Source of the DNA: Sulfolobus islandicus Y.N.15.51 | GTDB lineage: Archaea > Thermoproteota > Thermoprotei_A > Sulfolobales > Sulfolobaceae | Reading direction: 5' to 3' | NCBI RefSeq assembly: GCF_000022485.1 | Contig: NC_012623.1 | Span: forward strand, 1,948,501-2,012,500 | Length of the DNA: 64,000 nt | Part shown: in pieces, positions 1 through 64,000 of the stretch | Layout of the letters: the number at the start of each line of letters is the position of its first letter | Position numbering within the stretch: the first letter of the stretch is position 1 | Notes under the pieces: model-generated | Told to the model about the DNA's origin: nothing | The model's input: only the letters and a program-made list of their open reading frames with translations | Database searches by the model: none | Translations under genes and position numbers: made by a program

Positions 1-9
1 CTCATCGTC

Positions 10-788
10 ATGATGATATGGCAATGCTCCTACAGAGATGTAGAAGCATACTATTACACGGACATTGTAGTAAGATGGTTTCTAGGAGAACGCAAGTCAA
101 AATCCGAAAACCACAGAAGGGCAAAGAAACTTAGGGGAGAAATAAAGAAAGCATTCAAGGAATACGCAAAAGAACTTGAGGAAAAGCTAAGCAAACTAGA
201 AAACTACTTGCCAAGTAGTGCCTTATACGGCAAAGTTAACAAACTCTGGGCAATAGATTCCAACATAATCGAAGTACCCTTCGGAAAGAGAAACAAGGAG
301 ACATTAAAGAAAAAGCTAGAACTCAACTTGAGACAAGGAAAGTTTAGGGAAGCAGCAAACTTAATTTACTACTATATGAGGGCTAAGATTCATCGTAGAT
401 TTAAGGGTGAGTTTGCGAAGAAGAGGGTAGGAGTTTCTTCGGCTTCAAGGTTTTATATGCTATTTCCCCAACCATGATTCTTCACGCAATTCAAGTTGAG
501 TTTGCAAACTTTCCCGATAATAAGGTTGGTTTTGGTATGAGTGGTTATAAGGTTGTTGATAGGGGTTTCTTGGGAATGCCCTCAACTTGGATAATTGGTT
601 TTTCTAGTTTTAGACGTTATGTTGAATTCTTTGGTATTTTCTTGAAGAGGTATTGGAGACCTTACGCTATTAACAAGGATATGGTTGAGGTTTTTGTTTA
701 CGTTATTGGAATAATTTACAATTCCTTGATTTACACTTCCGTGTTAGCAAAAGTTCCGCAAGAGGAATTTGTCAAACTCTCTAGTTAA
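10..788 (+). pseudogene. transposase-like remnant in two overlapping frames
   Basis: Two reading frames, 10-477 (155 codons) and 474-788 (104 codons), overlap as ATGA at 474-477. Neither gives a confident family hit by eye. The first has a basic, helical N-terminal half and an AIDSNIIEVP string that could hold the first Asp of a DDE transposase. The second ends in hydrophobic and RRY/KRYWRP-type segments such as close some IS5/IS4-like transposases. A long inverted repeat sits over the stop codon. I infer a truncated or frameshifted insertion-sequence gene whose 5' part may lie before the window. It could instead be an unrelated two-gene unit. Confidence 0.4.
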
Positions 789-810
789 CCCTAGGCTAGG
801 GTTAACTAGA
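780..810. repeat. perfect 14-bp inverted repeat, 3-nt loop
   Basis: Arms 780-793 and 797-810 (TCTAGTTAACCCTA and its complement) are separated by GGC and include the stop codon of the preceding ORF. It could be a terminator-like hairpin or the end of the insertion-sequence remnant. Confidence 0.7.
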
Positions 811-893
811 ATAATATGGGGTATGTTTGAAATTCATTTTTTCTCAACTATAAGTTATTTTATATTACAATAAAATATTAATCTTCCCTCATA

Positions 894-1883
894 TTGAAAG
901 ATATAATTGACTTCTATTCTCAACTAGTTATAATATTGTTTTTCTATCACATTATATTTATTGAATTATTTGCATTCTGGACACTCTCTCAAGGCCTCTT
1001 TCTAGTGTTGTCAGCAATTTTAGGGTATTTCCTTCACAATAGGTTATCCGTGAGAATAGTAAGTTTTGTAAACAACTGGATAAACTTACCTTTGATATTT
1101 CTCGTCACATATCTTCAGAGGGGTTTTGAGGTAAGTGACGCTAAGATTTTCCTAACCTCTGTAATTTATAATTTCTTAATGTTTGCGATAGTTTTATACT
1201 TAACCAGAGAAATCGAACCATTTAGTAGAGGGTCTGTTTTAATAAACTCAATCTTCATGAATACAATTAATTTACCTTTCTCAATACTCCTAGCGTTTAG
1301 GGGGAATTATGAAATCTCTGCAACGGTTGCAGTGGCGATGGCTACATTAAGGCTACCGATAGTGATGATAATTTTTACGTATTTAAACAAGGGTATAAGC
1401 GTGATACACAATACTACAAATAATTCAATAATAAGAACAAATCTTTCAAGATATCTCCCTGTAATAACTTTTCTAATAGGTGGTAGTTTACATTATGTTG
1501 TAGGCTCAGTTATAAACGTTGACATCGTTAATACAATAAATTTGATTCTCATCTTAATAGTACTTTATGAATTCGGTTATCAAATAAGAAGAGTAATTGG
1601 TGAAATGAGGATTAAAGATGTTACGTCAAAGCCTTACATGATAATTTATATATCAAGAATTCTTATTAGCCCAATCCTAATATTTCTTATCTTAATTTCT
1701 CTAGGTATCACTTCCAAGATAATTATCGAGCAAGTTATGGTAACAGCGATTATGGCTCCAGCAATAACAAACGTGGTTTGGGCTAGAGTTTATGGTTTTG
1801 GCACAGAAATCATAGTGAAATCCACCTTAATATTAACACCTATTAGTACAATAATTGCTATAATATTTCTTATATTATATTAA
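894..1883 (+). CDS. AEC-type (auxin efflux carrier/malonate) permease
   Basis: 329 residues, almost entirely hydrophobic, with about ten predicted membrane segments in two halves and a short charged link (RRVIGEMRIKDVTSKP) in the middle. The first half carries an N-x-x-x-LPFSILLAF-type stretch and the second an APAITNVVWAR stretch, in the places where AEC-family carriers have their conserved Asn/Pro motifs. This suggests a secondary transporter for an organic anion in the cytoplasmic membrane; the substrate cannot be read. The chosen start is a TTG about 25 bases behind the AT-rich TATTTTATATTAC, which fits leaderless transcription. It is a monocistronic unit. Another 10-TM secondary carrier family remains possible. 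Confidence 0.55.
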   Translation: MKDIIDFYSQLVIILFFYHIIFIELFAFWTLSQGLFLVLSAILGYFLHNRLSVRIVSFVNNWINLPLIFLVTYLQRGFEVSDAKIFLTSVIYNFLMFAIVLYLTREIEPFSRGSVLINSIFMNTINLPFSILLAFRGNYEISATVAVAMATLRLPIVMIIFTYLNKGISVIHNTTNNSIIRTNLSRYLPVITFLIGGSLHYVVGSVINVDIVNTINLILILIVLYEFGYQIRRVIGEMRIKDVTSKPYMIIYISRILISPILIFLILISLGITSKIIIEQVMVTAIMAPAITNVVWARVYGFGTEIIVKSTLILTPISTIIAIIFLILY

Positions 1884-2063
1884 TTTAAAAATCATAATAT
1901 TTGAGATCGGTAGAAATGTATAAATTCCCAACAATATATATCTACCTATCGAAAAAGACTCTATATAGCTTATCGATAAACTTTCTATAAAAATTAAAAA
2001 TAAGTCGAAAACTAAACCGGAAAAGATTTAAATAGACATATTAAGAAGTTGTGATGACCATGA

Positions 2064-2915
2064 ATGTACAGCACAGAATTGACATTAAATTCCCCTAGTT
2101 GGATCGTGAGAAAATTCCTTATGGATCCTCTGTTTATTAGTGGAGTTAGTGGACATATTTCCATTTTAAAATTTAAGGATAAACAAAAGGATGAGTATAT
2201 CATGGGAGATAGAATTAGGGAATTATCAGCACCCACAGACGAGTTCATAGCTCTGTACATATTATTGAGAACCAATAAAGACTTCAAATACACTGAGGGG
2301 ATTTTCAATGGGCCGAAAGTTACCATGGAAAGCATAAAATATTCTGGTATGTCTGATGATGGAAAATTGGAGTTTACAATAGAATTTATGCCAAAAAGTT
2401 TAGGAGATACTCAGACAAGGCTATACGTTGCGACGAATGTAAAGTATAACGATTCGCTATTAGATAAAATGTTAGGAAAGTCAGCCGTTGATTTCGCAAA
2501 GCATATAGTAGAAGACCATTTCGCAACTTACGTAAGAGTATATTTCCCATCATTATATGGAGACATTATTAGGAGTTTAACTAATAAAGAAACTGATAAA
2601 GAAAAAACGACACAAGGATTATCGCTAACACCATTATTTGAGTTCAGTGGAGATGCTACTAGTATATTAAGTAAGATTAACGAGATGGTATCTCAGCTAG
2701 ATTTAGGTCTCATTAAGGTAAACTTTGGTAAAGTAAATTGTAACATTATAGTTCAAAATAAGGACATGAAAAGGGCGATTTGCAGATCCGATAGTAATGT
2801 AAAAGCGAGTTTTGAGGCATTATCTCTGATAATTTCCGCCAAAGGACAAGGTAAGATGGAAGTGTATTCAGTGAAGATGGAGGATCTAATTGATACCTTG
2901 TATACATTAGCTTAA
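2064..2915 (+). CDS. conserved hypothetical protein (START/SRPBCC-like fold possible)
   Basis: 283 residues, soluble, no signal peptide or membrane segment. The N-terminal part (MYSTELTLNSPSWIVRKFL, then alternating beta-like stretches) recalls ligand-binding SRPBCC domains, but no diagnostic motif is visible, so function is unassigned. A TATA-like TTTAAATA near 2027-2034 lies about 30 bases before the ATG, so the transcript is probably leaderless. A nearby earlier ATG (2054) is in another frame and stops after 14 codons. The gene stands alone between the permease and the IS110 element, and its length and codon use look normal for the host. Confidence 0.5.
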   Translation: MYSTELTLNSPSWIVRKFLMDPLFISGVSGHISILKFKDKQKDEYIMGDRIRELSAPTDEFIALYILLRTNKDFKYTEGIFNGPKVTMESIKYSGMSDDGKLEFTIEFMPKSLGDTQTRLYVATNVKYNDSLLDKMLGKSAVDFAKHIVEDHFATYVRVYFPSLYGDIIRSLTNKETDKEKTTQGLSLTPLFEFSGDATSILSKINEMVSQLDLGLIKVNFGKVNCNIIVQNKDMKRAICRSDSNVKASFEALSLIISAKGQGKMEVYSVKMEDLIDTLYTLA

Positions 2916-2936
2916 TGCTTTACAAAAATTGGAGGT

Positions 2937-2980
2937 TAAGGGGCGGAAAGCCTCGCCAGCGGGGATGGATAGCCCCCTTA
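2937..2980. other. GC-rich nested hairpin
   Basis: An outer helix TAAGGGGC (2937-2944) with GCCCCCTTA (2972-2980, one bulged C) encloses an inner hairpin CCTCG/CGGGG (2951-2964) with a CCAG loop. It stands out from AT-rich flanks and lies between a gene end and the TATA-like TATATTTAAATA (2980-2991). It may be a terminator, an RNA remnant or an insertion-sequence end; no function is assigned. Confidence 0.45.
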
Positions 2981-3044
2981 TATTTAAATAATCCTTTTTT
3001 CTGAAATTCTTTTAGTGATGTTAATGATGCTCCTTATATAAAAC

Positions 3045-3188
3045 ATATTAGTCAGATCTGAGTAATACAGATCTGACTGGGGTGTAGGCCGTGACGCTCC
3101 TTGGGCTTAAAGCCCGATGGGGAGCTTGGCCTCCTCCAATTCGGACCGGAAGTTGGGCAAAAAGCCCGAATAAAACATAAGGGTGAGT
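3045..3188 (+). ncRNA. predicted IS110 bridge RNA (copy A)
   Basis: The leader folds into three parts. A 5' stem-loop has arms 3050-3060 and 3068-3078 with an AGTAATA loop. A first guide hairpin has helices GGCC/GGCC (3087-3090, 3128-3131), GCTCC/GGAGC (3096-3100, 3121-3125) and GGGC/GCCC (3103-3115). A second hairpin starts with ATTCGG/CCGAAT (3139-3144, 3166-3171). TGACGCTCC (3092-3100) matches the left target flank 3025-3033 in 8 of 9 bases; TGGGGAGC (3118-3125) is the exact complement of the right junction 4211-4218. ACCGGAAG (3145-3152) is identical to the right end (4204-4211), and ATAAGG (3177-3182) is the complement of the left junction (3032-3037). This is the order of target and donor guides known from the IS621 bridge RNA. 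Confidence 0.75.
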
Positions 3189-3192
3189 ATAC

Positions 3193-4138
3193 ATGGAGGC
3201 CCCAGTTGCAGGAATAGATGTATCAAAAGATAAATTAATCGTGTATTTTCAAGGTAAACTCTACGAGTTTACTAATGATAGGCAAGGGTTTGAGGAGATA
3301 AGGAAGATCTTGCCTAGTGGTTGCAAAGTGGGTATTGAGAGTACTGGAGTTTACCACGTTAACCTAGCAAAGTACTTGATGGGCGAGTATGATGTTAGGA
3401 TCATTAATCCCTTCATACTCAAGAAGTTCAAGGATTTTAGGGGTAAGAAGAGTGATAAGAATGATGCTAAAAAGCTAGCAGAAATAGTTGTAAGTATGGG
3501 TAGTGGGTTTACAACAAGTGATGCTAGGGAGTTGACTAGCCAGTGGGATTTTGTTACTAGGAGTATTGCTAGGGTTAAGAATAGGTTGAGGAGGGATTTG
3601 GTACTTTTAGGCTATAGGGATAGTTTGTCTAAGAAAAACTTGGAGGAGGTTTTGAGGGGTGGGGATAGTGTTGTCTTGGCTGAGGTTTCTTTTGGAGGAG
3701 CTTGAGAGGCTTAAAACTAGGAAGAGGGAGATTGAGAAGGAGCTTGAGGATTTTGTTCCCAAGGATAGTTTGATTTTCACTATTCCTGGTATTGGTAAAA
3801 CCTTGGGTTGTATTATTTTGGCTAGGGTTGGTGATGTTAGGCGTTTTAGTGATAAGAAGAGGTTTGTTGCTTATTGTGGTCTTGACCCAGTTGTTGAGTC
3901 TAGTGGTAAGAGTGTTGTCTCAAGGGGTATATCCAAGAGGGGTGACGCTGTTTTGAGGAGGGCTTTCTATCTTGCAGCTTTGACTGCCATCAAGGTTAAT
4001 CCTGTTATCAAGCGTTTTTATGAGGAGCACAAGGGTAGGTTAAAGGGTAAGAAGTTGATTACTGCTTGTGCAAGGAAATTGGCTGTTATTACTTGGGCTG
4101 TGCTGTATTATAATAAGCCCTTTGATGCTAGTGAGTAA
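3193..4138 (+). pseudogene. IS110 transposase (DEDD recombinase), frameshifted
   Basis: The N-terminal RuvC-like part (3193-3705) shows GIDVSK with the first Asp, IESTGVY with the Glu and KSDKNDAKK with two Asp. The C-terminal part (from about 3690, frame of 3659-4138) shows PGIGKTLG and GLDPVVESSGKSVVSRGISKRG, the Tnp20 region that carries the catalytic Ser. The two frames overlap at 3659-3705; an intact copy would be about 310 codons, so one indel near 3690 separates the domains. A mutation is more likely than programmed frameshifting, though I cannot exclude the latter. The start ATG follows the bridge-RNA region directly. Confidence 0.85.
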
Positions 4139-4429
4139 AGCAGGTTTCATCACTTGCGTAAGTAGTGTGGACTATGCTCGATTTTTCATGGAAAGGTTTT
4201 TATACCGGAAGCTCCCCAGCTCGATTGAGGGCTTAATGGGACTGTGGGAGGAGTATCTAGTATCTCTTCCCTTTAAGGGACTAGACGTTATGGATGAAAG
4301 TCCCCTATTCGAATGGGAGTGGATCTCTGATCCACTCGACTGCCCACCAGATGAGAGATGTAATCCCAAATCTTTAAATACGATCCAAATCTGTTATGAC
4401 TAAAATTCATAATAAATAGGAAATAAAAA

Positions 4430-5929
4430 TTATCTTCTCCTTAATGCTAATATCGCTACAACTACTATAAATACTATCGCAATAATTATGGGAAGAAGTA
4501 GATTACTGGAGATACTAAATGACTGAGAAGATGGTTGATATCCATATACTATGTAATAAGTCATTGAAGGATCGTCAAACACCACAATCTTTCCGTTATA
4601 GATAAAATAATTATTTGGATTCAATTCAACCATTCCATTACTACCTTGTTTAAAAACGGCAAACGTCTCATTCTTTGCCATACTAACGTTAAATATCACG
4701 TAATTTGAACTATTGTTAATGTTAACGATCTGTGTAGTATAGGTTTTTCCTCCTAAAGTAATATTTGAAACTGTAACACTAGGCTCTACTTGGCTTACAT
4801 ACTCGTAAGATCCATTAGGGAATATGGTAATATATGCTCCACTGGATGTAGTATTAACGTAAATTAGGGTTGTTGGGCCAAATACCATAACCTTGTGGTA
4901 TAAGTTAACAGTTGCAGTACTCTCTACTCCTTGATCAGTAATAACTACAACTGCAGGATTTCCGTTGACTAAGACAGTAGTAGCTACTGAGGCTTTAGCG
5001 TACTCTGCATTTGGATTAATAACAATTTTTATTCTAGAATTTAAACTATTATACGTTATGTTTAATATAAAACCTTGATGAGTAAAGTAGATTGAGGAGA
5101 AAGTATTATCCAGAGATCCTACAACACTACCATTTACACCAAAGAATTCAATATCAGTGAACTCCACAATACCTTGTAAATTCGTAAGCTCAGTAGCCAA
5201 AAGTCCACTGGCTTTACTACTCCATATCATTGCGGGAACGTAGGTCCCATTATAATAGGCTATTGAAGTATTGTAAGGTGCTTGAGCCCTTATCCCTTCA
5301 TAATTGAACTCCATCTTACTATACCTCTGCGGTTGTGTTCCTTGTATAGTTAAAGTAAGCTGATATTCTCCAGTCATCGTTAAGTTAACCTTATGTAATA
5401 ATAGCGTTAACGCCTTATGATACGTTGTTTGAGTGTGTGATATTGTAAATGTTATATTGGCGAAATTACTACCATTTAGGAACTGTAATACTAGAGTTGC
5501 AGTATTGTTAAAATACGTCAGTCCCTTCACCGTGGTTGTAGTATTTGTAAAACCAGCCCATACTACCTCTTCTATTAACCTTGGTTCAATTAGTAACACT
5601 CTAGCTAATTGCGGTATTTGTGATGTAATACTTATACTGAACGGGCTTACATTTACGCTTACTTTTCCCGTATAATTAGTTAAGGGACCTACATTTACAT
5701 TAAATGAGTTACTATTGTATTTTATTGTCCTCTCGTCATTGGTTGAGGACGTTGTAGTGTTATAAAAACTTGACGAGTATTTGTACGTTATATGAGATGG
5801 GGTAATCTGGAGTGTTGATGAATATTGTTGATACATTACGTAGAGTGAAGGTGATGAAGAGTTAGCAGCAAGAGCAAGTGTTGGTAGGGAAAGGAGTATA
5901 GGAATTAAGAGTAACATTTTAGGTCTCAT
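4430..5929 (-). CDS. secreted, C-terminally anchored surface protein
   Basis: 499 residues. The N-terminus has a signal peptide (MRPKMLLLIPILLSLPTLALAA), the long extracellular part is rich in Ser, Thr, Asn and Tyr with more than 20 N-x-S/T sites, and the C-terminus is one membrane helix followed by RRR (about residues 475-499). This is the build of an archaeal cell-surface glycoprotein exposed outside and anchored by its tail. No catalytic motif is visible; it may be a small S-layer-associated protein or a binding protein. The next minus-strand gene upstream, a DUF973 membrane protein, ends about 130 bases away, so co-transcription is possible but not shown. Confidence 0.65.
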   Translation of the reverse strand: MRPKMLLLIPILLSLPTLALAANSSSPSLYVMYQQYSSTLQITPSHITYKYSSSFYNTTTSSTNDERTIKYNSNSFNVNVGPLTNYTGKVSVNVSPFSISITSQIPQLARVLLIEPRLIEEVVWAGFTNTTTTVKGLTYFNNTATLVLQFLNGSNFANITFTISHTQTTYHKALTLLLHKVNLTMTGEYQLTLTIQGTQPQRYSKMEFNYEGIRAQAPYNTSIAYYNGTYVPAMIWSSKASGLLATELTNLQGIVEFTDIEFFGVNGSVVGSLDNTFSSIYFTHQGFILNITYNSLNSRIKIVINPNAEYAKASVATTVLVNGNPAVVVITDQGVESTATVNLYHKVMVFGPTTLIYVNTTSSGAYITIFPNGSYEYVSQVEPSVTVSNITLGGKTYTTQIVNINNSSNYVIFNVSMAKNETFAVFKQGSNGMVELNPNNYFIYNGKIVVFDDPSMTYYIVYGYQPSSQSFSISSNLLLPIIIAIVFIVVVAILALRRR

Positions 5930-6057
5930 GGCTATAGCAATTTCATGTGCTGATTTAATAAGCTTTATCCAAATATCATATTGAAAGAGATTGGCTAAAG
6001 GGATTTGTATCAGGAATTCATTACGTAAAAAATTAAAAATTCCACTTATTTATTAAA

Positions 6058-6951
6058 TTATGGTTGATAAACGGCTGTTGTAGATATGTTAATTATATTC
6101 CCTCCAATGTTTATCGTTAGTGTTATAATGTAAGTAGTATTTGGAGCTAATGATTGAACGTTTCCAAAGAATATTGTTACCTCATTATTACCGATTTGCA
6201 ATACAGTAGGATTTATTGCACTTGACATAATATTCGCACCCTCAATTTTCGCAGATATAATGCTAGCTGGGGTTGATGAGTATAATGTAATATAAGCATA
6301 GCCATTATTCCTTATAGTCCCTTGACCCACTTGATAAACTTGGGGAACTAAAGGTTGCTGTGCAACAGTTGGTAACGGTCTTACTTTACCTAGACCTACA
6401 TATGCCAAAATAAAGCCGACGAAATTAATAAGATCTATGGGTATTACTATTAATATCCCACCAATCTTAACTAATCCCTCATTATATATTTCACCAACCT
6501 TGTAAAACCCTATACCAATTAATATCCCACCAATCAGCGCTATTATTTCTCCTAAAATCAATATTGGGAATCCTATCAATACAATTGTAAGCAATGCTCC
6601 AATAATGATAATAATTAGTCCCACTAGATAGAGGGTAGTTCCAATTTCACCTATTCCTACATCTCTACCTAGGCTTTTCAAAATACCGAAACCACTCCTT
6701 ATTCTCAATATACCTATTAGCCCTATAATAGCGCCAATTAGTATTACTATAGCAATTCCTACTAAAAGGCCAATACCACTGGCGATTACTCCGCTAACGT
6801 TACCGCTCGCAGCGGAAAACATACCACCGAGCATACCTGCAGATATAATTACTAGAATTCCTATTGCGGCAAGTAACACGGCAAGTATCATAAAGAGGGA
6901 GCCGCTCCTTAATTTTCCTATTCCTTCCAATTCCGTATTCTGTTGTGACAT
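6058..6951 (-). CDS. DUF973-family membrane protein
   Basis: 297 residues. The start ELEGIGKLRSGSLFMI is the typical opening of Sulfolobus DUF973 proteins, followed by about five Ile/Gly-rich membrane helices up to about residue 190. A C-terminal soluble beta-rich domain of about 100 residues (from PLPTVAQQPLV) probably faces outward. The biochemical function of DUF973 is unknown. It starts just downstream of the large NapH-like gene on the same strand (22 bases between them), so the two are probably transcribed together. Ile codons are heavily used, as usual for this family. Confidence 0.75.
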   Translation of the reverse strand: MSQQNTELEGIGKLRSGSLFMILAVLLAAIGILVIISAGMLGGMFSAASGNVSGVIASGIGLLVGIAIVILIGAIIGLIGILRIRSGFGILKSLGRDVGIGEIGTTLYLVGLIIIIIGALLTIVLIGFPILILGEIIALIGGILIGIGFYKVGEIYNEGLVKIGGILIVIPIDLINFVGFILAYVGLGKVRPLPTVAQQPLVPQVYQVGQGTIRNNGYAYITLYSSTPASIISAKIEGANIMSSAINPTVLQIGNNEVTIFFGNVQSLAPNTTYIITLTINIGGNIINISTTAVYQP

Positions 6952-6973
6952 ATAAGATATTCTAATTACTAAT

Positions 6974-8860
6974 TTAAAAACTTTTACTTTCTCTATTTTT
7001 CAGAATAGTTACAACATTAACAATTTCAACATTGTCACAAGCATCGACACACCTAGCACATACAATACAACTTATCCTATTAGAATAACCTTTTTTCAAA
7101 ATATCGTTACTAATAGGTATCTTAACTGGGCAAGAAGTATCACATTCCTTACTAACGCATTCTTTGCAAGTGTTAACGTCTTTGGCCCTAATCTTAAACA
7201 ACACCTTGTTAAATATTCCATTGAAAGTGCCGAAACCACACCAGCCTTGCCTAGCACATGAATATATTCCAAAAATTGGAGTTAAAAAGTAAAAGAACCA
7301 CCATATGTAGTTTAACGTAAACATACCGTAAAAGTCTAAGGGATTAATAGGAAGCTTAATTTTCCCTAAACCCATCATCACGAAAAGGTAAAATGCGATG
7401 ATCAATGGCACGAGAAAAATCCACCTCAAATAGTCCCAAAACTTGCTGTTTTTCTTAGCTGAAAATTGTTCATAGAACACATTAGACCACATGTGAGCGG
7501 ACATACAAACAAGGTTACAATAAACACCCCTGCCAAATAATGTTGAAAATAATGCAATAACGACTAGGGAAATTACGAAAGGTGCTAAAGTCACGGGAAA
7601 TATCATACCACTCATTCCGAAAATATAATAGTTTGTATAGTAAGGGATCAAAACTACGAATATTGGTATCCCGGTTAGAATACCTAAAGTCCACGCCTTT
7701 AAATATCTTGTCTTAACTTTCTTAAACCTCTCATAAACTAAATAACTCATCTCAGCGCCCATCATTATTACGTAAAATGGGGCCATGGTAGTTGTCATTA
7801 TAGTCATGAATGGTACCATCACTAGTTTACCAAGTAAATTGTACTTCATTATTGTCATAGTAATCATTGTTAAAGGATTAATTGGGAATAACCACCAAAA
7901 CGGATTATTGAAAGGCGATCTCATCATATGTGAACCTATCATCATCTCGCAGTTCATCGTATTAACGAAGAGTGAGTTAGTCAGATTAAACCCTAATACA
8001 CTCTCTCCAAAACCCATTGCCAATTCCGTTAAGTTTACTAATACAAGGAAGAGGAAAGGTTTAGGTGAGATTTTCTTAGCAGGAACATTGTAAAATATCA
8101 AAAAGAAGTACCAAACCATTGACGCAATCATAGATAGGGTAAGGAAATATAAGTTGCTAAGTGAAGCAAAAAAGGTTAAACCGAGCATCATTAGGAGATT
8201 GAACAAGGATAGAGAGATCGCAACTAATTGTCCTTGAAATGTTAACATTCTCATTTCTGTTAAGTATAACAACACGATGTTTACTATCATAAAAAGTGAG
8301 GTCAAAATTGACATTATGAACTCAAGCATTCTATCCATCAAATAAAGGGAGGGCATGAAAGCCATGGAAATGGCAAATGTGGTTATAGCGAACTCCATAA
8401 TGCTTCTTCTCCTCAATATATAGAGGAAGAAAATCGCATCACCTAACATCATGGCACCATAGGCTGGATTATTAATCGCGGTAAGTAAAGGATTAGGTAA
8501 GGGAGTGAAGTAATTACCATAAAGATAACCCATTGCTAACTCATCGAAAACTATAACCGATGATAATAATAACCCATATTTCCAATTTCTATTAACGTTA
8601 ATACTATGGTCCTTTATTAGGAATGATATAAACAGAGGTATCAATACTAGAAGCATTCCAGATATGAAAAGTAATACATTAAGCTGAGCTAACGCTAAAC
8701 TTTCCAAACCCATCATCAATACTATCGAAAGAATTATTAACAAACCCTTAACCCTTACGTATTCTCTTCTTAAAATCAAACCAAATATCCAAAAATCAAT
8801 TGTCATCATTATAATAATGTAAACAAGAGAGAACAACTTGAGTATAGTCTCATATTCCAT
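6974..8860 (-). CDS. polytopic NapH/NosR-like iron-sulfur membrane protein
   Basis: 628 residues. About 12 membrane helices are followed by cysteine motifs: GRGVYCNLVC (about residue 450) and CARQGWCGFG (about 545), as in the cytoplasmic loops of NapH/NosR proteins, then a C-terminal ferredoxin-like part with CKECVSKECDTSCP and CIVCARCVDAC. It is likely a membrane electron-transfer protein moving electrons from the quinone pool or cytoplasm to a partner. The central helices are unusually rich in Met (NCEMMIGSHMM, MTIMTTTMAP), which may bind metal. It diverges from the sulfur reductase operon across a 275-base shared promoter region, which suggests a joint role. The NapH family normally has four to five helices, so this protein is much larger. 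Confidence 0.65.
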   Translation of the reverse strand: MEYETILKLFSLVYIIIMMTIDFWIFGLILRREYVRVKGLLIILSIVLMMGLESLALAQLNVLLFISGMLLVLIPLFISFLIKDHSINVNRNWKYGLLLSSVIVFDELAMGYLYGNYFTPLPNPLLTAINNPAYGAMMLGDAIFFLYILRRRSIMEFAITTFAISMAFMPSLYLMDRMLEFIMSILTSLFMIVNIVLLYLTEMRMLTFQGQLVAISLSLFNLLMMLGLTFFASLSNLYFLTLSMIASMVWYFFLIFYNVPAKKISPKPFLFLVLVNLTELAMGFGESVLGFNLTNSLFVNTMNCEMMIGSHMMRSPFNNPFWWLFPINPLTMITMTIMKYNLLGKLVMVPFMTIMTTTMAPFYVIMMGAEMSYLVYERFKKVKTRYLKAWTLGILTGIPIFVVLIPYYTNYYIFGMSGMIFPVTLAPFVISLVVIALFSTLFGRGVYCNLVCMSAHMWSNVFYEQFSAKKNSKFWDYLRWIFLVPLIIAFYLFVMMGLGKIKLPINPLDFYGMFTLNYIWWFFYFLTPIFGIYSCARQGWCGFGTFNGIFNKVLFKIRAKDVNTCKECVSKECDTSCPVKIPISNDILKKGYSNRISCIVCARCVDACDNVEIVNVVTILKNRESKSF

Positions 8861-9156
8861 ATGGTCTATTCAAGTTTCAAAAATTTAAGTTTTACTTGAA
8901 ATAACATTGGAAAAATAATATTATAGTACTATTTTTCACTTTTAAGCAATTTAGCATCAAAATAAATCTAATGTATGAATTAAATTTCCTACATTAATGA
9001 CGTCTGATCAATTTAATCTTTTATATGAAATTTAATTTATATGGATAATTCAATTTTTTAAGAATTTTCGATCTAATGGTCTTATTTAATTATTGTAATT
9101 ATCGTTTTTCTCATTTTTTCTAAAAATTTTTAAGTATGAACTACGATAGTAACATA
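8861..9156. promoter_or_regulatory. divergent promoter region of NapH-like gene and sre operon
   Basis: The region is very AT-rich with no ORF. On the plus strand, AAAAATTTTTAA at 9122-9133 resembles a TATA box; transcription would then begin near 9155-9158, at the ATG of 9157. On the minus strand the NapH-like gene starts at 8860 behind AAATTTAAGTTTTAC-like sequence. No clear operator was found. Confidence 0.45.
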
Positions 9157-12100
9157 ATGGTAGAAAATAAAGGTCTTAGACTGAATAGAAGGGACTTCTT
9201 GAAAGCTTCTGCCGCAGCCGGTCTTGTAATGGGGCTTGGTTATTTTGCATCAAAATATAATTTTAACATATTCGTCACACGGGATGCCGTAAATGATGAA
9301 GAGTTACAACCGGGTTGGCAGTATTCCTATGTACCCAGTATATGCGCGTTTTGTTCGTCAACTTGTGACATTTTAGTGGAAACTGAATATAAAAATGGTT
9401 ATATGAGAGCTCTCGAAATCGATGGTAATCCCCTTTCACCTCTAAATGAGGGTAAAGTTTGCCCTAGAGGAAGAGCTGGGATTTTCAGAACTTACAATGT
9501 AGATAGGCTTAAGACACCACTAATTAGAACTGGTCCAAAAGGTACTTGGAGTTTTAGAGAGGCCACTTGGGAGGAGGCAATTAATTACATAATGCAGAAC
9601 ATAAAACAATTGAATCCACAACCATACGAATTCCTTTTAATTGGTGGTGGAATACCATGTGCAAATTATAAGCCCTATTTCATTCCGTTTACTCTAGGTA
9701 CACAAATACCTAATATAAATGGTACTCCGATGCAAACGTGCTTATTTAGTGATCAAGTGCCAATAGGTTTCGTAATAGGTGGATTCGATCTACATGCCAC
9801 TGATATGATGGATGATATGACGTATTCTTCTTTAATAGTTGCGTGGGGTACCAGTGGAATCCCTGCAGGAATATTCGTAAATAGGGCAATAAGGTATGCA
9901 AAAGGTATAGAAAACGGTGCGTATGTTATAGCAATCGATCCCAGGATGTCTGAAGCCGCATCTAAGGCTAATCTATGGATTCCAGCAAAACCTGGTTCTG
10001 ATCTTTATATTGCCATGGCTATTATTAACTACTTAATCCAAAATAACTATTATGATGACGAGTTTGTAAGGTATTACACTAATGCTCCCTTCTTAGCCTA
10101 TAAAGAAAACGATGTTGTTAAATTACTAGAGGAAGATTATGATGATGGTACTGTAAAGGCATATTACGTTTACGATGAGATAAGTGGGCAAATTATAGAG
10201 GTACCACCGTTTACAAATACTAATAAATACGACGTTAATGGTAATTTTATCAAGCCAGCATTAAACGCTCCTCAAGGTTTAACTTATAATGGTAAACAAG
10301 TACAAACAGTATTCCAATTCCTAGCACAAAAAGTTAGTAATTATACGCTCGAATACGCGGCTCAAGTTGCAGACGTTCCCCTATCACAACTTCAAGAGTT
10401 AGCATTTAGAATTGCAACAATGAAACCAATGACGATAATTACCGGGTTAAAAGGTTTCTTCAACGATCAAGCTGTACAATTTAGAAAAGCTTACGCAACT
10501 ATAATGGCGTTAACTGGTAACATAGACATTAGAGGAGGTTGGGTGTACTCTGCAGTTTATAGAGAAGGTATTAAGAAAGTGGTAAATGCTTATAATAACA
10601 TGGTCAGTAGTGGGAAGACGAAGCCTGGTATATTATTACAAAGGCCTGAGGTATTGGAACAACTACCAGTCAATGAATTACCAGGAGCTTTCTTCGCCAT
10701 GTTTCCTATCATATATGTTTATAACAACCCTTCATTCTGGATAACTGGTGTTCCAGCACTTAGCTATGCCTATAATCAAGTTCTAAAGCAACAAGGGAAG
10801 AAACCAGCTGGAGCTTATACGTTATTTGAAGAATCGGGATCATATGCCGCAATTAAGGGACAAGTTACTTGGAATGGCCAACCCTATAAACCTAAAGTTG
10901 CAATGTCCTATGGAGGTTCACCATTTAACTTCAAATGGGATGAGTATAAACAAGTGTTGGAGACCACATTCTACATTATGATAGATATACTACCGACAGA
11001 GGCTAGTTTATATGCAGATGTGATTTTACCGGATGTAACTTATCTAGAAAGAGATGAATTCTTCTGGGATGATGGCCCAGCCATGGATAGGGCAATTAGG
11101 GGCAGATGGCAAACAATACCAGTGTTATGGCCTAATACCGCAAATGGTTTGGATTTATTCATAATGTTTGCGTACATGTTAAATCCACAAGCTGGAGACG
11201 CCTATATACAATGGATGGCTAGGTTCGCTGGGGTACCTTTAGATATATTAAAGTCAGTTATACAACAAGAGATGCCCAATTATCAACAATATTTAATGAA
11301 GAATAACGGTTATCCACCATGGGGTAGTTTCACAGCTAAAGCGTGGAGAGAGGCTCAACTTAGCGTATTGTCAGAGGAACTAAACATGCCTAAAGAGCAA
11401 ATATTGCAAACCTTAAGAAATAATGGTGTGATTGTAATTAAGACTGTTGATGATTATTTTGCAAACCATGAAAGAATACCATGGGACTTACCAGCTGCAA
11501 CTCCAACTGGTAGAATTGAGATATATTCAACTATATTATACTATTACGTTATACAGAATTATGGATATGACCCAGTATGGGATCCAATAATAGCTGAAAT
11601 ACCACCAAATTGGAATGGAGGTTATGCAGTTGAAGATGGCGTTTATCTCTCACCACCAACACCATATAACTATCCAACGTTTAAACCAACACCACCAGAA
11701 CTCTTCTTCATAGAGTATAAGATCCCACAATTCGCTTACACGTCTAGCGCTGACAATCCGCTGTTGATGGCTATTACTTCTAATAGTTATCATAAAGATA
11801 TCTTAATGAGGGCTTGGATAAATCCAACTACTGCAGCACAATTAGGAATTAACGAAGGAGATTGGATCGCTATCGAAAGATGGAAATTACCAAACCCAGA
11901 TGGTAGCATACCTAAACTAATTGTTAGGGCCCATTTGACTCAGTGGATAAGACCAGATACAATAGGAGTACCAGAGCCTTTTGGTCAAAGGAACCCAGCA
12001 TTAACTACTGCAACCAAAGCTGTAAACGAGTTTGGCAATCAGCCAGTATCAGTAATGTGGGCACCAGGTAGAAATCCTTTAGGTGGTTATCACATGAATG

Positions 12101-12288
12101 AGCAATTCACTGTTAGGGTTAGAAAAGCGACGTCTGATGAGATTCAAGCTGCAACACAATTGGCAAGTGTGCAAACTCCAGACACATTACCTTCACAGCA
12201 GGCTAAAGTTACCACTCCTAACAATTCCGCTTCTCAAAATGATTGGCAACAATACGTCTCATACGGTAATGTTTCCACATTAGGGTGA
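9157..12288 (+). CDS. sreA: sulfur/polysulfide reductase molybdopterin subunit
   Basis: A molybdopterin oxidoreductase of the DMSO-reductase superfamily. The N-terminus has a twin-arginine signal (NRRDFLK then a hydrophobic stretch), so the enzyme acts outside the membrane. One [4Fe-4S] cluster site follows: C70-x2-C73-x3-C77 and C109 in CPRGRAG (numbered from the longer start at 9136). A Cys at about 202 (PMQTCLFS) is the likely Mo ligand. At about 1,040 residues it has the size of Acidianus SreA. The next four genes complete the operon. I chose the ATG at 9157 because the TATA-like box leaves no room for a transcript that includes 9136. A tetrathionate or arsenate reductase is a less likely alternative. 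Confidence 0.75.
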
Positions 12289-12294
12289 TCCCTC

Positions 12295-12981
12295 ATGTCC
12301 ACACAAGTTTCAAACCCATATATACAATTTGGGAATACTCAACCTTGTAAACACTGGGGATTCGTGGTTAAGGTAGACCAATGTCTAGGCTGTGATGCTT
12401 GTGTTGCTGCGTGTACAATAGAGAATCAAACGCCATTCTGGCGAGGTCTATTTAGAACTCATGTTGAAGATCTAGAATTAGGAGAATATCCCAACACTCA
12501 GAGAGTCTTCGTACCTAGATTGTGTATGCAATGTGAAAACCCGCCATGTTATTATGTATGTCCAACTGGCGCTACCCAAATTGTTGCTGGAGGTATTGTA
12601 GTGGTTGACGAGTATAAATGTATGGGATGTCTTTACTGTGTTGAGGCATGTCCATATGGTGCTAGATACTTCTACACTTACGAGGATATTGAGAAGTCCA
12701 AGGAGTATTTTGGATTGAATTCAATTCACGTGGTTCCTCACGTAGATAAATGTACTTTCTGCTACGGTACAGCCCCAGAAGGCACTTATACTCCTGCATG
12801 TGTAAGAACTTGTCCGGGTCATGCCAGAGTATTTGGGTGTCTTGATGATCCTAATAGTGAGGTTAGTATATTAGTTAATACTGGGCAAGCAGTAGTGTTG
12901 AATCCGGAATTAAACGTTCAACCTAAAGTTTTTTACGTGTTTAATAGGCAGTTGGGTAGGGGAGGAGGTGGTAACTCATGA
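12295..12981 (+). CDS. sreB: sulfur reductase iron-sulfur subunit
   Basis: 228 residues with four ferredoxin-type cysteine groups: [35 protein letters not shown] and the split pair CTFC / CVRTC. This is the pattern of DmsB/PsrB/NrfC subunits that hold four [4Fe-4S] clusters. It wires electrons from the membrane anchor to the molybdenum subunit on the outside and is carried through the Tat pathway with that subunit. It begins six bases after sreA and its stop overlaps the next start (ATGA at 12978-12981), which indicates one operon with coupled translation. The Gly-rich tail (LGRGGGGNS) is unusual but short. Confidence 0.85.
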
Positions 12982-14273
12982 ATAAATTCCTATTAGCTTG
13001 GACTATAATATTCATAATAATTGGAGGAGGGATATTACTTTACGGTATGAGCTTTAATCCCATGTCATGGGCTAATGGCCTAGTGACATTTACTGAGCCT
13101 AATGACGAGCCAATACCTTGGGGACTTTTAGTAATTGGCTATATGTTTTTCGGAGTTATAGGTACTGGCGTTAGCACTTACAATTCACTATATGAACTGT
13201 TTAATAAGAATCATCCAGAAAAGAATCCGTTTAAGAATATCTCATTAAGAAACGAGTGGATAGCACTAACTGTACTAATACCGGGCTGGATTATGGTCTT
13301 TGCATCAACTTATAAGCCTGGAGAAGCTGTCTATATTTACACGAGCTTTAGAGATACCTCAAGAATAGCTTGGAACGGTTTATTGTACGCACTTGTGGGT
13401 ATTGGTATAATTCTAGAAATACTAGCATTAATAGGGGAGAAGAGAAGGGAATATAAGGACCCTATTAGTAGACTCTTGGCTTGGCTATCATCTAAATCAG
13501 TATTGATATTAATAGTTGGCTATGCAATACTAATGGAGTTAATACTGGATGCGAACTTAGGCTCAGTATTCGGCTACTTATCAACATGGGTCTACGAGTT
13601 CGGTCCATTCATGTCAATGTTATTCGTCATATTATCATTCTATTCCGGTATTGCGATGTTATCATTTATGACTCCGTTATATAATAGATTTAGAAAAGTT
13701 AAAGAAGATCCAAATAGTTTGAGTATACATGAAATGTATAAAATACTAGGAAGAGACGGTGTATTAGCTACGATAGCAGTAGGTTTTTCACTACTGTGGT
13801 GGTTATGGTTAACAGCAACGAATCAGCAAACTTCAGCTTGGGCAGAGCTTATGATTTCTGGGCCATATAGTGTAGTCTTTCTAATAGGTGGAGTACTAGT
13901 TGGTGTGATAATTCCAATAATCCTTTACGGGCTTGTATATAAGAGGGGAAGTAGCCATATGTTAGTAACATCTTCGATATTCACATTACTTGGAATGTTC
14001 TCGATAATTACGATTGCTGATATCATACCTCAATCAATAACGTGGTATTATTCAGTCTCACCAATATCTCCATCAAATTCCAACTGGGTTTACGAATTGC
14101 GCAGCATTTTTAATAACGGTCCATCGTGGACGCACCTGCCATTTAATATATCGTTCTACGATATAGTGTTTTTCATTGGCTCAGTACTACTATTACTTGG
14201 GATTTACACATTGGGCGTAATACTATTACCATTAGAAGAAGATGAAAAGCCAAGACACCTTATATTCAAGTGA
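12978..14273 (+). CDS. sreC: NrfD/PsrC-like membrane anchor of sulfur reductase
   Basis: 431 residues with about ten membrane helices and no cysteine cluster motif, in the position of the NrfD-type quinol-oxidising anchor. It would take electrons from caldariella-type quinol and pass them to the FeS subunit. Loop residues such as [10 protein letters not shown] near the N-terminus lie where the quinol site sits in PsrC-like proteins; I infer this from position only. It overlaps sreB by four bases and is followed after six bases by the polyferredoxin gene. Confidence 0.75.
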
Positions 14274-14279
14274 AGTCAT

Positions 14280-15647
14280 ATGACATCCCTTTTTTATTCA
14301 CCCCTTATTAAATACCGAGTAGATGTTTTGCCCTCATCTGAGTTGAAAAAGGAAAACATTAATACCAAAGCCTTAGTCGTTATAGGAGATGGAATTGATA
14401 GGGAAAAAATTTCAGAAGATCTAGAGCTAAACCCCTTGCTGGTAAGAATAGTTGGCAAGGATAGTAGTAAGGAAGAGGTAGAATACAACAAAGTAGTTCT
14501 AGAAAACGCTTGGCTAGCAGATATAGCTCCAGTTGAAGAGATAAAATCCATTGATAGACGAAGTCTTTTACGCGGAGAAGTAAAAAAGGCTAAAAAGGTT
14601 GACAAGCCAATTTACCTTAGCGAATATTGTAATGGCTTATATAAGGCATGTAATGTATGTGAGTTTTCATGTCCTTACAACGCTATTAAAGTTGATAAGA
14701 AAACTGGAGTAAATATTGATTACATAAAATGTACATCTTGTGGTCTATGCGTAGCTTCATGCCCAGTTAGTGCTATACAATTTCCATCACTTTCTCAAAA
14801 TTCGATTTTTGAATTAGCAAAGGTAAAAGGGGAAAAGAGGATTACATGCTATAAAAATACTAAAAATAGAGGAGTCAAGATACCTTGTTTAGCAATGCTA
14901 TCGGAGGTAGATATAGTATTATTGAAAAGCAGTGGGAATTTAACCTTTGAATGTCCAGGGTGTGAATTTCAAGATAATCTAAAGCATTTCATTGAAGTGA
15001 TCAAGGAATATAACGAGAGAATAGGAGGAATCAGCTTTTATTCCCCATCTGAAAAAATTGAGGCAAAAGAAACAAAGGAAGTAAATACTACTCCACAGTC
15101 ATTTTACAATAGGGCTGAGGCTAGAAGGAACATAAGTGATGAATTGCCATACATATTATTTGATGTGAGTATTGATAATAACAGATGTACTTTATGCGAA
15201 AGCTGCGTTAATTGGTGCCCCACATCAGCACTAAAGCTCAGAAGGAATAGTGGAGTGGAAGAAATAAACTTTGATCCCAAGAGATGTATAGGCTGTAATG
15301 TGTGTGTCAATGTTTGCCCAGAATCGTGCAAATTAGAAGAAGGTAAAACAAGTGAGATTCCTCCAAATATAGCATCTCTTACTAAGGTTATTAAGGTGGA
15401 AAAGAGTAAAAGCGTTAACAAAGAGGTAAGGAAATTAGTGGGCGATGAATTAGTGAGATGCAGAGTTTGTGGAGCACCAATAGGTTCGAGGAAAAGTCTT
15501 AATCATGTTAAGAAAATAATGATTGAAAAGGGGGCTTCTTGTGAAGATGAATGGTTGGAGAGATGCCCTAAGCATAGGGCAGAGTACGCGTTTCAGAAAC
15601 AATTTTCATTTAATGCAAGATTTAAACCTAGAGGTGATCTAAGATGA
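14280..15647 (+). CDS. sreD: polyferredoxin of the sulfur reductase operon
   Basis: 455 residues. There are four ferredoxin-type motifs in two pairs: CNVCEFSCP and [12 protein letters not shown] near residues 120-165, [12 protein letters not shown] and [12 protein letters not shown] near 300-350. A C-terminal CRVC...[10 protein letters not shown] group (about 390-430) looks like a zinc site. No signal peptide is seen, so it probably stays in the cytoplasm. The corresponding gene in the Acidianus sre operon has no proven role; electron delivery to the complex or assembly are both possible. The N-terminal 110 residues carry no motif. Its stop overlaps the start of the chaperone gene (ATGA at 15644). 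Confidence 0.65.
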
Positions 15648-16186
15648 AGTCTCTCTCTACGGATTTCAAGATCTTTTCCTTTTTATTTCTGAGCCCGAGA
15701 TATATTAAAGACGTTAAAGGGCTTATGGAGGAGATAAAGGATAAGTCATATTACAATACATTAAAGCAAATAATTCAATTGACAGAAACTAACTATGATA
15801 AGGTAGCTACGGAATTCACTTCATGTTTTATAAATGATTACAAACACGTTAAGTGCCCACCTTACGAATCGTGGTATAGGGAGAGAACTGTGTATGGCAT
15901 TTCAGCACAAAGAGTATTAGAAGAGTACATCAAATATGGTATTTATCCAAAGAAACAACTAGCTGATCACATATCTACGGAATTGGAATTCGTATCATTT
16001 CTCTTGTTCGTAGAACAAGAAGACGAAGCTAAAAAGTTTATAAAAGAACATATAGTAAGCTGGGTTCCCAAATTAATTGAGGATATTCTAGCAAACAGTA
16101 AAGGGGAGTATACAAAACTGTTAGGCATAGCGCTTGAGCAATTCTTAGATTACGCAATACAAACTATCTTTGTAGTCAATAGATAG
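15644..16186 (+). CDS. sreE: TorD/DmsD-like chaperone for the molybdoenzyme
   Basis: 180 residues, all-helical by composition, without cysteine motifs. The central [11 protein letters not shown] and following DHISTELEF segments match the pattern of TorD/NarJ-family chaperones (cP-x-E and D-H-x-x-x-E-L-x-F). Such proteins bind the Tat signal and assist insertion of the molybdenum cofactor before export; here the client would be the SreA-like subunit. It is the last gene of the operon, overlaps sreD by four bases, and is followed by 170 bases of AT-rich sequence before the nitric oxide reductase gene. Confidence 0.75.
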
Positions 16187-16359
16187 TTCTATTTTCTTTT
16201 AAATATATAATAAATTTTTATCTTTGATTATTTACCTTTTTGCAAGATTTAAAAAATCCTATTTAAACGATATTGCACTTTATTTCTTAGTACGCCTAAG
16301 CTATTAGGGGTTTAGGATATATCAAGAAATTTCATTTTATTATCTTTGAGGAGTAAAAT

Positions 16360-18480
16360 ATGGTCAAAAGAATTAGGGGCGACGTTTGGTCAAACTTAGT
16401 ATTAGTCGCGACAGTCCTTGTATACGTAGTTTACATTACATTAGCTGGTTATACGTTAACGCATTTACCTCCAGTTCCATCAGTAGTTGAGACCGAAAAC
16501 GGTACTGTATTATTTACGGGAGGTGAAGTTATAAGCGGAAAGGTATTAATGCAGAAATATGGATTATTCGATTACGGTAGCTTTTGGGGATTCGGAGGTT
16601 ATTACGGAACTGATTTTACTGCTCTAGCCTTGAAAGTTATAAATCAAACTGCAGATCCACCTACGATAAAGGTAGATGGTCTAGCTTACTCCTCCATAAC
16701 TGATTCAGAGACAAGTAAATGGATAGTGTCCAACGATTACGTAAAAGCTTACAACACGCTTTACAATGAGCTTTACAATATTTTGTACAACAATTCCTCC
16801 AACTATGGACTTAAGCCTAACTTTGTGAGTCCAAACGATTTGAGAAATATAACTGCATTTATTTTATGGGGTGCTATGATTTCTCTCCTAGGCTATACTA
16901 ATGGTTTCCCTTACATGCCTCAACAAACTCAACCATCCGTAAACGTTAGCCTATCAACGTGGATAATGGTAATCGTCTTTTTAGCGGTCTTAGTTTCAAT
17001 GGTGAGCTACGTTAGTCTAAAAATACTTGATCATTGGAGAGATCCTAGAATATCTGTCACCCTTCCTCCACCATCTGCATCACAAAGGATAGGCTTGATA
17101 GGAATATTCTTCGCCTCAGTCCTCGCGGGTGTACAAGGTTTGTTAGGATATTTGGCTATGCATTATTACGTAGACCCAGAGGGAATATTAGGTTTAATAA
17201 ACTTCCTACCTTTTAACGTTACTAGGGCCTTGCACTTAAATATGGCAGTAGTGTGGATAGCACTTACATGGGTTGCCTTTTCAATCTTTGCGTTACCATA
17301 TCTGGGTGTTCCCTTATCCAGAAAGCTTTCATTTGCAATTTTAGGTTTAACGCTATTTGCCGGAGTGGGTCTACTTCTAGGAATATTGTTCTCCTATAAT
17401 CAGTTAATCCCATCACCCTATTGGTTTATTTTCGGTGCTCAAGGAAAGCCAAATGACGTTGATCAAGGTACCTTCTGGTTGCTCCTAGTTGCTCTAATAT
17501 TCTTCTTAGCCTCCTCATTATTCTTCAAAGCTTCGAAGTCAACCGCGGAACCTTTAAGACCACTAACGAGGATTACTGCAATAGGTCTCTTGGGATCTGG
17601 AATAGGTGCAATCTTTGGATCATTACCAATAATTGCTCCATGGCCTAACTTCACCGAAGACCAGTTCTTCTTATGGATTATGATACATTCGTTCGTTGAG
17701 GGATTCTGGCCCTCTATAGTAATACCAGTAGTATTAATACTTCTAGTTGTCAACAATTTAATACCACCAAGTCTAGCTACGATGGCAGCGAGTATAGATT
17801 CCGTTAGCGAAATACTCTCTGGGATGATAGGTACTGCACATCATTATTATTTTGGAGGTGAACCGTTATTCTGGATGTACTTGGGAGCATCAGCATCCAT
17901 ATTAGAGGTTATCCCTATTCTCTTCTTAACTTATTACGCAATTTTGCTAGGGAGAAGAGGTGAAATTAAGACCGAATTTCAAAAGACGTTAGTAACTACC
18001 ATCTTAATCTCAGCTATTGGAGGGGCATTTGTAGGAGCGATTATTGGTGGGGCTTCAATATTAAACGCTCCAATGATAAACTATTACGTCCATGGGCTAC
18101 AATTTACCATGGCTCACGCGCATTTAGCATTCCCACTAGTATGGGGTTTAACTGCAATTCTAATGTGGATTGCTGCATTGTATTTGTCCGGTGGGATTAA
18201 AGAAAACGAGCTAAAGACATTGAGAATTATGATACTGATTTACGCTATCGGTTTCATAATGCAAGGAATAGACTTATGGGCATTAGGGGCTGTTCAACTA
18301 GCTACAGTTTTAAGGGTAGGTTATTGGGCGGCTAAAGGTACACTATTCTATCTACTATCTATTCCAGATTTAATAGTGTGGCTTAGAATGATTGGTGATG
18401 TAGTTGCGGGTTTCGCTGCTGCCGTAATTATAATTTACACGCTCAAGGGTGTAATTAAATCTTACAAGATCAAAATATAA
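16360..18480 (+). CDS. norB: quinol-dependent nitric oxide reductase (qNOR)
   Basis: 706 residues of the heme-copper oxidase superfamily. After an N-terminal helix and an outside domain of about 170 residues come some 12-13 helices. Heme and metal ligands are visible: RALHLNMAV (low-spin heme), MIHSFVEGFWP (H and E of the FeB site), GTAHHYYF (His pair) and TMAHAHLAFP (two heme His). The fused N-terminal domain without a cytochrome c heme motif marks the quinol-oxidising type. It reduces NO to N2O in the membrane, for detoxification or respiration. A GAGGAG ribosome site precedes the ATG, so unlike many neighbours the mRNA has a leader. It may be transcribed apart from the sre operon. Confidence 0.85.
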   Translation: MVKRIRGDVWSNLVLVATVLVYVVYITLAGYTLTHLPPVPSVVETENGTVLFTGGEVISGKVLMQKYGLFDYGSFWGFGGYYGTDFTALALKVINQTADPPTIKVDGLAYSSITDSETSKWIVSNDYVKAYNTLYNELYNILYNNSSNYGLKPNFVSPNDLRNITAFILWGAMISLLGYTNGFPYMPQQTQPSVNVSLSTWIMVIVFLAVLVSMVSYVSLKILDHWRDPRISVTLPPPSASQRIGLIGIFFASVLAGVQGLLGYLAMHYYVDPEGILGLINFLPFNVTRALHLNMAVVWIALTWVAFSIFALPYLGVPLSRKLSFAILGLTLFAGVGLLLGILFSYNQLIPSPYWFIFGAQGKPNDVDQGTFWLLLVALIFFLASSLFFKASKSTAEPLRPLTRITAIGLLGSGIGAIFGSLPIIAPWPNFTEDQFFLWIMIHSFVEGFWPSIVIPVVLILLVVNNLIPPSLATMAASIDSVSEILSGMIGTAHHYYFGGEPLFWMYLGASASILEVIPILFLTYYAILLGRRGEIKTEFQKTLVTTILISAIGGAFVGAIIGGASILNAPMINYYVHGLQFTMAHAHLAFPLVWGLTAILMWIAALYLSGGIKENELKTLRIMILIYAIGFIMQGIDLWALGAVQLATVLRVGYWAAKGTLFYLLSIPDLIVWLRMIGDVVAGFAAAVIIIYTLKGVIKSYKIKI

Positions 18481-18492
18481 AAGGCAAATTAC

Positions 18493-18501
18493 TTTTTTTT
18501 T
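18493..18501 (+). terminator. T-rich terminator after norB
   Basis: Nine T residues follow the norB stop by 12 bases, the usual form of a Sulfolobus terminator. It overlaps the tail of an opposing small ORF. Confidence 0.5.
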
Positions 18502-18691
18502 AAAAAAACTCTTTTAGTTCATGTTTTGAGTTATCACCTTTCATAAGGTCGCTTTTCCCAGTTAAATCTCTAAGATGTACGTTTTTCCAATGAATATCGT
18601 CAAATGCGGTTTATCTATTATTTGTTTTTGAAAAAGCTTCTACTATTAACTGCTCTGAGAAGTTCATTAATGATGTTAAGTAGTCAGACAT
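18500..18691 (-). pseudogene. small ORF split by an in-frame TAA
   Basis: An ATG at 18691 preceded by AAGGTGG (a strong GGTG-type ribosome site, eight bases away) opens 26 codons (MSDYLTSLMNFSEQL...). After one in-frame TAA the same frame runs on for 36 codons (TAFDDIHWKNVHLRDL...) to a stop at 18500. Both halves look protein-like. I infer a 62-residue protein with a nonsense mutation, or a real 26-residue peptide. The family is not recognised. Confidence 0.45.
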
Positions 18692-18794
18692 TCTTTCCAC
18701 CTTAGGTTGTAAAGGAATTTATGTTAACTGAAAGGTTTTAGAAGTAAGAAGGGATAAAACTTGATAAAGACGTGCTTTGACTCAAATTAACTCT

Positions 18795-19181
18795 CTACTT
18801 CTTATTGCAATCCTCATTTAACGTGATTATGCTCATATCATCTGGATAATCAATTATACAGAAGAACTCCAATTGATCACTCTCATTAATAATTGCGTGT
18901 TTCACGTTAGAGTTTATAAAAATGTAGTCACCCTCCTTTAACTCATAAACTTTATCGCTCACACAAACCTTACATTTCCCCTTAGTTACAACAACAGTCT
19001 CCTGGTACTTGTGGATATGCATTGGTATAATTCCATCCCTCAATAGGGTGAATTTTCTTACAGCGTAGTTAGAATCATTTTCTTTAGTAACTAACCATTG
19101 AATGAACGCGTTTTTAGAACCATTGACTAGCACCCTATCCATTTTTACTTCCTTGATATTTGAAACAAAATAATCAACCAT
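18795..19181 (-). CDS. cupin-domain protein
   Basis: 128 residues forming a single small beta-barrel. The first cupin motif is [17 protein letters not shown] (two His, one Glu) and the second is [12 protein letters not shown] (His), giving a possible 2-His/Glu/His metal site. Such small cupins can be dioxygenases, isomerases or sensors; nothing here decides. It is followed on the same strand, after 30 bases of AT-rich sequence, by the upstream membrane protein gene, so joint transcription from the 20.1 kb side is possible. Confidence 0.7.
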
Positions 19182-19211
19182 AGGTAAAAATAAAGATTGT
19201 AATTAAAAAAT

Positions 19212-19604
19212 CTAACGATGTCTCATAAAACAATATAAGTAACCTACAAGCATTGAGGTTAAAGCTAAGGAAAACTCAAACCCGTAAAGCATTACTTTTG
19301 TGAGCCACTCGTAGTCTGTTAACAAGTAACTCAAACCACCAAATCCAGCTATTCCAATGGATACCAAATTGCCTAAACCAATGAATTTGGGGAATAATAA
19401 ACCAGTCTTGTTAGCTAACATATAAAGGTAAATTCCAAAACCTCCAGTGATTCCAGCAAAGATAATGTGAAGTATCAAGATACTAGTTGACAAAGTGTCT
19501 TGAACAGTATCATACATTGCCCTAACTAGCCCAAATGAGAATGCCAAAAACATTATGATGATACTAAAAATTGAATATTTATAGATCTCTCGCATATTCG
19601 CCAA
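19212..19604 (-). CDS. four-helix membrane protein, unknown function
   Basis: 130 residues with four predicted membrane helices and a short positively charged C-terminus (CFMRHR). The second helix pair has Gly-rich packing (GITGGFGIYLYM, GIAGFGGLSYLL). No known motif is visible. Its 5' end overlaps the upstream 185-codon gene by 26 bases, which suggests a translationally coupled pair; a partner role in one membrane unit is inference. Confidence 0.5.
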   Translation of the reverse strand: MANMREIYKYSIFSIIIMFLAFSFGLVRAMYDTVQDTLSTSILILHIIFAGITGGFGIYLYMLANKTGLLFPKFIGLGNLVSIGIAGFGGLSYLLTDYEWLTKVMLYGFEFSLALTSMLVGYLYCFMRHR

Positions 19605-20136
19605 CTTTAATCACCTCAGACGACTTTCCAATTTCAGTCGTCTTTACTCTTAAAAATATAGAGGACTCGAGAAGATAGTATTGAATGTCCTCTAACAACT
19701 CATACCAAGCGATGTTGGGAATATCACTCCTTATTTTAATGTCTAACTCATGAGCAATTTTCTTCAATGATGGAACACATGAAAAAGTTGTAATAGAACA
19801 CCTATCACACTGATATGTAGCATCGTAATAGTTGAAATATATCAAATGTCTATCATTAGTGATATACATTATCCCCTCCTTCAAATTTATCCCTTTATTA
19901 TTTACCGTAAAGGGAAGTACTGCCTTAAAACCAATTGCATTGTCAATTAGTAACCCCATTCTCCTTAGCCTATCTACGATAAAGTAAAAATAACTCTTAC
20001 TGATCTCCCCATCCCTCCTATCACTGCTTAAAACCCTTAAGTAATCTTTTACCTTGCTGAAACTGTCATCCCTAAGTAATATAACGTCATCTGAAATTAT
20101 TGGCCTTGCAACATTATTGATCACAAGGAGACACAT
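19579..20136 (-). CDS. hypothetical protein with a Cys cluster
   Basis: 185 residues, soluble. A helical N-terminal half (FSKVKDYLRVL...DRLRRMGLLID) could be a winged-helix DNA-binding or dimerisation unit. The centre holds CDRC and a third Cys eight residues on (CDRCSITTFSC), which could bind a metal with another ligand. No family recognised. It overlaps the four-helix membrane protein gene by 26 bases. The ATG at 20136 follows AT-rich sequence without a ribosome site, so translation is probably leaderless. Confidence 0.45.
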   Translation of the reverse strand: MCLLVINNVARPIISDDVILLRDDSFSKVKDYLRVLSSDRRDGEISKSYFYFIVDRLRRMGLLIDNAIGFKAVLPFTVNNKGINLKEGIMYITNDRHLIYFNYYDATYQCDRCSITTFSCVPSLKKIAHELDIKIRSDIPNIAWYELLEDIQYYLLESSIFLRVKTTEIGKSSEVIKVGEYARDL

Positions 20137-20557
20137 ATACGATACTATTCTTCTTTTTACGATAAAAATTTAACCATATTAACTTTCTCAAAACGTTAAT
20201 TAACACTGTTAAAGAAAGTCGTTCTTGCCCAATTTTAATTAGATAAAAAAGTTAAAATTTTCTTAATTCCAATATGTATTTATGAACTAAACGTTAAAGG
20301 CAAGGGTAAACTTTCAGTTGTAAATTATTTTTCTCGAAACTCATAAACTATATCATAAATCAAGGATTAAATTTCTAGTGAAAAGTATAAAGATTAATTA
20401 ATTATTTTGAATAATGCATAGCATCAAGGATAAACCTAGGATAACCCAGCATATAAATGAGAAATTGGCTATTCAAGAATCCTATAAACAAAATTGTGCT
20501 AATCTTCTTTTTCTTACTATTATTACTACTATAGGATAGCAACGGGAAAAATATATA
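20137..20557. other. AT-rich intergenic stretch
   Basis: 420 bases with promoter-like AT-rich blocks for the minus-strand gene at its left edge. A plus-strand ORF of 42 codons (20414-20542) has no ribosome site or recognisable sequence. No RNA or repeat was recognised. Confidence 0.4.
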
Positions 20558-21244
20558 TTATAAATTCTTAATTGTGATATCCCCGTGATATGGTATCAAT
20601 ACAGTATAGGGAAGGGATACTAAATAATTAAACGAGTTCACTGCAAAGTCGTAATTCCAAGAGAATATTCTAAGGGGTGGTGATAACGTATTTCTAACAT
20701 TCCTAATAGCATCACCAACTATCAAATACTTACCATCAAATAAGGCAATATGCCCCTTTGTATGCCCCGGTACATGTGTAACCTTAAACCCTCCCAACTC
20801 CTCACCGCCTTTTAATGCAACATCAACCTTAACTGATTCATAATGCAAATTGTTAATCCTCTCCATGGTCTTCTTAAAGATTGAAAACGAAACGCCCAAC
20901 TCATCACTATAAATTATGTTATATTTTGGAGGATTTTCCAAATTTTCTAACTCATCTACATGGGCATATATTTTAGCATCACTTATTCTCTTTATTGCCA
21001 TAGCGTTGCCGGCATGATCGTGATGCCAATGTGTTATTACGATATCCGAAATATCTTCTAGCGAATATCCCCATGTCTTAAGATAGAACTCAATCTGATC
21101 AAGGTATCCCGGTAAACCAGTATCAACAATCATTAATCCCCCACAAGGACCATTCTCTATAACGGATATATTGTGATTAAGTATCGTATCGAAAAATTCA
21201 GGCTCTAACAACTCCATTATCCTAACCTTACCGATTTTAACCAT
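20558..21244 (-). CDS. metallo-beta-lactamase-fold hydrolase
   Basis: 228 residues with a complete binuclear metal site: H72, H74, D76, H77 in THWHHDHAG, H161 in VPGHTKGH, D178 in GDAI and H220 in PYHGD. Glyoxalase II-like hydrolases, lactonases and the PQQ protein PqqB share this fold. It follows the radical SAM gene directly; the stop and start overlap as TAATG, so translation is coupled. Within the peptide/radical SAM locus I infer a role in processing the modified peptide or its product (hydrolysis, proteolysis or oxidation), by analogy with PqqB. A general thioesterase role is possible. Confidence 0.75.
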   Translation of the reverse strand: MVKIGKVRIMELLEPEFFDTILNHNISVIENGPCGGLMIVDTGLPGYLDQIEFYLKTWGYSLEDISDIVITHWHHDHAGNAMAIKRISDAKIYAHVDELENLENPPKYNIIYSDELGVSFSIFKKTMERINNLHYESVKVDVALKGGEELGGFKVTHVPGHTKGHIALFDGKYLIVGDAIRNVRNTLSPPLRIFSWNYDFAVNSFNYLVSLPYTVLIPYHGDITIKNL

Positions 21245-22428
21245 TAATCCATCACCAAACGTATTAATCTAACAACCTTTTCGTACGCTTCCCTCTTACA
21301 ATCGTCCCCATTAATGTTACTCAAAAATTTACAACCACCCATACACAAAGGTAGATATGGACACGATTTACACTTATCCTCAATTTTAACCTTCCACCAT
21401 AACGACTTGTTCGTTACTTTAACACTCCCATCCTCTTCCAATTTACCCTTAACGTAAAGCGGATTACCGGTGAAAGCCCAACAAGGGTAAATATTTCCCT
21501 CTGGATCAACTACAATATCTTCATTTGAATAGGCTACACAAAAACCTAGTCTAAATACGTCATGAGGAACTTCAAATCCATATTTTCTCGCAGTCTCCCA
21601 GAATTTCACTAAAACATCTCCTTCAGCCTTGCTGGATATTGTGAAATCCCACCACTCATTTCTGAACATGTTTGAATGAACCAAATGAGGGTCTAATCTC
21701 ACTTTATTTATCCCTTCCCTCTTCAACTCGTCCAATAGCTCCTCTATTTCGGTCAAGTTCTTTACATCAATGTTTATCCTCAATACTACTTTTATCAAAT
21801 CTTGTACCTCCTTTAGATTCTTCACTATTACATCGAATGAACCCTTACCTCTAACAAAGAACCTCCTCTTATCGTGAACTTCTTTTGGTCCGTCTAACGT
21901 TATTTGTGCATAAGTCAACCCTAGTGGAATTAGTCTTTCAGCTATTTTTCTAGTTAAAAGAGAACCGTTAGTCACTACACTGAACGAGTATTTTAAGTCA
22001 GATAATTCTCTCGATATCTCCTCTATTTTCCTAAGCTGTAGGAGTGGTTCTCCACCAAAGTAGGTTATCCTTACCTTCCTACCTCTCTCGTTTTTCCTAA
22101 TATAGTTTACGAAACCTCTTATAACCTTATCTGATACTGAAACGTTTTTCCTAAACCCTTTCTGGAAACAGTAAATACAATCGAAGTTGCAGTTATAAGT
22201 TAACACAAGAGTGGGTTCTAGAACGGGTTTTCTTAAAAATTTATCAATTTCCTCATCTAAATCCTCATCTGCAGCTGAAAAGCCTTCCTCTATTATATCC
22301 TTTAAATGTTCTGGTACAATCCCTTTCCTTAACTTTTCAATTTCCCATAAATTGAGCTTAATTGCGTATCCAGTGAGGGTATTGAAGAGGACATCTCCAA
22401 TAAAAAGATTAAACTTGGAGAGGGCCAT
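21244..22428 (-). CDS. radical SAM/SPASM peptide maturase
   Basis: 394 residues. An N-terminal domain of about 70 residues ([20 protein letters not shown]) looks like a small peptide-recognition unit. The radical SAM core starts with C80-x3-C84-x2-C87 for the SAM-bound [4Fe-4S] cluster and has YFGGEPLL at 123-130. The C-terminal SPASM domain shows C297, G311-x4-C316, then C353-x2-C356-x5-C362-x3-C366 and C377, a full set for two auxiliary clusters. Such enzymes cross-link or oxidise side chains of ribosomal peptides. It lies 12 bases after a 28-codon peptide gene and is coupled to a metallo-beta-lactamase-fold gene. An anaerobic sulfatase maturase is excluded by the lack of a sulfatase nearby. 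Confidence 0.8.
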
Positions 22429-22440
22429 GACTATTTGCCC

Positions 22441-22527
22441 TCAGTCTCCCCAGCTTGGAGAGTAACCACATCTACCATATTTCCTCTCTATTACAACTAC
22501 CTTTTTTGCTTGAAGAGTTGCCTCCAT
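22441..22527 (-). CDS. 28-residue putative RiPP precursor peptide
   Basis: A short ORF with ATG at 22527 and TGA at 22441-22443, 12 bases before the radical SAM gene. GGGTGG (22532-22537) sits four bases before the ATG, a strong Sulfolobus ribosome site, and a TATA-like CTTTTAAATATTA lies about 50 bases upstream. The N-terminal half is leader-like (MEATLQAKKVVVIERK) and the C-terminal end YGRCGYSPSWGD is rich in residues that radical SAM maturases modify (Cys, Tyr, Trp, Ser, Asp). GRC also occurs in one class of streptococcal radical SAM peptides; this may be coincidence. No other role for so short an ORF at this place is apparent. Confidence 0.65.
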   Translation of the reverse strand: MEATLQAKKVVVIERKYGRCGYSPSWGD

Positions 22528-22570
22528 TTTTCCACCCGTAAGGCTACATATGATTAATTACATTTAAACT

Positions 22571-22583
22571 TAATATTTAAAAG
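22571..22583 (-). promoter_or_regulatory. TATA-like box of the peptide/radical SAM operon
   Basis: On the minus strand this reads CTTTTAAATATTA. Its distance to the ATG (about 45-50 bases) predicts a leader of 20-25 bases, which contains the GGGTGG ribosome site. Confidence 0.5.
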
Positions 22584-22661
22584 AGGGCCATTTGCGCAAT
22601 TAACAGTATTTAGGCGGTATTATGAAGAACCATTTAAAAATCTAGAATATTCGACAATAAT

Positions 22662-23159
22662 ATGGGAAAAGGGCTTTTAAAAATAAAGGAATTGGAAGGA
22701 GAGGCGCTGTTCTTTCTAGACGAGAGTAGGATAGTCATTAGCACGTCAATTAGGAAGGTTTTGGCCAAGATTGGTAGTAAGCCAGTAATGCACGTTAATA
22801 TGGGTTTTTCTTCACTTCACGTTTTTCTCACTATAAACGCGTGGACTGGTGAAGTGGTTGTTGGTATTCTTAGGAGGACCAATTCTGAGTCTTTGAAGTA
22901 ATTCTTGAGGTACTTTAAGAGGCGTATAGGTAATGGAAGGGTTTACATGGTTATGGATAATTATTCTCCTCATAAAACCAAGGGTGCGCTTGAGGTTTGT
23001 AGTAGGAAGGGTATTTATCCCATATTTACTCCTCCTTATTCGCTTGAGCTTAATATGGCCGAGGCAGTCTTCAAGCCCTTCAAGGTATACATGAGTAATA
23101 AAGTTTCGCTCGATAGATGAGGTTGTAAATTGTATTGAACAGTTCTTTGAGGAAAAATA
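22662..23159 (+). pseudogene. IS630-family transposase remnant (ISC1048-like)
   Basis: The catalytic half of an IS630/Tc1-type DDE transposase: FFLDES holds the first Asp, MVMDN the second and PPYSLELNMAE the region of the final acidic residue. The N-terminal HTH part is missing. There is one in-frame TAA at 22899-22901 and a frameshift near 23117, after which IDEVVNCIEQFFEEK ends at 23159. It is clearly inactive. It lies just beyond the promoter of the peptide operon. Confidence 0.75.
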
Positions 23160-23233
23160 AGTATATGTTTAATCTTAATGCAATAACGTACTTAGGATTA
23201 GATAAAATTGAGGTCTAAGAACTTTCCGAATTT

Positions 23234-23582
23234 TTACCTGTTATGTGTACACGAAGTTGGGAGTTTATCTCATTTACTCTGTGGGGGATAGGAATGAGAG
23301 TACTTTCCGTGGAGTCAAAAAGTATTTGTTGGAGGAGGGTAGGTGGGTGAGTGATGATTATAACTTGTACTTCTGGTTGAAAGGTACACGGTTATCTCAC
23401 CGGTTAACCCTAACGAGTCACTGTACTCTTCATTGAGGGAAAGGCTGGTTAGGTTCAAGAGGGCTACAAAGGCAGTAAATGGGAGCATTAGTACCATGAT
23501 GTACTCCATAGCCCTAGTCTTATGGGAAAAGAGGTTAATCCTAGAATTTGTAGCTTAATAATTACATTATCTCCACACTCGT
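23234..23582 (+). pseudogene. IS1-family transposase, C-terminal half
   Basis: It matches the C-terminal half of the intact IS1 transposase at 40.2-40.9 kb (CYVYTKLGVYLIYSVGD, DYNLYFWL, ATKAVNRSI-like parts) with small frameshifts, and ends in the element's right end (TTA...ACATTATCT). It starts at the base that follows the end of the N-terminal half found at 25.1 kb on the other strand, so the two are pieces of one element separated by an inversion. Confidence 0.8.
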
Positions 23583-23822
23583 CCAGTCTATTGAAACGTT
23601 TATTTCCTTCTCTCCTTCAGCGTCTTCGAGGATATTTTCCTCACTTGTTCCAAGAGTTTTTCAAGTGGTGTTAGGTTTTACGGCATTGAATTAGAGGACA
23701 TAAGGAAGGCAATTGAGAGGGCTACTGTTAAAGAGTAAAACATTTGATTTTCCTTAAATCTTGTTTTTTCTGCCAACTTTTCCGGAAAAGCTGACAGCAT
23801 ATTAGCAAAATTTATTTAAATC
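23583..23822 (+). other. intergenic debris before the ATPase
   Basis: It holds a short open frame ending FYGIELEDIRKAIERATVKE at about 23739, probably the tail of a lost gene, and the TATA-like ATTTATTTAAATC (23810-23822) that serves the ATPase gene. Confidence 0.3.
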
Positions 23823-23840
23823 TTGACACCAACTATTATT

Positions 23841-25142
23841 GTGTCATACATTTCACAGATGAGCTTTCAAAACCCTTGGTGGGTTGATAAGAATAGGATA
23901 CTTGAAGATGAACACGTGAAAAGGGCTAAGGTTATAGTACCACCAATCGATGAGAGTGCTTTGATATTAGGACCTAGGCAGGTGGGAAAAACGACTTTCC
24001 TGAAAACTACCATAAAGACCTTGCTTGAGAGAGAAGACCCTAGGTCAATTTTCTTCTTCTCTTGTGACGCGTTTTCCAAGAAGGAGGAGTTAATAAGTTT
24101 AGTTAACGAGTACAGAACGTTAGTCAATAGGGAGAAAAGTGCATACATATTTTTAGATGAAATAACTTCAGTGAGCGATTGGAATACAGCTTTGCTACAC
24201 TTGTTCAATGCTGGTTACTTTAATGACTCATTGATTTACGTCACTGGTTCTTCCTCTATAAATTTGAGGAAAGAGATGCTACCGGGGAGACCCATAAAGA
24301 AGTACGTGTTTTACCCCTTGAATTTTAGAGTTTATTTCAACACTTTTTATAAAAAATTAATACAAGATCACGTGAAAGTTGACGAGAAGGATGAACTTTA
24401 CGAAAACGCTTTGAAGCTTTTACCATATATTTCAGAGTTAAACAAGGCTTTATTGGAATACATTAGGCGAGGGGGTTTCTTCGCAACTTCATTTTCCGAA
24501 AACCCATTATCGCTTTACGAGGCTTATAAGGACGCAATACTTTCAGAGTTTTTAAAGACTGAGAGAAAGGAGAGCATGTTTAAGGTAATTATTAGGAAAA
24601 TAATTGAGAGCTATGGTAGTAGGATTTCTGAAAACACTATTGCCAAAGACGTTAACGTTTCTCACACTACTATTGGCGATTACATAGACGTTTTAGAGAA
24701 GTTGTTCATTATAAGGACTTTTAGGAAGATAGAGGGAGGGGGAAAGACTAATTATAGGAGTTTGAAGAAGGTGTATTTTATTGACCCCTTCTTCTTTAGG
24801 GTAATGAAGATTTATAGTGTTGGCAAAGACATTGATGATATCGAGATACCTTTGATCGTTGAGGGAATTGTCGGCGAGCATTTGGCAAGGGAATACAAAG
24901 AGGTTGGTTATTTACATTTTAAGAGCGGTAAGGAGGTTGACTTCTCTGTAGGTAATGTAAAAGTTGAGGTTAAGTGGAGGAGAGAGAAAGAAAAGAAGAG
25001 ATATAATAACGTTGATTACGTTTTAACTATTGATGAGTTTAAGAAAAGTGATGAGCAATTAACTTTGCCAGTCTCAATTTTCCTCTATTTAATCTCCTCT
25101 GATAAGTTATTTTATGAGTTGACTAGTATTTCCCACTTGTAA
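23841..25142 (+). CDS. AAA ATPase with DUF4143-type C-terminus
   Basis: About 430 residues. The Walker A motif GPRQVGKTT (about residue 50) and Walker B YIFLDEITSVSDW mark the archaeal AAA_14 ATPase type; a winged-helix part (SENTIAKDVNVSHTTIGDYIDVLEKL) and a nuclease-like end (SGKEVDFSVGNVKVEVKW) follow, as in DUF4143 proteins. Function in the cell is unknown, and many Sulfolobus copies are mobile or stress-linked. I take a GTG at 23841 or ATG at 23859 as start from the TATA position. The last codons (SHL-stop) come from the IS1 fragment: before the inversion the frame would have continued with about ten other codons (FGKFLDL...). Confidence 0.65.
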   Translation: MSYISQMSFQNPWWVDKNRILEDEHVKRAKVIVPPIDESALILGPRQVGKTTFLKTTIKTLLEREDPRSIFFFSCDAFSKKEELISLVNEYRTLVNREKSAYIFLDEITSVSDWNTALLHLFNAGYFNDSLIYVTGSSSINLRKEMLPGRPIKKYVFYPLNFRVYFNTFYKKLIQDHVKVDEKDELYENALKLLPYISELNKALLEYIRRGGFFATSFSENPLSLYEAYKDAILSEFLKTERKESMFKVIIRKIIESYGSRISENTIAKDVNVSHTTIGDYIDVLEKLFIIRTFRKIEGGGKTNYRSLKKVYFIDPFFFRVMKIYSVGKDIDDIEIPLIVEGIVGEHLAREYKEVGYLHFKSGKEVDFSVGNVKVEVKWRREKEKKRYNNVDYVLTIDEFKKSDEQLTLPVSIFLYLISSDKLFYELTSISHL

Positions 25143-25557
25143 AAAACCCTAGTATTCTTGTACAGATAAGTCCACATCTCATCCACAACCTTAGTAACAA
25201 CACTACCCTTAACTAAGCCTTTAGTCTTCCCCCACAACTTAACAAGCTTCTCGTACTTCTGCCCACTATAACGCTTAATCCAAGTGAACACAGTAACTAG
25301 AGGTACATTAAGCACCTTGGATATGGCCCTCATGCCATTAACATCTTTAAAGCCTCCTCCCTCAACTTCTTAGAATGGTAAGTAGCATCACCCAAGAAGT
25401 ACCTACCACAATCCCTACACAAATACCTCTGCCTACTACACTTAACTACATGATGAGAACCACAAGAGGGGCAAGAAACGTCTTGCCTAACTACAGCCTT
25501 CCTACCCATAAGTAATACTCGTTATAAAAATATAAATAGCTTAATTGCTACACTATC
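25130..25557 (-). pseudogene. IS1-family transposase, N-terminal half
   Basis: It starts in the left end of the element (TAGTGTAGC... near 25557) and encodes the InsA-like zinc part (CPSCGSHHVVKC, CRDCGRYF), then, after a frameshift near 25335, MRAISKVLNVPLVTVFTWIKRY up to YKW. It ends at ACAAGTGGG, exactly where the C-terminal half at 23.2 kb begins in the intact copy. Confidence 0.8.
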
Positions 25558-25665
25558 TTTACACCGAATTATTCAGATTTAGGTTTAAACATTTCATGTC
25601 TAATATAAACATTAAGCCATAAGATTTAAAAATTAGAAATACTATTTATATATTAGTGGTGTTGT

Positions 25666-25872
25666 ATGAGCTTAACACTTAAGCAAAAGGAAGACCTTCA
25701 GAATGTTAAGAAGAAGCTAGAGGAGATCTTCGACCCTCCAATATATGAGATACCGATAGAGAGACTACCGGAGGATCTAAGATATTGTCTTGAATACCCT
25801 AACGAATGGAAATATGTACAAAGAATAGGTTTATTCTTTAAAAAAGTAGTTTATCTTATGATAAAAAGTTAA
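25666..25872 (+). CDS. small hypothetical protein
   Basis: 68 residues, charged and helical at the N-terminus (LKQKEDLQNVKKKLEEIF) with no known motif. A TATA-like TATTTATATATTAG about 25 bases before the ATG supports real leaderless transcription. It may be a truncated end of a larger protein or a toxin/antitoxin-type small protein; no partner gene is visible. Confidence 0.4.
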   Translation: MSLTLKQKEDLQNVKKKLEEIFDPPIYEIPIERLPEDLRYCLEYPNEWKYVQRIGLFFKKVVYLMIKS

Positions 25873-26279
25873 ATGAAATCTTCATCTCTTTTCTACATAT
25901 AAGTTAATCTCTTATACTTCGTAATTCAGACAAGTAATTTTCTTAATTTGGAATTTAGCTAAAATTTACTTAAAATCTTTTCTTTTAAACTCTCTGAGTA
26001 ACAATAAAATTTTTATATTGGGTTAAACTTACAATACTGTCACTTTATTAATAGATAAATCTTACGATAATTGAAACTAAATTTATACTTTAAATGATTT
26101 ATACTGCACTAACAAAATTGTTGTCCTATATAGAACACCACACTCGCGTAAAGCTTTAGACTTAAGTCGTCGTCTCCGACCTCATCACCGCCCTAAAAGT
26201 GAGATTTCCCTTAGGGTAGCTCACAGTTTGGGTTTATCGCCTTCATCCTCACAACTTCATAGCTAGTGGGATTTACCCA
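25873..26279 (-). other. AT-rich spacer and GC-rich relic of a TnpB-type element end
   Basis: 25873-26110 shows nothing beyond AT-rich sequence. At 26111-26124 CAAAATTGTTGTCC recurs as at the right end of the IS6-like element (40139-40152). From 26150 to 26279 the minus strand is GC-rich and hairpin-rich (GTGGG/CCCAC; CCCTAA/TTAGGG) and reads, with stops, like the last codons and RNA end of an IS605/IS607-type tnpB. It lies directly behind the right end of IS607 copy 1. Confidence 0.35.
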
Positions 26280-26545
26280 CCGTTTGTCCCTACACTTTCA
26301 TTTCACTCATTTTATCTTCAATCATGATCGAGTGTAGGGACTTAGCCCTCAACCACTCACTTACTGTAGGTGGGTCATGGGACTCCTTTGAGCCCAACGG
26401 CACGGGGCTCACATCTCCAGCTCTCCTCGCTAAGTTGTACAGTGCAACTACATCCCTATGCCACTTTTCCTTCCCCTTCTCACAAACACCAACCCTTGGG
26501 GCATCGCCCCCATCGGGTTGGTAAACGATCTTAGTTCCATGAACT
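26280..26545 (-). ncRNA. probable omega-RNA region of IS607 copy 1
   Basis: The 3' end of tnpB and the right end. A helix ACCAACCC/GGGTTGGT (26488-26495, 26515-26522) encloses GGGGC/GCCCC, and the same fold, with paired base changes, survives in the 226-bp derivative that has lost the protein. TnpB guide RNAs come from this place in known systems. The guide would be read from flank beyond 26280 (minus strand). The 5' end of the RNA cannot be set. Confidence 0.5.
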
Positions 26546-27519
26546 GGGCAAACAGTGGAAGTATAAGATGGGTTAACTAAGACCACGGGGACACCAAACT
26601 CCCTAGCCTTCTCAATAATAGCATTCTTCATTGAGGAAAATGCAGATCTATAAATCCTCAACCTAAGCTGTTTATCCTTAATATCCTTAACCATATGCTC
26701 TGGAGCCCTCTTGGGCAAGTCCTCTAAAACTATGACACTCCTACTTTCAAAAGCCTCTTTAACGATCAGCTTAGCTAATTTCCTCCTAATGTCTACTTTC
26801 TTATCCCTCTCCCTCAGCATCTTTAACTTCCTCCTCACTTCCCTATCCTTAGTTGACTTACCAGTAGTTATTGCCTTCCTCCTATACTCATAGCCCAGAG
26901 TAATTTTCTTAGTGTTAGTCTCAAGCAATAAGGGTTTACTATTGATGAGCACCGAGACCGAATTCTCGTTAAGGTCGACGGGAATAAACGCTTTAGGCTC
27001 ATAAGGTTTAACATCTCTCTTAAAAATGACGTAGAACTCTACAACATTCCCCTTCATCAGCCTAAACCTGGCCTCACTCGCAATCAACCAACCCTTATTA
27101 TAATATCTCCAGAAGATCTTAGGGAAGGTTGGTGAAATGAAAACCCTACTCCTCTTTGTGGAAATTGAAATCCTATCAAGGTTGAACTTCCACAGATGAT
27201 CGTCGAGGTGAATAGTAACTCTCCTCACTGACGGTTTCTCAGTGTAACTTTTACCTCTCTTCTTCAACTTCTCAAAACTCTCTAATCTCTCGCTTGCATC
27301 CTCACAAGCGGTGTAAATATAATGGGAGGGTAAGTCCTTATGCTTCTCCCTCTCAGTCTTGTAAACTCCAGCTTTAATCCTGGTGAAGGAGGTAGTTTTG
27401 TTTGACAGTCCATAATTTATTGCCTCCTCTAGAACCTCTCTGTACTCCTTCTCGACCTCCTTAAGTGCTGAGTATGTAGAATAGTCAACCCTAACCCTTA
27501 ACTTCACTGTCCTCTCCAC
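26290..27519 (-). CDS. tnpB: TnpB RNA-guided nuclease, IS607 type (copy 1)
   Basis: 409 residues. Split RuvC site: Asp in IPVDLNENSVSVL (about 180), Glu in VIVLEDLPKR (about 262) and Asp in KWHRDVVALYNLARR (about 362), between which lie the zinc-region residues CPVHG and GVCEKG. All catalytic residues are present. TnpB proteins cut DNA guided by an RNA made from the 3' end of the element and promote its maintenance. The start overlaps the resolvase gene. The last 250 bases also contain conserved hairpins that are kept in the deletion derivative at 37.7 kb, which fits an overlapping guide RNA. Confidence 0.85.
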   Translation of the reverse strand: MERTVKLRVRVDYSTYSALKEVEKEYREVLEEAINYGLSNKTTSFTRIKAGVYKTEREKHKDLPSHYIYTACEDASERLESFEKLKKRGKSYTEKPSVRRVTIHLDDHLWKFNLDRISISTKRSRVFISPTFPKIFWRYYNKGWLIASEARFRLMKGNVVEFYVIFKRDVKPYEPKAFIPVDLNENSVSVLINSKPLLLETNTKKITLGYEYRRKAITTGKSTKDREVRRKLKMLRERDKKVDIRRKLAKLIVKEAFESRSVIVLEDLPKRAPEHMVKDIKDKQLRLRIYRSAFSSMKNAIIEKAREFGVPVVLVNPSYTSTVCPVHGTKIVYQPDGGDAPRVGVCEKGKEKWHRDVVALYNLARRAGDVSPVPLGSKESHDPPTVSEWLRAKSLHSIMIEDKMSEMKV

Positions 27520-28132
27520 TCAACTCACCTATTAACTTTTTTACACCTTGAACTAGGAGTGTTTTCTTGTGACTCCTCATTCCGTAAATTTTCCCTGCGA
27601 ATGATGTAACGACGGAAATTAAGTCCTCAACTAGCTCTTGTGCGTCATCTTTGGGCTCCTCACCAAAAACTACTTCAATCTTAACTCCCATGGTTGAGAA
27701 GAACTCTTCAATGTACTCAAATCCAAATCTTGTAAGTCTGTCTTTGTATGTTATTAATACGATGTCGACACTCCTCCCCTCAACAAGTTTGAATAACTTA
27801 AGTAATCCTTTTCTTTGTGTGTTTAACCCGCTAGCTATATCTTTCAGTACTTCAACTACCTTGTAACCTTTTGCCGTTGCGTAATTTGTTAGGTAGTTTA
27901 TTTGTCTTTCCAAGTCTTCTCTCTGGTCTGCTGACGAAACTCTTGCGTAAATTACAGCCCTCGTCTCTTCCCTCCTTTCTAAGTACTTCTTTATCTCGCT
28001 GTAAGGTATCCTATACTTCCCTCCTTCAGTCGTTACCACCTTTATTTTTCCTTCTCTAATCCACCGTAGGAGTGTTGAGTATGAGATGCTGAGTAGTTGG
28101 CAAGCCTCCTTAGGTCTCAGTAGTCTCTCCAC
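27491..28132 (-). CDS. tnpA: IS607-type serine recombinase (copy 1)
   Basis: 213 residues. An N-terminal MerR-like helix-turn-helix (RPKEACQLLSISYSTLLRWIREGKI) binds DNA and precedes the catalytic serine resolvase domain, an order typical of IS607. YARVSSADQREDLERQ holds the nucleophilic Ser, DRLTRFGFEYIE the conserved Arg residues. The protein recombines element ends with little target preference. It overlaps tnpB by 29 bases and is almost identical to copy 2 at 43.5 kb. It appears intact. Confidence 0.9.
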   Translation of the reverse strand: MERLLRPKEACQLLSISYSTLLRWIREGKIKVVTTEGGKYRIPYSEIKKYLERREETRAVIYARVSSADQREDLERQINYLTNYATAKGYKVVEVLKDIASGLNTQRKGLLKLFKLVEGRSVDIVLITYKDRLTRFGFEYIEEFFSTMGVKIEVVFGEEPKDDAQELVEDLISVVTSFAGKIYGMRSHKKTLLVQGVKKLIGELSGEDSEVKG

Positions 28133-28192
28133 AAAATTGGTTGATAATAAATAAATATAAAAAGATTTCTATTAACGTGAGAAAGAATTCAG

Positions 28193-28331
28193 CCCCGATT
28201 AAAATGCTGGAAAAGTGGAAATAGTACTTTGCAATGAGCGGTAAAGTCGTAATTATCATATTATTTGAAGCCCTTAATGAGAAAGTTATAATAACTATTA
28301 TAACTGCATAGATAAGCGTTCTTCTGTTCAT
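28193..28331 (-). pseudogene. MFS transporter, 5' fragment
   Basis: About 46 residues (MNRRTLIYAVIIVIITFSL... NMIITTLPLIAKYYFHFS) with the first membrane helices of a major facilitator, cut by the IS607 left end. The rest of the gene is not on the other side of the element, so a deletion followed or accompanied the insertion. Confidence 0.55.
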
Positions 28332-28423
28332 AAAGATATATCATAGAATAAAAGATATATCGTTTTCCCAGTCTATTTATGGTTATTGCCTAATGTGTGA
28401 ATGCGGGGAATACCAAGACCTGA

Positions 28424-28996
28424 TCACGTAATGCTCCTTTGAATGTTAGTATCGACTTTCTTCATTAATGAGAAGAATATTCCTTGGTCTACATGATATT
28501 CGACTTCAGAAAACCCTGCATTAAAGAAATCTTTCCTCATGTTTCTAACAATCTCCGGTTCAATAAGTATAAAATATCCGTTATCCTTTATTACTTTGCT
28601 TACCTCATTGGCTAAGTCGCTTCTTTCCTTTCTTATTTTATTATAAAAATAAAGGACAGAATAAGCTAAATCGAAGCTTTTCTCTTTAAAAGGTAAAGGA
28701 AACAAGTTCTCCACTAAATTATAATCCTCATCTCTTAAATAATCCTTAACTTCCTTGTCTGTAATTTCCTCGTTTCATACTTCTATTGAAATTAGGGAAG
28801 GAAGTTTAGTTTCCTTCTCGACGCTTAACGTAACTAAACAGTTACCGCAACCTATTTCCAAGACTTTTTTAGGATTGATCCTCTTTATTATTGATGAAAC
28901 GAGTTTACCTATCCTCAGCTCTTCGCAAATTGTGACTCCCATTCTCCTGAAAGGTTTATAATTCCAGGAATTTATACTGTCAAAAATAGATGACAT
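28424..28996 (-). pseudogene. SAM-dependent methyltransferase with in-frame TGA
   Basis: One frame of 190 codons broken only by a TGA at 28775-28777. The first part has motif I VLEIGCGNC, the second the post-motif segments (KSFDLAYSVLYF, DNGYFILIEPE). Without the stop it would be a normal small class I methyltransferase. UGA is not a sense codon in these archaea as far as is known, so a nonsense mutation is the simple explanation. The substrate is unknown. Confidence 0.65.
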
Positions 28997-29053
28997 AGTT
29001 AATTATGATATCTTAAATTTATAAATTATGATAAATACTACGTCACTTTCTGA

Positions 29054-29710
29054 CTACTCATAATCTTTAATGTTTACCTCCTTTATTTTGAAATTTTTGA
29101 TTAAAACATTAAAATATTCTTCCACTTTTTGTCTATATTCTTTTTTAAGTTCATCCTTCCTTACATGCTCTCTTACTATACCTGAGATATAATCTGCCGA
29201 ATGAATTAATTCGCATTTATCATGTCCGGTAAAATCGACTCCAAGGACTTTAGCTAAAGTCCATTTAGGAAAATTAATGGTAATGTATTGTTTATCGCTT
29301 TCTCTCAATATCGGAGTTCTATCATAATGAACAACGACGCTCTTGCTTGCTACGTATTTCCTTAAATGTAAGCCCAATATCTCTCCGTAAATTTTCGCCG
29401 AGCAATTACTTAATTTTGTTTCATTTACCTTCCTTATAATTAATGAGATTCCCGTCAGGTTCTTTAATACCTTGTTTACAAAAATTCCTTTAACGTCCTT
29501 TCCTAACTTGAATTGTTTAGGTGAATCTTCCGACCATTTAAAATATTTTATATTCTTGCCCGTGAGCCTTTGTGCATCCTTTATTGCTTCCTCGTATAAA
29601 TTTAGGTAACAGTTTATATCGTTAATTAAAACTGCTGAAATTATAAACGGTTTTTCATCATTTGGATTTCCTGCCTCATCAATTGCTATGTGAATCTCAT
29701 TTTTAGTCAT
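29054..29710 (-). CDS. DUF3800-domain protein (RNase H-like fold)
   Basis: 218 residues. AIDEAGNPND at the start and HSADYISGIVREH near the end (about 165-180) are the conserved acidic motifs of DUF3800, a family with an RNase H-like fold often found with mobile or defence genes and of uncertain activity. Conserved Asp residues (DEAG, HYDRTP, SADY) could bind metal. It sits between the broken methyltransferase and a PhoH-like ATPase on the opposite strand. ATG start, no ribosome site. Confidence 0.7.
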   Translation of the reverse strand: MTKNEIHIAIDEAGNPNDEKPFIISAVLINDINCYLNLYEEAIKDAQRLTGKNIKYFKWSEDSPKQFKLGKDVKGIFVNKVLKNLTGISLIIRKVNETKLSNCSAKIYGEILGLHLRKYVASKSVVVHYDRTPILRESDKQYITINFPKWTLAKVLGVDFTGHDKCELIHSADYISGIVREHVRKDELKKEYRQKVEEYFNVLIKNFKIKEVNIKDYE

Positions 29711-29792
29711 TATTTAAAGAATTCAACTACGAGTAAAAAAGAAATCGATCACAAGTAAGCTTAAATATCTCTCCACACAAGTTATTAATTGG

Positions 29793-29857
29793 GAGTGCAC
29801 GGGGATACGTGCACGATGATCAAAATTCACGAGTGCACGGGGATACGTGCACGATGA
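29793..29857. repeat. two identical 27-base hairpin repeats
   Basis: The 27-base unit at 29793-29819 recurs exactly at 29831-29857. Each contains GTGCACG, GGGATA and CGTGCAC, a perfect 7-bp stem with a 6-base loop, followed by ATGA. They lie 36 bases upstream of the PhoH-like gene and downstream (upstream on the minus strand) of DUF3800, so they could be operators or RNA elements for either gene. Confidence 0.8.
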
Positions 29858-29892
29858 GTTAACCTCAAAAATCCTTCTTCAAAAATTATCAT

Positions 29893-30549
29893 ATGCTTGA
29901 GTCAATTAAACCTATGAGTAAGGGCCAGGAGGAATTACTTAACGCACTTACTAACTCCAATTATAATATTATAGGTATATTTGGTCCCACAGGGACTGGG
30001 AAAAGTTTATTTTCATTAGCTTACAGTATCGATTCAGTATCCACTGGAAAATTTAGGAAATTAATTGTAGCAAAGCCTATAGTTGACGTAGTAACTCAGG
30101 AAGAATTAACAAGAAAAGAATATGACAAGTATGAAGATATGGTAAAGGATTATATAAAGGACGTTCTTGGCGGTTTTGCTGAAGAGAAAACTATAGATGA
30201 TCTGTTCTCTTCTGGGAAAATAGAAGTGTTAGATTCAAGGTACTTAAGAGGGAGGTCTTTCAATGATTCGATAATATTTTTAGATGATGTTCAGCTAATG
30301 AAGCCCGAAAGCGTACTAGAGCTGTTCATAAGGGCAGGTAAGAACTCAAGGTTAATTATAGCCGGAGATCCCGTTTTCCAGACTTTAAGTAATGAGGCAG
30401 ATCCTTCTGAAATTATAAGGGAAGTGTTACTAAATGAGAAAGATGCAAAGGTTGTGGACTTAGGAATAAAAGATATCGTTAGGGCAGGGACCAAGAGAGG
30501 AATTAGGCTTTTGTTAGAGTATAAATTAAGGTCCAGAAAGCTCAGCTAA
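29893..30549 (+). CDS. PhoH-like P-loop ATPase
   Basis: 218 residues. Walker A is GPTGTGKS at 31-38, Walker B IIFLDDVQLM near 129-138, followed by GDPVFQTL in the place of the PhoH sensor/arginine region. PhoH-type ATPases are linked to RNA metabolism. The next gene, 15 bases on, encodes two KH RNA-binding domains, which together suggest an RNA-handling ATPase split over two chains. The start follows the twin hairpin repeats. The C-terminus is short, so the KH protein may replace a domain that is fused in relatives. Confidence 0.75.
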   Translation: MLESIKPMSKGQEELLNALTNSNYNIIGIFGPTGTGKSLFSLAYSIDSVSTGKFRKLIVAKPIVDVVTQEELTRKEYDKYEDMVKDYIKDVLGGFAEEKTIDDLFSSGKIEVLDSRYLRGRSFNDSIIFLDDVQLMKPESVLELFIRAGKNSRLIIAGDPVFQTLSNEADPSEIIREVLLNEKDAKVVDLGIKDIVRAGTKRGIRLLLEYKLRSRKLS

Positions 30550-30564
30550 GCCGAAGAGAAGGTA

Positions 30565-31011
30565 ATGGATTCTGCAAAAATTCGCGCTCCAGATGCAGAT
30601 ATAATAACTGTCGTTGAATTCTCAGAAGAAAAGAAAAAGCTTAATATAACCTCAGAGCACGTCCCAGACGCATTGATAGTAGTAAAGGAAGGCAACGCGG
30701 GTAGACTAATAGGTAAAAGCGGAGAAAGGATTAACGGAATAGAGAGCGATACTAAGATGAAGGTTAGAGTAGTGGAGTTAAAACTAGACTTTAAGGATAT
30801 AATAAGGGCGGTGCATCTTTTACCTTGGGTAGTTAAGCACGTTGATAATGTAGATTTTCAAGGTAACGAGCTCGTAGTGAGATTAAAGAAAGAGTCCGGA
30901 GGCTTCATAGGCCAGAAAGGTGTAAATATCAGGCTAGTTGAATACGTAATTAAACAAATGTTTAATGTAGGGGTTAGAGTAATCCAGCCTAGCGAAGAAA
31001 ATCAATCATAA
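30565..31011 (+). CDS. tandem KH-domain RNA-binding protein
   Basis: 148 residues. Two KH signatures are visible: GNAGRLIGKSGERINGIE (GxxG as GKSG, about 49-66) and GGFIGQKGVNIRLVEYV (GxxG as GQKG, about 110-127). It should bind single-stranded RNA, probably with the PhoH-like ATPase encoded 15 bases upstream; GAAGGT before the ATG is a weak ribosome site. The pair is likely one operon. NusA-like KH pairs are an alternative affiliation, but the neighbours favour the ATPase partner. Confidence 0.75.
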   Translation: MDSAKIRAPDADIITVVEFSEEKKKLNITSEHVPDALIVVKEGNAGRLIGKSGERINGIESDTKMKVRVVELKLDFKDIIRAVHLLPWVVKHVDNVDFQGNELVVRLKKESGGFIGQKGVNIRLVEYVIKQMFNVGVRVIQPSEENQS

Positions 31012-31123
31012 AGGCTTTGCGATATCATGAATTGTCCATCTTAACGGTAACTCTTATTTTTGCAATCCTAGGTTGTCGATCTCCATTATTTATTTTAAGG
31101 TAAGTAGGCAAATATACTACTTG

Positions 31124-31369
31124 ATGTTAATTAGAACTTCAGCAGAAATATATTTGGAGGAGGCTGATGAGTTTTTGAATAAGGGAGATTTAGTTGATGC
31201 TTGTGAAAAATATTATAAAGCTACAGAGGATTTTCTAAAGTATATAGCTATTGTAGATAATATGAGTGAAATATTAAATCAGGTAAACGCAAAAAACTAT
31301 TGGGAATCTGAACTTTTGTTTAAAGTCGTTAAAAAGAAAGTTGAGCTAAAAGATATCTGGAAACCCTAA
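31124..31369 (+). pseudogene. PaREP1-family protein, truncated
   Basis: The N-terminal 80 residues (TSAEIYLEEADEFLNKGDLVDACEKYYKA) match the intact PaREP1 gene at 35.4 kb. Coding is cut after LKDIW and passes into the tail of hypE. It is thus one side of a deletion junction. PaREP1 proteins are HEPN-like helical proteins of uncertain function. The longer frame start at 31073 is less likely than the ATG at 31124. Confidence 0.65.
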
Positions 31370-31512
31370 AAAGCTTAGGATTTGAGCCTGCAAGTATTGG
31401 ATATGTAGTTGAACCTAAAAGCGAGAAAGGAATAGTTGTTGCAAAGACTGCAGTAGGGGGAGCAAAAATATTAGAAATGCCCACAGGGGATATCGTACCT
31501 AGAATATGCTAG
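31360..31512 (+). pseudogene. hypE: C-terminal remnant of hydrogenase maturation protein HypE
   Basis: 51 codons without a start: ETLKSLGFEPASIGYVVEP, then VGGAKILEMPTGDIVPRIC and stop. The terminal PRIC, whose Cys is carbamoylated in HypE to make the cyanide ligand of the [NiFe] site, identifies it. All upstream domains are gone. With the maturation protease gene that follows, it shows that a hydrogenase maturation cluster once stood here. Confidence 0.75.
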
Positions 31513-31520
31513 TGATGTAA

Positions 31521-31733
31521 ATGGGCGAAATAATAGAACTTGTCCAAGAATTGTTAGCTTTTAAGGACGCAATTAAAGAAGAAATAACAAGGCCCATAAA
31601 ACAAGAATTACTCTCAACAATTTACGACATAAAGACAACCCCTGAGGAGGTTAATTTGGATAAAATGCTTAAGGAATATGAGGCAAAAGACCTCTTAGAT
31701 TTGATAAGAAAAATACGGACTGGTAATAAATGA
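31521..31733 (+). CDS. small protein of the hydrogenase maturation locus
   Basis: 70 residues, acidic and helical ([22 protein letters not shown]), no motif. Its stop overlaps the start of the next gene (31730-31733), and it follows the hypE remnant by eight bases. By position it is an accessory of hydrogenase assembly, but no family is recognised. A start codon and coupled spacing support that it is expressed. Confidence 0.5.
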
Positions 31734-32161
31734 AGTTAGTTGTGGGTTTTATTCCTTTTTCTGCTACACCCGATGGGTTAGTTGTAGAGAAAGTTTACGA
31801 GATGTGGAAAGGCAAGGATTTTGTCCTAGACCTCGGTACGGATCCTATAGCCGCAGCAGAGGAGGTAAGAAAGTTATCTCCAGAAAAAGTATTATTGGTA
31901 GGAAGTAGTAGATATGCCCCAGAAGGTATAAGTGAGAAGGAAATAATTCTTGAGACTACAGATAGGTGGGAAATGTTAGAATTATTAAGACCTGGATTAG
32001 ATGGCAGGTATTATTTAGAAGACGTAGCTTACGGCCTTCTAATCTTCTCAGTAGTGAACAAAGTATACGCCTTATATTTTAGGGGGGATTATAATGACGA
32101 AAATATTGCAAAGCTTAATGCTAAGGTGGAGGAGAAGGTAAATTGTCTATTAAAATCATAG
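31730..32161 (+). CDS. hypothetical protein of the hydrogenase maturation locus
   Basis: 143 residues with an alpha/beta pattern ([40 protein letters not shown]). No cofactor motif is seen. It overlaps its neighbours by 4 and 19 bases, so all three genes are made together. It may help nickel-iron site assembly or protease specificity; this is inference from context only. Confidence 0.5.
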
Positions 32162-32634
32162 GTCTAGGAAATAGACTTTACGGAGACGATGCGGTTAGTT
32201 CATTAACTGCGGCTTGTATGGAAGAACTTGGCTTGCCTGCATTTAATGCTGGTGCTAACGGCTTTCAAGCTCTCTCGGCAATAGAAAACGGAGACATAGT
32301 ATTTTTTATAGACATTGTGCAAATGGATGAGGAGGAAGGAATATTTAAAGTCGATTTAGACAAAGCTGATTTCGTAGAGATAACAGATCCGCATAGATTA
32401 ACTCCGTTGCAAGTATTATCTTTATCTGCAAGATCTAATAACAGACCTAAAGAGGCGTATATTGTGGGAATAAAACCGGAATACATAGACTGGCCCGGAA
32501 TAAGCGACGCCGCTATAAAAAGACTAGAAAAAGTGCTACAGAAGTTTAAGAAATTCATTTCTACTTACGGAATTGATGTAGATATAGATAAAGTTATACA
32601 ATGCGTAAAAAGCAAAAGCAAAGAACCTTGGTGA
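32143..32634 (+). CDS. hydrogenase maturation endopeptidase (M52 family)
   Basis: 163 residues. [13 protein letters not shown] near the N-terminus, FIDIVQ in the middle and DPHRLTP at about residue 85 provide the Glu/Asp and His that contact nickel in HyaD/HybD-type proteases. The enzyme trims the C-terminus of the hydrogenase large subunit after nickel insertion. A TTG at 32143 is the likely start because it overlaps the upstream stop by 19 bases and gives [10 protein letters not shown]. No hydrogenase structural gene lies in the window and hypE next door is broken, so its client may be elsewhere or lost. Confidence 0.75.
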
Positions 32635-32767
32635 TAAATGAAAACTTCTCATTGTGATGTTGAAAGCAATTAGCAAACCTTACCTATAGCTTGGAAAATA
32701 TTAAGACAATTGACAAACAGTGGGATCTATCTTTTCATCATATCAACTACTTTCCGGCTGTAGGTGT
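32635..32767 (-). other. downstream end of a TnpB remnant
   Basis: No gene. On the minus strand it follows the truncated tnpB and contains short GC-rich pairs (ACGCCACGGGTAAAC), perhaps the old right end of that element. Confidence 0.3.
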
Positions 32768-32969
32768 TTACCCGTGGCGTAACTTATCCTTACTTCTAAT
32801 TATTTTTAATTCCACTACGGGCACCCCTCCTAAGGGATCATACACAGTCACCCTTAAGTCCTTGGGGCTAGTCGAGGGAAACACCAATACCCTCCCATCC
32901 ACCTTTCTTGCAATGTTAAGAGGAGCAATAGAATCCCTCTCCAAAAGAACTTCACCGCTTTCCAAGTAA
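32768..32969 (-). pseudogene. TnpB/OrfB C-terminal remnant
   Basis: About 65 codons: ESGEVLLERDSIAPLNIARKVDG carries the third RuvC Asp context (D-x-x-A-x-x-N-I-A-R) typical of TnpB/OrfB, followed by a Pro-rich tail. The zinc cysteines are gone and there is no N-terminal part. It differs from the IS607 copies in this window. Confidence 0.5.
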
Positions 32970-33030
32970 TATCATGAAAGCAATACCTACATATATTAAA
33001 CATTTAGGCGGTAGGATAATTTACCGAAAA

Positions 33031-33240
33031 TTATGAAGTTCCTTGTATTCCGTTTGCTATTGCCATTAGTAGCCCGACGTAATAAGCTGGAAAATGGGCA
33101 AAACACTCTGCAAAATCGGGGTAAATGCTAAAAATTGATAAGTAAGCAATAAACATTCCCGACATTAAAATTACTGCCCTTATAAAATATGGGGAGTAAC
33201 CCTTTATGTTAACTTTTCTATTCTTGGAGTAAAGTTTTCG
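33031..33240 (-). pseudogene. membrane-protein C-terminal remnant
   Basis: An open frame of 69 codons without a start, ending at 33031. It has two hydrophobic segments (FIRAVILMSGMFIAYLSIF and AYYVGLLMAIANGIQ) with a loop DFAECFAHFP. It looks like the end of a transporter. Between it and the kinase gene (33241-33469) I see only AT-rich sequence. Confidence 0.4.
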
Positions 33241-33469
33241 TTAACCTTAAAGTAAATGTAAGGAACAGGGATAAGGGGAATCCTTTTTTGTGGAAAAAGT
33301 AAAAGGGCTAGCATAAAAAGGACACGGATTTATATCCCCACCACTTTAGTGTGAGGGATTATGTTCGTCGCAAACAAAAATAACATAAGTCCTATTCTTA
33401 TCAGCACTAATCACATCTAGTCTTGTTTCCGTAATCCTTATTACTCGCTAAGTAAAAATTATTAAAGAA

Positions 33470-34862
33470 ATGGCGAGAACCAAGAACTGGGACGATGAAC
33501 TCCTCAAGGCGGCTGAGAATGGTAACTTGATTAAAGTACAAACAGCACTCGAAAATGGGGCAAACCCAAACGCTAAAAATAATGACGGCTGGACGCCATT
33601 GCATATAGCAGCATATAAAGGTCATGTTGAGATTGTTAAGATCTTGCTTGATCGTGGTGCTGACCCAAACGCTAAAAATAATAATAACGGTAGTACGCCA
33701 TTACATGAAGCAGCACTTAATGGTCATGTTGAGATTGTCAAGATCTTGCTTGAGCATGGTGCTGATCCGCGGATTGCCGACAATTGGGGGCATATTCCCT
33801 TAGATGTTGCTAAAGATAGTGCAATTCGTAGTTTACTTGAGAGTGCCTTGAGAAATAGCTACTCTGAAGTACAAGGCGTAATGCAAATCCCCAACTACGA
33901 GATCTTGGAACCTATAGGTGAAGGTGGTTTCGCTATAGTTTACAAAGCAAGGAGGAAAAATGATTCATTGCCTGTAGCTATAAAAGTTCCTAAAGTTCCT
34001 GATAAGGATTTCGTTAAAGAGTTGGCAGTATGGTTACACTTAAATCATCCAAATATAGTAAAACTCTTAGATTATGATGTAAATCCTAGACCTTACATGG
34101 TAATGGAACTAATGAATGGGTCACTTCATGGAAAGACTTTTGATAAGGATACAGCTACTAGGATAATTTTAGATGTTCTTTCTGGATTAAAATATGCTCA
34201 TGAAAAGGGAATAATTCATAGGGACATAAAATCGTCTAACATACTTTTAGATGCTAACGGTAGGGCAAAGATTAGTGATTGGGGATTAGCAAAATTTTCA
34301 GATATAACCACATCTGCAAACGGAGCATTTACCACTATTTATGCGGCTCCGGAGCAATTAGATACACACTTAGGTCCAATTGACGAAAAAACGGATGTAT
34401 ATCAAGTATGTGAAGTATTTTATGAGATTCTTACTGGTAGGCCGGTTTTCCAAGGAGATGTAAGTGAAGTATATAATAAAAAACTTAATATGCAAATCAC
34501 TCTACCGTCTAGCATTAATCCAGACCTAAAGGATTATGACGAAATTTTTGAAGTGTTTATCTCCCAAGAAAGAAAACAGATATTCTACTGAAGAACTTAT
34601 ATCCATTTTATCTAATAGGCAATATACTAGACTTACAACTAAAAATACTGCGTATGCCTTTGTAGAGTTAGCATATCATGTTGTTAAATATTCAGATAAT
34701 TATGAGGAAGCGCTATTTTGGATAAAGAAAATTAACACTGTAGATACAAAGGATGTTATAAGCAGTTTAGAGAAAAAAATTAAATATAATATAGGCACAA
34801 AGGAAGATATTTTAAAGAGGATAGAGCTTTTAAGAAATCAAATTGGTTTATCGAAAAAATAG
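33470..34862 (+). pseudogene. ankyrin-repeat Ser/Thr protein kinase, frameshifted near the C-terminus
   Basis: Residues 5-125 form three to four ankyrin repeats (GWTPLHIAAYKGHVEIVKILL). A kinase domain follows: GEGGFAIVYKA (150-160), K172, E184, HRDIKSSN at 250-257, DWG at 270-272 in place of DFG, APEQ at 293-296. The main frame ends at 34591, but the domain clearly goes on in another frame (CLSPKKENRYSTEELISIL, to 34862), so one indel near 34545-34560 splits it. The active-site residues lie before the break. Ankyrin repeats joined to a kinase are unusual in archaea; the repeats would bind a protein partner. The ATG follows an AT-rich box. Confidence 0.75.
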
Positions 34863-34996
34863 ATATTGAAATAATTTATTTTTGTATATAACTAATATGC
34901 TAGAAATTTTTGGTAGATTAGGCAATTCTTACATACCCCTATATTTTAATCTACTGCTGATAAATATCCAAATATATTACTAATACCATGATCTAT

Positions 34997-35254
34997 TTAG
35001 TCTCTCTTTAAAACTATTTCTCCCTTTACTTCATGGATTTTTCCTATATTCTCATTTTTTAACGCATAAAATGCCTTTTTAGCTATCAATTCTGTTAAAT
35101 TATAGTTTTGTACTACTGATGATAGTGTAACATAGCCTGATTTCATGAGTTCTCTTTTAATTATATCTTTAGCTTCAAATATTTTTTCAGTTTCCAGCTC
35201 TGGTTCAAAAATATGGATATAACTATTTATTCTGTCATCTAGCTTATTACAGAT
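34997..35254 (-). pseudogene. start-less ORF, winged-helix-like
   Basis: 85 codons open between stops with no ATG at the front (first ATG at about codon 34). The text (YIHIFEPELETEKIFEAKDIIKREL, SSVVQNYNLTELIAKKAF, VKGEIVLKRD) resembles a small winged-helix domain. It is probably the 3' end of a lost gene. The rest of 34863-35359 shows nothing else. Confidence 0.35.
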
Positions 35255-35359
35255 TTAGACTTTCTTAGATTTCGCACAAAATTGTGTTTTGTTTATTTTT
35301 AAGGCTTCACTTTTCTTTTGGTGAAAGATTAAATACTAATCTTTCTTAACTAATATAGG

Positions 35360-35734
35360 ATGAGCATAACTATAAGTGCTGAAGTATACTATGACGAAGC
35401 AGAAGAATTACTTTCAAAGGGTGACCTTGTTCAAGCTTGTGAGAAGTATTATAAAGCTGCCGAGGAAGCAATAAAGCTTCTGGTTATAGAAAATAACCTA
35501 AAAGAAATAATTAAAGAGGTCGAAAATAAGGGAAGATGGGAAAGTGAAAGTTTATTTAAAGCCTCTAAATTGTTACGAAATAAATATCCCGAAATTGCCA
35601 TTCAATGGAGAAATGCATGGACTCTTCCTGTTGAGGGATTTCATGAAATTAGCCTAAATGAGAAAGAAGTTACAAAATTGAAAGAAGATGTTAGAAAACT
35701 GGTTGTAATAGCCGTTGTCAGCAGTTTCCGATAA
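35360..35734 (+). CDS. PaREP1-family protein
   Basis: 124 residues, all-helical: ISAEVYYDEAEELLSKGDLVQACEKYYKAAEEAIK is the PaREP1 signature (a HEPN-like fold, often multi-copy in hyperthermophilic archaea). A TATA-like AAATACTAATC some 30 bases before the ATG fits a leaderless start. Function is uncertain; HEPN-like proteins can be RNases or partners of nucleotidyltransferases, but no partner is adjacent. Confidence 0.7.
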   Translation: MSITISAEVYYDEAEELLSKGDLVQACEKYYKAAEEAIKLLVIENNLKEIIKEVENKGRWESESLFKASKLLRNKYPEIAIQWRNAWTLPVEGFHEISLNEKEVTKLKEDVRKLVVIAVVSSFR

Positions 35735-35772
35735 ACTGTGAAGTTTATATTACTTTGATGGAAAATATAAAG

Positions 35773-35906
35773 CAGTCACACCAGATGGGTGGATATATCA
35801 CGATGAGGTGTGACGGTGAATAAAAGATATGCGGGTTTCCCCACATCCGTGCTGGATGTAGGCTGGGGTTATCCCGCTAAAGGGTCAGAGGGGTAACGGA
35901 TGTGAC
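35773..35906 (+). ncRNA. candidate structured RNA, split by the IS256 element
   Basis: GC-rich and non-coding. Hairpin 1 is GTCACACC (35774-35781) with GGTGTGAC about 24 bases on. Hairpin 2 is nested: GCGGG, CCCC, ACATCC, loop GTGCT, GGATGT, GGGG, CCCGC (about 35831-35877). After removal of the IS256 element and one copy of the TGTGAC repeat, CAGAG pairs with CTCTG across the insertion point, so the locus probably continued to about 37260. No known RNA class is recognised; a TnpB-type guide RNA relic is one option. Confidence 0.5.
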
Positions 35907-37225
35907 GGGGCTACTGGGTATAGTTGTGTGAGAAAATATGTAAGCAGAAGGTTAAAAGTCTTCATCAAGACTCACCTGGAACCTTGAAGCGTGGAGTTGT
36001 TTGAGATGATATGAGTAATGCCTTATCACCGACATGGGCCTGAACTTCCAACGCGAATTACTTTCATGGATCGAAACGTAGAGATAGACCTCCAAGGAGC
36101 GAAGAGAGGGAAAGTAACCTCCGAGCTCCTCCTCGAACCTAGCCAGGGTCGAGTTGAAACTCTCCGACGTGTTATTAGTGTAGAGGTAGTGTCTAATCTC
36201 CCTGGGGAAGTTGAGAAAGGAACAATACTTGTCAGCAGCGTCAAGAAGCCTCTTGGCTCGGGCTGGAGAAAAGGGTTGGACAAGTTGGCTGAGGGACAAT
36301 ATAGCCTTCCTTCCCTCCTCCACGTTCCTGGAGGACTTTAGATCCCTAACTCTAATCATTAGTTCCTCCTTGTCTGGGAGGACCCTCATGAGGTTCCTAA
36401 CCATGTGTGTTATACAGAGCTGGTGTTGAGAGGAGGGAAAGAGCGTGGACACGACGCGATCGAGTCCAGAGAAGTCATCGCTCACGATTACGTCAACCCT
36501 GCTGACTCCCCTGCTTACGAGTCCGCTCAAGAAGGACTTCCAACCGTCCAAGTCCTCCCTATCCCTAACTTCGTAGTCCAAGACGAACTTATTCCCTTCT
36601 AAGTCAACTCCTATGGCAATGTAAATGGCTCTCTCCATGATCGACTCGCTGATTCTGACCTTTACGATCTTCACATCGATGTAAAGGGCTAGGAGATCGT
36701 GAGGTAGTTCGCGGCTCTTGTATTCCTTGAGTTTGTTGGATATTCTCTCGGCAACCCGATCCATTACGATCTCACTATACGGTATTCCCTTGGCTGCTAA
36801 CACGGCCTTGACTTGACTTGGAGTCATGCCTGATAGAACGAGCTGCTGGAGGAAGTCCTCGTAATCTGGGCTGGTCCTTTCTCCGGAAGGATCTTGGGTC
36901 TGAAGCCACCCTTTCTGGTTCTCGGTACTCTGAGTCTTAATACTCCGTCTCCGGTTCCCAGATATCTGAAGTAGGTCCCGTTCTTGTGGTCGTCCTCAAC
37001 TTCTAGGTAGGCTTCCCTCTCTTCCATCATGGCCTCTTGCAAGATTATCTCCTCTATTTCCCTTAGGCTAACTCCTTCTTTGATTGCCTTTCTTATCTTT
37101 TCTCTTATTTCTTCCATTACCTTCATGGTATTACTCTCCCTTATGGTATTACCCCTTCCGGGGTTATTTTTACTTTTTGTCATTATTTTTCACCTTTTGC
37201 TACCACAACTATAACTGGTAGCCCC
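35907..37225 (-). mobile_element. IS256-family element (ISC1332-like)
   Basis: 1,319 bp with inverted ends: GGGGCTACTGGGTATAGTTG at 35907 and its near-complement ending in GTAGCCCC at 37225. TGTGAC stands on both sides (35901-35906 and 37226-37231) as a short target duplication. It carries a mutator-type transposase broken by a frameshift. Confidence 0.8.
35952..37183 (-). pseudogene. IS256-family (mutator-type) transposase, frameshifted
   Basis: The N-terminal frame (36824-37183) has RVPRTRKGGFRP, the second (35952-36827) YIDVKIVKVR, VIVSDDFSGLD, and NNTSESFNSTLARFE with the DDE residues and the family's N-x-x-E. Joined they make about 400 residues, the normal IS256 length. The break lies near 36860. 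It is inactive unless frameshifting occurs. Confidence 0.85.
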
Positions 37226-37393
37226 TGTGACTCTGTTGAAGTCCAAGGGCTGAGGATTAGATATAATTTCATGAAAATTCAATGAAGTCCAAACCCTCAA
37301 AAATCTTGCTTATGTTATTTCTTATCTCCTCTATAAGGTAATTTCACCTTTAATGGATATTCTAACGATAGGTTAAATTTTGACAGCAAATTC
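37226..37393. other. right part of the split RNA-like locus, then AT-rich spacer
   Basis: 37226-37260 continues the GC-rich locus (TGTGACTCTGTTGAAGTCC). The rest is AT-rich without a gene. Confidence 0.35.
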
Positions 37394-37655
37394 CTAATTC
37401 TTTTTACTCAGTTTTAAAAGCCCAGAGTAGAGTTCCTCGTAAAGCTTTTCAGCAGGAACTTTTTAGATACGTCGTCGTAGATTTTCCTTACGTCTATGAA
37501 AATGCAATTCACGTTTAAAGAGTTAAGAGTTGAGAGTACTAAACTGGATTTTCCAGTCCTCTTTAAGCCGAGAACTACTATCATTCTCTCGTTTAAACTC
37601 CTTTTAACTTATCTATTTCAGTTTCGCGATCGAATAAGTGTCTTTAATGGAATCT
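37394..37655 (-). pseudogene. archaeal P-loop ATPase fragment, multiply frameshifted
   Basis: Minus-strand text in three frames: LFDRETEIDKLKG, then ERMIVVLGLKRTGKSSLVLSTL with Walker A, then PAEKLYEELYSGLLKLSKKN. This is the N-terminal part of an archaeal ATPase (PF01637-like) with at least two frameshifts and no C-terminal half. Confidence 0.6.
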
Positions 37656-37703
37656 TTAGGTTCTGTTGAAAATAGCAAGTATCACCCCTGATACTTAGTA
37701 TCA

Positions 37704-37929
37704 CCGTTTGTCCCTACACTTTCATTTCACTCATTTTATGTTCATTCATGATCGAGTGTAGGGACTTAGCCCGTGGGTCATGGGACTCCAACGGCACGGG
37801 ACTCACATCTCTGCAATCACTCCCACTCTTTTGGGCATAGCCCACATCGGTGTGAGAGATCATTATTTATCAACAAAAATTTGTTATAAACAGACAAAAA
37901 GATTTCTATTAACGTGAGAAAGGATTCAG
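37704..37929 (-). mobile_element. 226-bp deletion derivative (MITE) of the IS607 element
   Basis: Both ends are identical in type to the two full copies (GTGTAGGGACAAACGG at one end, CTTTCTCACGTTAATAG at the other), but all of tnpA and most of tnpB are gone. The kept inner part is the tnpB 3' region with its hairpins (TGGGC/GCCCA at 37832-37844 inside a longer helix), no longer coding. It could be moved in trans and may still make a guide RNA. Confidence 0.75.
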
Positions 37930-38135
37930 CCCATTTCATTCGTCCAGCGGTAGACCACGGGCTGAGCTTTCAGCCCATTACGCCTATCCCTCACCAAGAG
38001 TGTCTTTTACTCCCGGTTTTTCGAGACTCGGGGATATGCAAAGGCCCGCGGGGATCCTTATCTTCAGTATGTCCACTTTTGTGGGCTTCCTCGCACTTCA
38101 TCGATAGCACACTTCAAGCTATTAAACTAAGATTA
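37930..38135 (-). pseudogene. IS605-type OrfB 3'-end relic with hairpins
   Basis: On the minus strand SVLSMKCEEAHKSGH resembles the S-M-K-x-E-A end of archaeal OrfB/TnpB proteins, then a GC-rich stretch with a hairpin GGGCTGA/TCAGCCC (37958-37975). TTCAGCCCATT occurs at 37925 and again at 37971. It is probably an older element end into which the IS607 derivative jumped. Confidence 0.35.
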
Positions 38136-38262
38136 AAAGCTTTAACCCCATCTCAGAGAGGCGAAGGCTTGTCGTTCTTTTTGTTAAGCATAACATAATC
38201 AAGAGTAATGCATACTTGATTACCATACCTAGAAGAGTTGGAAAGTCCATTTAAGCATCAAG

Positions 38263-38271
38263 ATTTATATA
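38263..38271 (+). promoter_or_regulatory. TATA box of the AIM24-family gene
   Basis: ATTTATATA lies 22-30 bases before the ATG at 38293, the spacing of a leaderless archaeal gene. Confidence 0.55.
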
Positions 38272-38292
38272 CTATGACTATAAAGAGAGATC

Positions 38293-38991
38293 ATGCCTCA
38301 GTATGAAATTCTTGGAAAAGATTTACAGTACTTAAAAGTAATGCTAGGTGAAGGAGAAGCAATTTACGCTGATGCAGGGCATATGGTTGCAAAACAAAGT
38401 TCAGTGATAATGAAGACGACAATGAGGGGTGGATTTTTTGGGGCTTTAAAAAGGGAGATAACTGGCGGATCATTTTTCGTAACTGAATTTTTAGGTCCAG
38501 GGGAAGTATACTTATCTGGAGTCTTTCCAGGTCCGATAGTTCAAATACAACTACAAGGCAATGGAATTCTAGCAGAGTCCCATTCTTTCTTATGTGCAGA
38601 AAACAATGTGAATTACGATGCTACTTTAAATAAACTAGGTGTAGGATGGTTAGGTGGAGAAGGTATATTTTTAGCAAGGTTTAGGGGTGATGGCAACGTA
38701 TTCTTGCACGCTTACGGAGGTTTAATTGAGAAATACCTTAATCCTGGAGAGAGTTTGGAAGTTGAAGCGTCTCATTTAATGGCATTTGAAGAAGGTATGA
38801 GATATGGTATTCAACCCGTAGGAGGAATACGATCACTGTTATTCTCTGGAGAGGGTCTATTCTTTGTAAATATTGAAGGTCCAGGAAAAATATGGCTACA
38901 TACATTGACTGTTGAACAATTAGTAGCCTCATTAAGACCATATTTACCTCAAGGTCAGCAAGGTGGTCCAAGCTTTAATATTAGGATATAA
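38293..38991 (+). CDS. AIM24 / TIGR00266-family protein
   Basis: 232 residues made of repeated beta-strands: MPQYEILGKDLQYLKVMLGEGEAIYADAGHMV at the start, GGFFGALKREITGGSFFVTEF in the middle, then FLARFRGDGNVFLHAYGG. This matches the tryptophan-RNA-binding-attenuator-like beta-barrel of AIM24 proteins, found in all domains; mitochondrial relatives affect membrane organisation, while the prokaryotic role is unknown. No signal peptide or membrane helix. It stands alone between mobile-element debris and has a clear leaderless promoter. Confidence 0.8.
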   Translation: MPQYEILGKDLQYLKVMLGEGEAIYADAGHMVAKQSSVIMKTTMRGGFFGALKREITGGSFFVTEFLGPGEVYLSGVFPGPIVQIQLQGNGILAESHSFLCAENNVNYDATLNKLGVGWLGGEGIFLARFRGDGNVFLHAYGGLIEKYLNPGESLEVEASHLMAFEEGMRYGIQPVGGIRSLLFSGEGLFFVNIEGPGKIWLHTLTVEQLVASLRPYLPQGQQGGPSFNIRI

Positions 38992-39021
38992 CCCCCATTA
39001 GTTTTATTCTTTTTGTGTTAA

Positions 39022-39198
39022 AATGCTACTAACTCTATTCTGTACATTGATGATTTCAAAGAGTTGGCTAGAAAGAAACTCGGTTTTCAGATAATATATG
39101 ATTATCAAAAGCATGTTAGTGTTAAGATAAGGGAGAGGGTCATTCACGCATCCTTTGCGAATTCAGTTTATTTAAAGAATCGTAATGAATTTAATTAA
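39022..39198 (+). pseudogene. start-less ORF, possible FMN 2-hydroxyacid dehydrogenase N-terminus
   Basis: The open frame reads YIDDFKELARKKLGFQIIYDYQ..., similar to the opening of FMN-dependent lactate/glycolate oxidase-type proteins, but has no start codon and stops after about 58 codons. I regard it as a relic; the family call is weak. Confidence 0.3.
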
Positions 39199-39327
39199 AT
39201 ATCGCCGCTCTGACTAGGTGGAGATCCACGCTCAGTAGTTTACTTTGTTTTATCCATCTTATTCACAAATTACAATTCGCAAAAGAGACCTGAATCGCCC
39301 TAAGGGAAACGAGTGTTAACAACAATT

Positions 39328-40011
39328 TCATTCATTTGAAATATTTACATTTATTATCACCTCCTTGTCTAATAAACATGTCGGGGTGCAAAGCGTGTTG
39401 AATATTAGAAAGAATGTTGATAACCACCTCGTTATTGTTAACTTGTTGGAGTTCCAAGGGAAGTGGAAGTCCATTGATGCCAGCCTGTGTTTCAAGCTTC
39501 TGAACCCTTGTTCCGCATATTCCCTCTCGTTGAACGTTACCCTTTTGTGTTCTACGTTAAACCATGAGAAGGCGTTGTATGCAGTTGCTCCGTCATGCAG
39601 ATAAACTACCTTATCTACCCTCGTCCTAAACACCCTCCTTGTGATTTCCTCAACCCTACTCATGTTCACCAAAACTACCAAAATATGTACTCCACTCCTA
39701 ACACCCGTTAACATGAAGAAAAGTATAGCCTTGGTTTTAACGTCCCTGACGATCCACACGTAATAGTACTTGTCCTTGACCAGCCTCACCTTAGTCTCAT
39801 CAATCGCATAAACCCCGCTCAATGGTACAGCGTACTTAACATAACTCAACCTCCTATGGTAGTAGAGCAAGGTAGAGTGGGGTAACACTGCCCTCCAAGA
39901 GGATAATCCGGAAATGTAGTCAGCCAAGGCATAGGCTAAGGTATCCTTAGAGTAAAACCTTGGCTTAAGATTAATATACTCCATTAGTATTAGTAGTAAT
40001 TGGATGAGCAC
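39328..40011 (-). CDS. IS6-family transposase
   Basis: 218-227 residues. VYAIDETKVRLVKDKYYYVWIVRD holds the first catalytic Asp, HDGATAYNAF the second and EREYAEQGFRSLKHRL the Glu with the basic stretch K/R, the typical IS6 DDE arrangement. The long frame starts at a GTG at 40011; the ATG at 39984 (MEYINLKPRFYS) is more likely. A 9-bp hairpin (40010-40035) covers the upstream side of the start and could limit translation. The frame looks intact. Confidence 0.7.
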   Translation of the reverse strand: MLIQLLLILMEYINLKPRFYSKDTLAYALADYISGLSSWRAVLPHSTLLYYHRRLSYVKYAVPLSGVYAIDETKVRLVKDKYYYVWIVRDVKTKAILFFMLTGVRSGVHILVVLVNMSRVEEITRRVFRTRVDKVVYLHDGATAYNAFSWFNVEHKRVTFNEREYAEQGFRSLKHRLASMDFHFPWNSNKLTITRWLSTFFLIFNTLCTPTCLLDKEVIINVNISNE

Positions 40012-40035
40012 GGGAACTTTCCATATAGTTCCCGT
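40010..40035 (-). repeat. 9-bp hairpin upstream of the IS6 transposase start
   Basis: ACGGGAACT (40010-40018) pairs with AGTTCCCGT (40027-40035) around an 8-base loop. Its place next to the start codon suggests translational damping. Confidence 0.6.
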
Positions 40036-40160
40036 AATCTCACCTCCAAGTAATATTACCCCTGCTCACCCAAAAAAGTATTACACAAATTATTCTCTCT
40101 AAAAAGAATAGACAATTCATATAATTTATTTGGAATTAGCAAAATTGTTGTCCATACTGG

Positions 40161-40955
40161 TAGTGTCGTCGTTAAGTTATTTATATTTGTATAACGAGTA
40201 TTACTTATGGGTAGGAAGCCTGTATTTAGGCAAGACGTTTCTTGTCCCTCTTGTGGTAGTCATCATGTTGTTAAGTGTGGTAGGCCTTTGGGTAGGCAGA
40301 AGTTTTTGTGTAGGGATTGTGGTAAGTACTTCTTGGGTGATGCTAGTTATCATCATCATTCTAGGAAGTTGAGGGAGGAGGCTTTGAGAATGTATGCTAA
40401 TGGTATGAGTATGAGGGCTATTTCTAGGGTGCTTAACGTACCTCTTGGTACTGTTTTCACTTGGATTAAGCGTTATGGTAGGAAAAAGCATGAGAAGTTG
40501 GTTGAGTTGTGGGGTAGGGCTAAGGAGCTGGTCAAGGGTAAGGTTGTTGCTAAGGTTGTTGATGAGATGTGGACTTACTTGTACAAGAATGCTAGGGCTT
40601 TTTACAAGTGGGTTTTCACTTGTTACGTGTACACGAAGCTGGGAGTTTACCTCATTTACTCTGTGGGGGATAGGGATGAGAGTACTTTCCTTGAGGTCAA
40701 AAAGTATTTGCCTGACGAGGGTAGATGGGTGAGCGATGATTATAACTTGTACTTCTGGTTGAAAGACCACACGGTTGTCTCGCCAGTTAACCCGAACGAG
40801 TCCTTTCATTCCTCATTAAGGGATAGGCTAATTAGATTCAAGAGAGCAACGAAGGCAGTAAATAGGAGCATTCGCACCATGATGTACTCCATAGCCCTAG
40901 TCTTATGGGAGAGAAGGTTAATCCCAGAATTTGTAGCTTAACGACGACACTATCT
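40161..40955 (+). mobile_element. intact IS1-family element (ISC796-like)
   Basis: 795 bp, with inverted ends TAGTGTCGTCGTTAAG on the left and its complement on the right, flanked by a perfect 9-bp target duplication CCATACTGG (40152-40160 and 40956-40964). The single transposase gene is intact, so this copy may be recently active. Confidence 0.9.
40207..40941 (+). CDS. IS1-family transposase
   Basis: 244 residues. The N-terminal zinc ribbon (CPSCGSHHVVKC, CRDCGKYF) and helix-turn-helix (AISRVLNVPLGTVFTWIKRY) correspond to InsA, and the DDE part (KVVDEMWTYLYK, DRDESTF, NESFHSSLRDRLIRFKRATKAVNRS) to InsB; both are fused in one frame, unlike bacterial IS1, which needs frameshifting. TATA-like TTATTTATATTTG precedes the start. 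Two halves of a close relative flank the ATPase at 23-25 kb. Confidence 0.9.
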   Translation: MGRKPVFRQDVSCPSCGSHHVVKCGRPLGRQKFLCRDCGKYFLGDASYHHHSRKLREEALRMYANGMSMRAISRVLNVPLGTVFTWIKRYGRKKHEKLVELWGRAKELVKGKVVAKVVDEMWTYLYKNARAFYKWVFTCYVYTKLGVYLIYSVGDRDESTFLEVKKYLPDEGRWVSDDYNLYFWLKDHTVVSPVNPNESFHSSLRDRLIRFKRATKAVNRSIRTMMYSIALVLWERRLIPEFVA

Positions 40956-41049
40956 CCATACTGGAAACTTTAAAAGAAAATTTTATTTAGCTTTTGGATT
41001 TGTTATTATATTGAAAGACCTAAATGTATTTTTAATAGGGAAATCAACT

Positions 41050-42660
41050 TCAGCAGTGACTAGTAATAAACTCCACAGCCTCTTTTATCGAGTCAACATA
41101 ATTTTCTATTTTTGCAAATCCATGTCCTTCATCTTTGTATATCTTATATTTAACTTCTCTACCTAACTTTTTAAGTTCTTCAACTACTTGCAAAGTTTCC
41201 TCAGCTGGACATCTTGGGTCATTTTCACCAGCTAAGAGAAGCAATGGGGCTTTAATCCTATCAACAAAGAATATAGGTGATCTATCTCTCAATAAGTTTT
41301 CGTCACTACCAACCTTTATTTCGTCATATTGTTGAAGTATTTCCCTCTCAAACTTCTTTTCGGTAAACCAATTAACAAAAGGTACTACAGCTACAGCAGA
41401 GCACCAAAGATCTGGGAACTTAGTAATAGCCATCATAGTCAAATAACCACCATAACTTGCACCAGTTATTGCAATCTTTTTAACTCCTAAGACCTTCACT
41501 GAATTTATAACATCTAACAACTCACCTCCGCCTGGGTCTTTATCGTTCAAATGGTTAAACCTCCTTCCATAACCTATAGATCCTCTGTAATTGGGACAAA
41601 TAACCTTAAACCCTCTCTCCATAAAGAATTGAATTTCCGGGTTAAATGAGTTTACGCATTCCCAATCTGGGCCACCGTGAATATAAACTATACCCTTATC
41701 CTTATCACCTTTTTCATAGAGTAAGGCGTAAATTCTAAGTCCATTAGAGTCGTAAGAGACAACCTTAGGTTTTATGAAATCCCCTTTAACATAGTTCATT
41801 GAGTCAGTTAACCTCTCTACCTCTTTCCCATATCTGTATAGGTCTGCTGATCTATCATGTTTAGAGTTTACGAAATAAATATAATCTCCATCAACCTTTA
41901 AGGAGTGTGTAAAGCCTTCATTAACTACTTCTTTTTCGTGAATTAAGACGAAGTTGCCGTGCCTATCCTCGACATAAGCGATAGAACCCTTATATGGAAT
42001 AGCCTCGAATATTTCATAATCACTTTCCCTTATTTTTCTGATCTCTTCCTTTAAAATATCAAACTCATAAACCTTAGATAAATCCTCGTGATTTGAGAGG
42101 AAGATGAATGATGAAGGAGAAGTAAAACAGTTCTCATTTGCAAGCTCTTGCTCTGAGTTTGGAATATTAATTACATGAATTTCATTACCACTGAGATCTA
42201 TCACGTGAATATTATTATCATAAATCCCAGTAGAGTAAACTATGTATTTGCCATTAAAACAGTAATTGTTTACTGGCCCTTCACCCTTACTTAGCTTAAT
42301 ATATTTTCCTTCATTGTGAAGGTAAAGATGTAATGTCTTTTTATCATAGTTTGAGATTACTAGAATCCCTTCATTTGTCTCGCGAGGAGAGAAATTATCA
42401 AACTCATTATCAATAATTTTCTCTATCTTTCCGTGATCATAAAGGTAAATCTTCCTAATTTCACTACCGTTAGGGTCTACTGTGATAAACATTTTATTTC
42501 TATTTATCCAGTCTATTTTTTTGGCATATCCTTCTAGCTGGACTTTTTCCTTGTTGACGTAAAGGACGGGTTTTTCATCTCTTATAATTGTTGCTATTTT
42601 TCCGTTATATACATCATAATCGAGTACAGGTTTTATCTTAAATAAATCTTCATATTTCAT
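41050..42660 (-). CDS. S9-family acylaminoacyl-peptidase/prolyl oligopeptidase
   Basis: 536 residues. An N-terminal beta-propeller-like part of about 290 residues precedes an alpha/beta-hydrolase domain: oxyanion-side YIHGGPDWE, nucleophile GASYGGY, Asp in GENDPRC and His in DEGHGF complete the triad. It is likely a cytoplasmic oligopeptidase that trims peptides or removes acylated N-terminal residues. There is no signal peptide. It is shorter than many S9 peptidases because the propeller is small. It is a single-gene unit beside the IS1 element. Confidence 0.8.
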   Translation of the reverse strand: MKYEDLFKIKPVLDYDVYNGKIATIIRDEKPVLYVNKEKVQLEGYAKKIDWINRNKMFITVDPNGSEIRKIYLYDHGKIEKIIDNEFDNFSPRETNEGILVISNYDKKTLHLYLHNEGKYIKLSKGEGPVNNYCFNGKYIVYSTGIYDNNIHVIDLSGNEIHVINIPNSEQELANENCFTSPSSFIFLSNHEDLSKVYEFDILKEEIRKIRESDYEIFEAIPYKGSIAYVEDRHGNFVLIHEKEVVNEGFTHSLKVDGDYIYFVNSKHDRSADLYRYGKEVERLTDSMNYVKGDFIKPKVVSYDSNGLRIYALLYEKGDKDKGIVYIHGGPDWECVNSFNPEIQFFMERGFKVICPNYRGSIGYGRRFNHLNDKDPGGGELLDVINSVKVLGVKKIAITGASYGGYLTMMAITKFPDLWCSAVAVVPFVNWFTEKKFEREILQQYDEIKVGSDENLLRDRSPIFFVDRIKAPLLLLAGENDPRCPAEETLQVVEELKKLGREVKYKIYKDEGHGFAKIENYVDSIKEAVEFITSHC

Positions 42661-43139
42661 AAATAATAAAAGAAGAGTAGAAATAAAAAGTTATTCAGAT
42701 AGCTGGCCTCATATCACCAATCGTTCTCATTCAAGTTCATCATCAGAATATGATATAAACTCTCCCATATTAAATCATTATTATTTAGCTAATTATGGTT
42801 CCATACACTTCCTTCCTATTGCATGCATCCCGGATTTTGATATAACAAGTTGATATTACTTATCAAATAAATCTTGCCCTTTGAGGTCTGACCGAGCATA
42901 ATACTTACTAATGATTTTTAGAGCCAAGGGTAACCATCATAATATGAATTGGAAGTAAATATTTATCCTAAGTTTATACTTTTTTTAGCTTAAAGGGTGA
43001 AAATATCTTCAAGAGAGTGTCCCAAACGCAAATAATTCAATAAATATAGATAGAAAAACGATCTTATAATTAATTAAGAATAAAATGCAATTATATCTTT
43101 CAGTATAACGAGAGATTAAGCTTATATTGTAATAGAAAA
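42661..43139. other. AT-rich intergenic stretch
   Basis: About 480 bases without a plausible gene, RNA or repeat. Confidence 0.4.
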
Positions 43140-43270
43140 TAATCAAGTATAGAGAAAAACAGAATTTTCAACATAGTCCACACTACCTCGATTAACTCAC
43201 GCGGTACAAGTTAGTGGGCGAGTTGGCTCTCGGGAACCCGCGAGAGCACTGAGGTGTAGATGGAGGAGTT
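43140..43270 (-). other. GC-rich relic with IS110-like end and hairpin
   Basis: On the minus strand GTAGTGTGGACTATG (43181-43195) is identical to the right part of IS110 copy A (4157-4171). Next to it a hairpin GCTCTCG/CGAGAGC (43228-43250) stands in GC-rich sequence. It may be the solitary right end of another IS110 copy. Confidence 0.4.
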
Positions 43271-43300
43271 ATAGATCAACGCAACAACGTAAACGAAAAG

Positions 43301-43432
43301 TTCCTCCATATCCTTTTCAGTAGCTCCGTGTTTAGTTTAGGTTATGGAGTTTGTCAAGATTACATCCACGTTACTTTGGGATTACTCAGAGCATTAAGTA
43401 TTCCAGCCAGATATGTCATGGGGGTGAGATGA
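43301..43432 (+). pseudogene. transglutaminase-like domain fragment
   Basis: [20 protein letters not shown], then [10 protein letters not shown] and stop: the catalytic Cys motif and the R-x-L-x-I-P-A-R-Y-V-x-G block of bacterial/archaeal transglutaminase-like proteases. No start and no His/Asp part; it is a relic left of IS607 copy 2. Confidence 0.55.
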
Positions 43433-43530
43433 GGATAAGAGCTCAGCAAGAAAATCAACCGTAATAAGGGTTGAATCCTTTCTCACGTTAACAGAAATCT
43501 TTTTATATTTATTTATTATCAACCAATTTT

Positions 43531-44172
43531 GTGGAGAGACTACTGAGACCTAAGGAGGCTTGCCAACTACTCGGCATTTCATACTCAACACTCCTACGGT
43601 GGATTAGAGAAGGGAAAATAAGGGCAGTAACGACTGAAGGAGGGAAGTATAGGATACCTTACAGCGAGATTAAGAAGTACTTAGAAAGGAGGGAAGAGAC
43701 GAGGGCTGTAATTTATGCAAGGGTCTCCTCTACCGATCAAAAAGAGGACTTGGAAAGACAAATAAACTACCTAACAAATTACGCAACGGCAAAAGGTTAC
43801 AAGGTAGTTGAAGTACTGAAAGATATAGCTAGCGGGTTGAACACACAAAGAAAAGGATTGTTAAGGCTATTCAAACTTGTTGAGGGGAGGAGTGTCGACA
43901 TCGTATTAATAACATACAAAGACAGACTTACAAGATTTGGATTTGAGTACATTGAAGAGTTCTTCTCAACCATGGGAGTTAAGATTGAAGTAGTTTTCGG
44001 TGAGGAGCCCAAAGATGACGCACAAGAGCTAGTTGAGGACTTAATCTCAATCATTACCTCATTCGCAGGGAAAATTTACGGAATGAGGAGTCACAAGAAA
44101 ACACTCCTAGTTCAGGGTGTAAAAAAGTTAATAGGTGAGTTGAGTGGAGAGGACAGTGAAGTTAAGGGTTAG
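43531..44172 (+). CDS. tnpA: IS607-type serine recombinase (copy 2)
   Basis: 213 residues, nearly identical to copy 1. MerR-like HTH at the N-terminus, catalytic Ser in YARVSSTDQKEDLERQ and the conserved DRLTRFG. Differences from copy 1 are conservative (for example A to T beside the Ser motif, K to R in LLRLFK). It appears functional and overlaps tnpB by 29 bases. Confidence 0.9.
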   Translation: MERLLRPKEACQLLGISYSTLLRWIREGKIRAVTTEGGKYRIPYSEIKKYLERREETRAVIYARVSSTDQKEDLERQINYLTNYATAKGYKVVEVLKDIASGLNTQRKGLLRLFKLVEGRSVDIVLITYKDRLTRFGFEYIEEFFSTMGVKIEVVFGEEPKDDAQELVEDLISIITSFAGKIYGMRSHKKTLLVQGVKKLIGELSGEDSEVKG

Positions 44173-45373
44173 GGTTGACTATTCTACATACTCAGCACTT
44201 AAGGAGGTCGAGAAGGAGTACAGAGAGGTTCTAGAGGACGCAATAAATTATGGGCTGTCAAACAAAACTACCTCCTTCACCAGGATTAAAGCTGGAGTTT
44301 ACAAGACTGAGAGGGAGAAACATAAGGACTTACCCTCACACTACATCTACACCGCTTGTGAGGACGCAAGCGAGAGATTAGACAGTTTTGAGAAGTTGAA
44401 GAAGAGAGGTAAAAGTTACACTGAGAAACCGTCAGTGAGGAGAGTTACTATTCACCTCGACGATCATCTGTGGAAGTTCAACCTTGATAGGATTTCAATT
44501 TCCACAAAGAGGAGTAGGATTCTCATTTCACCAACCTTCCCTAAGATCTTCTGGAGATATTATAACAAGGGCTGGAGGATTGCGAGTGAGGCCAGGTTTA
44601 GGCTGATGAAGGGAAATGTTGTAGAGTTCTACGTCATTTTTAAGAGGGATGTTAAACCTTATGAACCTAAGGGTTTCATCCCAGTTGATCTAAATGAGAA
44701 TTCAGTCTCTGTATTAGTTGATGGAAAACCGATGCTTTTAGAGACTAACACTAAGAAAATTACTCTGGGCTATGAGTATAGGAGGAAGTTGACAATCACT
44801 GGTAAGTCAACTAAGGATAGGGAAGTGAGGAGGAAGTTAAAGAGGCTGAGGGAGAGGGATAAGAAAGTAGACATTAGGAGGAAATTAGCAAAGCTGATCG
44901 TCAAAGAGGCTTTTGAAAGTAGGAGTGTCATAGTTTTAGAGGACTTGCCTAGGAGAGCTCCGGAGCATATGATAAAGGACGTGAAGGATAAACAACTTAG
45001 GTTGAGGATTTATAGATCTGCATTTTCCTCAATGAAGAATGCTATTATTGAGAAGGCTAGGGAGTTTGGTGTCCCCGTGGTCTTAGTTAACCCATCTTAT
45101 ACTTCCACTGTTTGCCCAATTCATGGGACGAAGATCGTTTACCAACCCGATGGGGGCCATGCCCCAAGGGTTGGTGTTTGTGAGAAGGGGAAGGAAAAGT
45201 GGCATAGGGATGTAGTTGCACTGTACAACTTAGCGAGGAGAGCTGGAGATGTGAGCCCCGTGCCGTTGGGCTCGAAGGAGTCCCATGACCCACCTACAGT
45301 AAGTGGGTGGTTGAGGGCTAAGTCCCTACACTCGATCATGAATGATCATAAAATGATTGAAATGAAAGTGTAG
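44144..45373 (+). CDS. tnpB: TnpB RNA-guided nuclease, IS607 type (copy 2)
   Basis: 409 residues with intact RuvC Asp-Glu-Asp (PVDLNENSVSVL, VIVLEDLPRR, HRDVVALYNLARR) and the same zinc-region residues (CPIHG, GVCEKG) as copy 1. Both copies lack the usual second CxxC pair of TnpB zinc ribbons, so metal binding there may be reduced. The 3' end carries the conserved hairpin ACCAACCC/GGGTTGGT (45141-45175), with loop changes only, as expected for a guide RNA that overlaps the gene. Confidence 0.85.
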   Translation: MERTVKLRVRVDYSTYSALKEVEKEYREVLEDAINYGLSNKTTSFTRIKAGVYKTEREKHKDLPSHYIYTACEDASERLDSFEKLKKRGKSYTEKPSVRRVTIHLDDHLWKFNLDRISISTKRSRILISPTFPKIFWRYYNKGWRIASEARFRLMKGNVVEFYVIFKRDVKPYEPKGFIPVDLNENSVSVLVDGKPMLLETNTKKITLGYEYRRKLTITGKSTKDREVRRKLKRLRERDKKVDIRRKLAKLIVKEAFESRSVIVLEDLPRRAPEHMIKDVKDKQLRLRIYRSAFSSMKNAIIEKAREFGVPVVLVNPSYTSTVCPIHGTKIVYQPDGGHAPRVGVCEKGKEKWHRDVVALYNLARRAGDVSPVPLGSKESHDPPTVSGWLRAKSLHSIMNDHKMIEMKV

Positions 45374-45383
45374 GGACAAACGG
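45120..45383 (+). ncRNA. probable omega-RNA region of IS607 copy 2
   Basis: Same place and fold as in copy 1: outer helix 45141-45148 with 45168-45175, inner GGGGC/GCCCC. The guide would be the flank beginning at 45384 (CAGTAGG). The 5' end is not defined. Confidence 0.45.
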
Positions 45384-45404
45384 CAGTAGGAAAAAGAAGA
45401 TAGT

Positions 45405-47150
45405 TTAGATCTTATTCTTGGACTTTCGCATAATATTTCTCAAGTTAGATGTTTTCTCGTAGTTAACTTTGTTATTTTCAATTACTACACCATAAACTTT
45501 TTGTGCTATCTCAGATGTGATATATTCATTTCTTACGTCTTGTAGAACTAGTTCTGGGTCTCTATCTAAAGGATCTCCCCAACCTCCTCCTCCAGCACTA
45601 TGTAGACTTACCTTATCTCCATACTCTAATTTTATCGCTGCTACCTTTCTGATAACTCTGGGTTTTTCTCCTTTCTTATAAACTATTGCATAGTTTGGAG
45701 GACCATTAAATCCTCCATTAATTCCCCAAGGTGGAAATTTAGATCTTCCTATTGAGACTGTAAAGTATGCTTCTTTAGATAACACTACATAATCCTTAAT
45801 AATTCCCAGGCCTCCTCTGTATTTTCCGTGACCTGGACCGTCTTCTGAATTTAGACTTTCTCTTTCAACTAAAATGGGCATTTTTCTTTCATAAACTTCT
45901 GCAGACGCTATATATGTTTCTCCATCACCGCTAGCTACTAGGGCGCTTTCCCCATCTTGATCATTACATCCTCCCCAACCACCTGGTTGAGGTTCCACGA
46001 TTGCAAAGGGTTCACCAGTTTTTTCATCATATCCTCCTAAGATTGTAGCTAATATTGATAAAAAGTGTCCCGCAGACAATTTATCCGGTACGTAGGGAGC
46101 TAATGCTTTCCATACTAAATCTGTTGCGTATGACATCGACTCCCAGTATGTTGATGTGGGAGCTGGTTTTCTGGGATTGAATATACTTCCCTCACGTGCT
46201 ATCACTTTTAGAGGTGAGAAAAATCCTGCATTAGGCAAAGCACGGGGATCCGTTATAGCCATGTACGTCTCTCTGACTGCAGAAACAGTCGCTGGTAAAG
46301 GTGAATTTATAGGCCCATTAACTTGATTAGAACTTCCAGTGAAGTCAACAATGAATTCATCATCAGTTATGGTCACCTTTACCTTGACATAAACAGGGTT
46401 GTCCGAAATTCCATCATCATCAATATAATCTTCCGCTTCAAATTTACCTTTAGGTAATTTGGCTAGTTTTAACTTGCTTAATTTAACCCCATCTTCTATA
46501 AGCTTATCCATAGCCTCAAGTACGTTATCTAAACCATATTTTTCAATAAGCGTATTTATTCTTCTTGCTGCAATCTTCATGGAGGCAATCTGAGCTTCCA
46601 TGTCCCCTAATGTAGCGTTAGGCATTCTAGAATTGGCAGATATTATATCAACTACATCTCTATTGGGTTTTCCTCCAATGTATAATTTAATGTTTGGTAG
46701 TTGAAGTCCCTCTTGGAATATCTCCGTGGCATCTGAACTCCAACTGCCAAAATGCATTCCCCCAATTTCGCTCCAATGTCCTTTATTTACTATGAATCCG
46801 ACTAACGTATCCTTCGCAAACATAGGCATAATTAATGCAACATCATTGAGATGCGTACCACCCGAGTATGGAATATTAGTAGCAATCACATCCCCTGGAT
46901 TTATATCACTTTTCCATTTTTCTAGCACCTCTCTTATCGTAAAGTCTAAAACCCCTGAAAACCCCGGAACTCCCGGAGCTTGTGCTACCAAGCCTCTCCC
47001 CTTAGCATCAGTTATTCCAACAGCGTAATCTAGTACCTCATATATAACTGGACTTTTAGCAGTCCTTCCGAAGGCGTAGAACATCTCCTCAGACGCCACT
47101 ACAAGACCATTTTTTATAATTTCTAATGTAAATGGATCCACCATGGTCAA
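45405..47150 (-). CDS. hyuB: hydantoinase/oxoprolinase B-type subunit
   Basis: 581 residues of the HyuB/N-methylhydantoinase B family: DPFTLEIIKNGLVVASEEM at the start, GDVIATNIPYSGGTHLNDV, and the Gly-rich GGGGWGDPLDRDPE near the end are characteristic. It works with the HyuA-type subunit to open hydantoin, oxoproline or related cyclic amide rings using ATP, in the cytoplasm. The start overlaps the HyuA stop by four bases (47147-47150), so the pair is co-translated. The exact substrate cannot be read; nearby permease and DUF917 genes point to a cyclic ureide or lactam. Confidence 0.85.
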   Translation of the reverse strand: MTMVDPFTLEIIKNGLVVASEEMFYAFGRTAKSPVIYEVLDYAVGITDAKGRGLVAQAPGVPGFSGVLDFTIREVLEKWKSDINPGDVIATNIPYSGGTHLNDVALIMPMFAKDTLVGFIVNKGHWSEIGGMHFGSWSSDATEIFQEGLQLPNIKLYIGGKPNRDVVDIISANSRMPNATLGDMEAQIASMKIAARRINTLIEKYGLDNVLEAMDKLIEDGVKLSKLKLAKLPKGKFEAEDYIDDDGISDNPVYVKVKVTITDDEFIVDFTGSSNQVNGPINSPLPATVSAVRETYMAITDPRALPNAGFFSPLKVIAREGSIFNPRKPAPTSTYWESMSYATDLVWKALAPYVPDKLSAGHFLSILATILGGYDEKTGEPFAIVEPQPGGWGGCNDQDGESALVASGDGETYIASAEVYERKMPILVERESLNSEDGPGHGKYRGGLGIIKDYVVLSKEAYFTVSIGRSKFPPWGINGGFNGPPNYAIVYKKGEKPRVIRKVAAIKLEYGDKVSLHSAGGGGWGDPLDRDPELVLQDVRNEYITSEIAQKVYGVVIENNKVNYEKTSNLRNIMRKSKNKI

Positions 47151-49198
47151 TCCCTCTCAATAATTAGATTGCCATAGCTATCTAGCATTCCCATTTGTCC
47201 CTCTAGTATTAACGATGTAGAAGTTGGATCTTCTATGATTGCTGGACCATCTATTTGATAATTAATGGGCAAAAATTCTTTATTATATACGTTCCACTCC
47301 TCGTATTTCCCTTCATAGAATACTTTTCTTTTTCCGATTAACGCTTTGCTAATATCTGAATTATTCCTTTCTATCTTCATTAATGGAATACTCTCAGCCT
47401 TAACTACACCACTCACGTGGAAGTTTACTATTTCAATTGGACTATCTAAAGTAAATGCGTAAGCGATTTCATGAGCCTCATGAAACCTTCTTTTTATCTC
47501 CTCAATTTCACCAGTTCCAATCTTTCCCGGCATTACATTCACTTTTACAGTGTGTTCTTGGCCGTAATATCTCATTTCGGCGTATCTTAGCATTACGATA
47601 TCCTCCTCTTCGAATCCTTCCGATATTAATATAGATCTTATTTTGCTTTCTAATTCATTAAATTTTTCATTTATCAGATCTATACTATTCTCCTTGTCAA
47701 TCCTCAAAGGATAAGACAAGACAAGATCGTGTCTGATATCTGAAACAAGCATACCCCATGCAGAGAACACTCCTGCAGGGAGAAATGGTACTATTATCTT
47801 CTTTATATCTAATTCTTCTGCAACAAATGGAGCGAACATTGGACCAGAGCCACCGTATGCTACTAACGTAAATTCCCTTGGATCGTATCCTCTTTGAACA
47901 GATATTAATCTCACTGCATTTACTGCATTATTATTAGCAATTTTAACTATACCGTAGGAAACTTCTTCAATAGACATGTTGTAATATTTCGCAATATTTG
48001 AAATAGCTTCCTCGGCAAGTCTTTTATTAACCTTTATTTTCCCACCAAGTAGTTCCTCTTGATTTAGAAATCCGCAGACTATGTAAGCATCAGTCACGGT
48101 AATATCTTTACCTCCTTTTCCATAAGCCACTGGTCCCGGATAAGCACCAGCGGCTTTAGGTCCTACTTTTAAATTGTTTGTTTCATCAATCCAAGCTATG
48201 CTTGTTCCACCATTACCTATTTCAACTATATCCAATGTTGGGACTTTTACTGGATATCCTGGGTTGTACTTATCTCTTCCAATATAGTAATCAGTGTTTA
48301 TATTAGGTACTAGGTTTCTCACTAAACTTGCTTTGGTTGTAGTGCTTCCACCATCCATTGCTATAATATCTTTCTCTCCTAATGCGCCACTTATCTTAAT
48401 AGCTCCCATAACTCCTGCTACCGGACCGGATTCTAATGTATATATTGGAAATCTTTTAGCGTATTCAAATGTGGCCATACCTCCATTGGAAAGCATAGCA
48501 AAATAATTTCCTTTAAAACCTCTCCTTTTAAATTCACTTTCCAACTTGCTCAAGTATCTATTCATTTTTGGCATGACGTATGCATTAAGTACGGCGGTAC
48601 TAGTTCTCTCGTATTCTCTCCACTCTCTAGTGACCTCATGGGATAGTGTTACCATAATACTAGAATCAATTCTCTTAATAATCTCTCCTGCCTTAAGTTC
48701 ATGTATAGGATTAACGTAAGAATTAATAAAACCTACAGCAATAGCTTCTACGTTTTCCTCTTTTAGTTTTTTAACTGCCTCAACAACTTCGTTTTCGTTT
48801 ATAGGCAGTAAAATATCACCATTGCTCTTTATCCTTTCACCAACCTCTAGCCTCAAATACCTTGGAACCAAGGGAATTGGCTTCTTATATCTGAAATTGT
48901 ACATATCTCTTCTATTAGCCCTTTGGATTTCTAGGATATCTCTAAAACCCTTTGTTGTGATTAGACCTACCTTTGCTCCTTTCCTTTCTACTATTGTGTT
49001 TATGGCTAGTGTCTGACCATGAATTATAGTATTTACATAGCCTAAATTTATTTTAGTCTCGTCTATCGCCTCAAGTACACCATTTGAAGGATCATCTGGC
49101 GTAGTCTCTACCTTTACCCAGCTTATTTCTCCATTTTCTTCGTTATAGACCACTACGTCAGTAAAAGCACCTCCAATATCAATGCCCACTTTTGTCAT
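47147..49198 (-). CDS. hyuA: hydantoinase/oxoprolinase A-type subunit
   Basis: 683 residues of the HyuA family, actin-like ATPase fold. VGIDIGGAFTDVVVY (phosphate loop), IIHGQTLAINTIVERKGAKVGLITTKGF, MDGGSTTTKASLVR and VAYGGSGPMFAPFVAEEL are the family's nucleotide-binding blocks. It phosphorylates or activates the ring carbonyl for the B subunit. Length is normal. The ATG at 49198 faces the Lrp-type regulator gene across a 195-base divergent region, so it is a likely regulatory target. Confidence 0.85.
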   Translation of the reverse strand: MTKVGIDIGGAFTDVVVYNEENGEISWVKVETTPDDPSNGVLEAIDETKINLGYVNTIIHGQTLAINTIVERKGAKVGLITTKGFRDILEIQRANRRDMYNFRYKKPIPLVPRYLRLEVGERIKSNGDILLPINENEVVEAVKKLKEENVEAIAVGFINSYVNPIHELKAGEIIKRIDSSIMVTLSHEVTREWREYERTSTAVLNAYVMPKMNRYLSKLESEFKRRGFKGNYFAMLSNGGMATFEYAKRFPIYTLESGPVAGVMGAIKISGALGEKDIIAMDGGSTTTKASLVRNLVPNINTDYYIGRDKYNPGYPVKVPTLDIVEIGNGGTSIAWIDETNNLKVGPKAAGAYPGPVAYGKGGKDITVTDAYIVCGFLNQEELLGGKIKVNKRLAEEAISNIAKYYNMSIEEVSYGIVKIANNNAVNAVRLISVQRGYDPREFTLVAYGGSGPMFAPFVAEELDIKKIIVPFLPAGVFSAWGMLVSDIRHDLVLSYPLRIDKENSIDLINEKFNELESKIRSILISEGFEEEDIVMLRYAEMRYYGQEHTVKVNVMPGKIGTGEIEEIKRRFHEAHEIAYAFTLDSPIEIVNFHVSGVVKAESIPLMKIERNNSDISKALIGKRKVFYEGKYEEWNVYNKEFLPINYQIDGPAIIEDPTSTSLILEGQMGMLDSYGNLIIERD

Positions 49199-49393
49199 TG
49201 ATTAAGTTGTATTGTTTTGAAAATATTAAGCAGTCTAATAATCCTCTGTGTTAACAAAGTGTTTCAAAAAGACTAAACAGCACGTAAGAATATCTTCTTA
49301 AATTACTATATATATTTATTATTAGACAATGATAGATCAGTCGAAAGAAAATTATAAATAAGGGTAATTTTTATAAGTTTATTAAGTTAGGAA
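49199..49393. promoter_or_regulatory. divergent promoter region hyuA / Lrp-type regulator
   Basis: 195 bases, AT-rich, with TATATATTTATTATTAG near 49309-49325 and TAATTTTTATAAG near 49363-49375 that could serve the regulator. A binding site for the regulator would be expected here; no clear palindrome was found. Confidence 0.35.
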
Positions 49394-49873
49394 ATGTCTT
49401 GGGAAGAAGTATTTCGAAATTATCTTGATGATAAAGATATAAAGATTTTGAAACTTTTAAATCAAGACGCAAATATCTCTGATGCTAAGCTTGGAAAATT
49501 AGTCGGGCTATCAAAGACCGCTGTGAGATTAAGAAGAGTAAAGATGCAAAATTCTGGAATCTTAAAAATAGTTGGTGTAGTTGTGTTACAAAACTTAGGT
49601 ATTCCGTATGCTGACATTTTAGTAAAGTTAAAGAATGATATAATACTAAGAGAGCAGTTTATAAACAAACTCATTGCTGATGATCTAGTATATGAAGTAA
49701 CGGAATATATGGGAGATTGGGATTTACTTATAAGATTATTTCATAACAATATCACTAAGTTAAAGGATGAATCATTAAAAATTATCAGTGATAAAGCTGT
49801 TCAAGATTACAGAATTAGTTATGTAGTAAAAACTTATAAGGCATGGGGAAAATCGATTCTTTCAAGTATATAA
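49394..49873 (+). CDS. Lrp/AsnC-family transcription regulator
   Basis: 159 residues. A winged helix-turn-helix (LDDKDIKILKLLNQDANISDAKLGKLVGLSKTAVRLRRVKM) is followed by an alpha/beta effector domain of about 90 residues (EVTEYMGDWDLLIRLF) that should form octamers and sense a small ligand. It stands between the divergent hyu genes and the permease operon, so it probably controls both in response to the cyclic amide or an amino acid product. AT-rich TATA-like sequence lies just before the ATG. Confidence 0.75.
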   Translation: MSWEEVFRNYLDDKDIKILKLLNQDANISDAKLGKLVGLSKTAVRLRRVKMQNSGILKIVGVVVLQNLGIPYADILVKLKNDIILREQFINKLIADDLVYEVTEYMGDWDLLIRLFHNNITKLKDESLKIISDKAVQDYRISYVVKTYKAWGKSILSSI

Positions 49874-50042
49874 ACCTTACTTGAAAACTCATAGTCTAAT
49901 AGACTATTCCATTTTAGTTTTTTAGAATAGAGATAAAGGAATAGTCGACTGAATAACAGGGTTAGTAATTGTTATTTTATATTGAAACGATTTCTTCTAA
50001 ACTATCATAATATTTTTATTCCATATTTAAACATTAGAAAAT

Positions 50043-51404
50043 ATGACTGGAAAGGAAGAAATTAGCTCAAAATATGATGACTATTCACTAAAGGAAGTTC
50101 CGAAAGATTCCAGATATGGCTTCTTTAACGTTTTTCTAGTATTTTCATCTGTTTATGGTGCAATAGCTGTAATATGGGCTGGAGGAGCACTAGGTTATGG
50201 ACTCACATTTTCTCAAGCTATAATAGCAGTATTGTCGGGAACAGTAGTATTAGGCATCTTAGGTTCATTGACTGCAGCTGTGGGAGCTTATAGTGGTCTC
50301 TCAACTTATGTTATGTGGAGACACCCCTTAGGAAGATGGGGAGGTAAAGTTGCTGGATTATTGCTGATAACTATAACTACGGGAATAGGATGGTATGCAG
50401 TCGAAACGTGGCTATTTGGTATAGTAATGAGTGAGATATTCCCAAATAATCCTTTCTTTTCTGTTGGAGTAGCTGCCATTTGGGGAGGAATTTTAATGAC
50501 AATAATGACATATGTAGGCTATAGGATGCTGTCTTTCCTAAGCTACTTTACAATTCCATTTCATATATGGCTGATAGCAATAGGAATAGCAATAGTGTTA
50601 GCACTTAAAGGTGGATTTCACACAGTTATGGCAGCAGTTCCAACAAGTCATATGAGCTTACTTGATGGTATATCCGCTACCATAGGATTATATAGCGCTG
50701 GGACTATAATTTCTCCCGATATCTCCAGATTTGCCAAATCAGCGAAAGATGCTGGCTATGCATGGTTTGCTCATATAATTTTCCTATATCCATTCTTAAT
50801 ATTGGGAGGAGTAGCAATAGTGTTAGCAACTGGTTCCTATTTGATAACTAATGCAATGCTAGAGTTAGGAATGGGAGTTGGTGTTTTACTAATTATAGTT
50901 TTCGGTCAATTCATAATAAATACTGATAATCTATATAGTGGTTCCTTATCTTTAGTTAACCTAATTCCAATGAGACGTGAAATAGCCTCCATAATTAACG
51001 GTGTCATAGGTACTGCAATTGCAGCATATGTTGGATTCTCTGCAGGTTCGTCAATAACTCCCTTTGAGAACTTTATCTCTTTGTTAGGAGACTTCTTACC
51101 TGCAATGGGAGGAATTGTACTAGCTGACTTTTACATTGTCAAGAAATACATTAATAAGATTCAAGATCCTCATAAACGGTATCAGTTCGTACCAAATAAT
51201 AAGTATTATAATATAAATATTGCAGGAATATTAGCCTTAGCATTAGGTTCAATAGTAGGTTACTTCGTAAATGCCGGTATACCAGCAATAAACTCCTTAG
51301 TTACCGGCTTCTTATCCTACATTATAATATATTACATTATCAACGCATTAGGTAAGAGTCCAGAAATACTGCCTTTCAATTACGAAGGAGGGATATTAAG
51401 ATGA
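50043..51404 (+). CDS. NCS1-type nucleobase/hydantoin permease
   Basis: 453 residues with about 12 membrane helices. SRYGFFNVFLVFSSVYGAIAVIWAGGALGYGLTFSQAI and the polar helix GWYAVETWLFG, DNLYSGSLSLVN match the CodB/Mhp1 family of cation-coupled carriers for cytosine, allantoin or benzyl-hydantoin. It probably imports the substrate of the hyu/DUF917 enzymes. TATTTTTATTCC before the ATG fits a leaderless promoter. Its stop overlaps the next small gene by four bases. Confidence 0.8.
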   Translation: MTGKEEISSKYDDYSLKEVPKDSRYGFFNVFLVFSSVYGAIAVIWAGGALGYGLTFSQAIIAVLSGTVVLGILGSLTAAVGAYSGLSTYVMWRHPLGRWGGKVAGLLLITITTGIGWYAVETWLFGIVMSEIFPNNPFFSVGVAAIWGGILMTIMTYVGYRMLSFLSYFTIPFHIWLIAIGIAIVLALKGGFHTVMAAVPTSHMSLLDGISATIGLYSAGTIISPDISRFAKSAKDAGYAWFAHIIFLYPFLILGGVAIVLATGSYLITNAMLELGMGVGVLLIIVFGQFIINTDNLYSGSLSLVNLIPMRREIASIINGVIGTAIAAYVGFSAGSSITPFENFISLLGDFLPAMGGIVLADFYIVKKYINKIQDPHKRYQFVPNNKYYNINIAGILALALGSIVGYFVNAGIPAINSLVTGFLSYIIIYYIINALGKSPEILPFNYEGGILR

Positions 51405-51787
51405 ACTTATTTGATAACTATAAAATATTTACCATTTCTAACATTATAGTGGGGTTAGTCTTTAGTGCACTGTATTTCATTACAACTGGGTTTATACAAT
51501 ACTATAACTTAGTTTATGGTATCCTTACGTTAGGAATAGCCATATGGGGAATTGGAAGATATTATTTCAAAAAGATAGAAGATGATAAAATAAGAGTAGG
51601 AGTTCAGACATCATGGCTAATAGTCTCTTTCGCTTTAGGTTACATATCAATAATTTATGCCCCTGTTCTGTTCACTAGGTTAGAAATAATAATAATTGAA
51701 TCCATTCTATCAATAATACAAATTTTGTGGGGTTCAGTCTTATTAGCAATTTCATATAGGAAAGGATATTCAGTCATAAAGGTGTAA
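51401..51787 (+). CDS. four-helix membrane protein of the hyu/DUF917 operon
   Basis: 128 residues with four predicted helices and a short basic loop (KKIEDDKIRVGV). It overlaps the permease gene (ATGA) and precedes a DUF917 gene by four bases, so it is probably an accessory subunit of the transporter or an unrelated small membrane protein of the pathway. No family recognised. Confidence 0.5.
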   Translation: MNLFDNYKIFTISNIIVGLVFSALYFITTGFIQYYNLVYGILTLGIAIWGIGRYYFKKIEDDKIRVGVQTSWLIVSFALGYISIIYAPVLFTRLEIIIIESILSIIQILWGSVLLAISYRKGYSVIKV

Positions 51788-51791
51788 CTAA

Positions 51792-52874
51792 ATGGAAACG
51801 TATTTCATTCAAGAGAGAGATTTACAAAACTTAGTTACTGGAGCGTCTTTTTTAGGTACCGGAGGCGGAGGAGATCCATATATAGGAGGGCTTATGTTAA
51901 AAAGGGAACTAGAGCTTGTAAAAAAGATAGAAGTAATAACTGGAGTGAAGTACTCAAATAGCAAATCCTTTGTTTTAGGTAGTGCAATGATGGGGGCTCC
52001 TATAGTGATGATAGAAAAAATACCCAGTAGCTCTGAAGCTAAAAAAGCTCTTGAAGTTTATTCCAAATTTTCCGGTAATGAGGTTGAATATATCACACCA
52101 TTGGAAATGGGTGGAGTTAATTCAACGATCCCATTAATAACATCAGCTAAGACTGGTATTCCAGTAATTGATGGAGATGGTATGGGAAGGGCATTTCCAG
52201 AATTACAAATGACTACCTTTTACTTTTATGGCGTTCAACCTTCTCCGATCGTAATATTCGATGAAAGAGGCAATGTAAGCATAGTACAAGGTATAGATGG
52301 CTATTGGTCTGAGAAAATAGCAAGAGTTATTACTGTAAGATACGGAGGAAGTGCATACATCGCTCTATATGGTACGTCATTATCAACTTACTCAAATACT
52401 GCTGTGCTGGGCACACTGAGTTTAGCCTTAGAAATAGGTGAGCTATTAAATCAAATGCGTCTTGATGATGTCTTAGACCTTTTAAAGGCAATGATAGTGT
52501 TTAAAGGTAAGGTAGTAGATGTGCAAAGAAGAGTAGAGAAGGGATTCTCTAAAGGAAATGTAATTATAGATGGATTAGAAAACATCAGTGAACAAACTAT
52601 GAAGATTGATTTTCAAAACGAATTCTTAGTAGCGAGGATTAATAATAACATAGTAACTACTGTACCAGATCTCATAACAGTTTTAGATTTATTCACGTTA
52701 AAACCCATTACGACAGACAGAATAAAATATGGTCAAAAAGTCATGGTTATCGGTATACCTTCAAGTGTTAGACTGAGGAGTAAGGAAGCGTTAAGGTATA
52801 TAGGACCCAGAGCCTTTGGATATGATGTGGATTTCATACCACTCGAGGAAAGGTGGAAGAAGGTTGAGAATTAG
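51792..52874 (+). CDS. DUF917-family protein 1
   Basis: 360 residues. The start YFIQERDLQNLVTGASFLGTGGGGDPYIGG and the segment GDGMGRAFPELQMTTFYFYG are DUF917 signatures (Gly-rich loop, then G-x-G-R-x-F-P-E). The family is regularly found next to or fused with HyuA-type subunits and is thought to take part in cyclic amide hydrolysis, with no settled mechanism. It is followed at once by a HyuA-like gene. A paralogue lies on the other strand at 54.4-55.4 kb, 40-45 per cent similar by eye. Confidence 0.8.
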   Translation: METYFIQERDLQNLVTGASFLGTGGGGDPYIGGLMLKRELELVKKIEVITGVKYSNSKSFVLGSAMMGAPIVMIEKIPSSSEAKKALEVYSKFSGNEVEYITPLEMGGVNSTIPLITSAKTGIPVIDGDGMGRAFPELQMTTFYFYGVQPSPIVIFDERGNVSIVQGIDGYWSEKIARVITVRYGGSAYIALYGTSLSTYSNTAVLGTLSLALEIGELLNQMRLDDVLDLLKAMIVFKGKVVDVQRRVEKGFSKGNVIIDGLENISEQTMKIDFQNEFLVARINNNIVTTVPDLITVLDLFTLKPITTDRIKYGQKVMVIGIPSSVRLRSKEALRYIGPRAFGYDVDFIPLEERWKKVEN

Positions 52875-54405
52875 AATAGGTATTGATATTGGTAGTACTC
52901 ATACGGATGCAGTAGCATTAGAAGGTAAAGAACTAATAGTAGCGGATAAAGTAATGACTACGCCAGACTTAACCACTGGACTTTTAAATGCCATAAGTAA
53001 AGTAATGGAAAAACTTGGAGAGAGAAAAAACGAAGTAGATACACTGATGATAGGAACTACTCATGGTCTAAACGCTTTACATCAAGGTAAAGGCTTAAAT
53101 AGAGTAGCAATCATTAGAATTGGCTTACCGGCTGGGGAAGGAGTTCCTCCAGTATTTGACTGGCCCGAGCAACTGGCAAACTTTGTTACTTATAAATATA
53201 TGGTAAGAGGAGGGCATGAATATACTGGGGAAGAAATAGTAGAGATGGATGAGGACAAAATAAGAAAAATCGCTGAGGATATAAGCGGTAAAGTCGATGC
53301 CATAGCCATTAGTTCAATATTTTCAGTGGTAAATTCATCACATGAGATTAGAGCAAAGGAAATTTTAAGAGAGAAAGGAATTAATGTCCCCATAGTTCTT
53401 TCTCATGAAATCGGTGGAATAGGACTGCTAGAGAGGGAGAATTCAGCAATCTTAAATGCGTTGATACTTAAAATCTTTGAGAACTTAATAAACAAAATCA
53501 AACAGTTACTATCTTCTTTGGGCATAGAAAATGTGAAACTATTCTTTGCACAGAATGATGGAACTGTAGCTTCTGAAGATTTTATCAAGAACTATCCAAT
53601 ATTCACTGTAGCAGGGCCAGTTTCAAATAGTATTAGAGGAGCTCACTTACTGACTGGAATAAAAGATGCCATAGTGATGGACGTAGGAGGTACTACGACA
53701 AATGTGGGTGTTCTCCATGAGGGATATCCCAGAGAATCCTCCTCTGTTGTAGAGATAGCTAAAATAAGGACTAATTTCAGAATGCCTGACATATACACGA
53801 TGGCATTGGGAGGAGGCACGATAGTTAATAAAGAGAAAATAGGACCAGAGAGTGTGGGTTATGCGTTAATAAATAAAGGAATAGCATGGGGAGGCGACAC
53901 TCTAACTGCAACAGATGTAGCTATGATAGTAAAAGGAATAACAATAGACGGTACAAATCCGCAGTTAATAATTAACAAATTCCCTCCAGAGTACTTCCTT
54001 AGTATATACACTAAAATGGTAGGAATGTGGGAAGACGCTATAGACTTAATGAAAACTTCAAAGGATGATGTAACGGTAATTGTTGTGGGTGGTGGAAGTA
54101 TAATGGTTCCAGAGAAATTAAAAGGGGCAATGGAAGTTATAAGACCACAAAATGCACAATACGCTAATGCGATAGGTGCAACATTAACCAAAGTTGGTGC
54201 TATAATGGAAAGGACGTTCTCTTATGATCAAATAACTAGGGAAAATGCTATAAAGAGTTTAATTGATGAGGCTAAAAGTCTAGCCATAAAAGCTGGAGCC
54301 TTACACACAACAATAGAAGTTAGAGAAATAGAAGAAATGCAAATTCCTTATCTACCTGGAAATTCAGTGAAAGTTAAAGTTAAGGTAGTTGGCGAATTTT
54401 CTTAA
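52864..54405 (+). CDS. HyuA-like protein associated with DUF917
   Basis: About 513 residues, shorter than the classical HyuA at 47-49 kb. RIGIDIGSTHTDAVALEGKE, LMIGTTHGLNALHQGKGLNRVAIIRIG, DVGGTTTNVGVL and VVGGGSIMVP show the actin-like nucleotide site. I take a TTG at 52864, which has GGTGG about ten bases upstream, as start; the open frame reaches back to 52816 inside the DUF917 gene. Its 3' end runs 26 bases into the opposing DUF917 gene. It probably forms the active complex with DUF917 protein 1. Confidence 0.75.
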   Translation: MRIRIGIDIGSTHTDAVALEGKELIVADKVMTTPDLTTGLLNAISKVMEKLGERKNEVDTLMIGTTHGLNALHQGKGLNRVAIIRIGLPAGEGVPPVFDWPEQLANFVTYKYMVRGGHEYTGEEIVEMDEDKIRKIAEDISGKVDAIAISSIFSVVNSSHEIRAKEILREKGINVPIVLSHEIGGIGLLERENSAILNALILKIFENLINKIKQLLSSLGIENVKLFFAQNDGTVASEDFIKNYPIFTVAGPVSNSIRGAHLLTGIKDAIVMDVGGTTTNVGVLHEGYPRESSSVVEIAKIRTNFRMPDIYTMALGGGTIVNKEKIGPESVGYALINKGIAWGGDTLTATDVAMIVKGITIDGTNPQLIINKFPPEYFLSIYTKMVGMWEDAIDLMKTSKDDVTVIVVGGGSIMVPEKLKGAMEVIRPQNAQYANAIGATLTKVGAIMERTFSYDQITRENAIKSLIDEAKSLAIKAGALHTTIEVREIEEMQIPYLPGNSVKVKVKVVGEFS

Positions 54406-55426
54406 TTTCTTCAAATACCATTTCCTTAATCTTATGGTATCCCCCAACTTCTCTCCACTTATTACTTACAGGGATTTCTAATACTCTCACCTTTATTCCG
54501 TACCTAAGGGAGTCAGAAGTCACTACATTATTATTATAATCGATTAAATTGATAATTTCAGGTGATATTGATAGAATTTTTTCTTCTTTAAGGAAGCTTA
54601 AATACTCATTTTTAAATACTACTTCGGCATTTTCACCCCTATATTCTTCAAGGCCGTCAATTTTAGCTATACCAATTGCAAATCCTCCTAAGTTAAATCT
54701 CTTTACATCAACTATTTTACCTTCGAAAATTATCTTACCTCTTGCCAAGCTAATCATTTCATCCAATCCTTCTTCAGTTAATGTTTTACCTAACTCGAAA
54801 GCTAGGCTTACTGTACCCAAGATAGCTCCGTTAATATACTCCCTACCAGATGCTGGGTAAAGCGAGATATATCCTCTTCCACCAAATCTTACAGTTATAC
54901 TCCTTGCAATGATCTCTGCCTTGAAGTTATCAACAGCGTCTATAATAACGCAATTTTCACGCTCATCGCAAATACTCAAAGGTGTTGCCTTATATCCTGC
55001 AAAATGCATAGTAGTCATATATAATTCTGGAAAAGCTCTACCCTCATAATCTCCATCTACTAATGGTTTCTTACTCATTAACGATGCCATAAATGGGACA
55101 ACTGAGTTTATACCACCTATTTCAATAGAAGTTATTTTAGTAATGTCTTTTCTCAAAAATTTAGTTAAGGTCATAAGAGATTTATAATATTCATGGCCTG
55201 CGGGAATCTTCTCTATACCTATCAATGGCGACCCCATACCGCCTACTCCTATTATGAAATCTCTATCTTCATCAATTTCGTCAGTATATTCAACATAATC
55301 AATATTCATCTGAAGCATTTTTGCTTTGACAATTTTATATCCTAAAAACGGATTTCCACCACCACCAGAACCTAATATTGAACTCCCTATTGCGAGATTG
55401 TATAGATCACTAACAGAAATTTTCAT
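54380..55426 (-). CDS. DUF917-family protein 2
   Basis: 348 residues with the same signatures as protein 1: ISVSDLYNLAIGSSILGSGGGGNPFLG at the start, DGDYEGRAFPELYMTTMHFAGYKATPLS in the middle. It is convergent with the HyuA-like gene and overlaps it by 26 bases, which could lead to antisense interference. Whether it forms an alternative or mixed complex with the same HyuA-like partner cannot be told. The C-terminus ends in a basic stretch. Confidence 0.75.
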   Translation of the reverse strand: MKISVSDLYNLAIGSSILGSGGGGNPFLGYKIVKAKMLQMNIDYVEYTDEIDEDRDFIIGVGGMGSPLIGIEKIPAGHEYYKSLMTLTKFLRKDITKITSIEIGGINSVVPFMASLMSKKPLVDGDYEGRAFPELYMTTMHFAGYKATPLSICDERENCVIIDAVDNFKAEIIARSITVRFGGRGYISLYPASGREYINGAILGTVSLAFELGKTLTEEGLDEMISLARGKIIFEGKIVDVKRFNLGGFAIGIAKIDGLEEYRGENAEVVFKNEYLSFLKEEKILSISPEIINLIDYNNNVVTSDSLRYGIKVRVLEIPVSNKWREVGGYHKIKEMVFEEIKKIRQLP

Positions 55427-55780
55427 GTTTTATTATAAACCCCCATTAATAATATAAAGTTTAAAGTTTTACTCGCCATCGTTTACTGTATAGTCTTTCT
55501 TAGTAAACGCGAAGGGAACATAACACTTTTCAATACAAAACATATCCGTCTATTTCCTTTAGGCTCATCATTCCCCAATATCCCTTAGATTAAACTTAGC
55601 CCTTTTGCTCTTTTACAACTATTGTGAAAGAGACTATAATAATACCTTATTTAATGCACATACTCTCTATAAAGACATAGTCGTTTAACAAATTTGTATA
55701 CCTAATGATGATACCATGCACACTCATGGTTAATAGTAATAATTCTCTTTCTACAAGATTTTCATTGTGTTGAAGGAAAA
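55427..55780. other. AT-rich intergenic stretch
   Basis: About 350 bases up to the inverted end of the following element; promoter-like AT blocks for the minus-strand gene, no ORF or RNA recognised. Confidence 0.35.
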
Positions 55781-55873
55781 GATATCCTTAGACCCCAAAT
55801 TCATTTTACAAAAATAATTGCATTGTATAATTTTTTCTAACCAAGAAAATTTTGTAATTAGAGAAAAAGTTAA

Positions 55874-55936
55874 GGGAGATGTAGTCTGGTATTACTTTAG
55901 GGGAGAAACGCTTGACAACACCAGACTACATCTCCC
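55874..55936 (+). repeat. 17-bp inverted repeat over the ISH3-type transposase start
   Basis: GGGAGATGTAGTCTGGT (55874-55890) pairs perfectly with 55920-55936 around 29 bases. The start region of the transposase frame (TTG at 55912) lies in the loop and second arm, so the hairpin could hide it. Confidence 0.75.
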
Positions 55937-56244
55937 CTAAAATACGAGTACAAATAGAGGAAAAATTATTTTCCATCATAAACTTCAAGGGAAGAAAGGC
56001 AGAAGAAGTCAAGAAAACACTTGTAACAGCAGCACTAACAAAAGATTCAGTAGAAAACAAGGCAAAAGAGCTTGGCATATCACCACAAACAGTTAGAAAC
56101 TACGTGGAAGAACAACCACAAGTAATAGACCAAATGCTAAACGTGATCAAAACGATTTCCGCTAAGGAACTAGGTGGAAGAAAACGTGTAAAAATATCAA
56201 TAGACTGGACATCAATAGAATACAAGGGAAAACCTATATAGGTT

Positions 56245-56405
56245 TATTAGTCGAGGAGAGTAATACTCTCCTCGACTGGGGAAACATGGTCGAGAGGGAA
56301 ACTGAAGCGAAGTCTTCGGGTAGTGGCGTGACAAACCCCTACCATCGGACTGAACATTGTGATAAAATTCACGCATATAGGTGTGATAAAGAGGTAGGGG
56401 TAATA
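56245..56405 (+). ncRNA. predicted IS110 bridge RNA (copy B)
   Basis: 5' stem-loop: arms 56249-56261 and 56265-56277, loop AAT, with the same GAGTAATAC apex and GACTGGGG exit as copy A. Target loop: AGGGAAA (56295-56301) equals the left target 56225-56231, and CTTCGGGT (56314-56321) matches the complement of the joined target ACCCGTAG in 7 of 8. Donor loop: helix ACCCCTACC/GGTAGGGGT (56335-56343, 56393-56401) encloses ACTGAAC (56349-56355), identical to the right end (57441-57447), and ATATAGG (56375-56381), the complement of the left junction (56233-56239). Its 3' part overlaps the transposase frame. Confidence 0.75.
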
Positions 56406-57347
56406 GGGATAGATGTATCAAAGGACCATTTAATAACTAGCAGGGGGAGGGTGAGAAGATACGAGAACAAAAAGGAGGGTTATGAGGAAATCCTCAAGAT
56501 GAAAGCTTGCACAATAGTCCTAGAGCCTACCGGAGTATATGCAATAAAGCCTTCACAATACTTCAAGGAGAGAGGGGTAAGAGTACTACAAGTCAGCCCA
56601 AACGTGTTATCAAGGGAAAAGGAGTTTAGGGGAAAGAAAACAGATTTTTACGACGCAGAAAAATTAGAAAACATGGTCGACAAGGCTAAGGAGTACGATT
56701 ACAACCCCTTAAAGGAATTAGTAACACTCTACCTCTTCCTAAAGGACATAGAGACGAAATACAAGAACAGGCTAAAGAGAGCACTATTCCTAGTAAGCGA
56801 TAACGATAAGGTAAGCAAGGACAGGTTGGAAAAACTTGCGAAAGGAGATTTCACACAGGAAGAACTATACCAACTTGAATACACCCCCTTAGTGCTTGAG
56901 GAAATCAAAATCCTGGCTAAAAACCTCCTAGAAACGCAAGAGAGGTTGAAGGAGGTTAGGAGGATGATTGAGGGGCAAGTCCCTCAAGACCACGTCCTAT
57001 TAACGATACCAGGTGTTGGGAGGCTTGCAGCTGGTATTGTTGGTGATGTTAAGCGTTTTCCTAAGCCTGAGTCCTTTGTTGCTTATTGCGGTTTAGATCC
57101 CGTAGTGGAGAGGAGCGGGAAGGCTGTGGTAAGTAGGGGGATTTCCAAGAGGGGTAATAAGTACTTGCGTAGCTTGTTCTACTTTTTAGCAATGAGGAGT
57201 TATTCTAGGAACCCAACCTTATTGAAGTTTTATGAAACACACAAGGATAGGTTGAAGGGTAAGAAGTTGTATGTCGCTTTGGCTAGGAAGTTGGCAAGGG
57301 TTGTTTGGAGTGTTTGGTATAATAATAAGCCTTATGAGCCTAAATAG
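56286..57347 (+). CDS. IS110 transposase (DEDD recombinase), copy B
   Basis: About 315-353 residues. GVIGIDVSKDHL (first Asp), LEPTGVY (Glu), KKTDFYDAEKLE (two Asp) form the RuvC-like site; IPGVGRLAAGIVG and ERSGKAVVSRGISKRGNKYLR the C-terminal Tnp20 part with the Ser. The frame is intact. The ATG at 56286 lies within the bridge-RNA region, so about the first 36 residues may not be made; a GTG at 56328 is another option, and family proteins normally begin close to GIDVSK. Confidence 0.85.
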   Translation: MVERETEAKSSGSGVTNPYHRTEHCDKIHAYRCDKEVGVIGIDVSKDHLITSRGRVRRYENKKEGYEEILKMKACTIVLEPTGVYAIKPSQYFKERGVRVLQVSPNVLSREKEFRGKKTDFYDAEKLENMVDKAKEYDYNPLKELVTLYLFLKDIETKYKNRLKRALFLVSDNDKVSKDRLEKLAKGDFTQEELYQLEYTPLVLEEIKILAKNLLETQERLKEVRRMIEGQVPQDHVLLTIPGVGRLAAGIVGDVKRFPKPESFVAYCGLDPVVERSGKAVVSRGISKRGNKYLRSLFYFLAMRSYSRNPTLLKFYETHKDRLKGKKLYVALARKLARVVWSVWYNNKPYEPK

Positions 57348-58351
57348 GTAAGCCCTCCCCCGAATCGCCACGTGGGTTGAAAGGATCCACGTGGCAATGT
57401 TAGCTAATACTATGCTTGAAGTTTGAGCGAAAGATTTATTACTGAACGCCCGTAGAAGGACTAGGAGGGTCAGAAAAAGGCTACGCGTGGAATTACGCAA
57501 CGACAAGAGTAAAGCGAAAAACACTAACACTAGCATTCACACGCGTAGAAAAAGGAATGACTAGACTAAAGATAGTTGAAAGCCTAATACAACAAATACT
57601 AGCATTGGGCCTAGAAATAGAATTAGTAACACTAGATGCTGGTTTCTATTCAGTGGATGTGATCAACTACTTGTCAAGGTTTAACTTCATCATTGGAGTA
57701 CCCGTGGGTAAGGTAGGGATACATAGGAATTTTGATGGAGATTATACTGTAAAGTCAAATGGTAAGAAAGCGACATTTAGGCTAATAGTACATCATGGTA
57801 GGGGAAAGGAGTACTTGGCAAAGGGGACAAACCTAGACGTAAATAGGAGTATTGTTGTGAAATGGTATGACAAGGTTAGGACGCCAATAGAAACATCATA
57901 CAAGTTGATTAAGTCTTTCCTAATCTTTACCTCATCAAGGAGTTGGTTATTCCGCTTGTTCATCTTCGTACTAGCAATGTTAATCTATACACTATACTTG
58001 CTCCTCAAGGGGACAACGAGCAAGGAAGACTTCCGCTTACTCCTAACTATCTTGCTCTTGCAAGATAATATTACTATTTTGCAAGAATATTTAGTTAAAT
58101 TATTTTATCCACTTTTTAACTCCCTTGAATTATTTTCGGGGTGATGAATTTGGGGTCTAGGGATATCAACTTCTTTTGCGTGTATAAATCTTTTATAATG
58201 TTCATTATATGAGGTAAAAATATATACTAAATAAATGGAATTTGCATTACAATCATTTGATCACTTATGGTAAGTTATCAAAAATTGTACTCAAGTCTAA
58301 CGTAATCAACAACCCTAAACTATTATATATTTTAAATAATATACTTTAATC

Positions 58352-59056
58352 GTGTCACTATTTAACTTATCACTAGTAACTTTTGAAATAGATCATGAGG
58401 ATTGTTGGAGTAAGCTTACGTCAAGTTACCCTGTACTAGTAAAGACCATTTTTGCGAAGCCGAATAAGGGAAAAGATTACATTTTAGGAATGGACGAAGT
58501 TAAAACTTATAACAGAAGAACTTTTAAGGACTTTTTAAAGTCGTTCAAGAGAGATAAGAGTATTTACGAGATTATACAAATCTTAGAGTTGGACAATAGG
58601 AGGGGAATTTATAGGATATTATTTAAAGAAAGGTACGAGAACATGATCATGAGTATCATAGGAAATTATATGACGTTCTATATAAAAGACTTGATAAAAG
58701 AAGGTAATGAAAGATTATTACTAATTATGCCTTCAAGTGACGTTACAATGCTTAAGAGGGATTTGGAATCAATAGGGAAGATCCATTACTTTAATGCTAA
58801 ACTTGTAAACTTTAATGACTTCGTACCTACATTCTTTGATTTTTCTGAGCAAGAAAGGAATGCTGTGCTTCAGGCCATAAGACTAGGATATTATGAATAT
58901 CCTAGAAGAATAAATCTAGAAGGATTAGGGAAGATTATGGGAATATCAAAACCCACATTAGAAGAATATTTAAGGAAAGCCGAAAAGAAGATTATGTCTA
59001 AAATATTTAGGGAGTTTTGCCAACAAGATCTACTTTTTCACTCTCCAGATTATTAA
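58352..59056 (+). CDS. bacterio-opsin-activator (HTH_10)-type regulator
   Basis: 234 residues. The C-terminal 60 residues (QAIRLGYYEYPRRINLEGLGKIMGISKPTLEEYLRKAEKKIM) form the HTH_10 domain of Bat-like archaeal regulators. The N-terminal 160 residues are an unrecognised sensor part. The start is a GTG at 58352 behind TATTATATATTTTAAATAATA. It probably controls the sugar-acid genes that follow, because they are adjacent and in the same orientation; this is inference. Confidence 0.7.
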   Translation: MSLFNLSLVTFEIDHEDCWSKLTSSYPVLVKTIFAKPNKGKDYILGMDEVKTYNRRTFKDFLKSFKRDKSIYEIIQILELDNRRGIYRILFKERYENMIMSIIGNYMTFYIKDLIKEGNERLLLIMPSSDVTMLKRDLESIGKIHYFNAKLVNFNDFVPTFFDFSEQERNAVLQAIRLGYYEYPRRINLEGLGKIMGISKPTLEEYLRKAEKKIMSKIFREFCQQDLLFHSPDY

Positions 59057-59158
59057 GCTCTAAGCATATTATGTTTTAAAAATTTACCGGACAGAATACA
59101 TATCTCCATATAAGTATGGATCCTTACTTATAAACTATATATAACATAAATACCAATA

Positions 59159-60550
59159 ATGAGTGAACCTTCAGATCCTCTAAAAGCACTTGATGAGGCT
59201 AAACTATCATCTACGCACTATAGGTGGACAATCCTATCTGCTTTAGCAGATTTTCTTGATGCAGGAGCGATAGTTGCGGGTGCCGCATCAGTAAGTATAT
59301 GGGTTTCCCTCTTCCATCTTAATTCCCTTCTCTTAGGTATAATAGCTGCGTTAAGTCCAAATGCCTTTGCCGCTGGTATAGGAGCTTGGATAGCTGGACC
59401 ACTAGGTGACAGATATGGAAGGAAGGCTATATATACATATGATCTAATCGTATATGCAATAGGTGCAATAATTATATTATCAGCAATAAATTACTACATG
59501 GTTATTATAGGGTATACTATAGTAGGGTTGGCAGTGGGAGTTGACGTACCAACAAGTTGGTCACTAATAGCTGAGCTAGCTCCTAAGAGGAATCGCGGAA
59601 GATTAATGTCATTTACTAACTTATTCTGGTATATTGGACCCATAATAATATTGCTTCTAGGTATAGGCACGGTTCCATTGGGTGTTAACTCCTTTAGAGT
59701 CCTATTCGGGTTTTTGACAATAGTTGCAATAGTAACATGGGTCCTAAGAAGAGGAATTGCTGAATCCGCTAGATGGGGACTAGTGAAGGGAAAAGAAGAA
59801 GTGGTTAAACAAGCATTAGTACAATTAGGACAAAGCGTAAGTGTAATACCTAAGGCTGAGACCAAAGGTAAGTGGAGTGATATGTTCAAATATTGGAAAG
59901 GATTAGCCTTCATGATCCCAATCTATATTTTCTGGGGAGTACCAGCTGGAACCTTTGGATTCTTCTTACCTTTCCTCATAGAAGATTTGTCTATCAAAAG
60001 TTCTGTAGTAGGTGATCTAGTTCAAATCGCGTGGTTCGTGACTGCAATAATTGGAGTTGTTGGAGTATACATGCAGCTATCAGACAAAGTGAATAGGAAG
60101 CTATTATATGCAGTAAGTTCTCTTATTTGCGCAATTGGTTTCGCATTACCTATAGGTTTACCATTCAAGATACTTTGGGTAGCATTATTCAATGTATTCT
60201 TATTTGGATTCGGTCATGGAATGGCGTTATGGCCTCAAACTAGAGTCTGGTCAACGGAGCTTTTCCCAACGGAAATAAGAAATACGGCTCAAGGTTTTGT
60301 ATGGGGCTGGATGAGAATAGCATTGGGAATATGGAGTATCTTCGTACCTTCAATAATTACTGTAATAGGTTATTCAGCAATAGCTGCAGTAGCTACTTCA
60401 TTCTTTATACTAAATATTATTTTGGGATTATTAGTGGGACCAGATACACATGGAAAATCCTTAGAGGTGGTAATAAAGGACTTTTATGGAGGTAAAGTTC
60501 CAGTATCTAAAGTAGTAGAAGTGAATACAAGACCTCTTGGCAACAAATAA
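59159..60550 (+). CDS. MFS transporter, sugar/organic acid type
   Basis: 463 residues, 12 membrane helices with the central loop near residues 215-240 (RWGLVKGKEEVVKQAL). Motif A of the family is GPLGDRYGRKAIYTYD; NRGRLMSFTN and the second-half TEIRNTAQGFVWGWMRI are also typical of the sugar/metabolite:H+ symporter branch. It likely imports the substrate of the neighbouring dehydratase. The gene follows the regulator by 100 bases with its own AT-rich promoter region. Confidence 0.8.
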   Translation: MSEPSDPLKALDEAKLSSTHYRWTILSALADFLDAGAIVAGAASVSIWVSLFHLNSLLLGIIAALSPNAFAAGIGAWIAGPLGDRYGRKAIYTYDLIVYAIGAIIILSAINYYMVIIGYTIVGLAVGVDVPTSWSLIAELAPKRNRGRLMSFTNLFWYIGPIIILLLGIGTVPLGVNSFRVLFGFLTIVAIVTWVLRRGIAESARWGLVKGKEEVVKQALVQLGQSVSVIPKAETKGKWSDMFKYWKGLAFMIPIYIFWGVPAGTFGFFLPFLIEDLSIKSSVVGDLVQIAWFVTAIIGVVGVYMQLSDKVNRKLLYAVSSLICAIGFALPIGLPFKILWVALFNVFLFGFGHGMALWPQTRVWSTELFPTEIRNTAQGFVWGWMRIALGIWSIFVPSIITVIGYSAIAAVATSFFILNIILGLLVGPDTHGKSLEVVIKDFYGGKVPVSKVVEVNTRPLGNK

Positions 60551-60554
60551 ACTA

Positions 60555-61673
60555 TTAAAGGTCATACTTTAAGCCAAAACCTTTTTCTTCTCCCAATTCG
60601 AAATATCCCTTTATTGGCTTAGGAGGATTTATCATTCTATCCTCTAGCCATTTATATTTGGTTAAGTACTCAGCCATTGGCGAAACACTTTCTGGTTCTG
60701 ATATTATAAAGTGCAAATTGTATATGTTAGAAGTATGAGGGATTACAACACCACCATAAGCTTCAGCCAATCCAGTAATTCTCTTCATTGGAGTTATCCC
60801 TCCAACCCATACGGCATCGGGCTGTAATATTCTCACTCCGGAATCCAAAAGCCTCTTGAAATCGTAAACGTGATAGTGATGTTCACCAGCAGATATTGGA
60901 ATATCTGTTCTTTTACTTAAGTAACTATAAGACTCGAAATCATCCGGTAAGAAGGGTTCCTCAATCCAACACAACTCATATTTCTCCAATCTCCTAGCCA
61001 TCTTTAATGCGAAATTCAAATTCCAAGACATCCACGCGTCTCCAGCTAAATCCACAGAGTAACCAACACTGTCCCTTATAACTTTTACCAATTCGGCATT
61101 ATTGTCAACGCCTAAAGGATCAGAGGGACCACAGCAGAACCTCATCTTCATCGCAGTATATCCCTCTTCCACATAACTCCTAGCCTCCTTTTCCAACTCC
61201 TCCTTACTTGTGGGATGTAAGTGACTTGCGTAAGCCCTTATCTTATCCCTTGTTTTTCCTCCTAACAGTTCGTAAACTGGAACTCCTAGTAACTTTGCAT
61301 ACGCGTCGTACATTAAAAGATTAACAACACTTATGGCGTGAATTGCTATCCCACTCCTACCGATTGGCAGGGTGTATCTATATAACAAATCCCACGCCAT
61401 ACCTATCCTAGAGATTGGTAGACCCCTAACAAGGTTAGCTAAATTAGACATTACGAAATTACATACTGATTCAGAGGTTTCAAGAATGGAATAAGTAGCG
61501 TTATCGTCTAGATCCATTCTTATAAAACAAATCTTATCCATGAACGCTGATTGAAATGGTGATAAAGATCCCAAATACTCTCTGTAATAATCAGTTGGCT
61601 TAGCGTAAGGAAAGTTCTGTCTTGAAATACTCTCCGTACTAATTACATATATCTTATCAATTTTTACCGTCAT
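60555..61673 (-). CDS. enolase-superfamily dehydratase (L-rhamnonate dehydratase-like)
   Basis: 372 residues. Mg ligands and acid/base residues are visible: KMRFCCGPSD (about 175), DLAGDAW with Asp (about 208), WIEEPFLPDD with Glu (about 236), SAGEHHYHVYDF with Glu (about 261), QPDAVWVGGITP, and PHTSNIYNLHF with His (about 312), then EPESVSPMAEY. GPSDPLGVDNN and GEHHY match L-rhamnonate dehydratases best; galactonate or arabinonate dehydratases are alternatives. It removes water from a sugar acid to give 2-keto-3-deoxy acids. It is convergent with the MFS gene and divergent from the alcohol dehydrogenase gene. Confidence 0.75.
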   Translation of the reverse strand: MTVKIDKIYVISTESISRQNFPYAKPTDYYREYLGSLSPFQSAFMDKICFIRMDLDDNATYSILETSESVCNFVMSNLANLVRGLPISRIGMAWDLLYRYTLPIGRSGIAIHAISVVNLLMYDAYAKLLGVPVYELLGGKTRDKIRAYASHLHPTSKEELEKEARSYVEEGYTAMKMRFCCGPSDPLGVDNNAELVKVIRDSVGYSVDLAGDAWMSWNLNFALKMARRLEKYELCWIEEPFLPDDFESYSYLSKRTDIPISAGEHHYHVYDFKRLLDSGVRILQPDAVWVGGITPMKRITGLAEAYGGVVIPHTSNIYNLHFIISEPESVSPMAEYLTKYKWLEDRMINPPKPIKGYFELGEEKGFGLKYDL

Positions 61674-61800
61674 GCTATAACATTTATCTGCTAAACTTTT
61701 ATCTATTAACCCTAACTTGTGGGGATAAGAATGATAGTCTCATACAGAATATACTCAACTAATCTTAACATCTATCTAAAAATTAATACCAAACCCTAAC

Positions 61801-62880
61801 ATGTTTGGAATCACCTTTTATTCGGCGATGAGGAAAAACATAAGTATGGTTAAATCAAAAGCAGCCCTTCTGAAGAAGTTCTCAGAACCATTATCGATAG
61901 AAGACGTTGAAATTCCTGAACCAAAGGGGGAAGAGGTTTTAGTAAGAATAGGAGGGGCTGGAGTCTGCAGAACCGATTTGAGAGTATGGAAAGGAGTTGA
62001 AGCGAAACAAGGTTTCAGATTACCAATAATATTGGGCCATGAAAATGCCGGGACAGTAGTAGAAGTTGGGGAATTGGCAAAGGCAAAGAAGGGAGATAAC
62101 GTTGTGGTTTACGCAACTTGGGGTGACATGACTTGTAGATATTGTAGAGAGGGGAAGTTTAACATTTGCAAAAATCAAGTGATCCCTGGGCAAACAACAA
62201 ATGGCGGTTTCTCAGAGTACATGTTAGTTAAAAGCTATAGATGGTTAGTGAAATTAGACAGCCTAAGCCCAGTTGATGCATCACCATTAGCAGATGCTGG
62301 TACTACTTCTATGGGAGCTATAAGGCAAGCCTTGCCATTCATGAACAAATTCGCAGAACCAGTTGTGATAGTTAACGGTATTGGAGGGTTAGCCGTTTAC
62401 ACCATCCAAATATTAAAGGCGCTAATGAAGAATATAGTTATAGTTGGAATTTCTAGGAGTAAAAAGCATAGGGATTTGGCGTTAGAGTTGGGAGCGGATC
62501 ACGCGGTTGAAATGAAAGAAGCTGAAAGTTTAATAAGCAAACTCACAGATGGCTTAGGTGCCAGTGTTGCAATAGATTTAGTGGGAACAGAGGAAACTTC
62601 TTATAATTTAGGAAAGTTGTTAGCACAAGAGGGTGCAATAATACTAGTGGGTATGGAGGGGAAGAGGGTTAGTTTAGAGGCCTTTGATACTGCGGTATGG
62701 AATAAGAAGCTTCTGGGTTCCAATTACGGTTCACTAAACGATTTAGAAGACGTTGTAAGACTTAGCGAAAGTGGGAAAATTAAGCCATATGTTGTTAAAA
62801 TACCTTTAGATGAAATAAACAAGGCCTTTAAGGATTTAGATGAGGGAAGAGTAGAGGGAAGACAAGTAATAACACCTTAG
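61801..62880 (+). CDS. zinc-dependent alcohol/polyol dehydrogenase
   Basis: About 345-359 residues of the medium-chain dehydrogenase family. Catalytic zinc: Cys in GAGVCRTDLR and GHENAG (His, Glu). The structural zinc site has three Cys in the lobe TWGDMTCRYCREGKFNIC, with Asp where the fourth ligand normally is; Sulfolobus alcohol dehydrogenase has Glu there. Rossmann loop VNGIGGLAVYTIQ binds NAD(P). An ATG at 61846 (MVKSKAALLKKF) is the family-like start, while 61801 fits the TATA spacing. It may oxidise a sugar or sugar-derived aldehyde in the pathway of the divergent dehydratase. Confidence 0.8.
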   Translation: MFGITFYSAMRKNISMVKSKAALLKKFSEPLSIEDVEIPEPKGEEVLVRIGGAGVCRTDLRVWKGVEAKQGFRLPIILGHENAGTVVEVGELAKAKKGDNVVVYATWGDMTCRYCREGKFNICKNQVIPGQTTNGGFSEYMLVKSYRWLVKLDSLSPVDASPLADAGTTSMGAIRQALPFMNKFAEPVVIVNGIGGLAVYTIQILKALMKNIVIVGISRSKKHRDLALELGADHAVEMKEAESLISKLTDGLGASVAIDLVGTEETSYNLGKLLAQEGAIILVGMEGKRVSLEAFDTAVWNKKLLGSNYGSLNDLEDVVRLSESGKIKPYVVKIPLDEINKAFKDLDEGRVEGRQVITP

Positions 62881-63401
62881 CTCAAGTTAAGGCTTAAATG
62901 GTAACTTTTATCTCATTGGATGAAACTATCCTAAACCACGTTATTGGCCTTTCAATAATGTTACTCCAAGCTTTAACTTTACGTTATCGCTAACCTCCTT
63001 GTTAATATCAGCTTTTAACTGTAGTTCAGCATCTCCGTTAATTGAAGGATTAATCTATTTGCACAAGGAGTGTAGTACCACTTACCCTCCCTTCCCTTGA
63101 ACTACCCCTTAGTCATAGGGCAGAATCTTCTTTATCGTAGTGTAATCCACGTTTAGACTATAGCAGTTTATAAGTAAGTCTGCACACCGATATGGATTTT
63201 CTATTGTATATCAAAAATTTACTAACCGATCATATGTAGCTGATAATCTAAAGATCGAGGTACTAGAACTAAATATTTTTGAATCTGTGAGACCATTATC
63301 TTGGAATATCGAAAATTAGAAGAATTCTCATGAACACCTTCTGAAGATGGTAAAAGCTTAAACAAAAAGTTTATATATTATAGTCTTATGAGACTATTCC
63401 C
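62881..63401. other. intergenic debris
   Basis: About 520 bases. On the minus strand a short frame (INPSINGDAELQLKADI, ending near 62962) looks protein-like but has no start. TTTATATATTATAG (63370-63383) is a TATA-like box for the next gene. Confidence 0.35.
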
Positions 63402-64000
63402 GTGAGACTACATCTCAGAAGACGAGAAGAGAAGAAGATTGCCAGCATAAAGAACTGGACGCTAATTTATGGTAGGAGAAAAACAGGCAAAACTACATTA
63501 GTTAAGAGTGCATTGAAATACGACACTTATATTATAATAGGAGACGTAAATAACGCAATAACTCAAAGCGGTGAAATAGTAAGAATTGAAAAGGCATTGG
63601 AAGAGGTGAAGAGAACTCTAAAGAATGGAGGAATAGCGGTAATTGACGAATTCCAAAGATTGCCAGAGATATATTGGTCTCTAATTGCCAGTTGGGCGCC
63701 CTTCTGGTATATTGGTAGCTATTGGCTCAAGTTACGGGATTGTCAATAAGGTTTTTGATAGAAATAGCCCCTTGTTAGGGATTTTCACACCTTCAGAAAT
63801 AGGTCTAATCTCATATGAAGACGTGCTGTCACAACTTAACGACCCAGTCTTATCGGTACTTTACAGAGACCCTTGGATAATTCCCTTCATAGAAAGTTAT
63901 GATGAGTTAAAGAAGAGAATAAAGGAGTTTTCACTAGTTGCAAAGGGTTTAATAGGAGGGTTTTCAAAGAGGAGGAAAGACAACTCACAGATCTATATTA
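63402..64000 (+). pseudogene. archaeal P-loop ATPase, frameshifted, runs past the window
   Basis: First frame 63402-63700: LIYGRRKTGKTTLVKSAL (Walker A), GGIAVIDEFQRLPEIYWSL (Walker B). After an indel near GGGCGCCC at 63697-63704 the protein goes on in another frame (PSGILVAIGSSYGIVNKVFDRNSPLLGIFTPSEIGLIS...) to the window end. This is the archaeal ATPase type linked to mobile DNA. Function unknown; a sequencing error at the G/C run cannot be excluded. Confidence 0.65.

Follow-up and report, generated by a model that had tools for sequence, protein, structure and literature searches.

RiPPs matured by radical SAM/SPASM enzymes are a known kind of system, and several described ones resemble the archaeal locus reported here in one respect or another. 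The operon for PQQ likewise combines a precursor of ~25 aa with a SPASM enzyme and a protein of the metallo-beta-lactamase (MBL) fold. The mycofactocin precursor MftA is, like ours, short, sparsely distributed across phyla and unaccompanied by a transporter, and Cys, Gly and Tyr all occur in its unvarying C-terminus (PMC3023750); an invariant C-terminus without transporters was the pattern behind the prediction of mycofactocin as a redox carrier (PMC3023750). The SCIFF maturase CteB shares with ours seven SPASM cysteines and, by prediction in our case, an RRE and a three-Cys auxiliary cluster, and geopeptide (TIGR04280) and CefB-type (NF038107) maturases share the combination of radical SAM/SPASM domains with an N-terminal leader-binding region (likewise predicted in ours). 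Few RiPPs have been identified in archaea (PMC12144867); a survey reported clusters in Thermoproteota and Thermoplasmatota and named rSAM-modified classes in general terms (PMC12144867), so automatic tools may have flagged the maturases considered here with the peptide left undescribed.

We analyzed a window of 64,000 nucleotides (the whole stretch of DNA under study) from Sulfolobus islandicus Y.N.15.51, in which a tiny gene, present in some heat- and acid-loving archaea, very probably encodes a precursor from which a small, chemically modified peptide, not described so far and perhaps a cofactor, is made. Our main reading, to which we give a probability of roughly 75%, is that the locus belongs to a new family of archaeal RiPPs, whose product probably carries a thioether-type cross-link at Cys and stays inside the cell; that the short ORF is the precursor and substrate of the neighbouring maturase is very likely. 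We found no prior record of the precursor family, its archaeal distribution or its gene set, which are absent from NCBIfam and Pfam and had no match in a literature search; subscription papers lay outside that search, and an earlier description is possible.

All genes of the locus lie on the minus strand (Table 1), where we located every element named in the original prediction: the 28-codon gene with its TATA-like box and GGGTGG site, the 12 bases between its TGA and the maturase ATG, and the TAATG overlap of the maturase stop with the start of the MBL gene. In Pfam searches the maturase scored 83 bits with Radical_SAM and weakly with SPASM, and the MBL protein, as had been proposed for the gene coupled to the maturase, scored 103 bits with Lactamase_B. 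Two close relatives have GGGTGG or GGGTGA at the ribosome-binding site of the peptide gene, and the nearest ~110 bp upstream of the peptide are almost identical in a close relative, with divergent DNA farther upstream. Right upstream of the promoter, at 22662-23120 on the plus strand, are two short ORFs that look like one transposase interrupted by a stop.

Table 1. Features of the peptide-maturase locus and associated genes (positions in the window unless a genome coordinate is given)
Feature	Position	Strand	Basis or remark
Peptide gene, 28 aa, MEATLQAKKVVVIERKYGRCGYSPSWGD	22527..22441	minus	read directly; 28 codons, TGA stop
Peptide parts: leader MEATLQAKKVVVIERKY and core GRCGYSPSWGD	within 22441..22527	minus	conservation across 19 loci
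Ribosome-binding site of peptide gene, GGGTGG	22537-22532	minus	read directly; 5-10 bases before ATG
TATA-like TTTAAA	22568-22563	minus	read directly; ~40 bases upstream of peptide gene
Radical SAM/SPASM maturase, 394 aa	22428..21244	minus	Pfam, NCBIfam
MBL-fold metallo-hydrolase, 228 aa, motif THWHHDH	21244..20558	minus	Pfam Lactamase_B
Candidate associated regulator, ~180 aa, winged-helix-like, N-terminal Met-Cys, CxxC-x4/5-C	20136..19582	minus	
U32-family protein of the window's genome	G000:C1:1691759-1692895		away from operon

Of 31 genomes from the window's family, 17 have an orthologous maturase: 15 with an intact locus, one with a 117-aa remnant (G179) and one with a gene cut by a contig end (G201). 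At all 15 intact loci the peptide lies directly upstream of the maturase. In the Thermoplasmata, the maturase occurs in 4 of 300 genomes of one MAG's class, and all four have the peptide beside it, ending CRCGYSPSWGN, so that all 19 intact loci, spread over two archaeal phyla, show the linkage. When the DNA pattern of the core was searched in the 31 family genomes, we obtained one match each in 15, always just upstream of the maturase, and none in the others; the reversed control pattern gave 0 matches in the same genomes. The claim that peptide and maturase are an archaeal pair of the RiPP kind, so far undescribed, was thus supported, with the short ORF kept beside every intact homologous maturase. 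The remnant in G179 (C19; L104, L124), which is C-terminal and without a peptide, sits at the position of a relative's intact gene and shows that the system has decayed in that lineage.

The 19 precursors are 24-28 aa long and share the C-terminal motif R-C-[G/N]-Y-S-P-S-W-G-[D/E/Q/N], the final residue always being one of those four. Residues -10 to -2 are invariant at the protein level save for G/N at one position, with synonymous codon changes free; in these nine core codons pS is 0.78 versus a pN of 0.11, and pN in the leader is 0.32. The pattern across these 19 sequences indicates that the core is under protein-level purifying selection. The leader is variable and contains a basic/hydrophobic segment, K-[VIL]-[VIL]-x-[ILV]-[E/Q/D]-R, and the precursor has a single Cys (two in the Thermoplasmata). 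In comparison with the two nearest relatives, DNA identity is 90-94% in the peptide gene, 70-75% in the upstream intergenic region and 42% in the 12-nt gap. Conserved Cys, Tyr and Trp behind a variable leader, which the original prediction expected of short ORFs beside homologous maturases, were found at every intact locus. It had also feared that the maturase might be translated from a longer start covering the peptide. Such an extension, or a fusion of the two, is excluded by the in-frame stop and by variation among genomes in the stop-to-start gap (12, 5, 4, 1, 0 or -1 nt) and in the stop codon (TGA, TAG or TAA), and because spacing and stop codon vary the peptide can be taken as a separate product.

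The best NCBIfam models for the maturase are geopeptide (242 bits), CefB (220), TIGR04463 (168), Clo7bot (158) and PapB (153), all peptide maturases and all below their cut-offs; for the first two, the closest curated models, the scores are far under the cut-offs of 400 and 600, and the core and gene partners differ from those here. The SCIFF model TIGR03974 gives 95 bits against a cut-off of 425, and where a SCIFF precursor has six Cys in forty-five residues, ours has one. The Thermoplasmata maturases are 51-57% identical to that of the window (three aligned). The Cx3Cx2C radical SAM motif at 80-87 (C80, C84 and C87) and the SPASM cysteines C297, C316, C353, C356, C362, C366 and C377 are invariant in 18 orthologues. 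Accordingly, the earlier statement that all auxiliary Cys are present holds for the common seven-Cys motif and fails in comparison with eight-Cys enzymes such as anSME and SuiB, one cluster having, by the usual motif assignment, only three Cys. Judging from SPASM motif spacing and the anSME/CteB pattern, C353, C356, C362 and C377 should be the AuxII ligands and C297, C316 and C366 those of AuxI, where one iron should then be free. The AuxI cluster is bound by four Cys in anSME and SuiB and by three in CteB, and in ranthipeptide synthases the open AuxI site takes part in substrate binding (PMC10452713).

The AlphaFold2 model of the maturase (pLDDT 85.5) begins with three strands followed by three helices, the arrangement of the RRE fold (PMC8326336), and residues ~7-65 are predicted to form an RRE-like fold for precursor recognition. 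Its closest solved structure is CteB (Z 27.6, rmsd 4.4, 362 residues aligned from residue 4), which is also found by sequence (E 1.5e-18); anSME structures rank second, and PqqE matches with a Z of 14.2. As a modelling device only, we also read the peptide TGA as Trp, making peptide and enzyme one chain; in this model only leader residues 8-12 exceed a pLDDT of 50 and the rest of the peptide is disordered, and the strand formed by residues 10-12 agrees, at low confidence, with leader docking. The rank of anSME, together with a weak likeness to sulfatase maturases and QhpD, would be expected if the maturase acted on a larger protein, as anSME or QhpD do, and the peptide were incidental. With a one-to-one linkage of peptide and maturase at 19 intact loci, an RRE-like N-terminal domain and a conserved core, we consider this extremely improbable. 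One scan of viral contigs revealed no viral relatives, and plasmid-borne orthologues were discarded as a possibility, the plasmid matches being distant maturases only (<33% identity).

The order of peptide, maturase and MBL protein had been likened to the PQQ gene set. This comparison stands for gene order and logic and is not supported for homology: the maturase is nearest to CteB and geopeptide types in structure and sequence, well ahead of PqqE, and the PqqE model TIGR02109 (cut-off 381) is absent from its 25 best NCBIfam models, hence under ~60 bits. For the MBL protein, the 25 top-scoring NCBIfam models and the listed solved-structure matches are of subclass B3, glyoxalase-II and lactonase types, the nearest being B3 and glyoxalase-II; PqqB is not among them. 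No adjacent PqqC or PqqD gene was seen, and the Glu-x3-Tyr pair of PqqA is not conserved in the 19 precursors, in agreement with the earlier view that the peptide is not PqqA. Mycofactocin differs as well. An orthologue (L109) scores 63 bits with the MftC model TIGR03962 against a cut-off of 265, neither a glycosyltransferase nor a creatininase-type peptidase was seen adjacent, and the core, unlike that of MftA, has Pro and Trp and its acidic or amide last residue (D, E, Q or N); searched against NCBIfam (E up to 10) and Pfam, the precursor matched no family, MftA included.

We propose a pathway whose start, a 24-28-aa precursor made directly upstream of its own maturase, comes from comparative genomics. 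The leader segment is predicted to dock as a beta-strand on the RRE-like winged helix, offering the core [G/C]RC[G/N]YSPSWG[D/E/Q/N] to the active site. A 5'-deoxyadenosyl radical would then take a hydrogen from a core residue, to which the invariant Cys, held on the three-Cys auxiliary cluster as in CteB and ranthipeptide synthases, would be joined. By analogy with such enzymes a Cys-based cross-link in the core is rather likely. It would most likely be a thioether, the main alternative being that Tyr or Trp is linked through a C-C or C-O bond. The thioether is proposed by analogy; no acceptor position is evident, and the spacing typical of SCIFF or PapA is lacking. The MBL enzyme and the U32-family protein would next process the cross-linked peptide by leader removal, product hydrolysis or aromatic-ring oxygenation.

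Within the family, the MBL gene is found in 17 of 17 maturase-positive and 6 of 14 maturase-negative genomes (Fisher p 3.8e-4, relatedness ignored), and a U32-family gene in 17 of 17 and 8 of 14, respectively (Fisher p 4e-3, relatedness again ignored). The HxHxDH motif and later metal ligands of the MBL protein are kept in 22 homologues. The U32 partner belongs, like TrhP and UbiU, to Pfam Peptidase_U32 and has conserved Cys, but scores only 32.5 bits with the TrhP model (cut-off 534) and 19 bits with that of UbiU (cut-off 440). In most genomes the two genes are paired. A U32-MBL pair lies divergently beside peptide and maturase in five genomes of genus g6 and in the 4 Thermoplasmata MAGs; in three genomes, the window's and two close relatives, the MBL gene is alone in the operon with U32 elsewhere, and in G188 it stands alone, divergent to peptide and maturase. 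Repeated association in differing arrangements argues for a functional link, and on balance we think that both proteins act in the same pathway as the maturase.

Six family genomes have U32-MBL with neither peptide nor maturase, often followed by AhbD/AhbC-like genes, and the main role of the pair may therefore lie elsewhere. The radical SAM enzyme could accordingly mature the peptide while MBL and U32 serve another pathway (e.g. heme or tetrapyrrole) and are neighbours by convenience. We see this as a real but less favoured possibility, given that the MBL gene is translationally coupled to the window maturase and adjacent in three arrangements, and that in the Thermoplasmata U32-MBL faces peptide and maturase with no AhbC/AhbD alongside. 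Separately, at L109:3935-6102, L160, L163, L164 and L165, which represent several genera, U32-MBL is followed by AhbD-like and then AhbC-like radical SAM genes, a possible link of U32/MBL to heme synthesis.

A homologue of the winged-helix/Cys protein adjoins maturase, MBL or U32 in many genomes. It had no Pfam family over cut-off, and it is likely, not certain, to be associated with the system, possibly as a regulator; a role as a system-specific part is weakened by the family being multi-copy and present in 30 of 31 family genomes. Both this neighbour and the U32 partner lie outside the region that the original prediction covered.

Returning to the modified peptide, its product would probably remain intracellular, as a small molecule with a cofactor-like or regulatory role, because the core is undiversified and no exporter is conserved nearby: in 12 sampled neighbourhoods no conserved exporter or membrane gene stood beside the pair. 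Secretion as a bioactive peptide, whether an archaeocin-like agent or a signal, would suit the patchy occurrence within the family, and antimicrobials are common among SPASM-matured peptides; those same exporter-free neighbourhoods and a core invariant in two phyla, where bioactive cores usually diversify, make it rather unlikely. That the intracellular product we favour is cofactor-like is a tentative suggestion made by analogy, a PQQ/mycofactocin-like cofactor being plausible. About half of the family genomes are without the system, which is therefore accessory, unlike an essential cofactor. The most specific version, in which the peptide would give aerobic thermoacidophilic archaea a new, ribosomally derived cofactor for redox chemistry or catalysis, with a radical cross-linked core tailored by U32 (oxygen-independent) and MBL enzymes, we hold to be doubtful. 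A cofactor would take its place next to PQQ and mycofactocin; any other product would still provide a SPASM enzyme whose substrate has one Cys, and with it a means of asking how C-S or C-C bonds are chosen. Either way the system offers a concrete short target, with a substrate of 24-28 residues, an enzyme that should be heat-stable and few candidate tailoring enzymes.

As the core has Cys and Tyr, we also weighed a link to caldariellaquinone, a tyrosine-derived benzothiophene quinone found in this archaeal group. The idea was dropped, since so central a quinone would be expected in all family genomes and many of them, including the close relatives G191-G193, are without the system.

Conservation that is strongest at the C-terminus, by the stop and immediately ahead of the downstream gene, could also mark the short ORF as a regulatory upstream peptide (an arrest peptide or attenuator) governing the maturase. 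We judge this highly unlikely: a RiPP-type maturase with an RRE-like domain would have no substrate, the stop-to-start gap or overlap is not constant, and distant maturases have short upstream ORFs of their own, with similar leaders and different, unrelated Cys-containing cores. For the precursor role that we prefer, the similar leaders support recognition of the leader through the N-terminal domain, and it is the core that sets this subfamily apart. Examples include a Nitrospirae TIGR04280-type locus with the upstream ORF MKNRIVVLKK...CCIGAYVPYLWG and, in three genomes of another family within the same taxonomic order, ORFs such as ...KKIIILEK...NFCGPYCSLVCG... upstream of distant maturases.

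Several further loci came to light in this comparison. In family f4 of that same order (L101, L102 and L103), conserved precursors of the form ...I[IV][IV]LE[KR]...NFCG[PT][YF]C..VCG... lie beside maturases of ~440-464 aa in a neighbourhood (clusters c19-c24) common to three genomes, and make up a second family of conserved precursors in archaea. A short ORF from a different family of the phylum, MKFVPLQKGSTPEPGTRPLTCCGSNFHFGTYCTPVKGPTQIISDIKALRED (L170:1331-1486), stops immediately ahead of a maturase with 36% identity. In a Halothermothrix MAG (L144, ~765-1404, reverse strand) five short ORFs in tandem, which have leaders resembling MKLLVLR and contain several Cys, precede a geopeptide/CefB-like maturase, and in a Thermococcus MAG (L146, L149) Cys-rich repeat peptides, e.g. 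CGGEGCALQGCGAQGC, lie upstream of geopeptide-like maturases.

Follow-up and report, generated by a model that had tools for sequence, protein, structure and literature searches.

The window analyzed here, a 64,000-nucleotide stretch of a near-complete Sulfolobaceae genome (Sulfolobus islandicus Y.N.15.51, G000:C1:1948501-2012500), holds a 226-bp element that is flanked by two full IS607 copies (Table 1). Comparison with the ends of the full copies identifies the element as a non-autonomous IS607 derivative. Its 5' start, CTGAATCC, directly follows GG, its 3' end is ..GGACAAACGG, both match the ends of resident IS607 copies, and the protein genes are missing. By BLAST and alignment, the first 34 bp correspond to the left end, and the last ~110 bp to the right end (the 3' part of tnpB), of ~14 full IS607 copies in the genome, most of which are 1907-1916 bp long. 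The element is inserted at GG without a longer target duplication, in the manner of IS607; most copies of the family have GG on the left and themselves terminate in GG. The two ends, CTGAATCC and GACAAACGG, do not form inverted repeats. Classification as a MITE sensu stricto, with terminal inverted repeats, is therefore rejected, and "miniature noninverted repeat element" fits better.

The initial annotation described the element as encoding no protein. This is correct for the nuclease, but 31 codons of the tnpB frame remain open at the 3' end of the window copy. The same annotation limited the supply of TnpB to the two full copies in the window, whereas the genome has 13 TnpB genes that run almost end to end without interruption. 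The full copies of the window encode an IS607 transposase (NF033518) and an RNA-guided TnpB (NF040570, guided_TnpB), with Pfam Resolvase and Cas12f1-like TNB matches for the copy at 43471-45383; a sequence-based search for a solved structure of this TnpB gave no match. In the full copies tnpA begins ~60 bp from the left end, a position that we infer to be that of a leaderless archaeal mRNA. One full copy elsewhere in the genome (L022, G000:C1:1756600-1760200) is enlarged to 3135 bp; its tnpB matches only to residue 367, the sequence preceding its last ~110 bp is foreign, and the gene was apparently hit by an insertion towards its 3' end.

Table 1. Features of the element and of the two full IS607 copies in the window
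Feature	Position	Strand	Basis
Full IS607 copy; tnpA 27491-28132, tnpB 26290-27519; candidate trans-acting source	26280..28192	-	
Predicted guide, ~16-20 nt, TGATACTAAGTATCAGGGGT, from flank	37684..37703	-	IS607 TnpB biology (PMC10711439, PMC11061315)
Whole non-autonomous element, SMN2-type MITE from IS607, 226 bp	37704..37929	-	ends match full copies
3'-terminal putative pseudoknot strand AACGG, incl. GG recombination core; predicted guide-scaffold end	37704..37708	-	scaffold/guide boundary placed after PMC10711439
H4 3' arm AGTGTAGGGAC	37710..37720	-	
H4 5' arm GTCCCTACACT	37755..37765	-	
H3 base AGTCCC...GGGCT, apical hairpin deleted in window copy	37768..37787	-	alignment
H2 region: 5' arm GAGTCC 37799-37804; loop CGTGCCGTT 37790-37798	37784..37804	-	alignment
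H2 canonical 3' arm GGGCTC deleted; candidate substitute GGAGTC 37784-37789, one mismatch		-	re-pairing predicted by inspection
Putative pseudoknot strand CCGTT	37790..37794	-	complementary to AACGG at 37704-37708
H1 hairpin: outer CTCTCAC/GTGGGAG, inner TGGGC-TAT-GCCCA at 37832-37844	37820..37858	-	fold z -4.2; covariation in MITE-only H1
Alternative TATA-like TGTTTATAACA	37882..37892	-	sequence inspection; putative function
IS607 left end, 34 bp, incl. BRE/TATA region, here CTTTTTGTC not CTTTTTATA	37896..37929	-	BLAST to full-copy left ends
Full IS607 copy; tnpA 43531-44172, tnpB 44144-45373; candidate trans-acting source	43471..45383	+	

The SMN2 family and its insertion sites

Six derivatives of 226-267 bp are present in the window genome, and a search of 31 genomes of the family found matches in 20 of them and in nine of 11 genera. 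The additional short derivatives that the initial annotation had proposed to look for came to 94 distinct elements from ~15 genomes, and in aggregate they show paired substitutions in excess. They belong to SMN2, the Sulfolobus miniature noninverted repeat transposable element of the virus SMV1 (HG322870) and the plasmid pMGB1 (NC_021914) (PMC3839810). The sister copy L003 matches SMV1 at 93.3% and pMGB1 at 89.7%, over 252/252 nt in each case; the copy in SMV1 (Sulfolobus monocaudavirus) is annotated MITE-SMN2; and the window copy aligns as a shortened relative of L003, with 226 bp versus ~250 bp for SMN2. SMN2 was thought to be mobilised by an IS200 transposase and was described without a link to IS607, TnpB or guide RNA (PMC3839810). 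Judged by the element ends, SMN2 is instead IS607-derived, not IS200.

A MITE of this family consists of the left end with an archaeal-type TATA box, the hairpin H1, and then the 3' end of tnpB with H2, H3 and H4. Among the aligned copies, the TATA-region columns CTTTTTATA at the left end are each conserved at ~90% or more; a variable spacer follows, and then a conserved ATGAT before H1. Between H1 and H2, only ~11-14 nt remain of a ~55-nt segment of tnpB coding sequence that contains the RuvC motif HRDVVALYN. In three derivatives of 318-330 bp from G018 (L144, L158 and L160), H1 follows the tnpB RDVV motif and immediately precedes H2; it has moved relative to the coding sequence yet still adjoins H2.

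The left flank is GGG at 84-95% per position, and its G content resembles that of AGGAG and GAGGG, the TAMs known for IS607; the predicted guide flanks are distinct in 93 of the 94 copies. SMV1 (L181) and pMGB1 (L182) carry two SMN2 copies each, one of those on pMGB1 interrupting plrA. Related plasmids carry an uninterrupted plrA that agrees with the joined pMGB1 flanks save one G in a G-run, the inserted site being one G shorter than the empty sites. A search for an element-free relative of SMV1 found none.

Pairing in the RNA helices

What had first drawn attention to this element was H1, in which the hairpin TGGGC-TAT-GCCCA was said to be retained with a T-A pair in place of a G-C pair of the full copies and with a different outer helix. 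Sequence comparison bears this out. At the homologous place, all readable full copies in the genome have GGGGC-NAT-GCCCC, with the exception of L031 (GGGGC/GCCCT), and the outer helix is CTCTCAC/GTGGGAG in the window element versus ACCAACCC/GGGTTGGT in the full copies. The paired swap is thus real, but it is not a change of the window copy, as its use as evidence for selection on RNA had implied. The T-A pair and the altered outer helix are common to the main MITE lineage across the family and therefore represent a single ancient event. We reject a recent compensatory change in the window copy, and because the swap was inherited within the family, the argument from one copy is weak. Among 197 genomes of the order, the MITE-type H1 occurs only in short elements and was seen in no full-length IS; its sole match outside the family is also a MITE. 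In G052, a genome from a different family of the order, a MITE also keeps the fold by inspection, with paired changes in H3 and H4.

Although the single copy carries little weight, the family as a whole supports the broader claim that the RNA is under selection and is a guide RNA which TnpB could use in trans. Random decay of the hairpins, the pattern that would have spoken against it, is not what the other derivatives show. In 46 sequences, with every helix counted, 96.6% of cells are paired and two-sided cells number 32 versus 11.5 +/- 3.8 (0/500). MITE-only H1 has 7 two-sided changes versus 1.3 with shuffled partners (0/200), and its covariation score is 0.215 versus 0.169 +/- 0.008 (0/500), with slid controls at <=0.10. 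Moreover, in G018 lineages the outer helix of H1 is replaced by TACGGGG/CCCCGTA or CCTGCAGGG/CCCTGCAGG, and H3 by CCTTGTGGAC/GTCCACAAGG; the bases of the replaced helices are unrelated to the usual ones and are perfectly or nearly perfectly paired (L138, L154 and L156 lineages). At the sequence level, the covariation in H1 together with helices rebuilt from unrelated bases supports selection on pairing.

For the right-end stems, conservation with covariation is found on aggregate measures and not per pair. Against a null simulated along a tree, similar to that of R-scape, not one pair covaries at E <0.5. The rate of pair-breaking changes is not clearly below that of shuffled partners, break rates on terminal versus internal branches differ in the expected direction but not significantly, and a per-copy permutation test puts only a few copies <0.05, with the majority failing it. 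The loop of H2 contains CCGTT, the complement of the AACGG that ends the element. This exact pair, CCGTT/AACGG, occurs in 58 of the 94 MITEs and in 27 of the 34 IS entries, the others being one-base variants or unmatched by the script; the complementarity behind this putative pseudoknot is nearly invariant.

Could the fold be a passive relic? The 3' end of tnpB might be kept as a DNA end needed by TnpA and renewed by exchange; the RNA fold would be under selection in the full copies and, passed on from them, would lie idle in the MITE. Exchange of this kind is suggested by three G030 MITEs (L058, L077 and L126) whose 3' ends lie 0-1.4% from the sole G030 IS (L150) and at least 6% from others, which points to gene conversion or recombination between MITE and full IS; 3' segments likewise track resident IS copies in G013 and G000. 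Such exchange means that changes seen in H2-H4 could have originated in full copies, and it may also account for the open tnpB frame of 54 of the 70 readable MITEs. The lack of an individually significant covarying pair also suits a relic, as does the multiplication of copies in which H2 has no 3' arm. Clean evidence of RNA selection in the MITE itself comes only from H1 and the rebuilt helices, and it is these that a relic accommodates poorly: this version of H1 is absent from all full copies seen and yet covaries, H1 and H3 have been replaced by unrelated complementary sequence, and the two-part deletion spares H1 despite its distance from the end. We consider the relic unlikely.

Alternatively, the selected product could be a small peptide encoded by the residual C-terminal tnpB frame (~31-45 codons). 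"Small putative ORFs" have been noted for SMN2 (PMC3839810), and besides the retention of the frame in most readable MITEs, several indels are multiples of three. The frame is, however, broken in 16 of 70, among them lineages whose helices are well formed, a conserved ATG start was not seen for it, the helices are rebuilt regardless of coding, and exchange with full copies can explain an open frame; we regard a peptide as highly improbable. The same very low probability applies to hairpins acting at the DNA level as recombinase recognition sites, as in IS200/IS605 single-strand transposition. H4 is indeed a strong inverted repeat at the right end, and the IS605-related PATEs show end palindromes (PMC3119063), but the TnpA in question is a serine recombinase of the IS607 type, a matching hairpin is missing from the left end and H1-H3 are far from the end. 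Furthermore, the helices change their sequence yet keep their pairing, which is not how a DNA site recognised by sequence behaves.

SMN2 as a candidate guide RNA for resident TnpB

By its sequence, the 3' end of SMN2 can form the canonical omegaRNA core. In its predicted layout SMN2 resembles ISDra2 (PMC10097598) and the IS607 elements ISXfa1 and ISFba1 (PMC10711439, PMC11061315): a stem whose loop may form a pseudoknot with the 3' end, a branched stem, a terminal stem, the putative pseudoknot strand and a guide, as well as a G-rich TAM and an omegaRNA that overlaps the 3' end of tnpB in full copies. The ISDra2 omegaRNA has a pseudoknot at the place corresponding to CCGTT/AACGG. H1 lies in the 5' part of the omegaRNA, and the ISDra2 counterpart of this part is not needed for cleavage (PMC10097598); for ISXfa1 the pseudoknot is reported as required. 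The diagnostic omegaRNA parts are the pseudoknot between the H2 loop and the 3' end, H3 and H4, not H1. Unlike these systems, SMN2 is a carrier without tnpA and tnpB, its RNA lies directly behind the left-end promoter, and it has H1 as an extra 5' hairpin. Searches of Rfam (including RAGATH-18) gave no match at the gathering score and nothing relevant at E up to 5.

We propose, with a probability of roughly 0.7, that SMN2 is the IS607 left end and promoter joined to a TnpB omegaRNA, mobilised by TnpA, guiding resident TnpB in trans and thereby retained. The proposal builds on the anatomy of the element, the family, near-precise insertion after G-rich sites, the uninterrupted TnpB genes and a conserved and covarying RNA structure; from these we infer transcription, loading of TnpB in trans, cleavage and a benefit for retention. 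IS607 TnpA would move SMN2 in trans. A transcript would start near the left end and fold into H1-H4 and the loop/3'-end pseudoknot, running past the right end so that the first flank bases become the guide, by analogy with known systems (PMC10711439, PMC11061315, PMC10278001). TnpB of a resident full copy would load this RNA and cut molecules that have the guide-matching site without the element (a GGG-type TAM plus flank), and cleavage of such empty sites would keep the MITE or restore it after excision. SMN2 appears to comprise a promoter, a TnpB guide RNA and hardly anything else, and may borrow both transposase and nuclease from its full-length relatives.

More tentatively, SMN2 could be a selfish guide-RNA parasite that spreads across Sulfolobaceae, a virus and a plasmid while supplying only the omegaRNA to resident TnpB. 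Its scaffold would be renewed by exchange with resident IS and so stay matched to the local TnpB, and on viruses and plasmids it would direct host TnpB at element-free versions of its site; a guide borne by a viral MITE would then point at element-free versions of the virus. We think this extension rather doubtful.

If the proposed guide-RNA role is true, RNA-guided retention is open to parasitism by 250-bp elements and is not only a trait of nuclease-encoding transposons. It would explain why SMN2 MITEs keep a structured RNA, reassign SMN2 from IS200 to IS607/TnpB, and provide a natural trans-acting, minimised omegaRNA from hyperthermophiles; the retention model would be testable through MITE loss with and without TnpB. 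The SMN2 MITE by name, the omegaRNA and IS607 TnpB are already known. The PATEs of haloarchaea are likewise small and protein-less, derive from TnpB-bearing elements and are mobilised in trans, but they are related to the IS605 type and an omegaRNA is not described for them in PMC3119063. In the openly accessible literature searched, no protein-less IS607 element was found described as a cassette of promoter and omegaRNA. Guide RNAs on PATEs are reportedly treated by Meers et al. 2023.

Three genomes (G018, G020 and G029) contain SMN2-like elements but no intact TnpB of this family. With MITEs present and such a TnpB absent in G029 and G020, a dependence of SMN2 on TnpB, if real, would not be strict or would be historical. 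The older SMN2 copies of G029 look more decayed.

The case rests on the family and not on the window copy, which is among its more reduced members and may be weak, impaired or inactive; its own activity is uncertain for this reason. Alignment with its relatives reveals losses of 9 nt (the H2 3' arm, a deletion common to the window copy, L002 and the G012 copies), of 27 nt (the H3 apex) and of a TA (two bases) of the TATA box, while H1, the H3 base, H4 and both pseudoknot strands are retained. Stem 1 of the omegaRNA (H2) is thus incomplete in this copy, the substitute arm has one mismatch, and the predicted re-pairing with GGAGTC is absent from the MFE fold. The RNA fold has z = -4.2, with 0/200 shuffles as stable. 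A search of the genus found no clean empty site for this copy; G012 matches its left flank to the GG core and then diverges. Finally, we note that the flank at 37930-38040, CATTCGTCCAGCGGTAGACCACGGGCTGAGC, recurs in several genomes of the genus (G012, G017) and resembles an IS200/IS605 sequence listed in PMC3839810; on these grounds of recurrence and likeness, the window MITE seems to be inserted next to an IS200/605 remnant.
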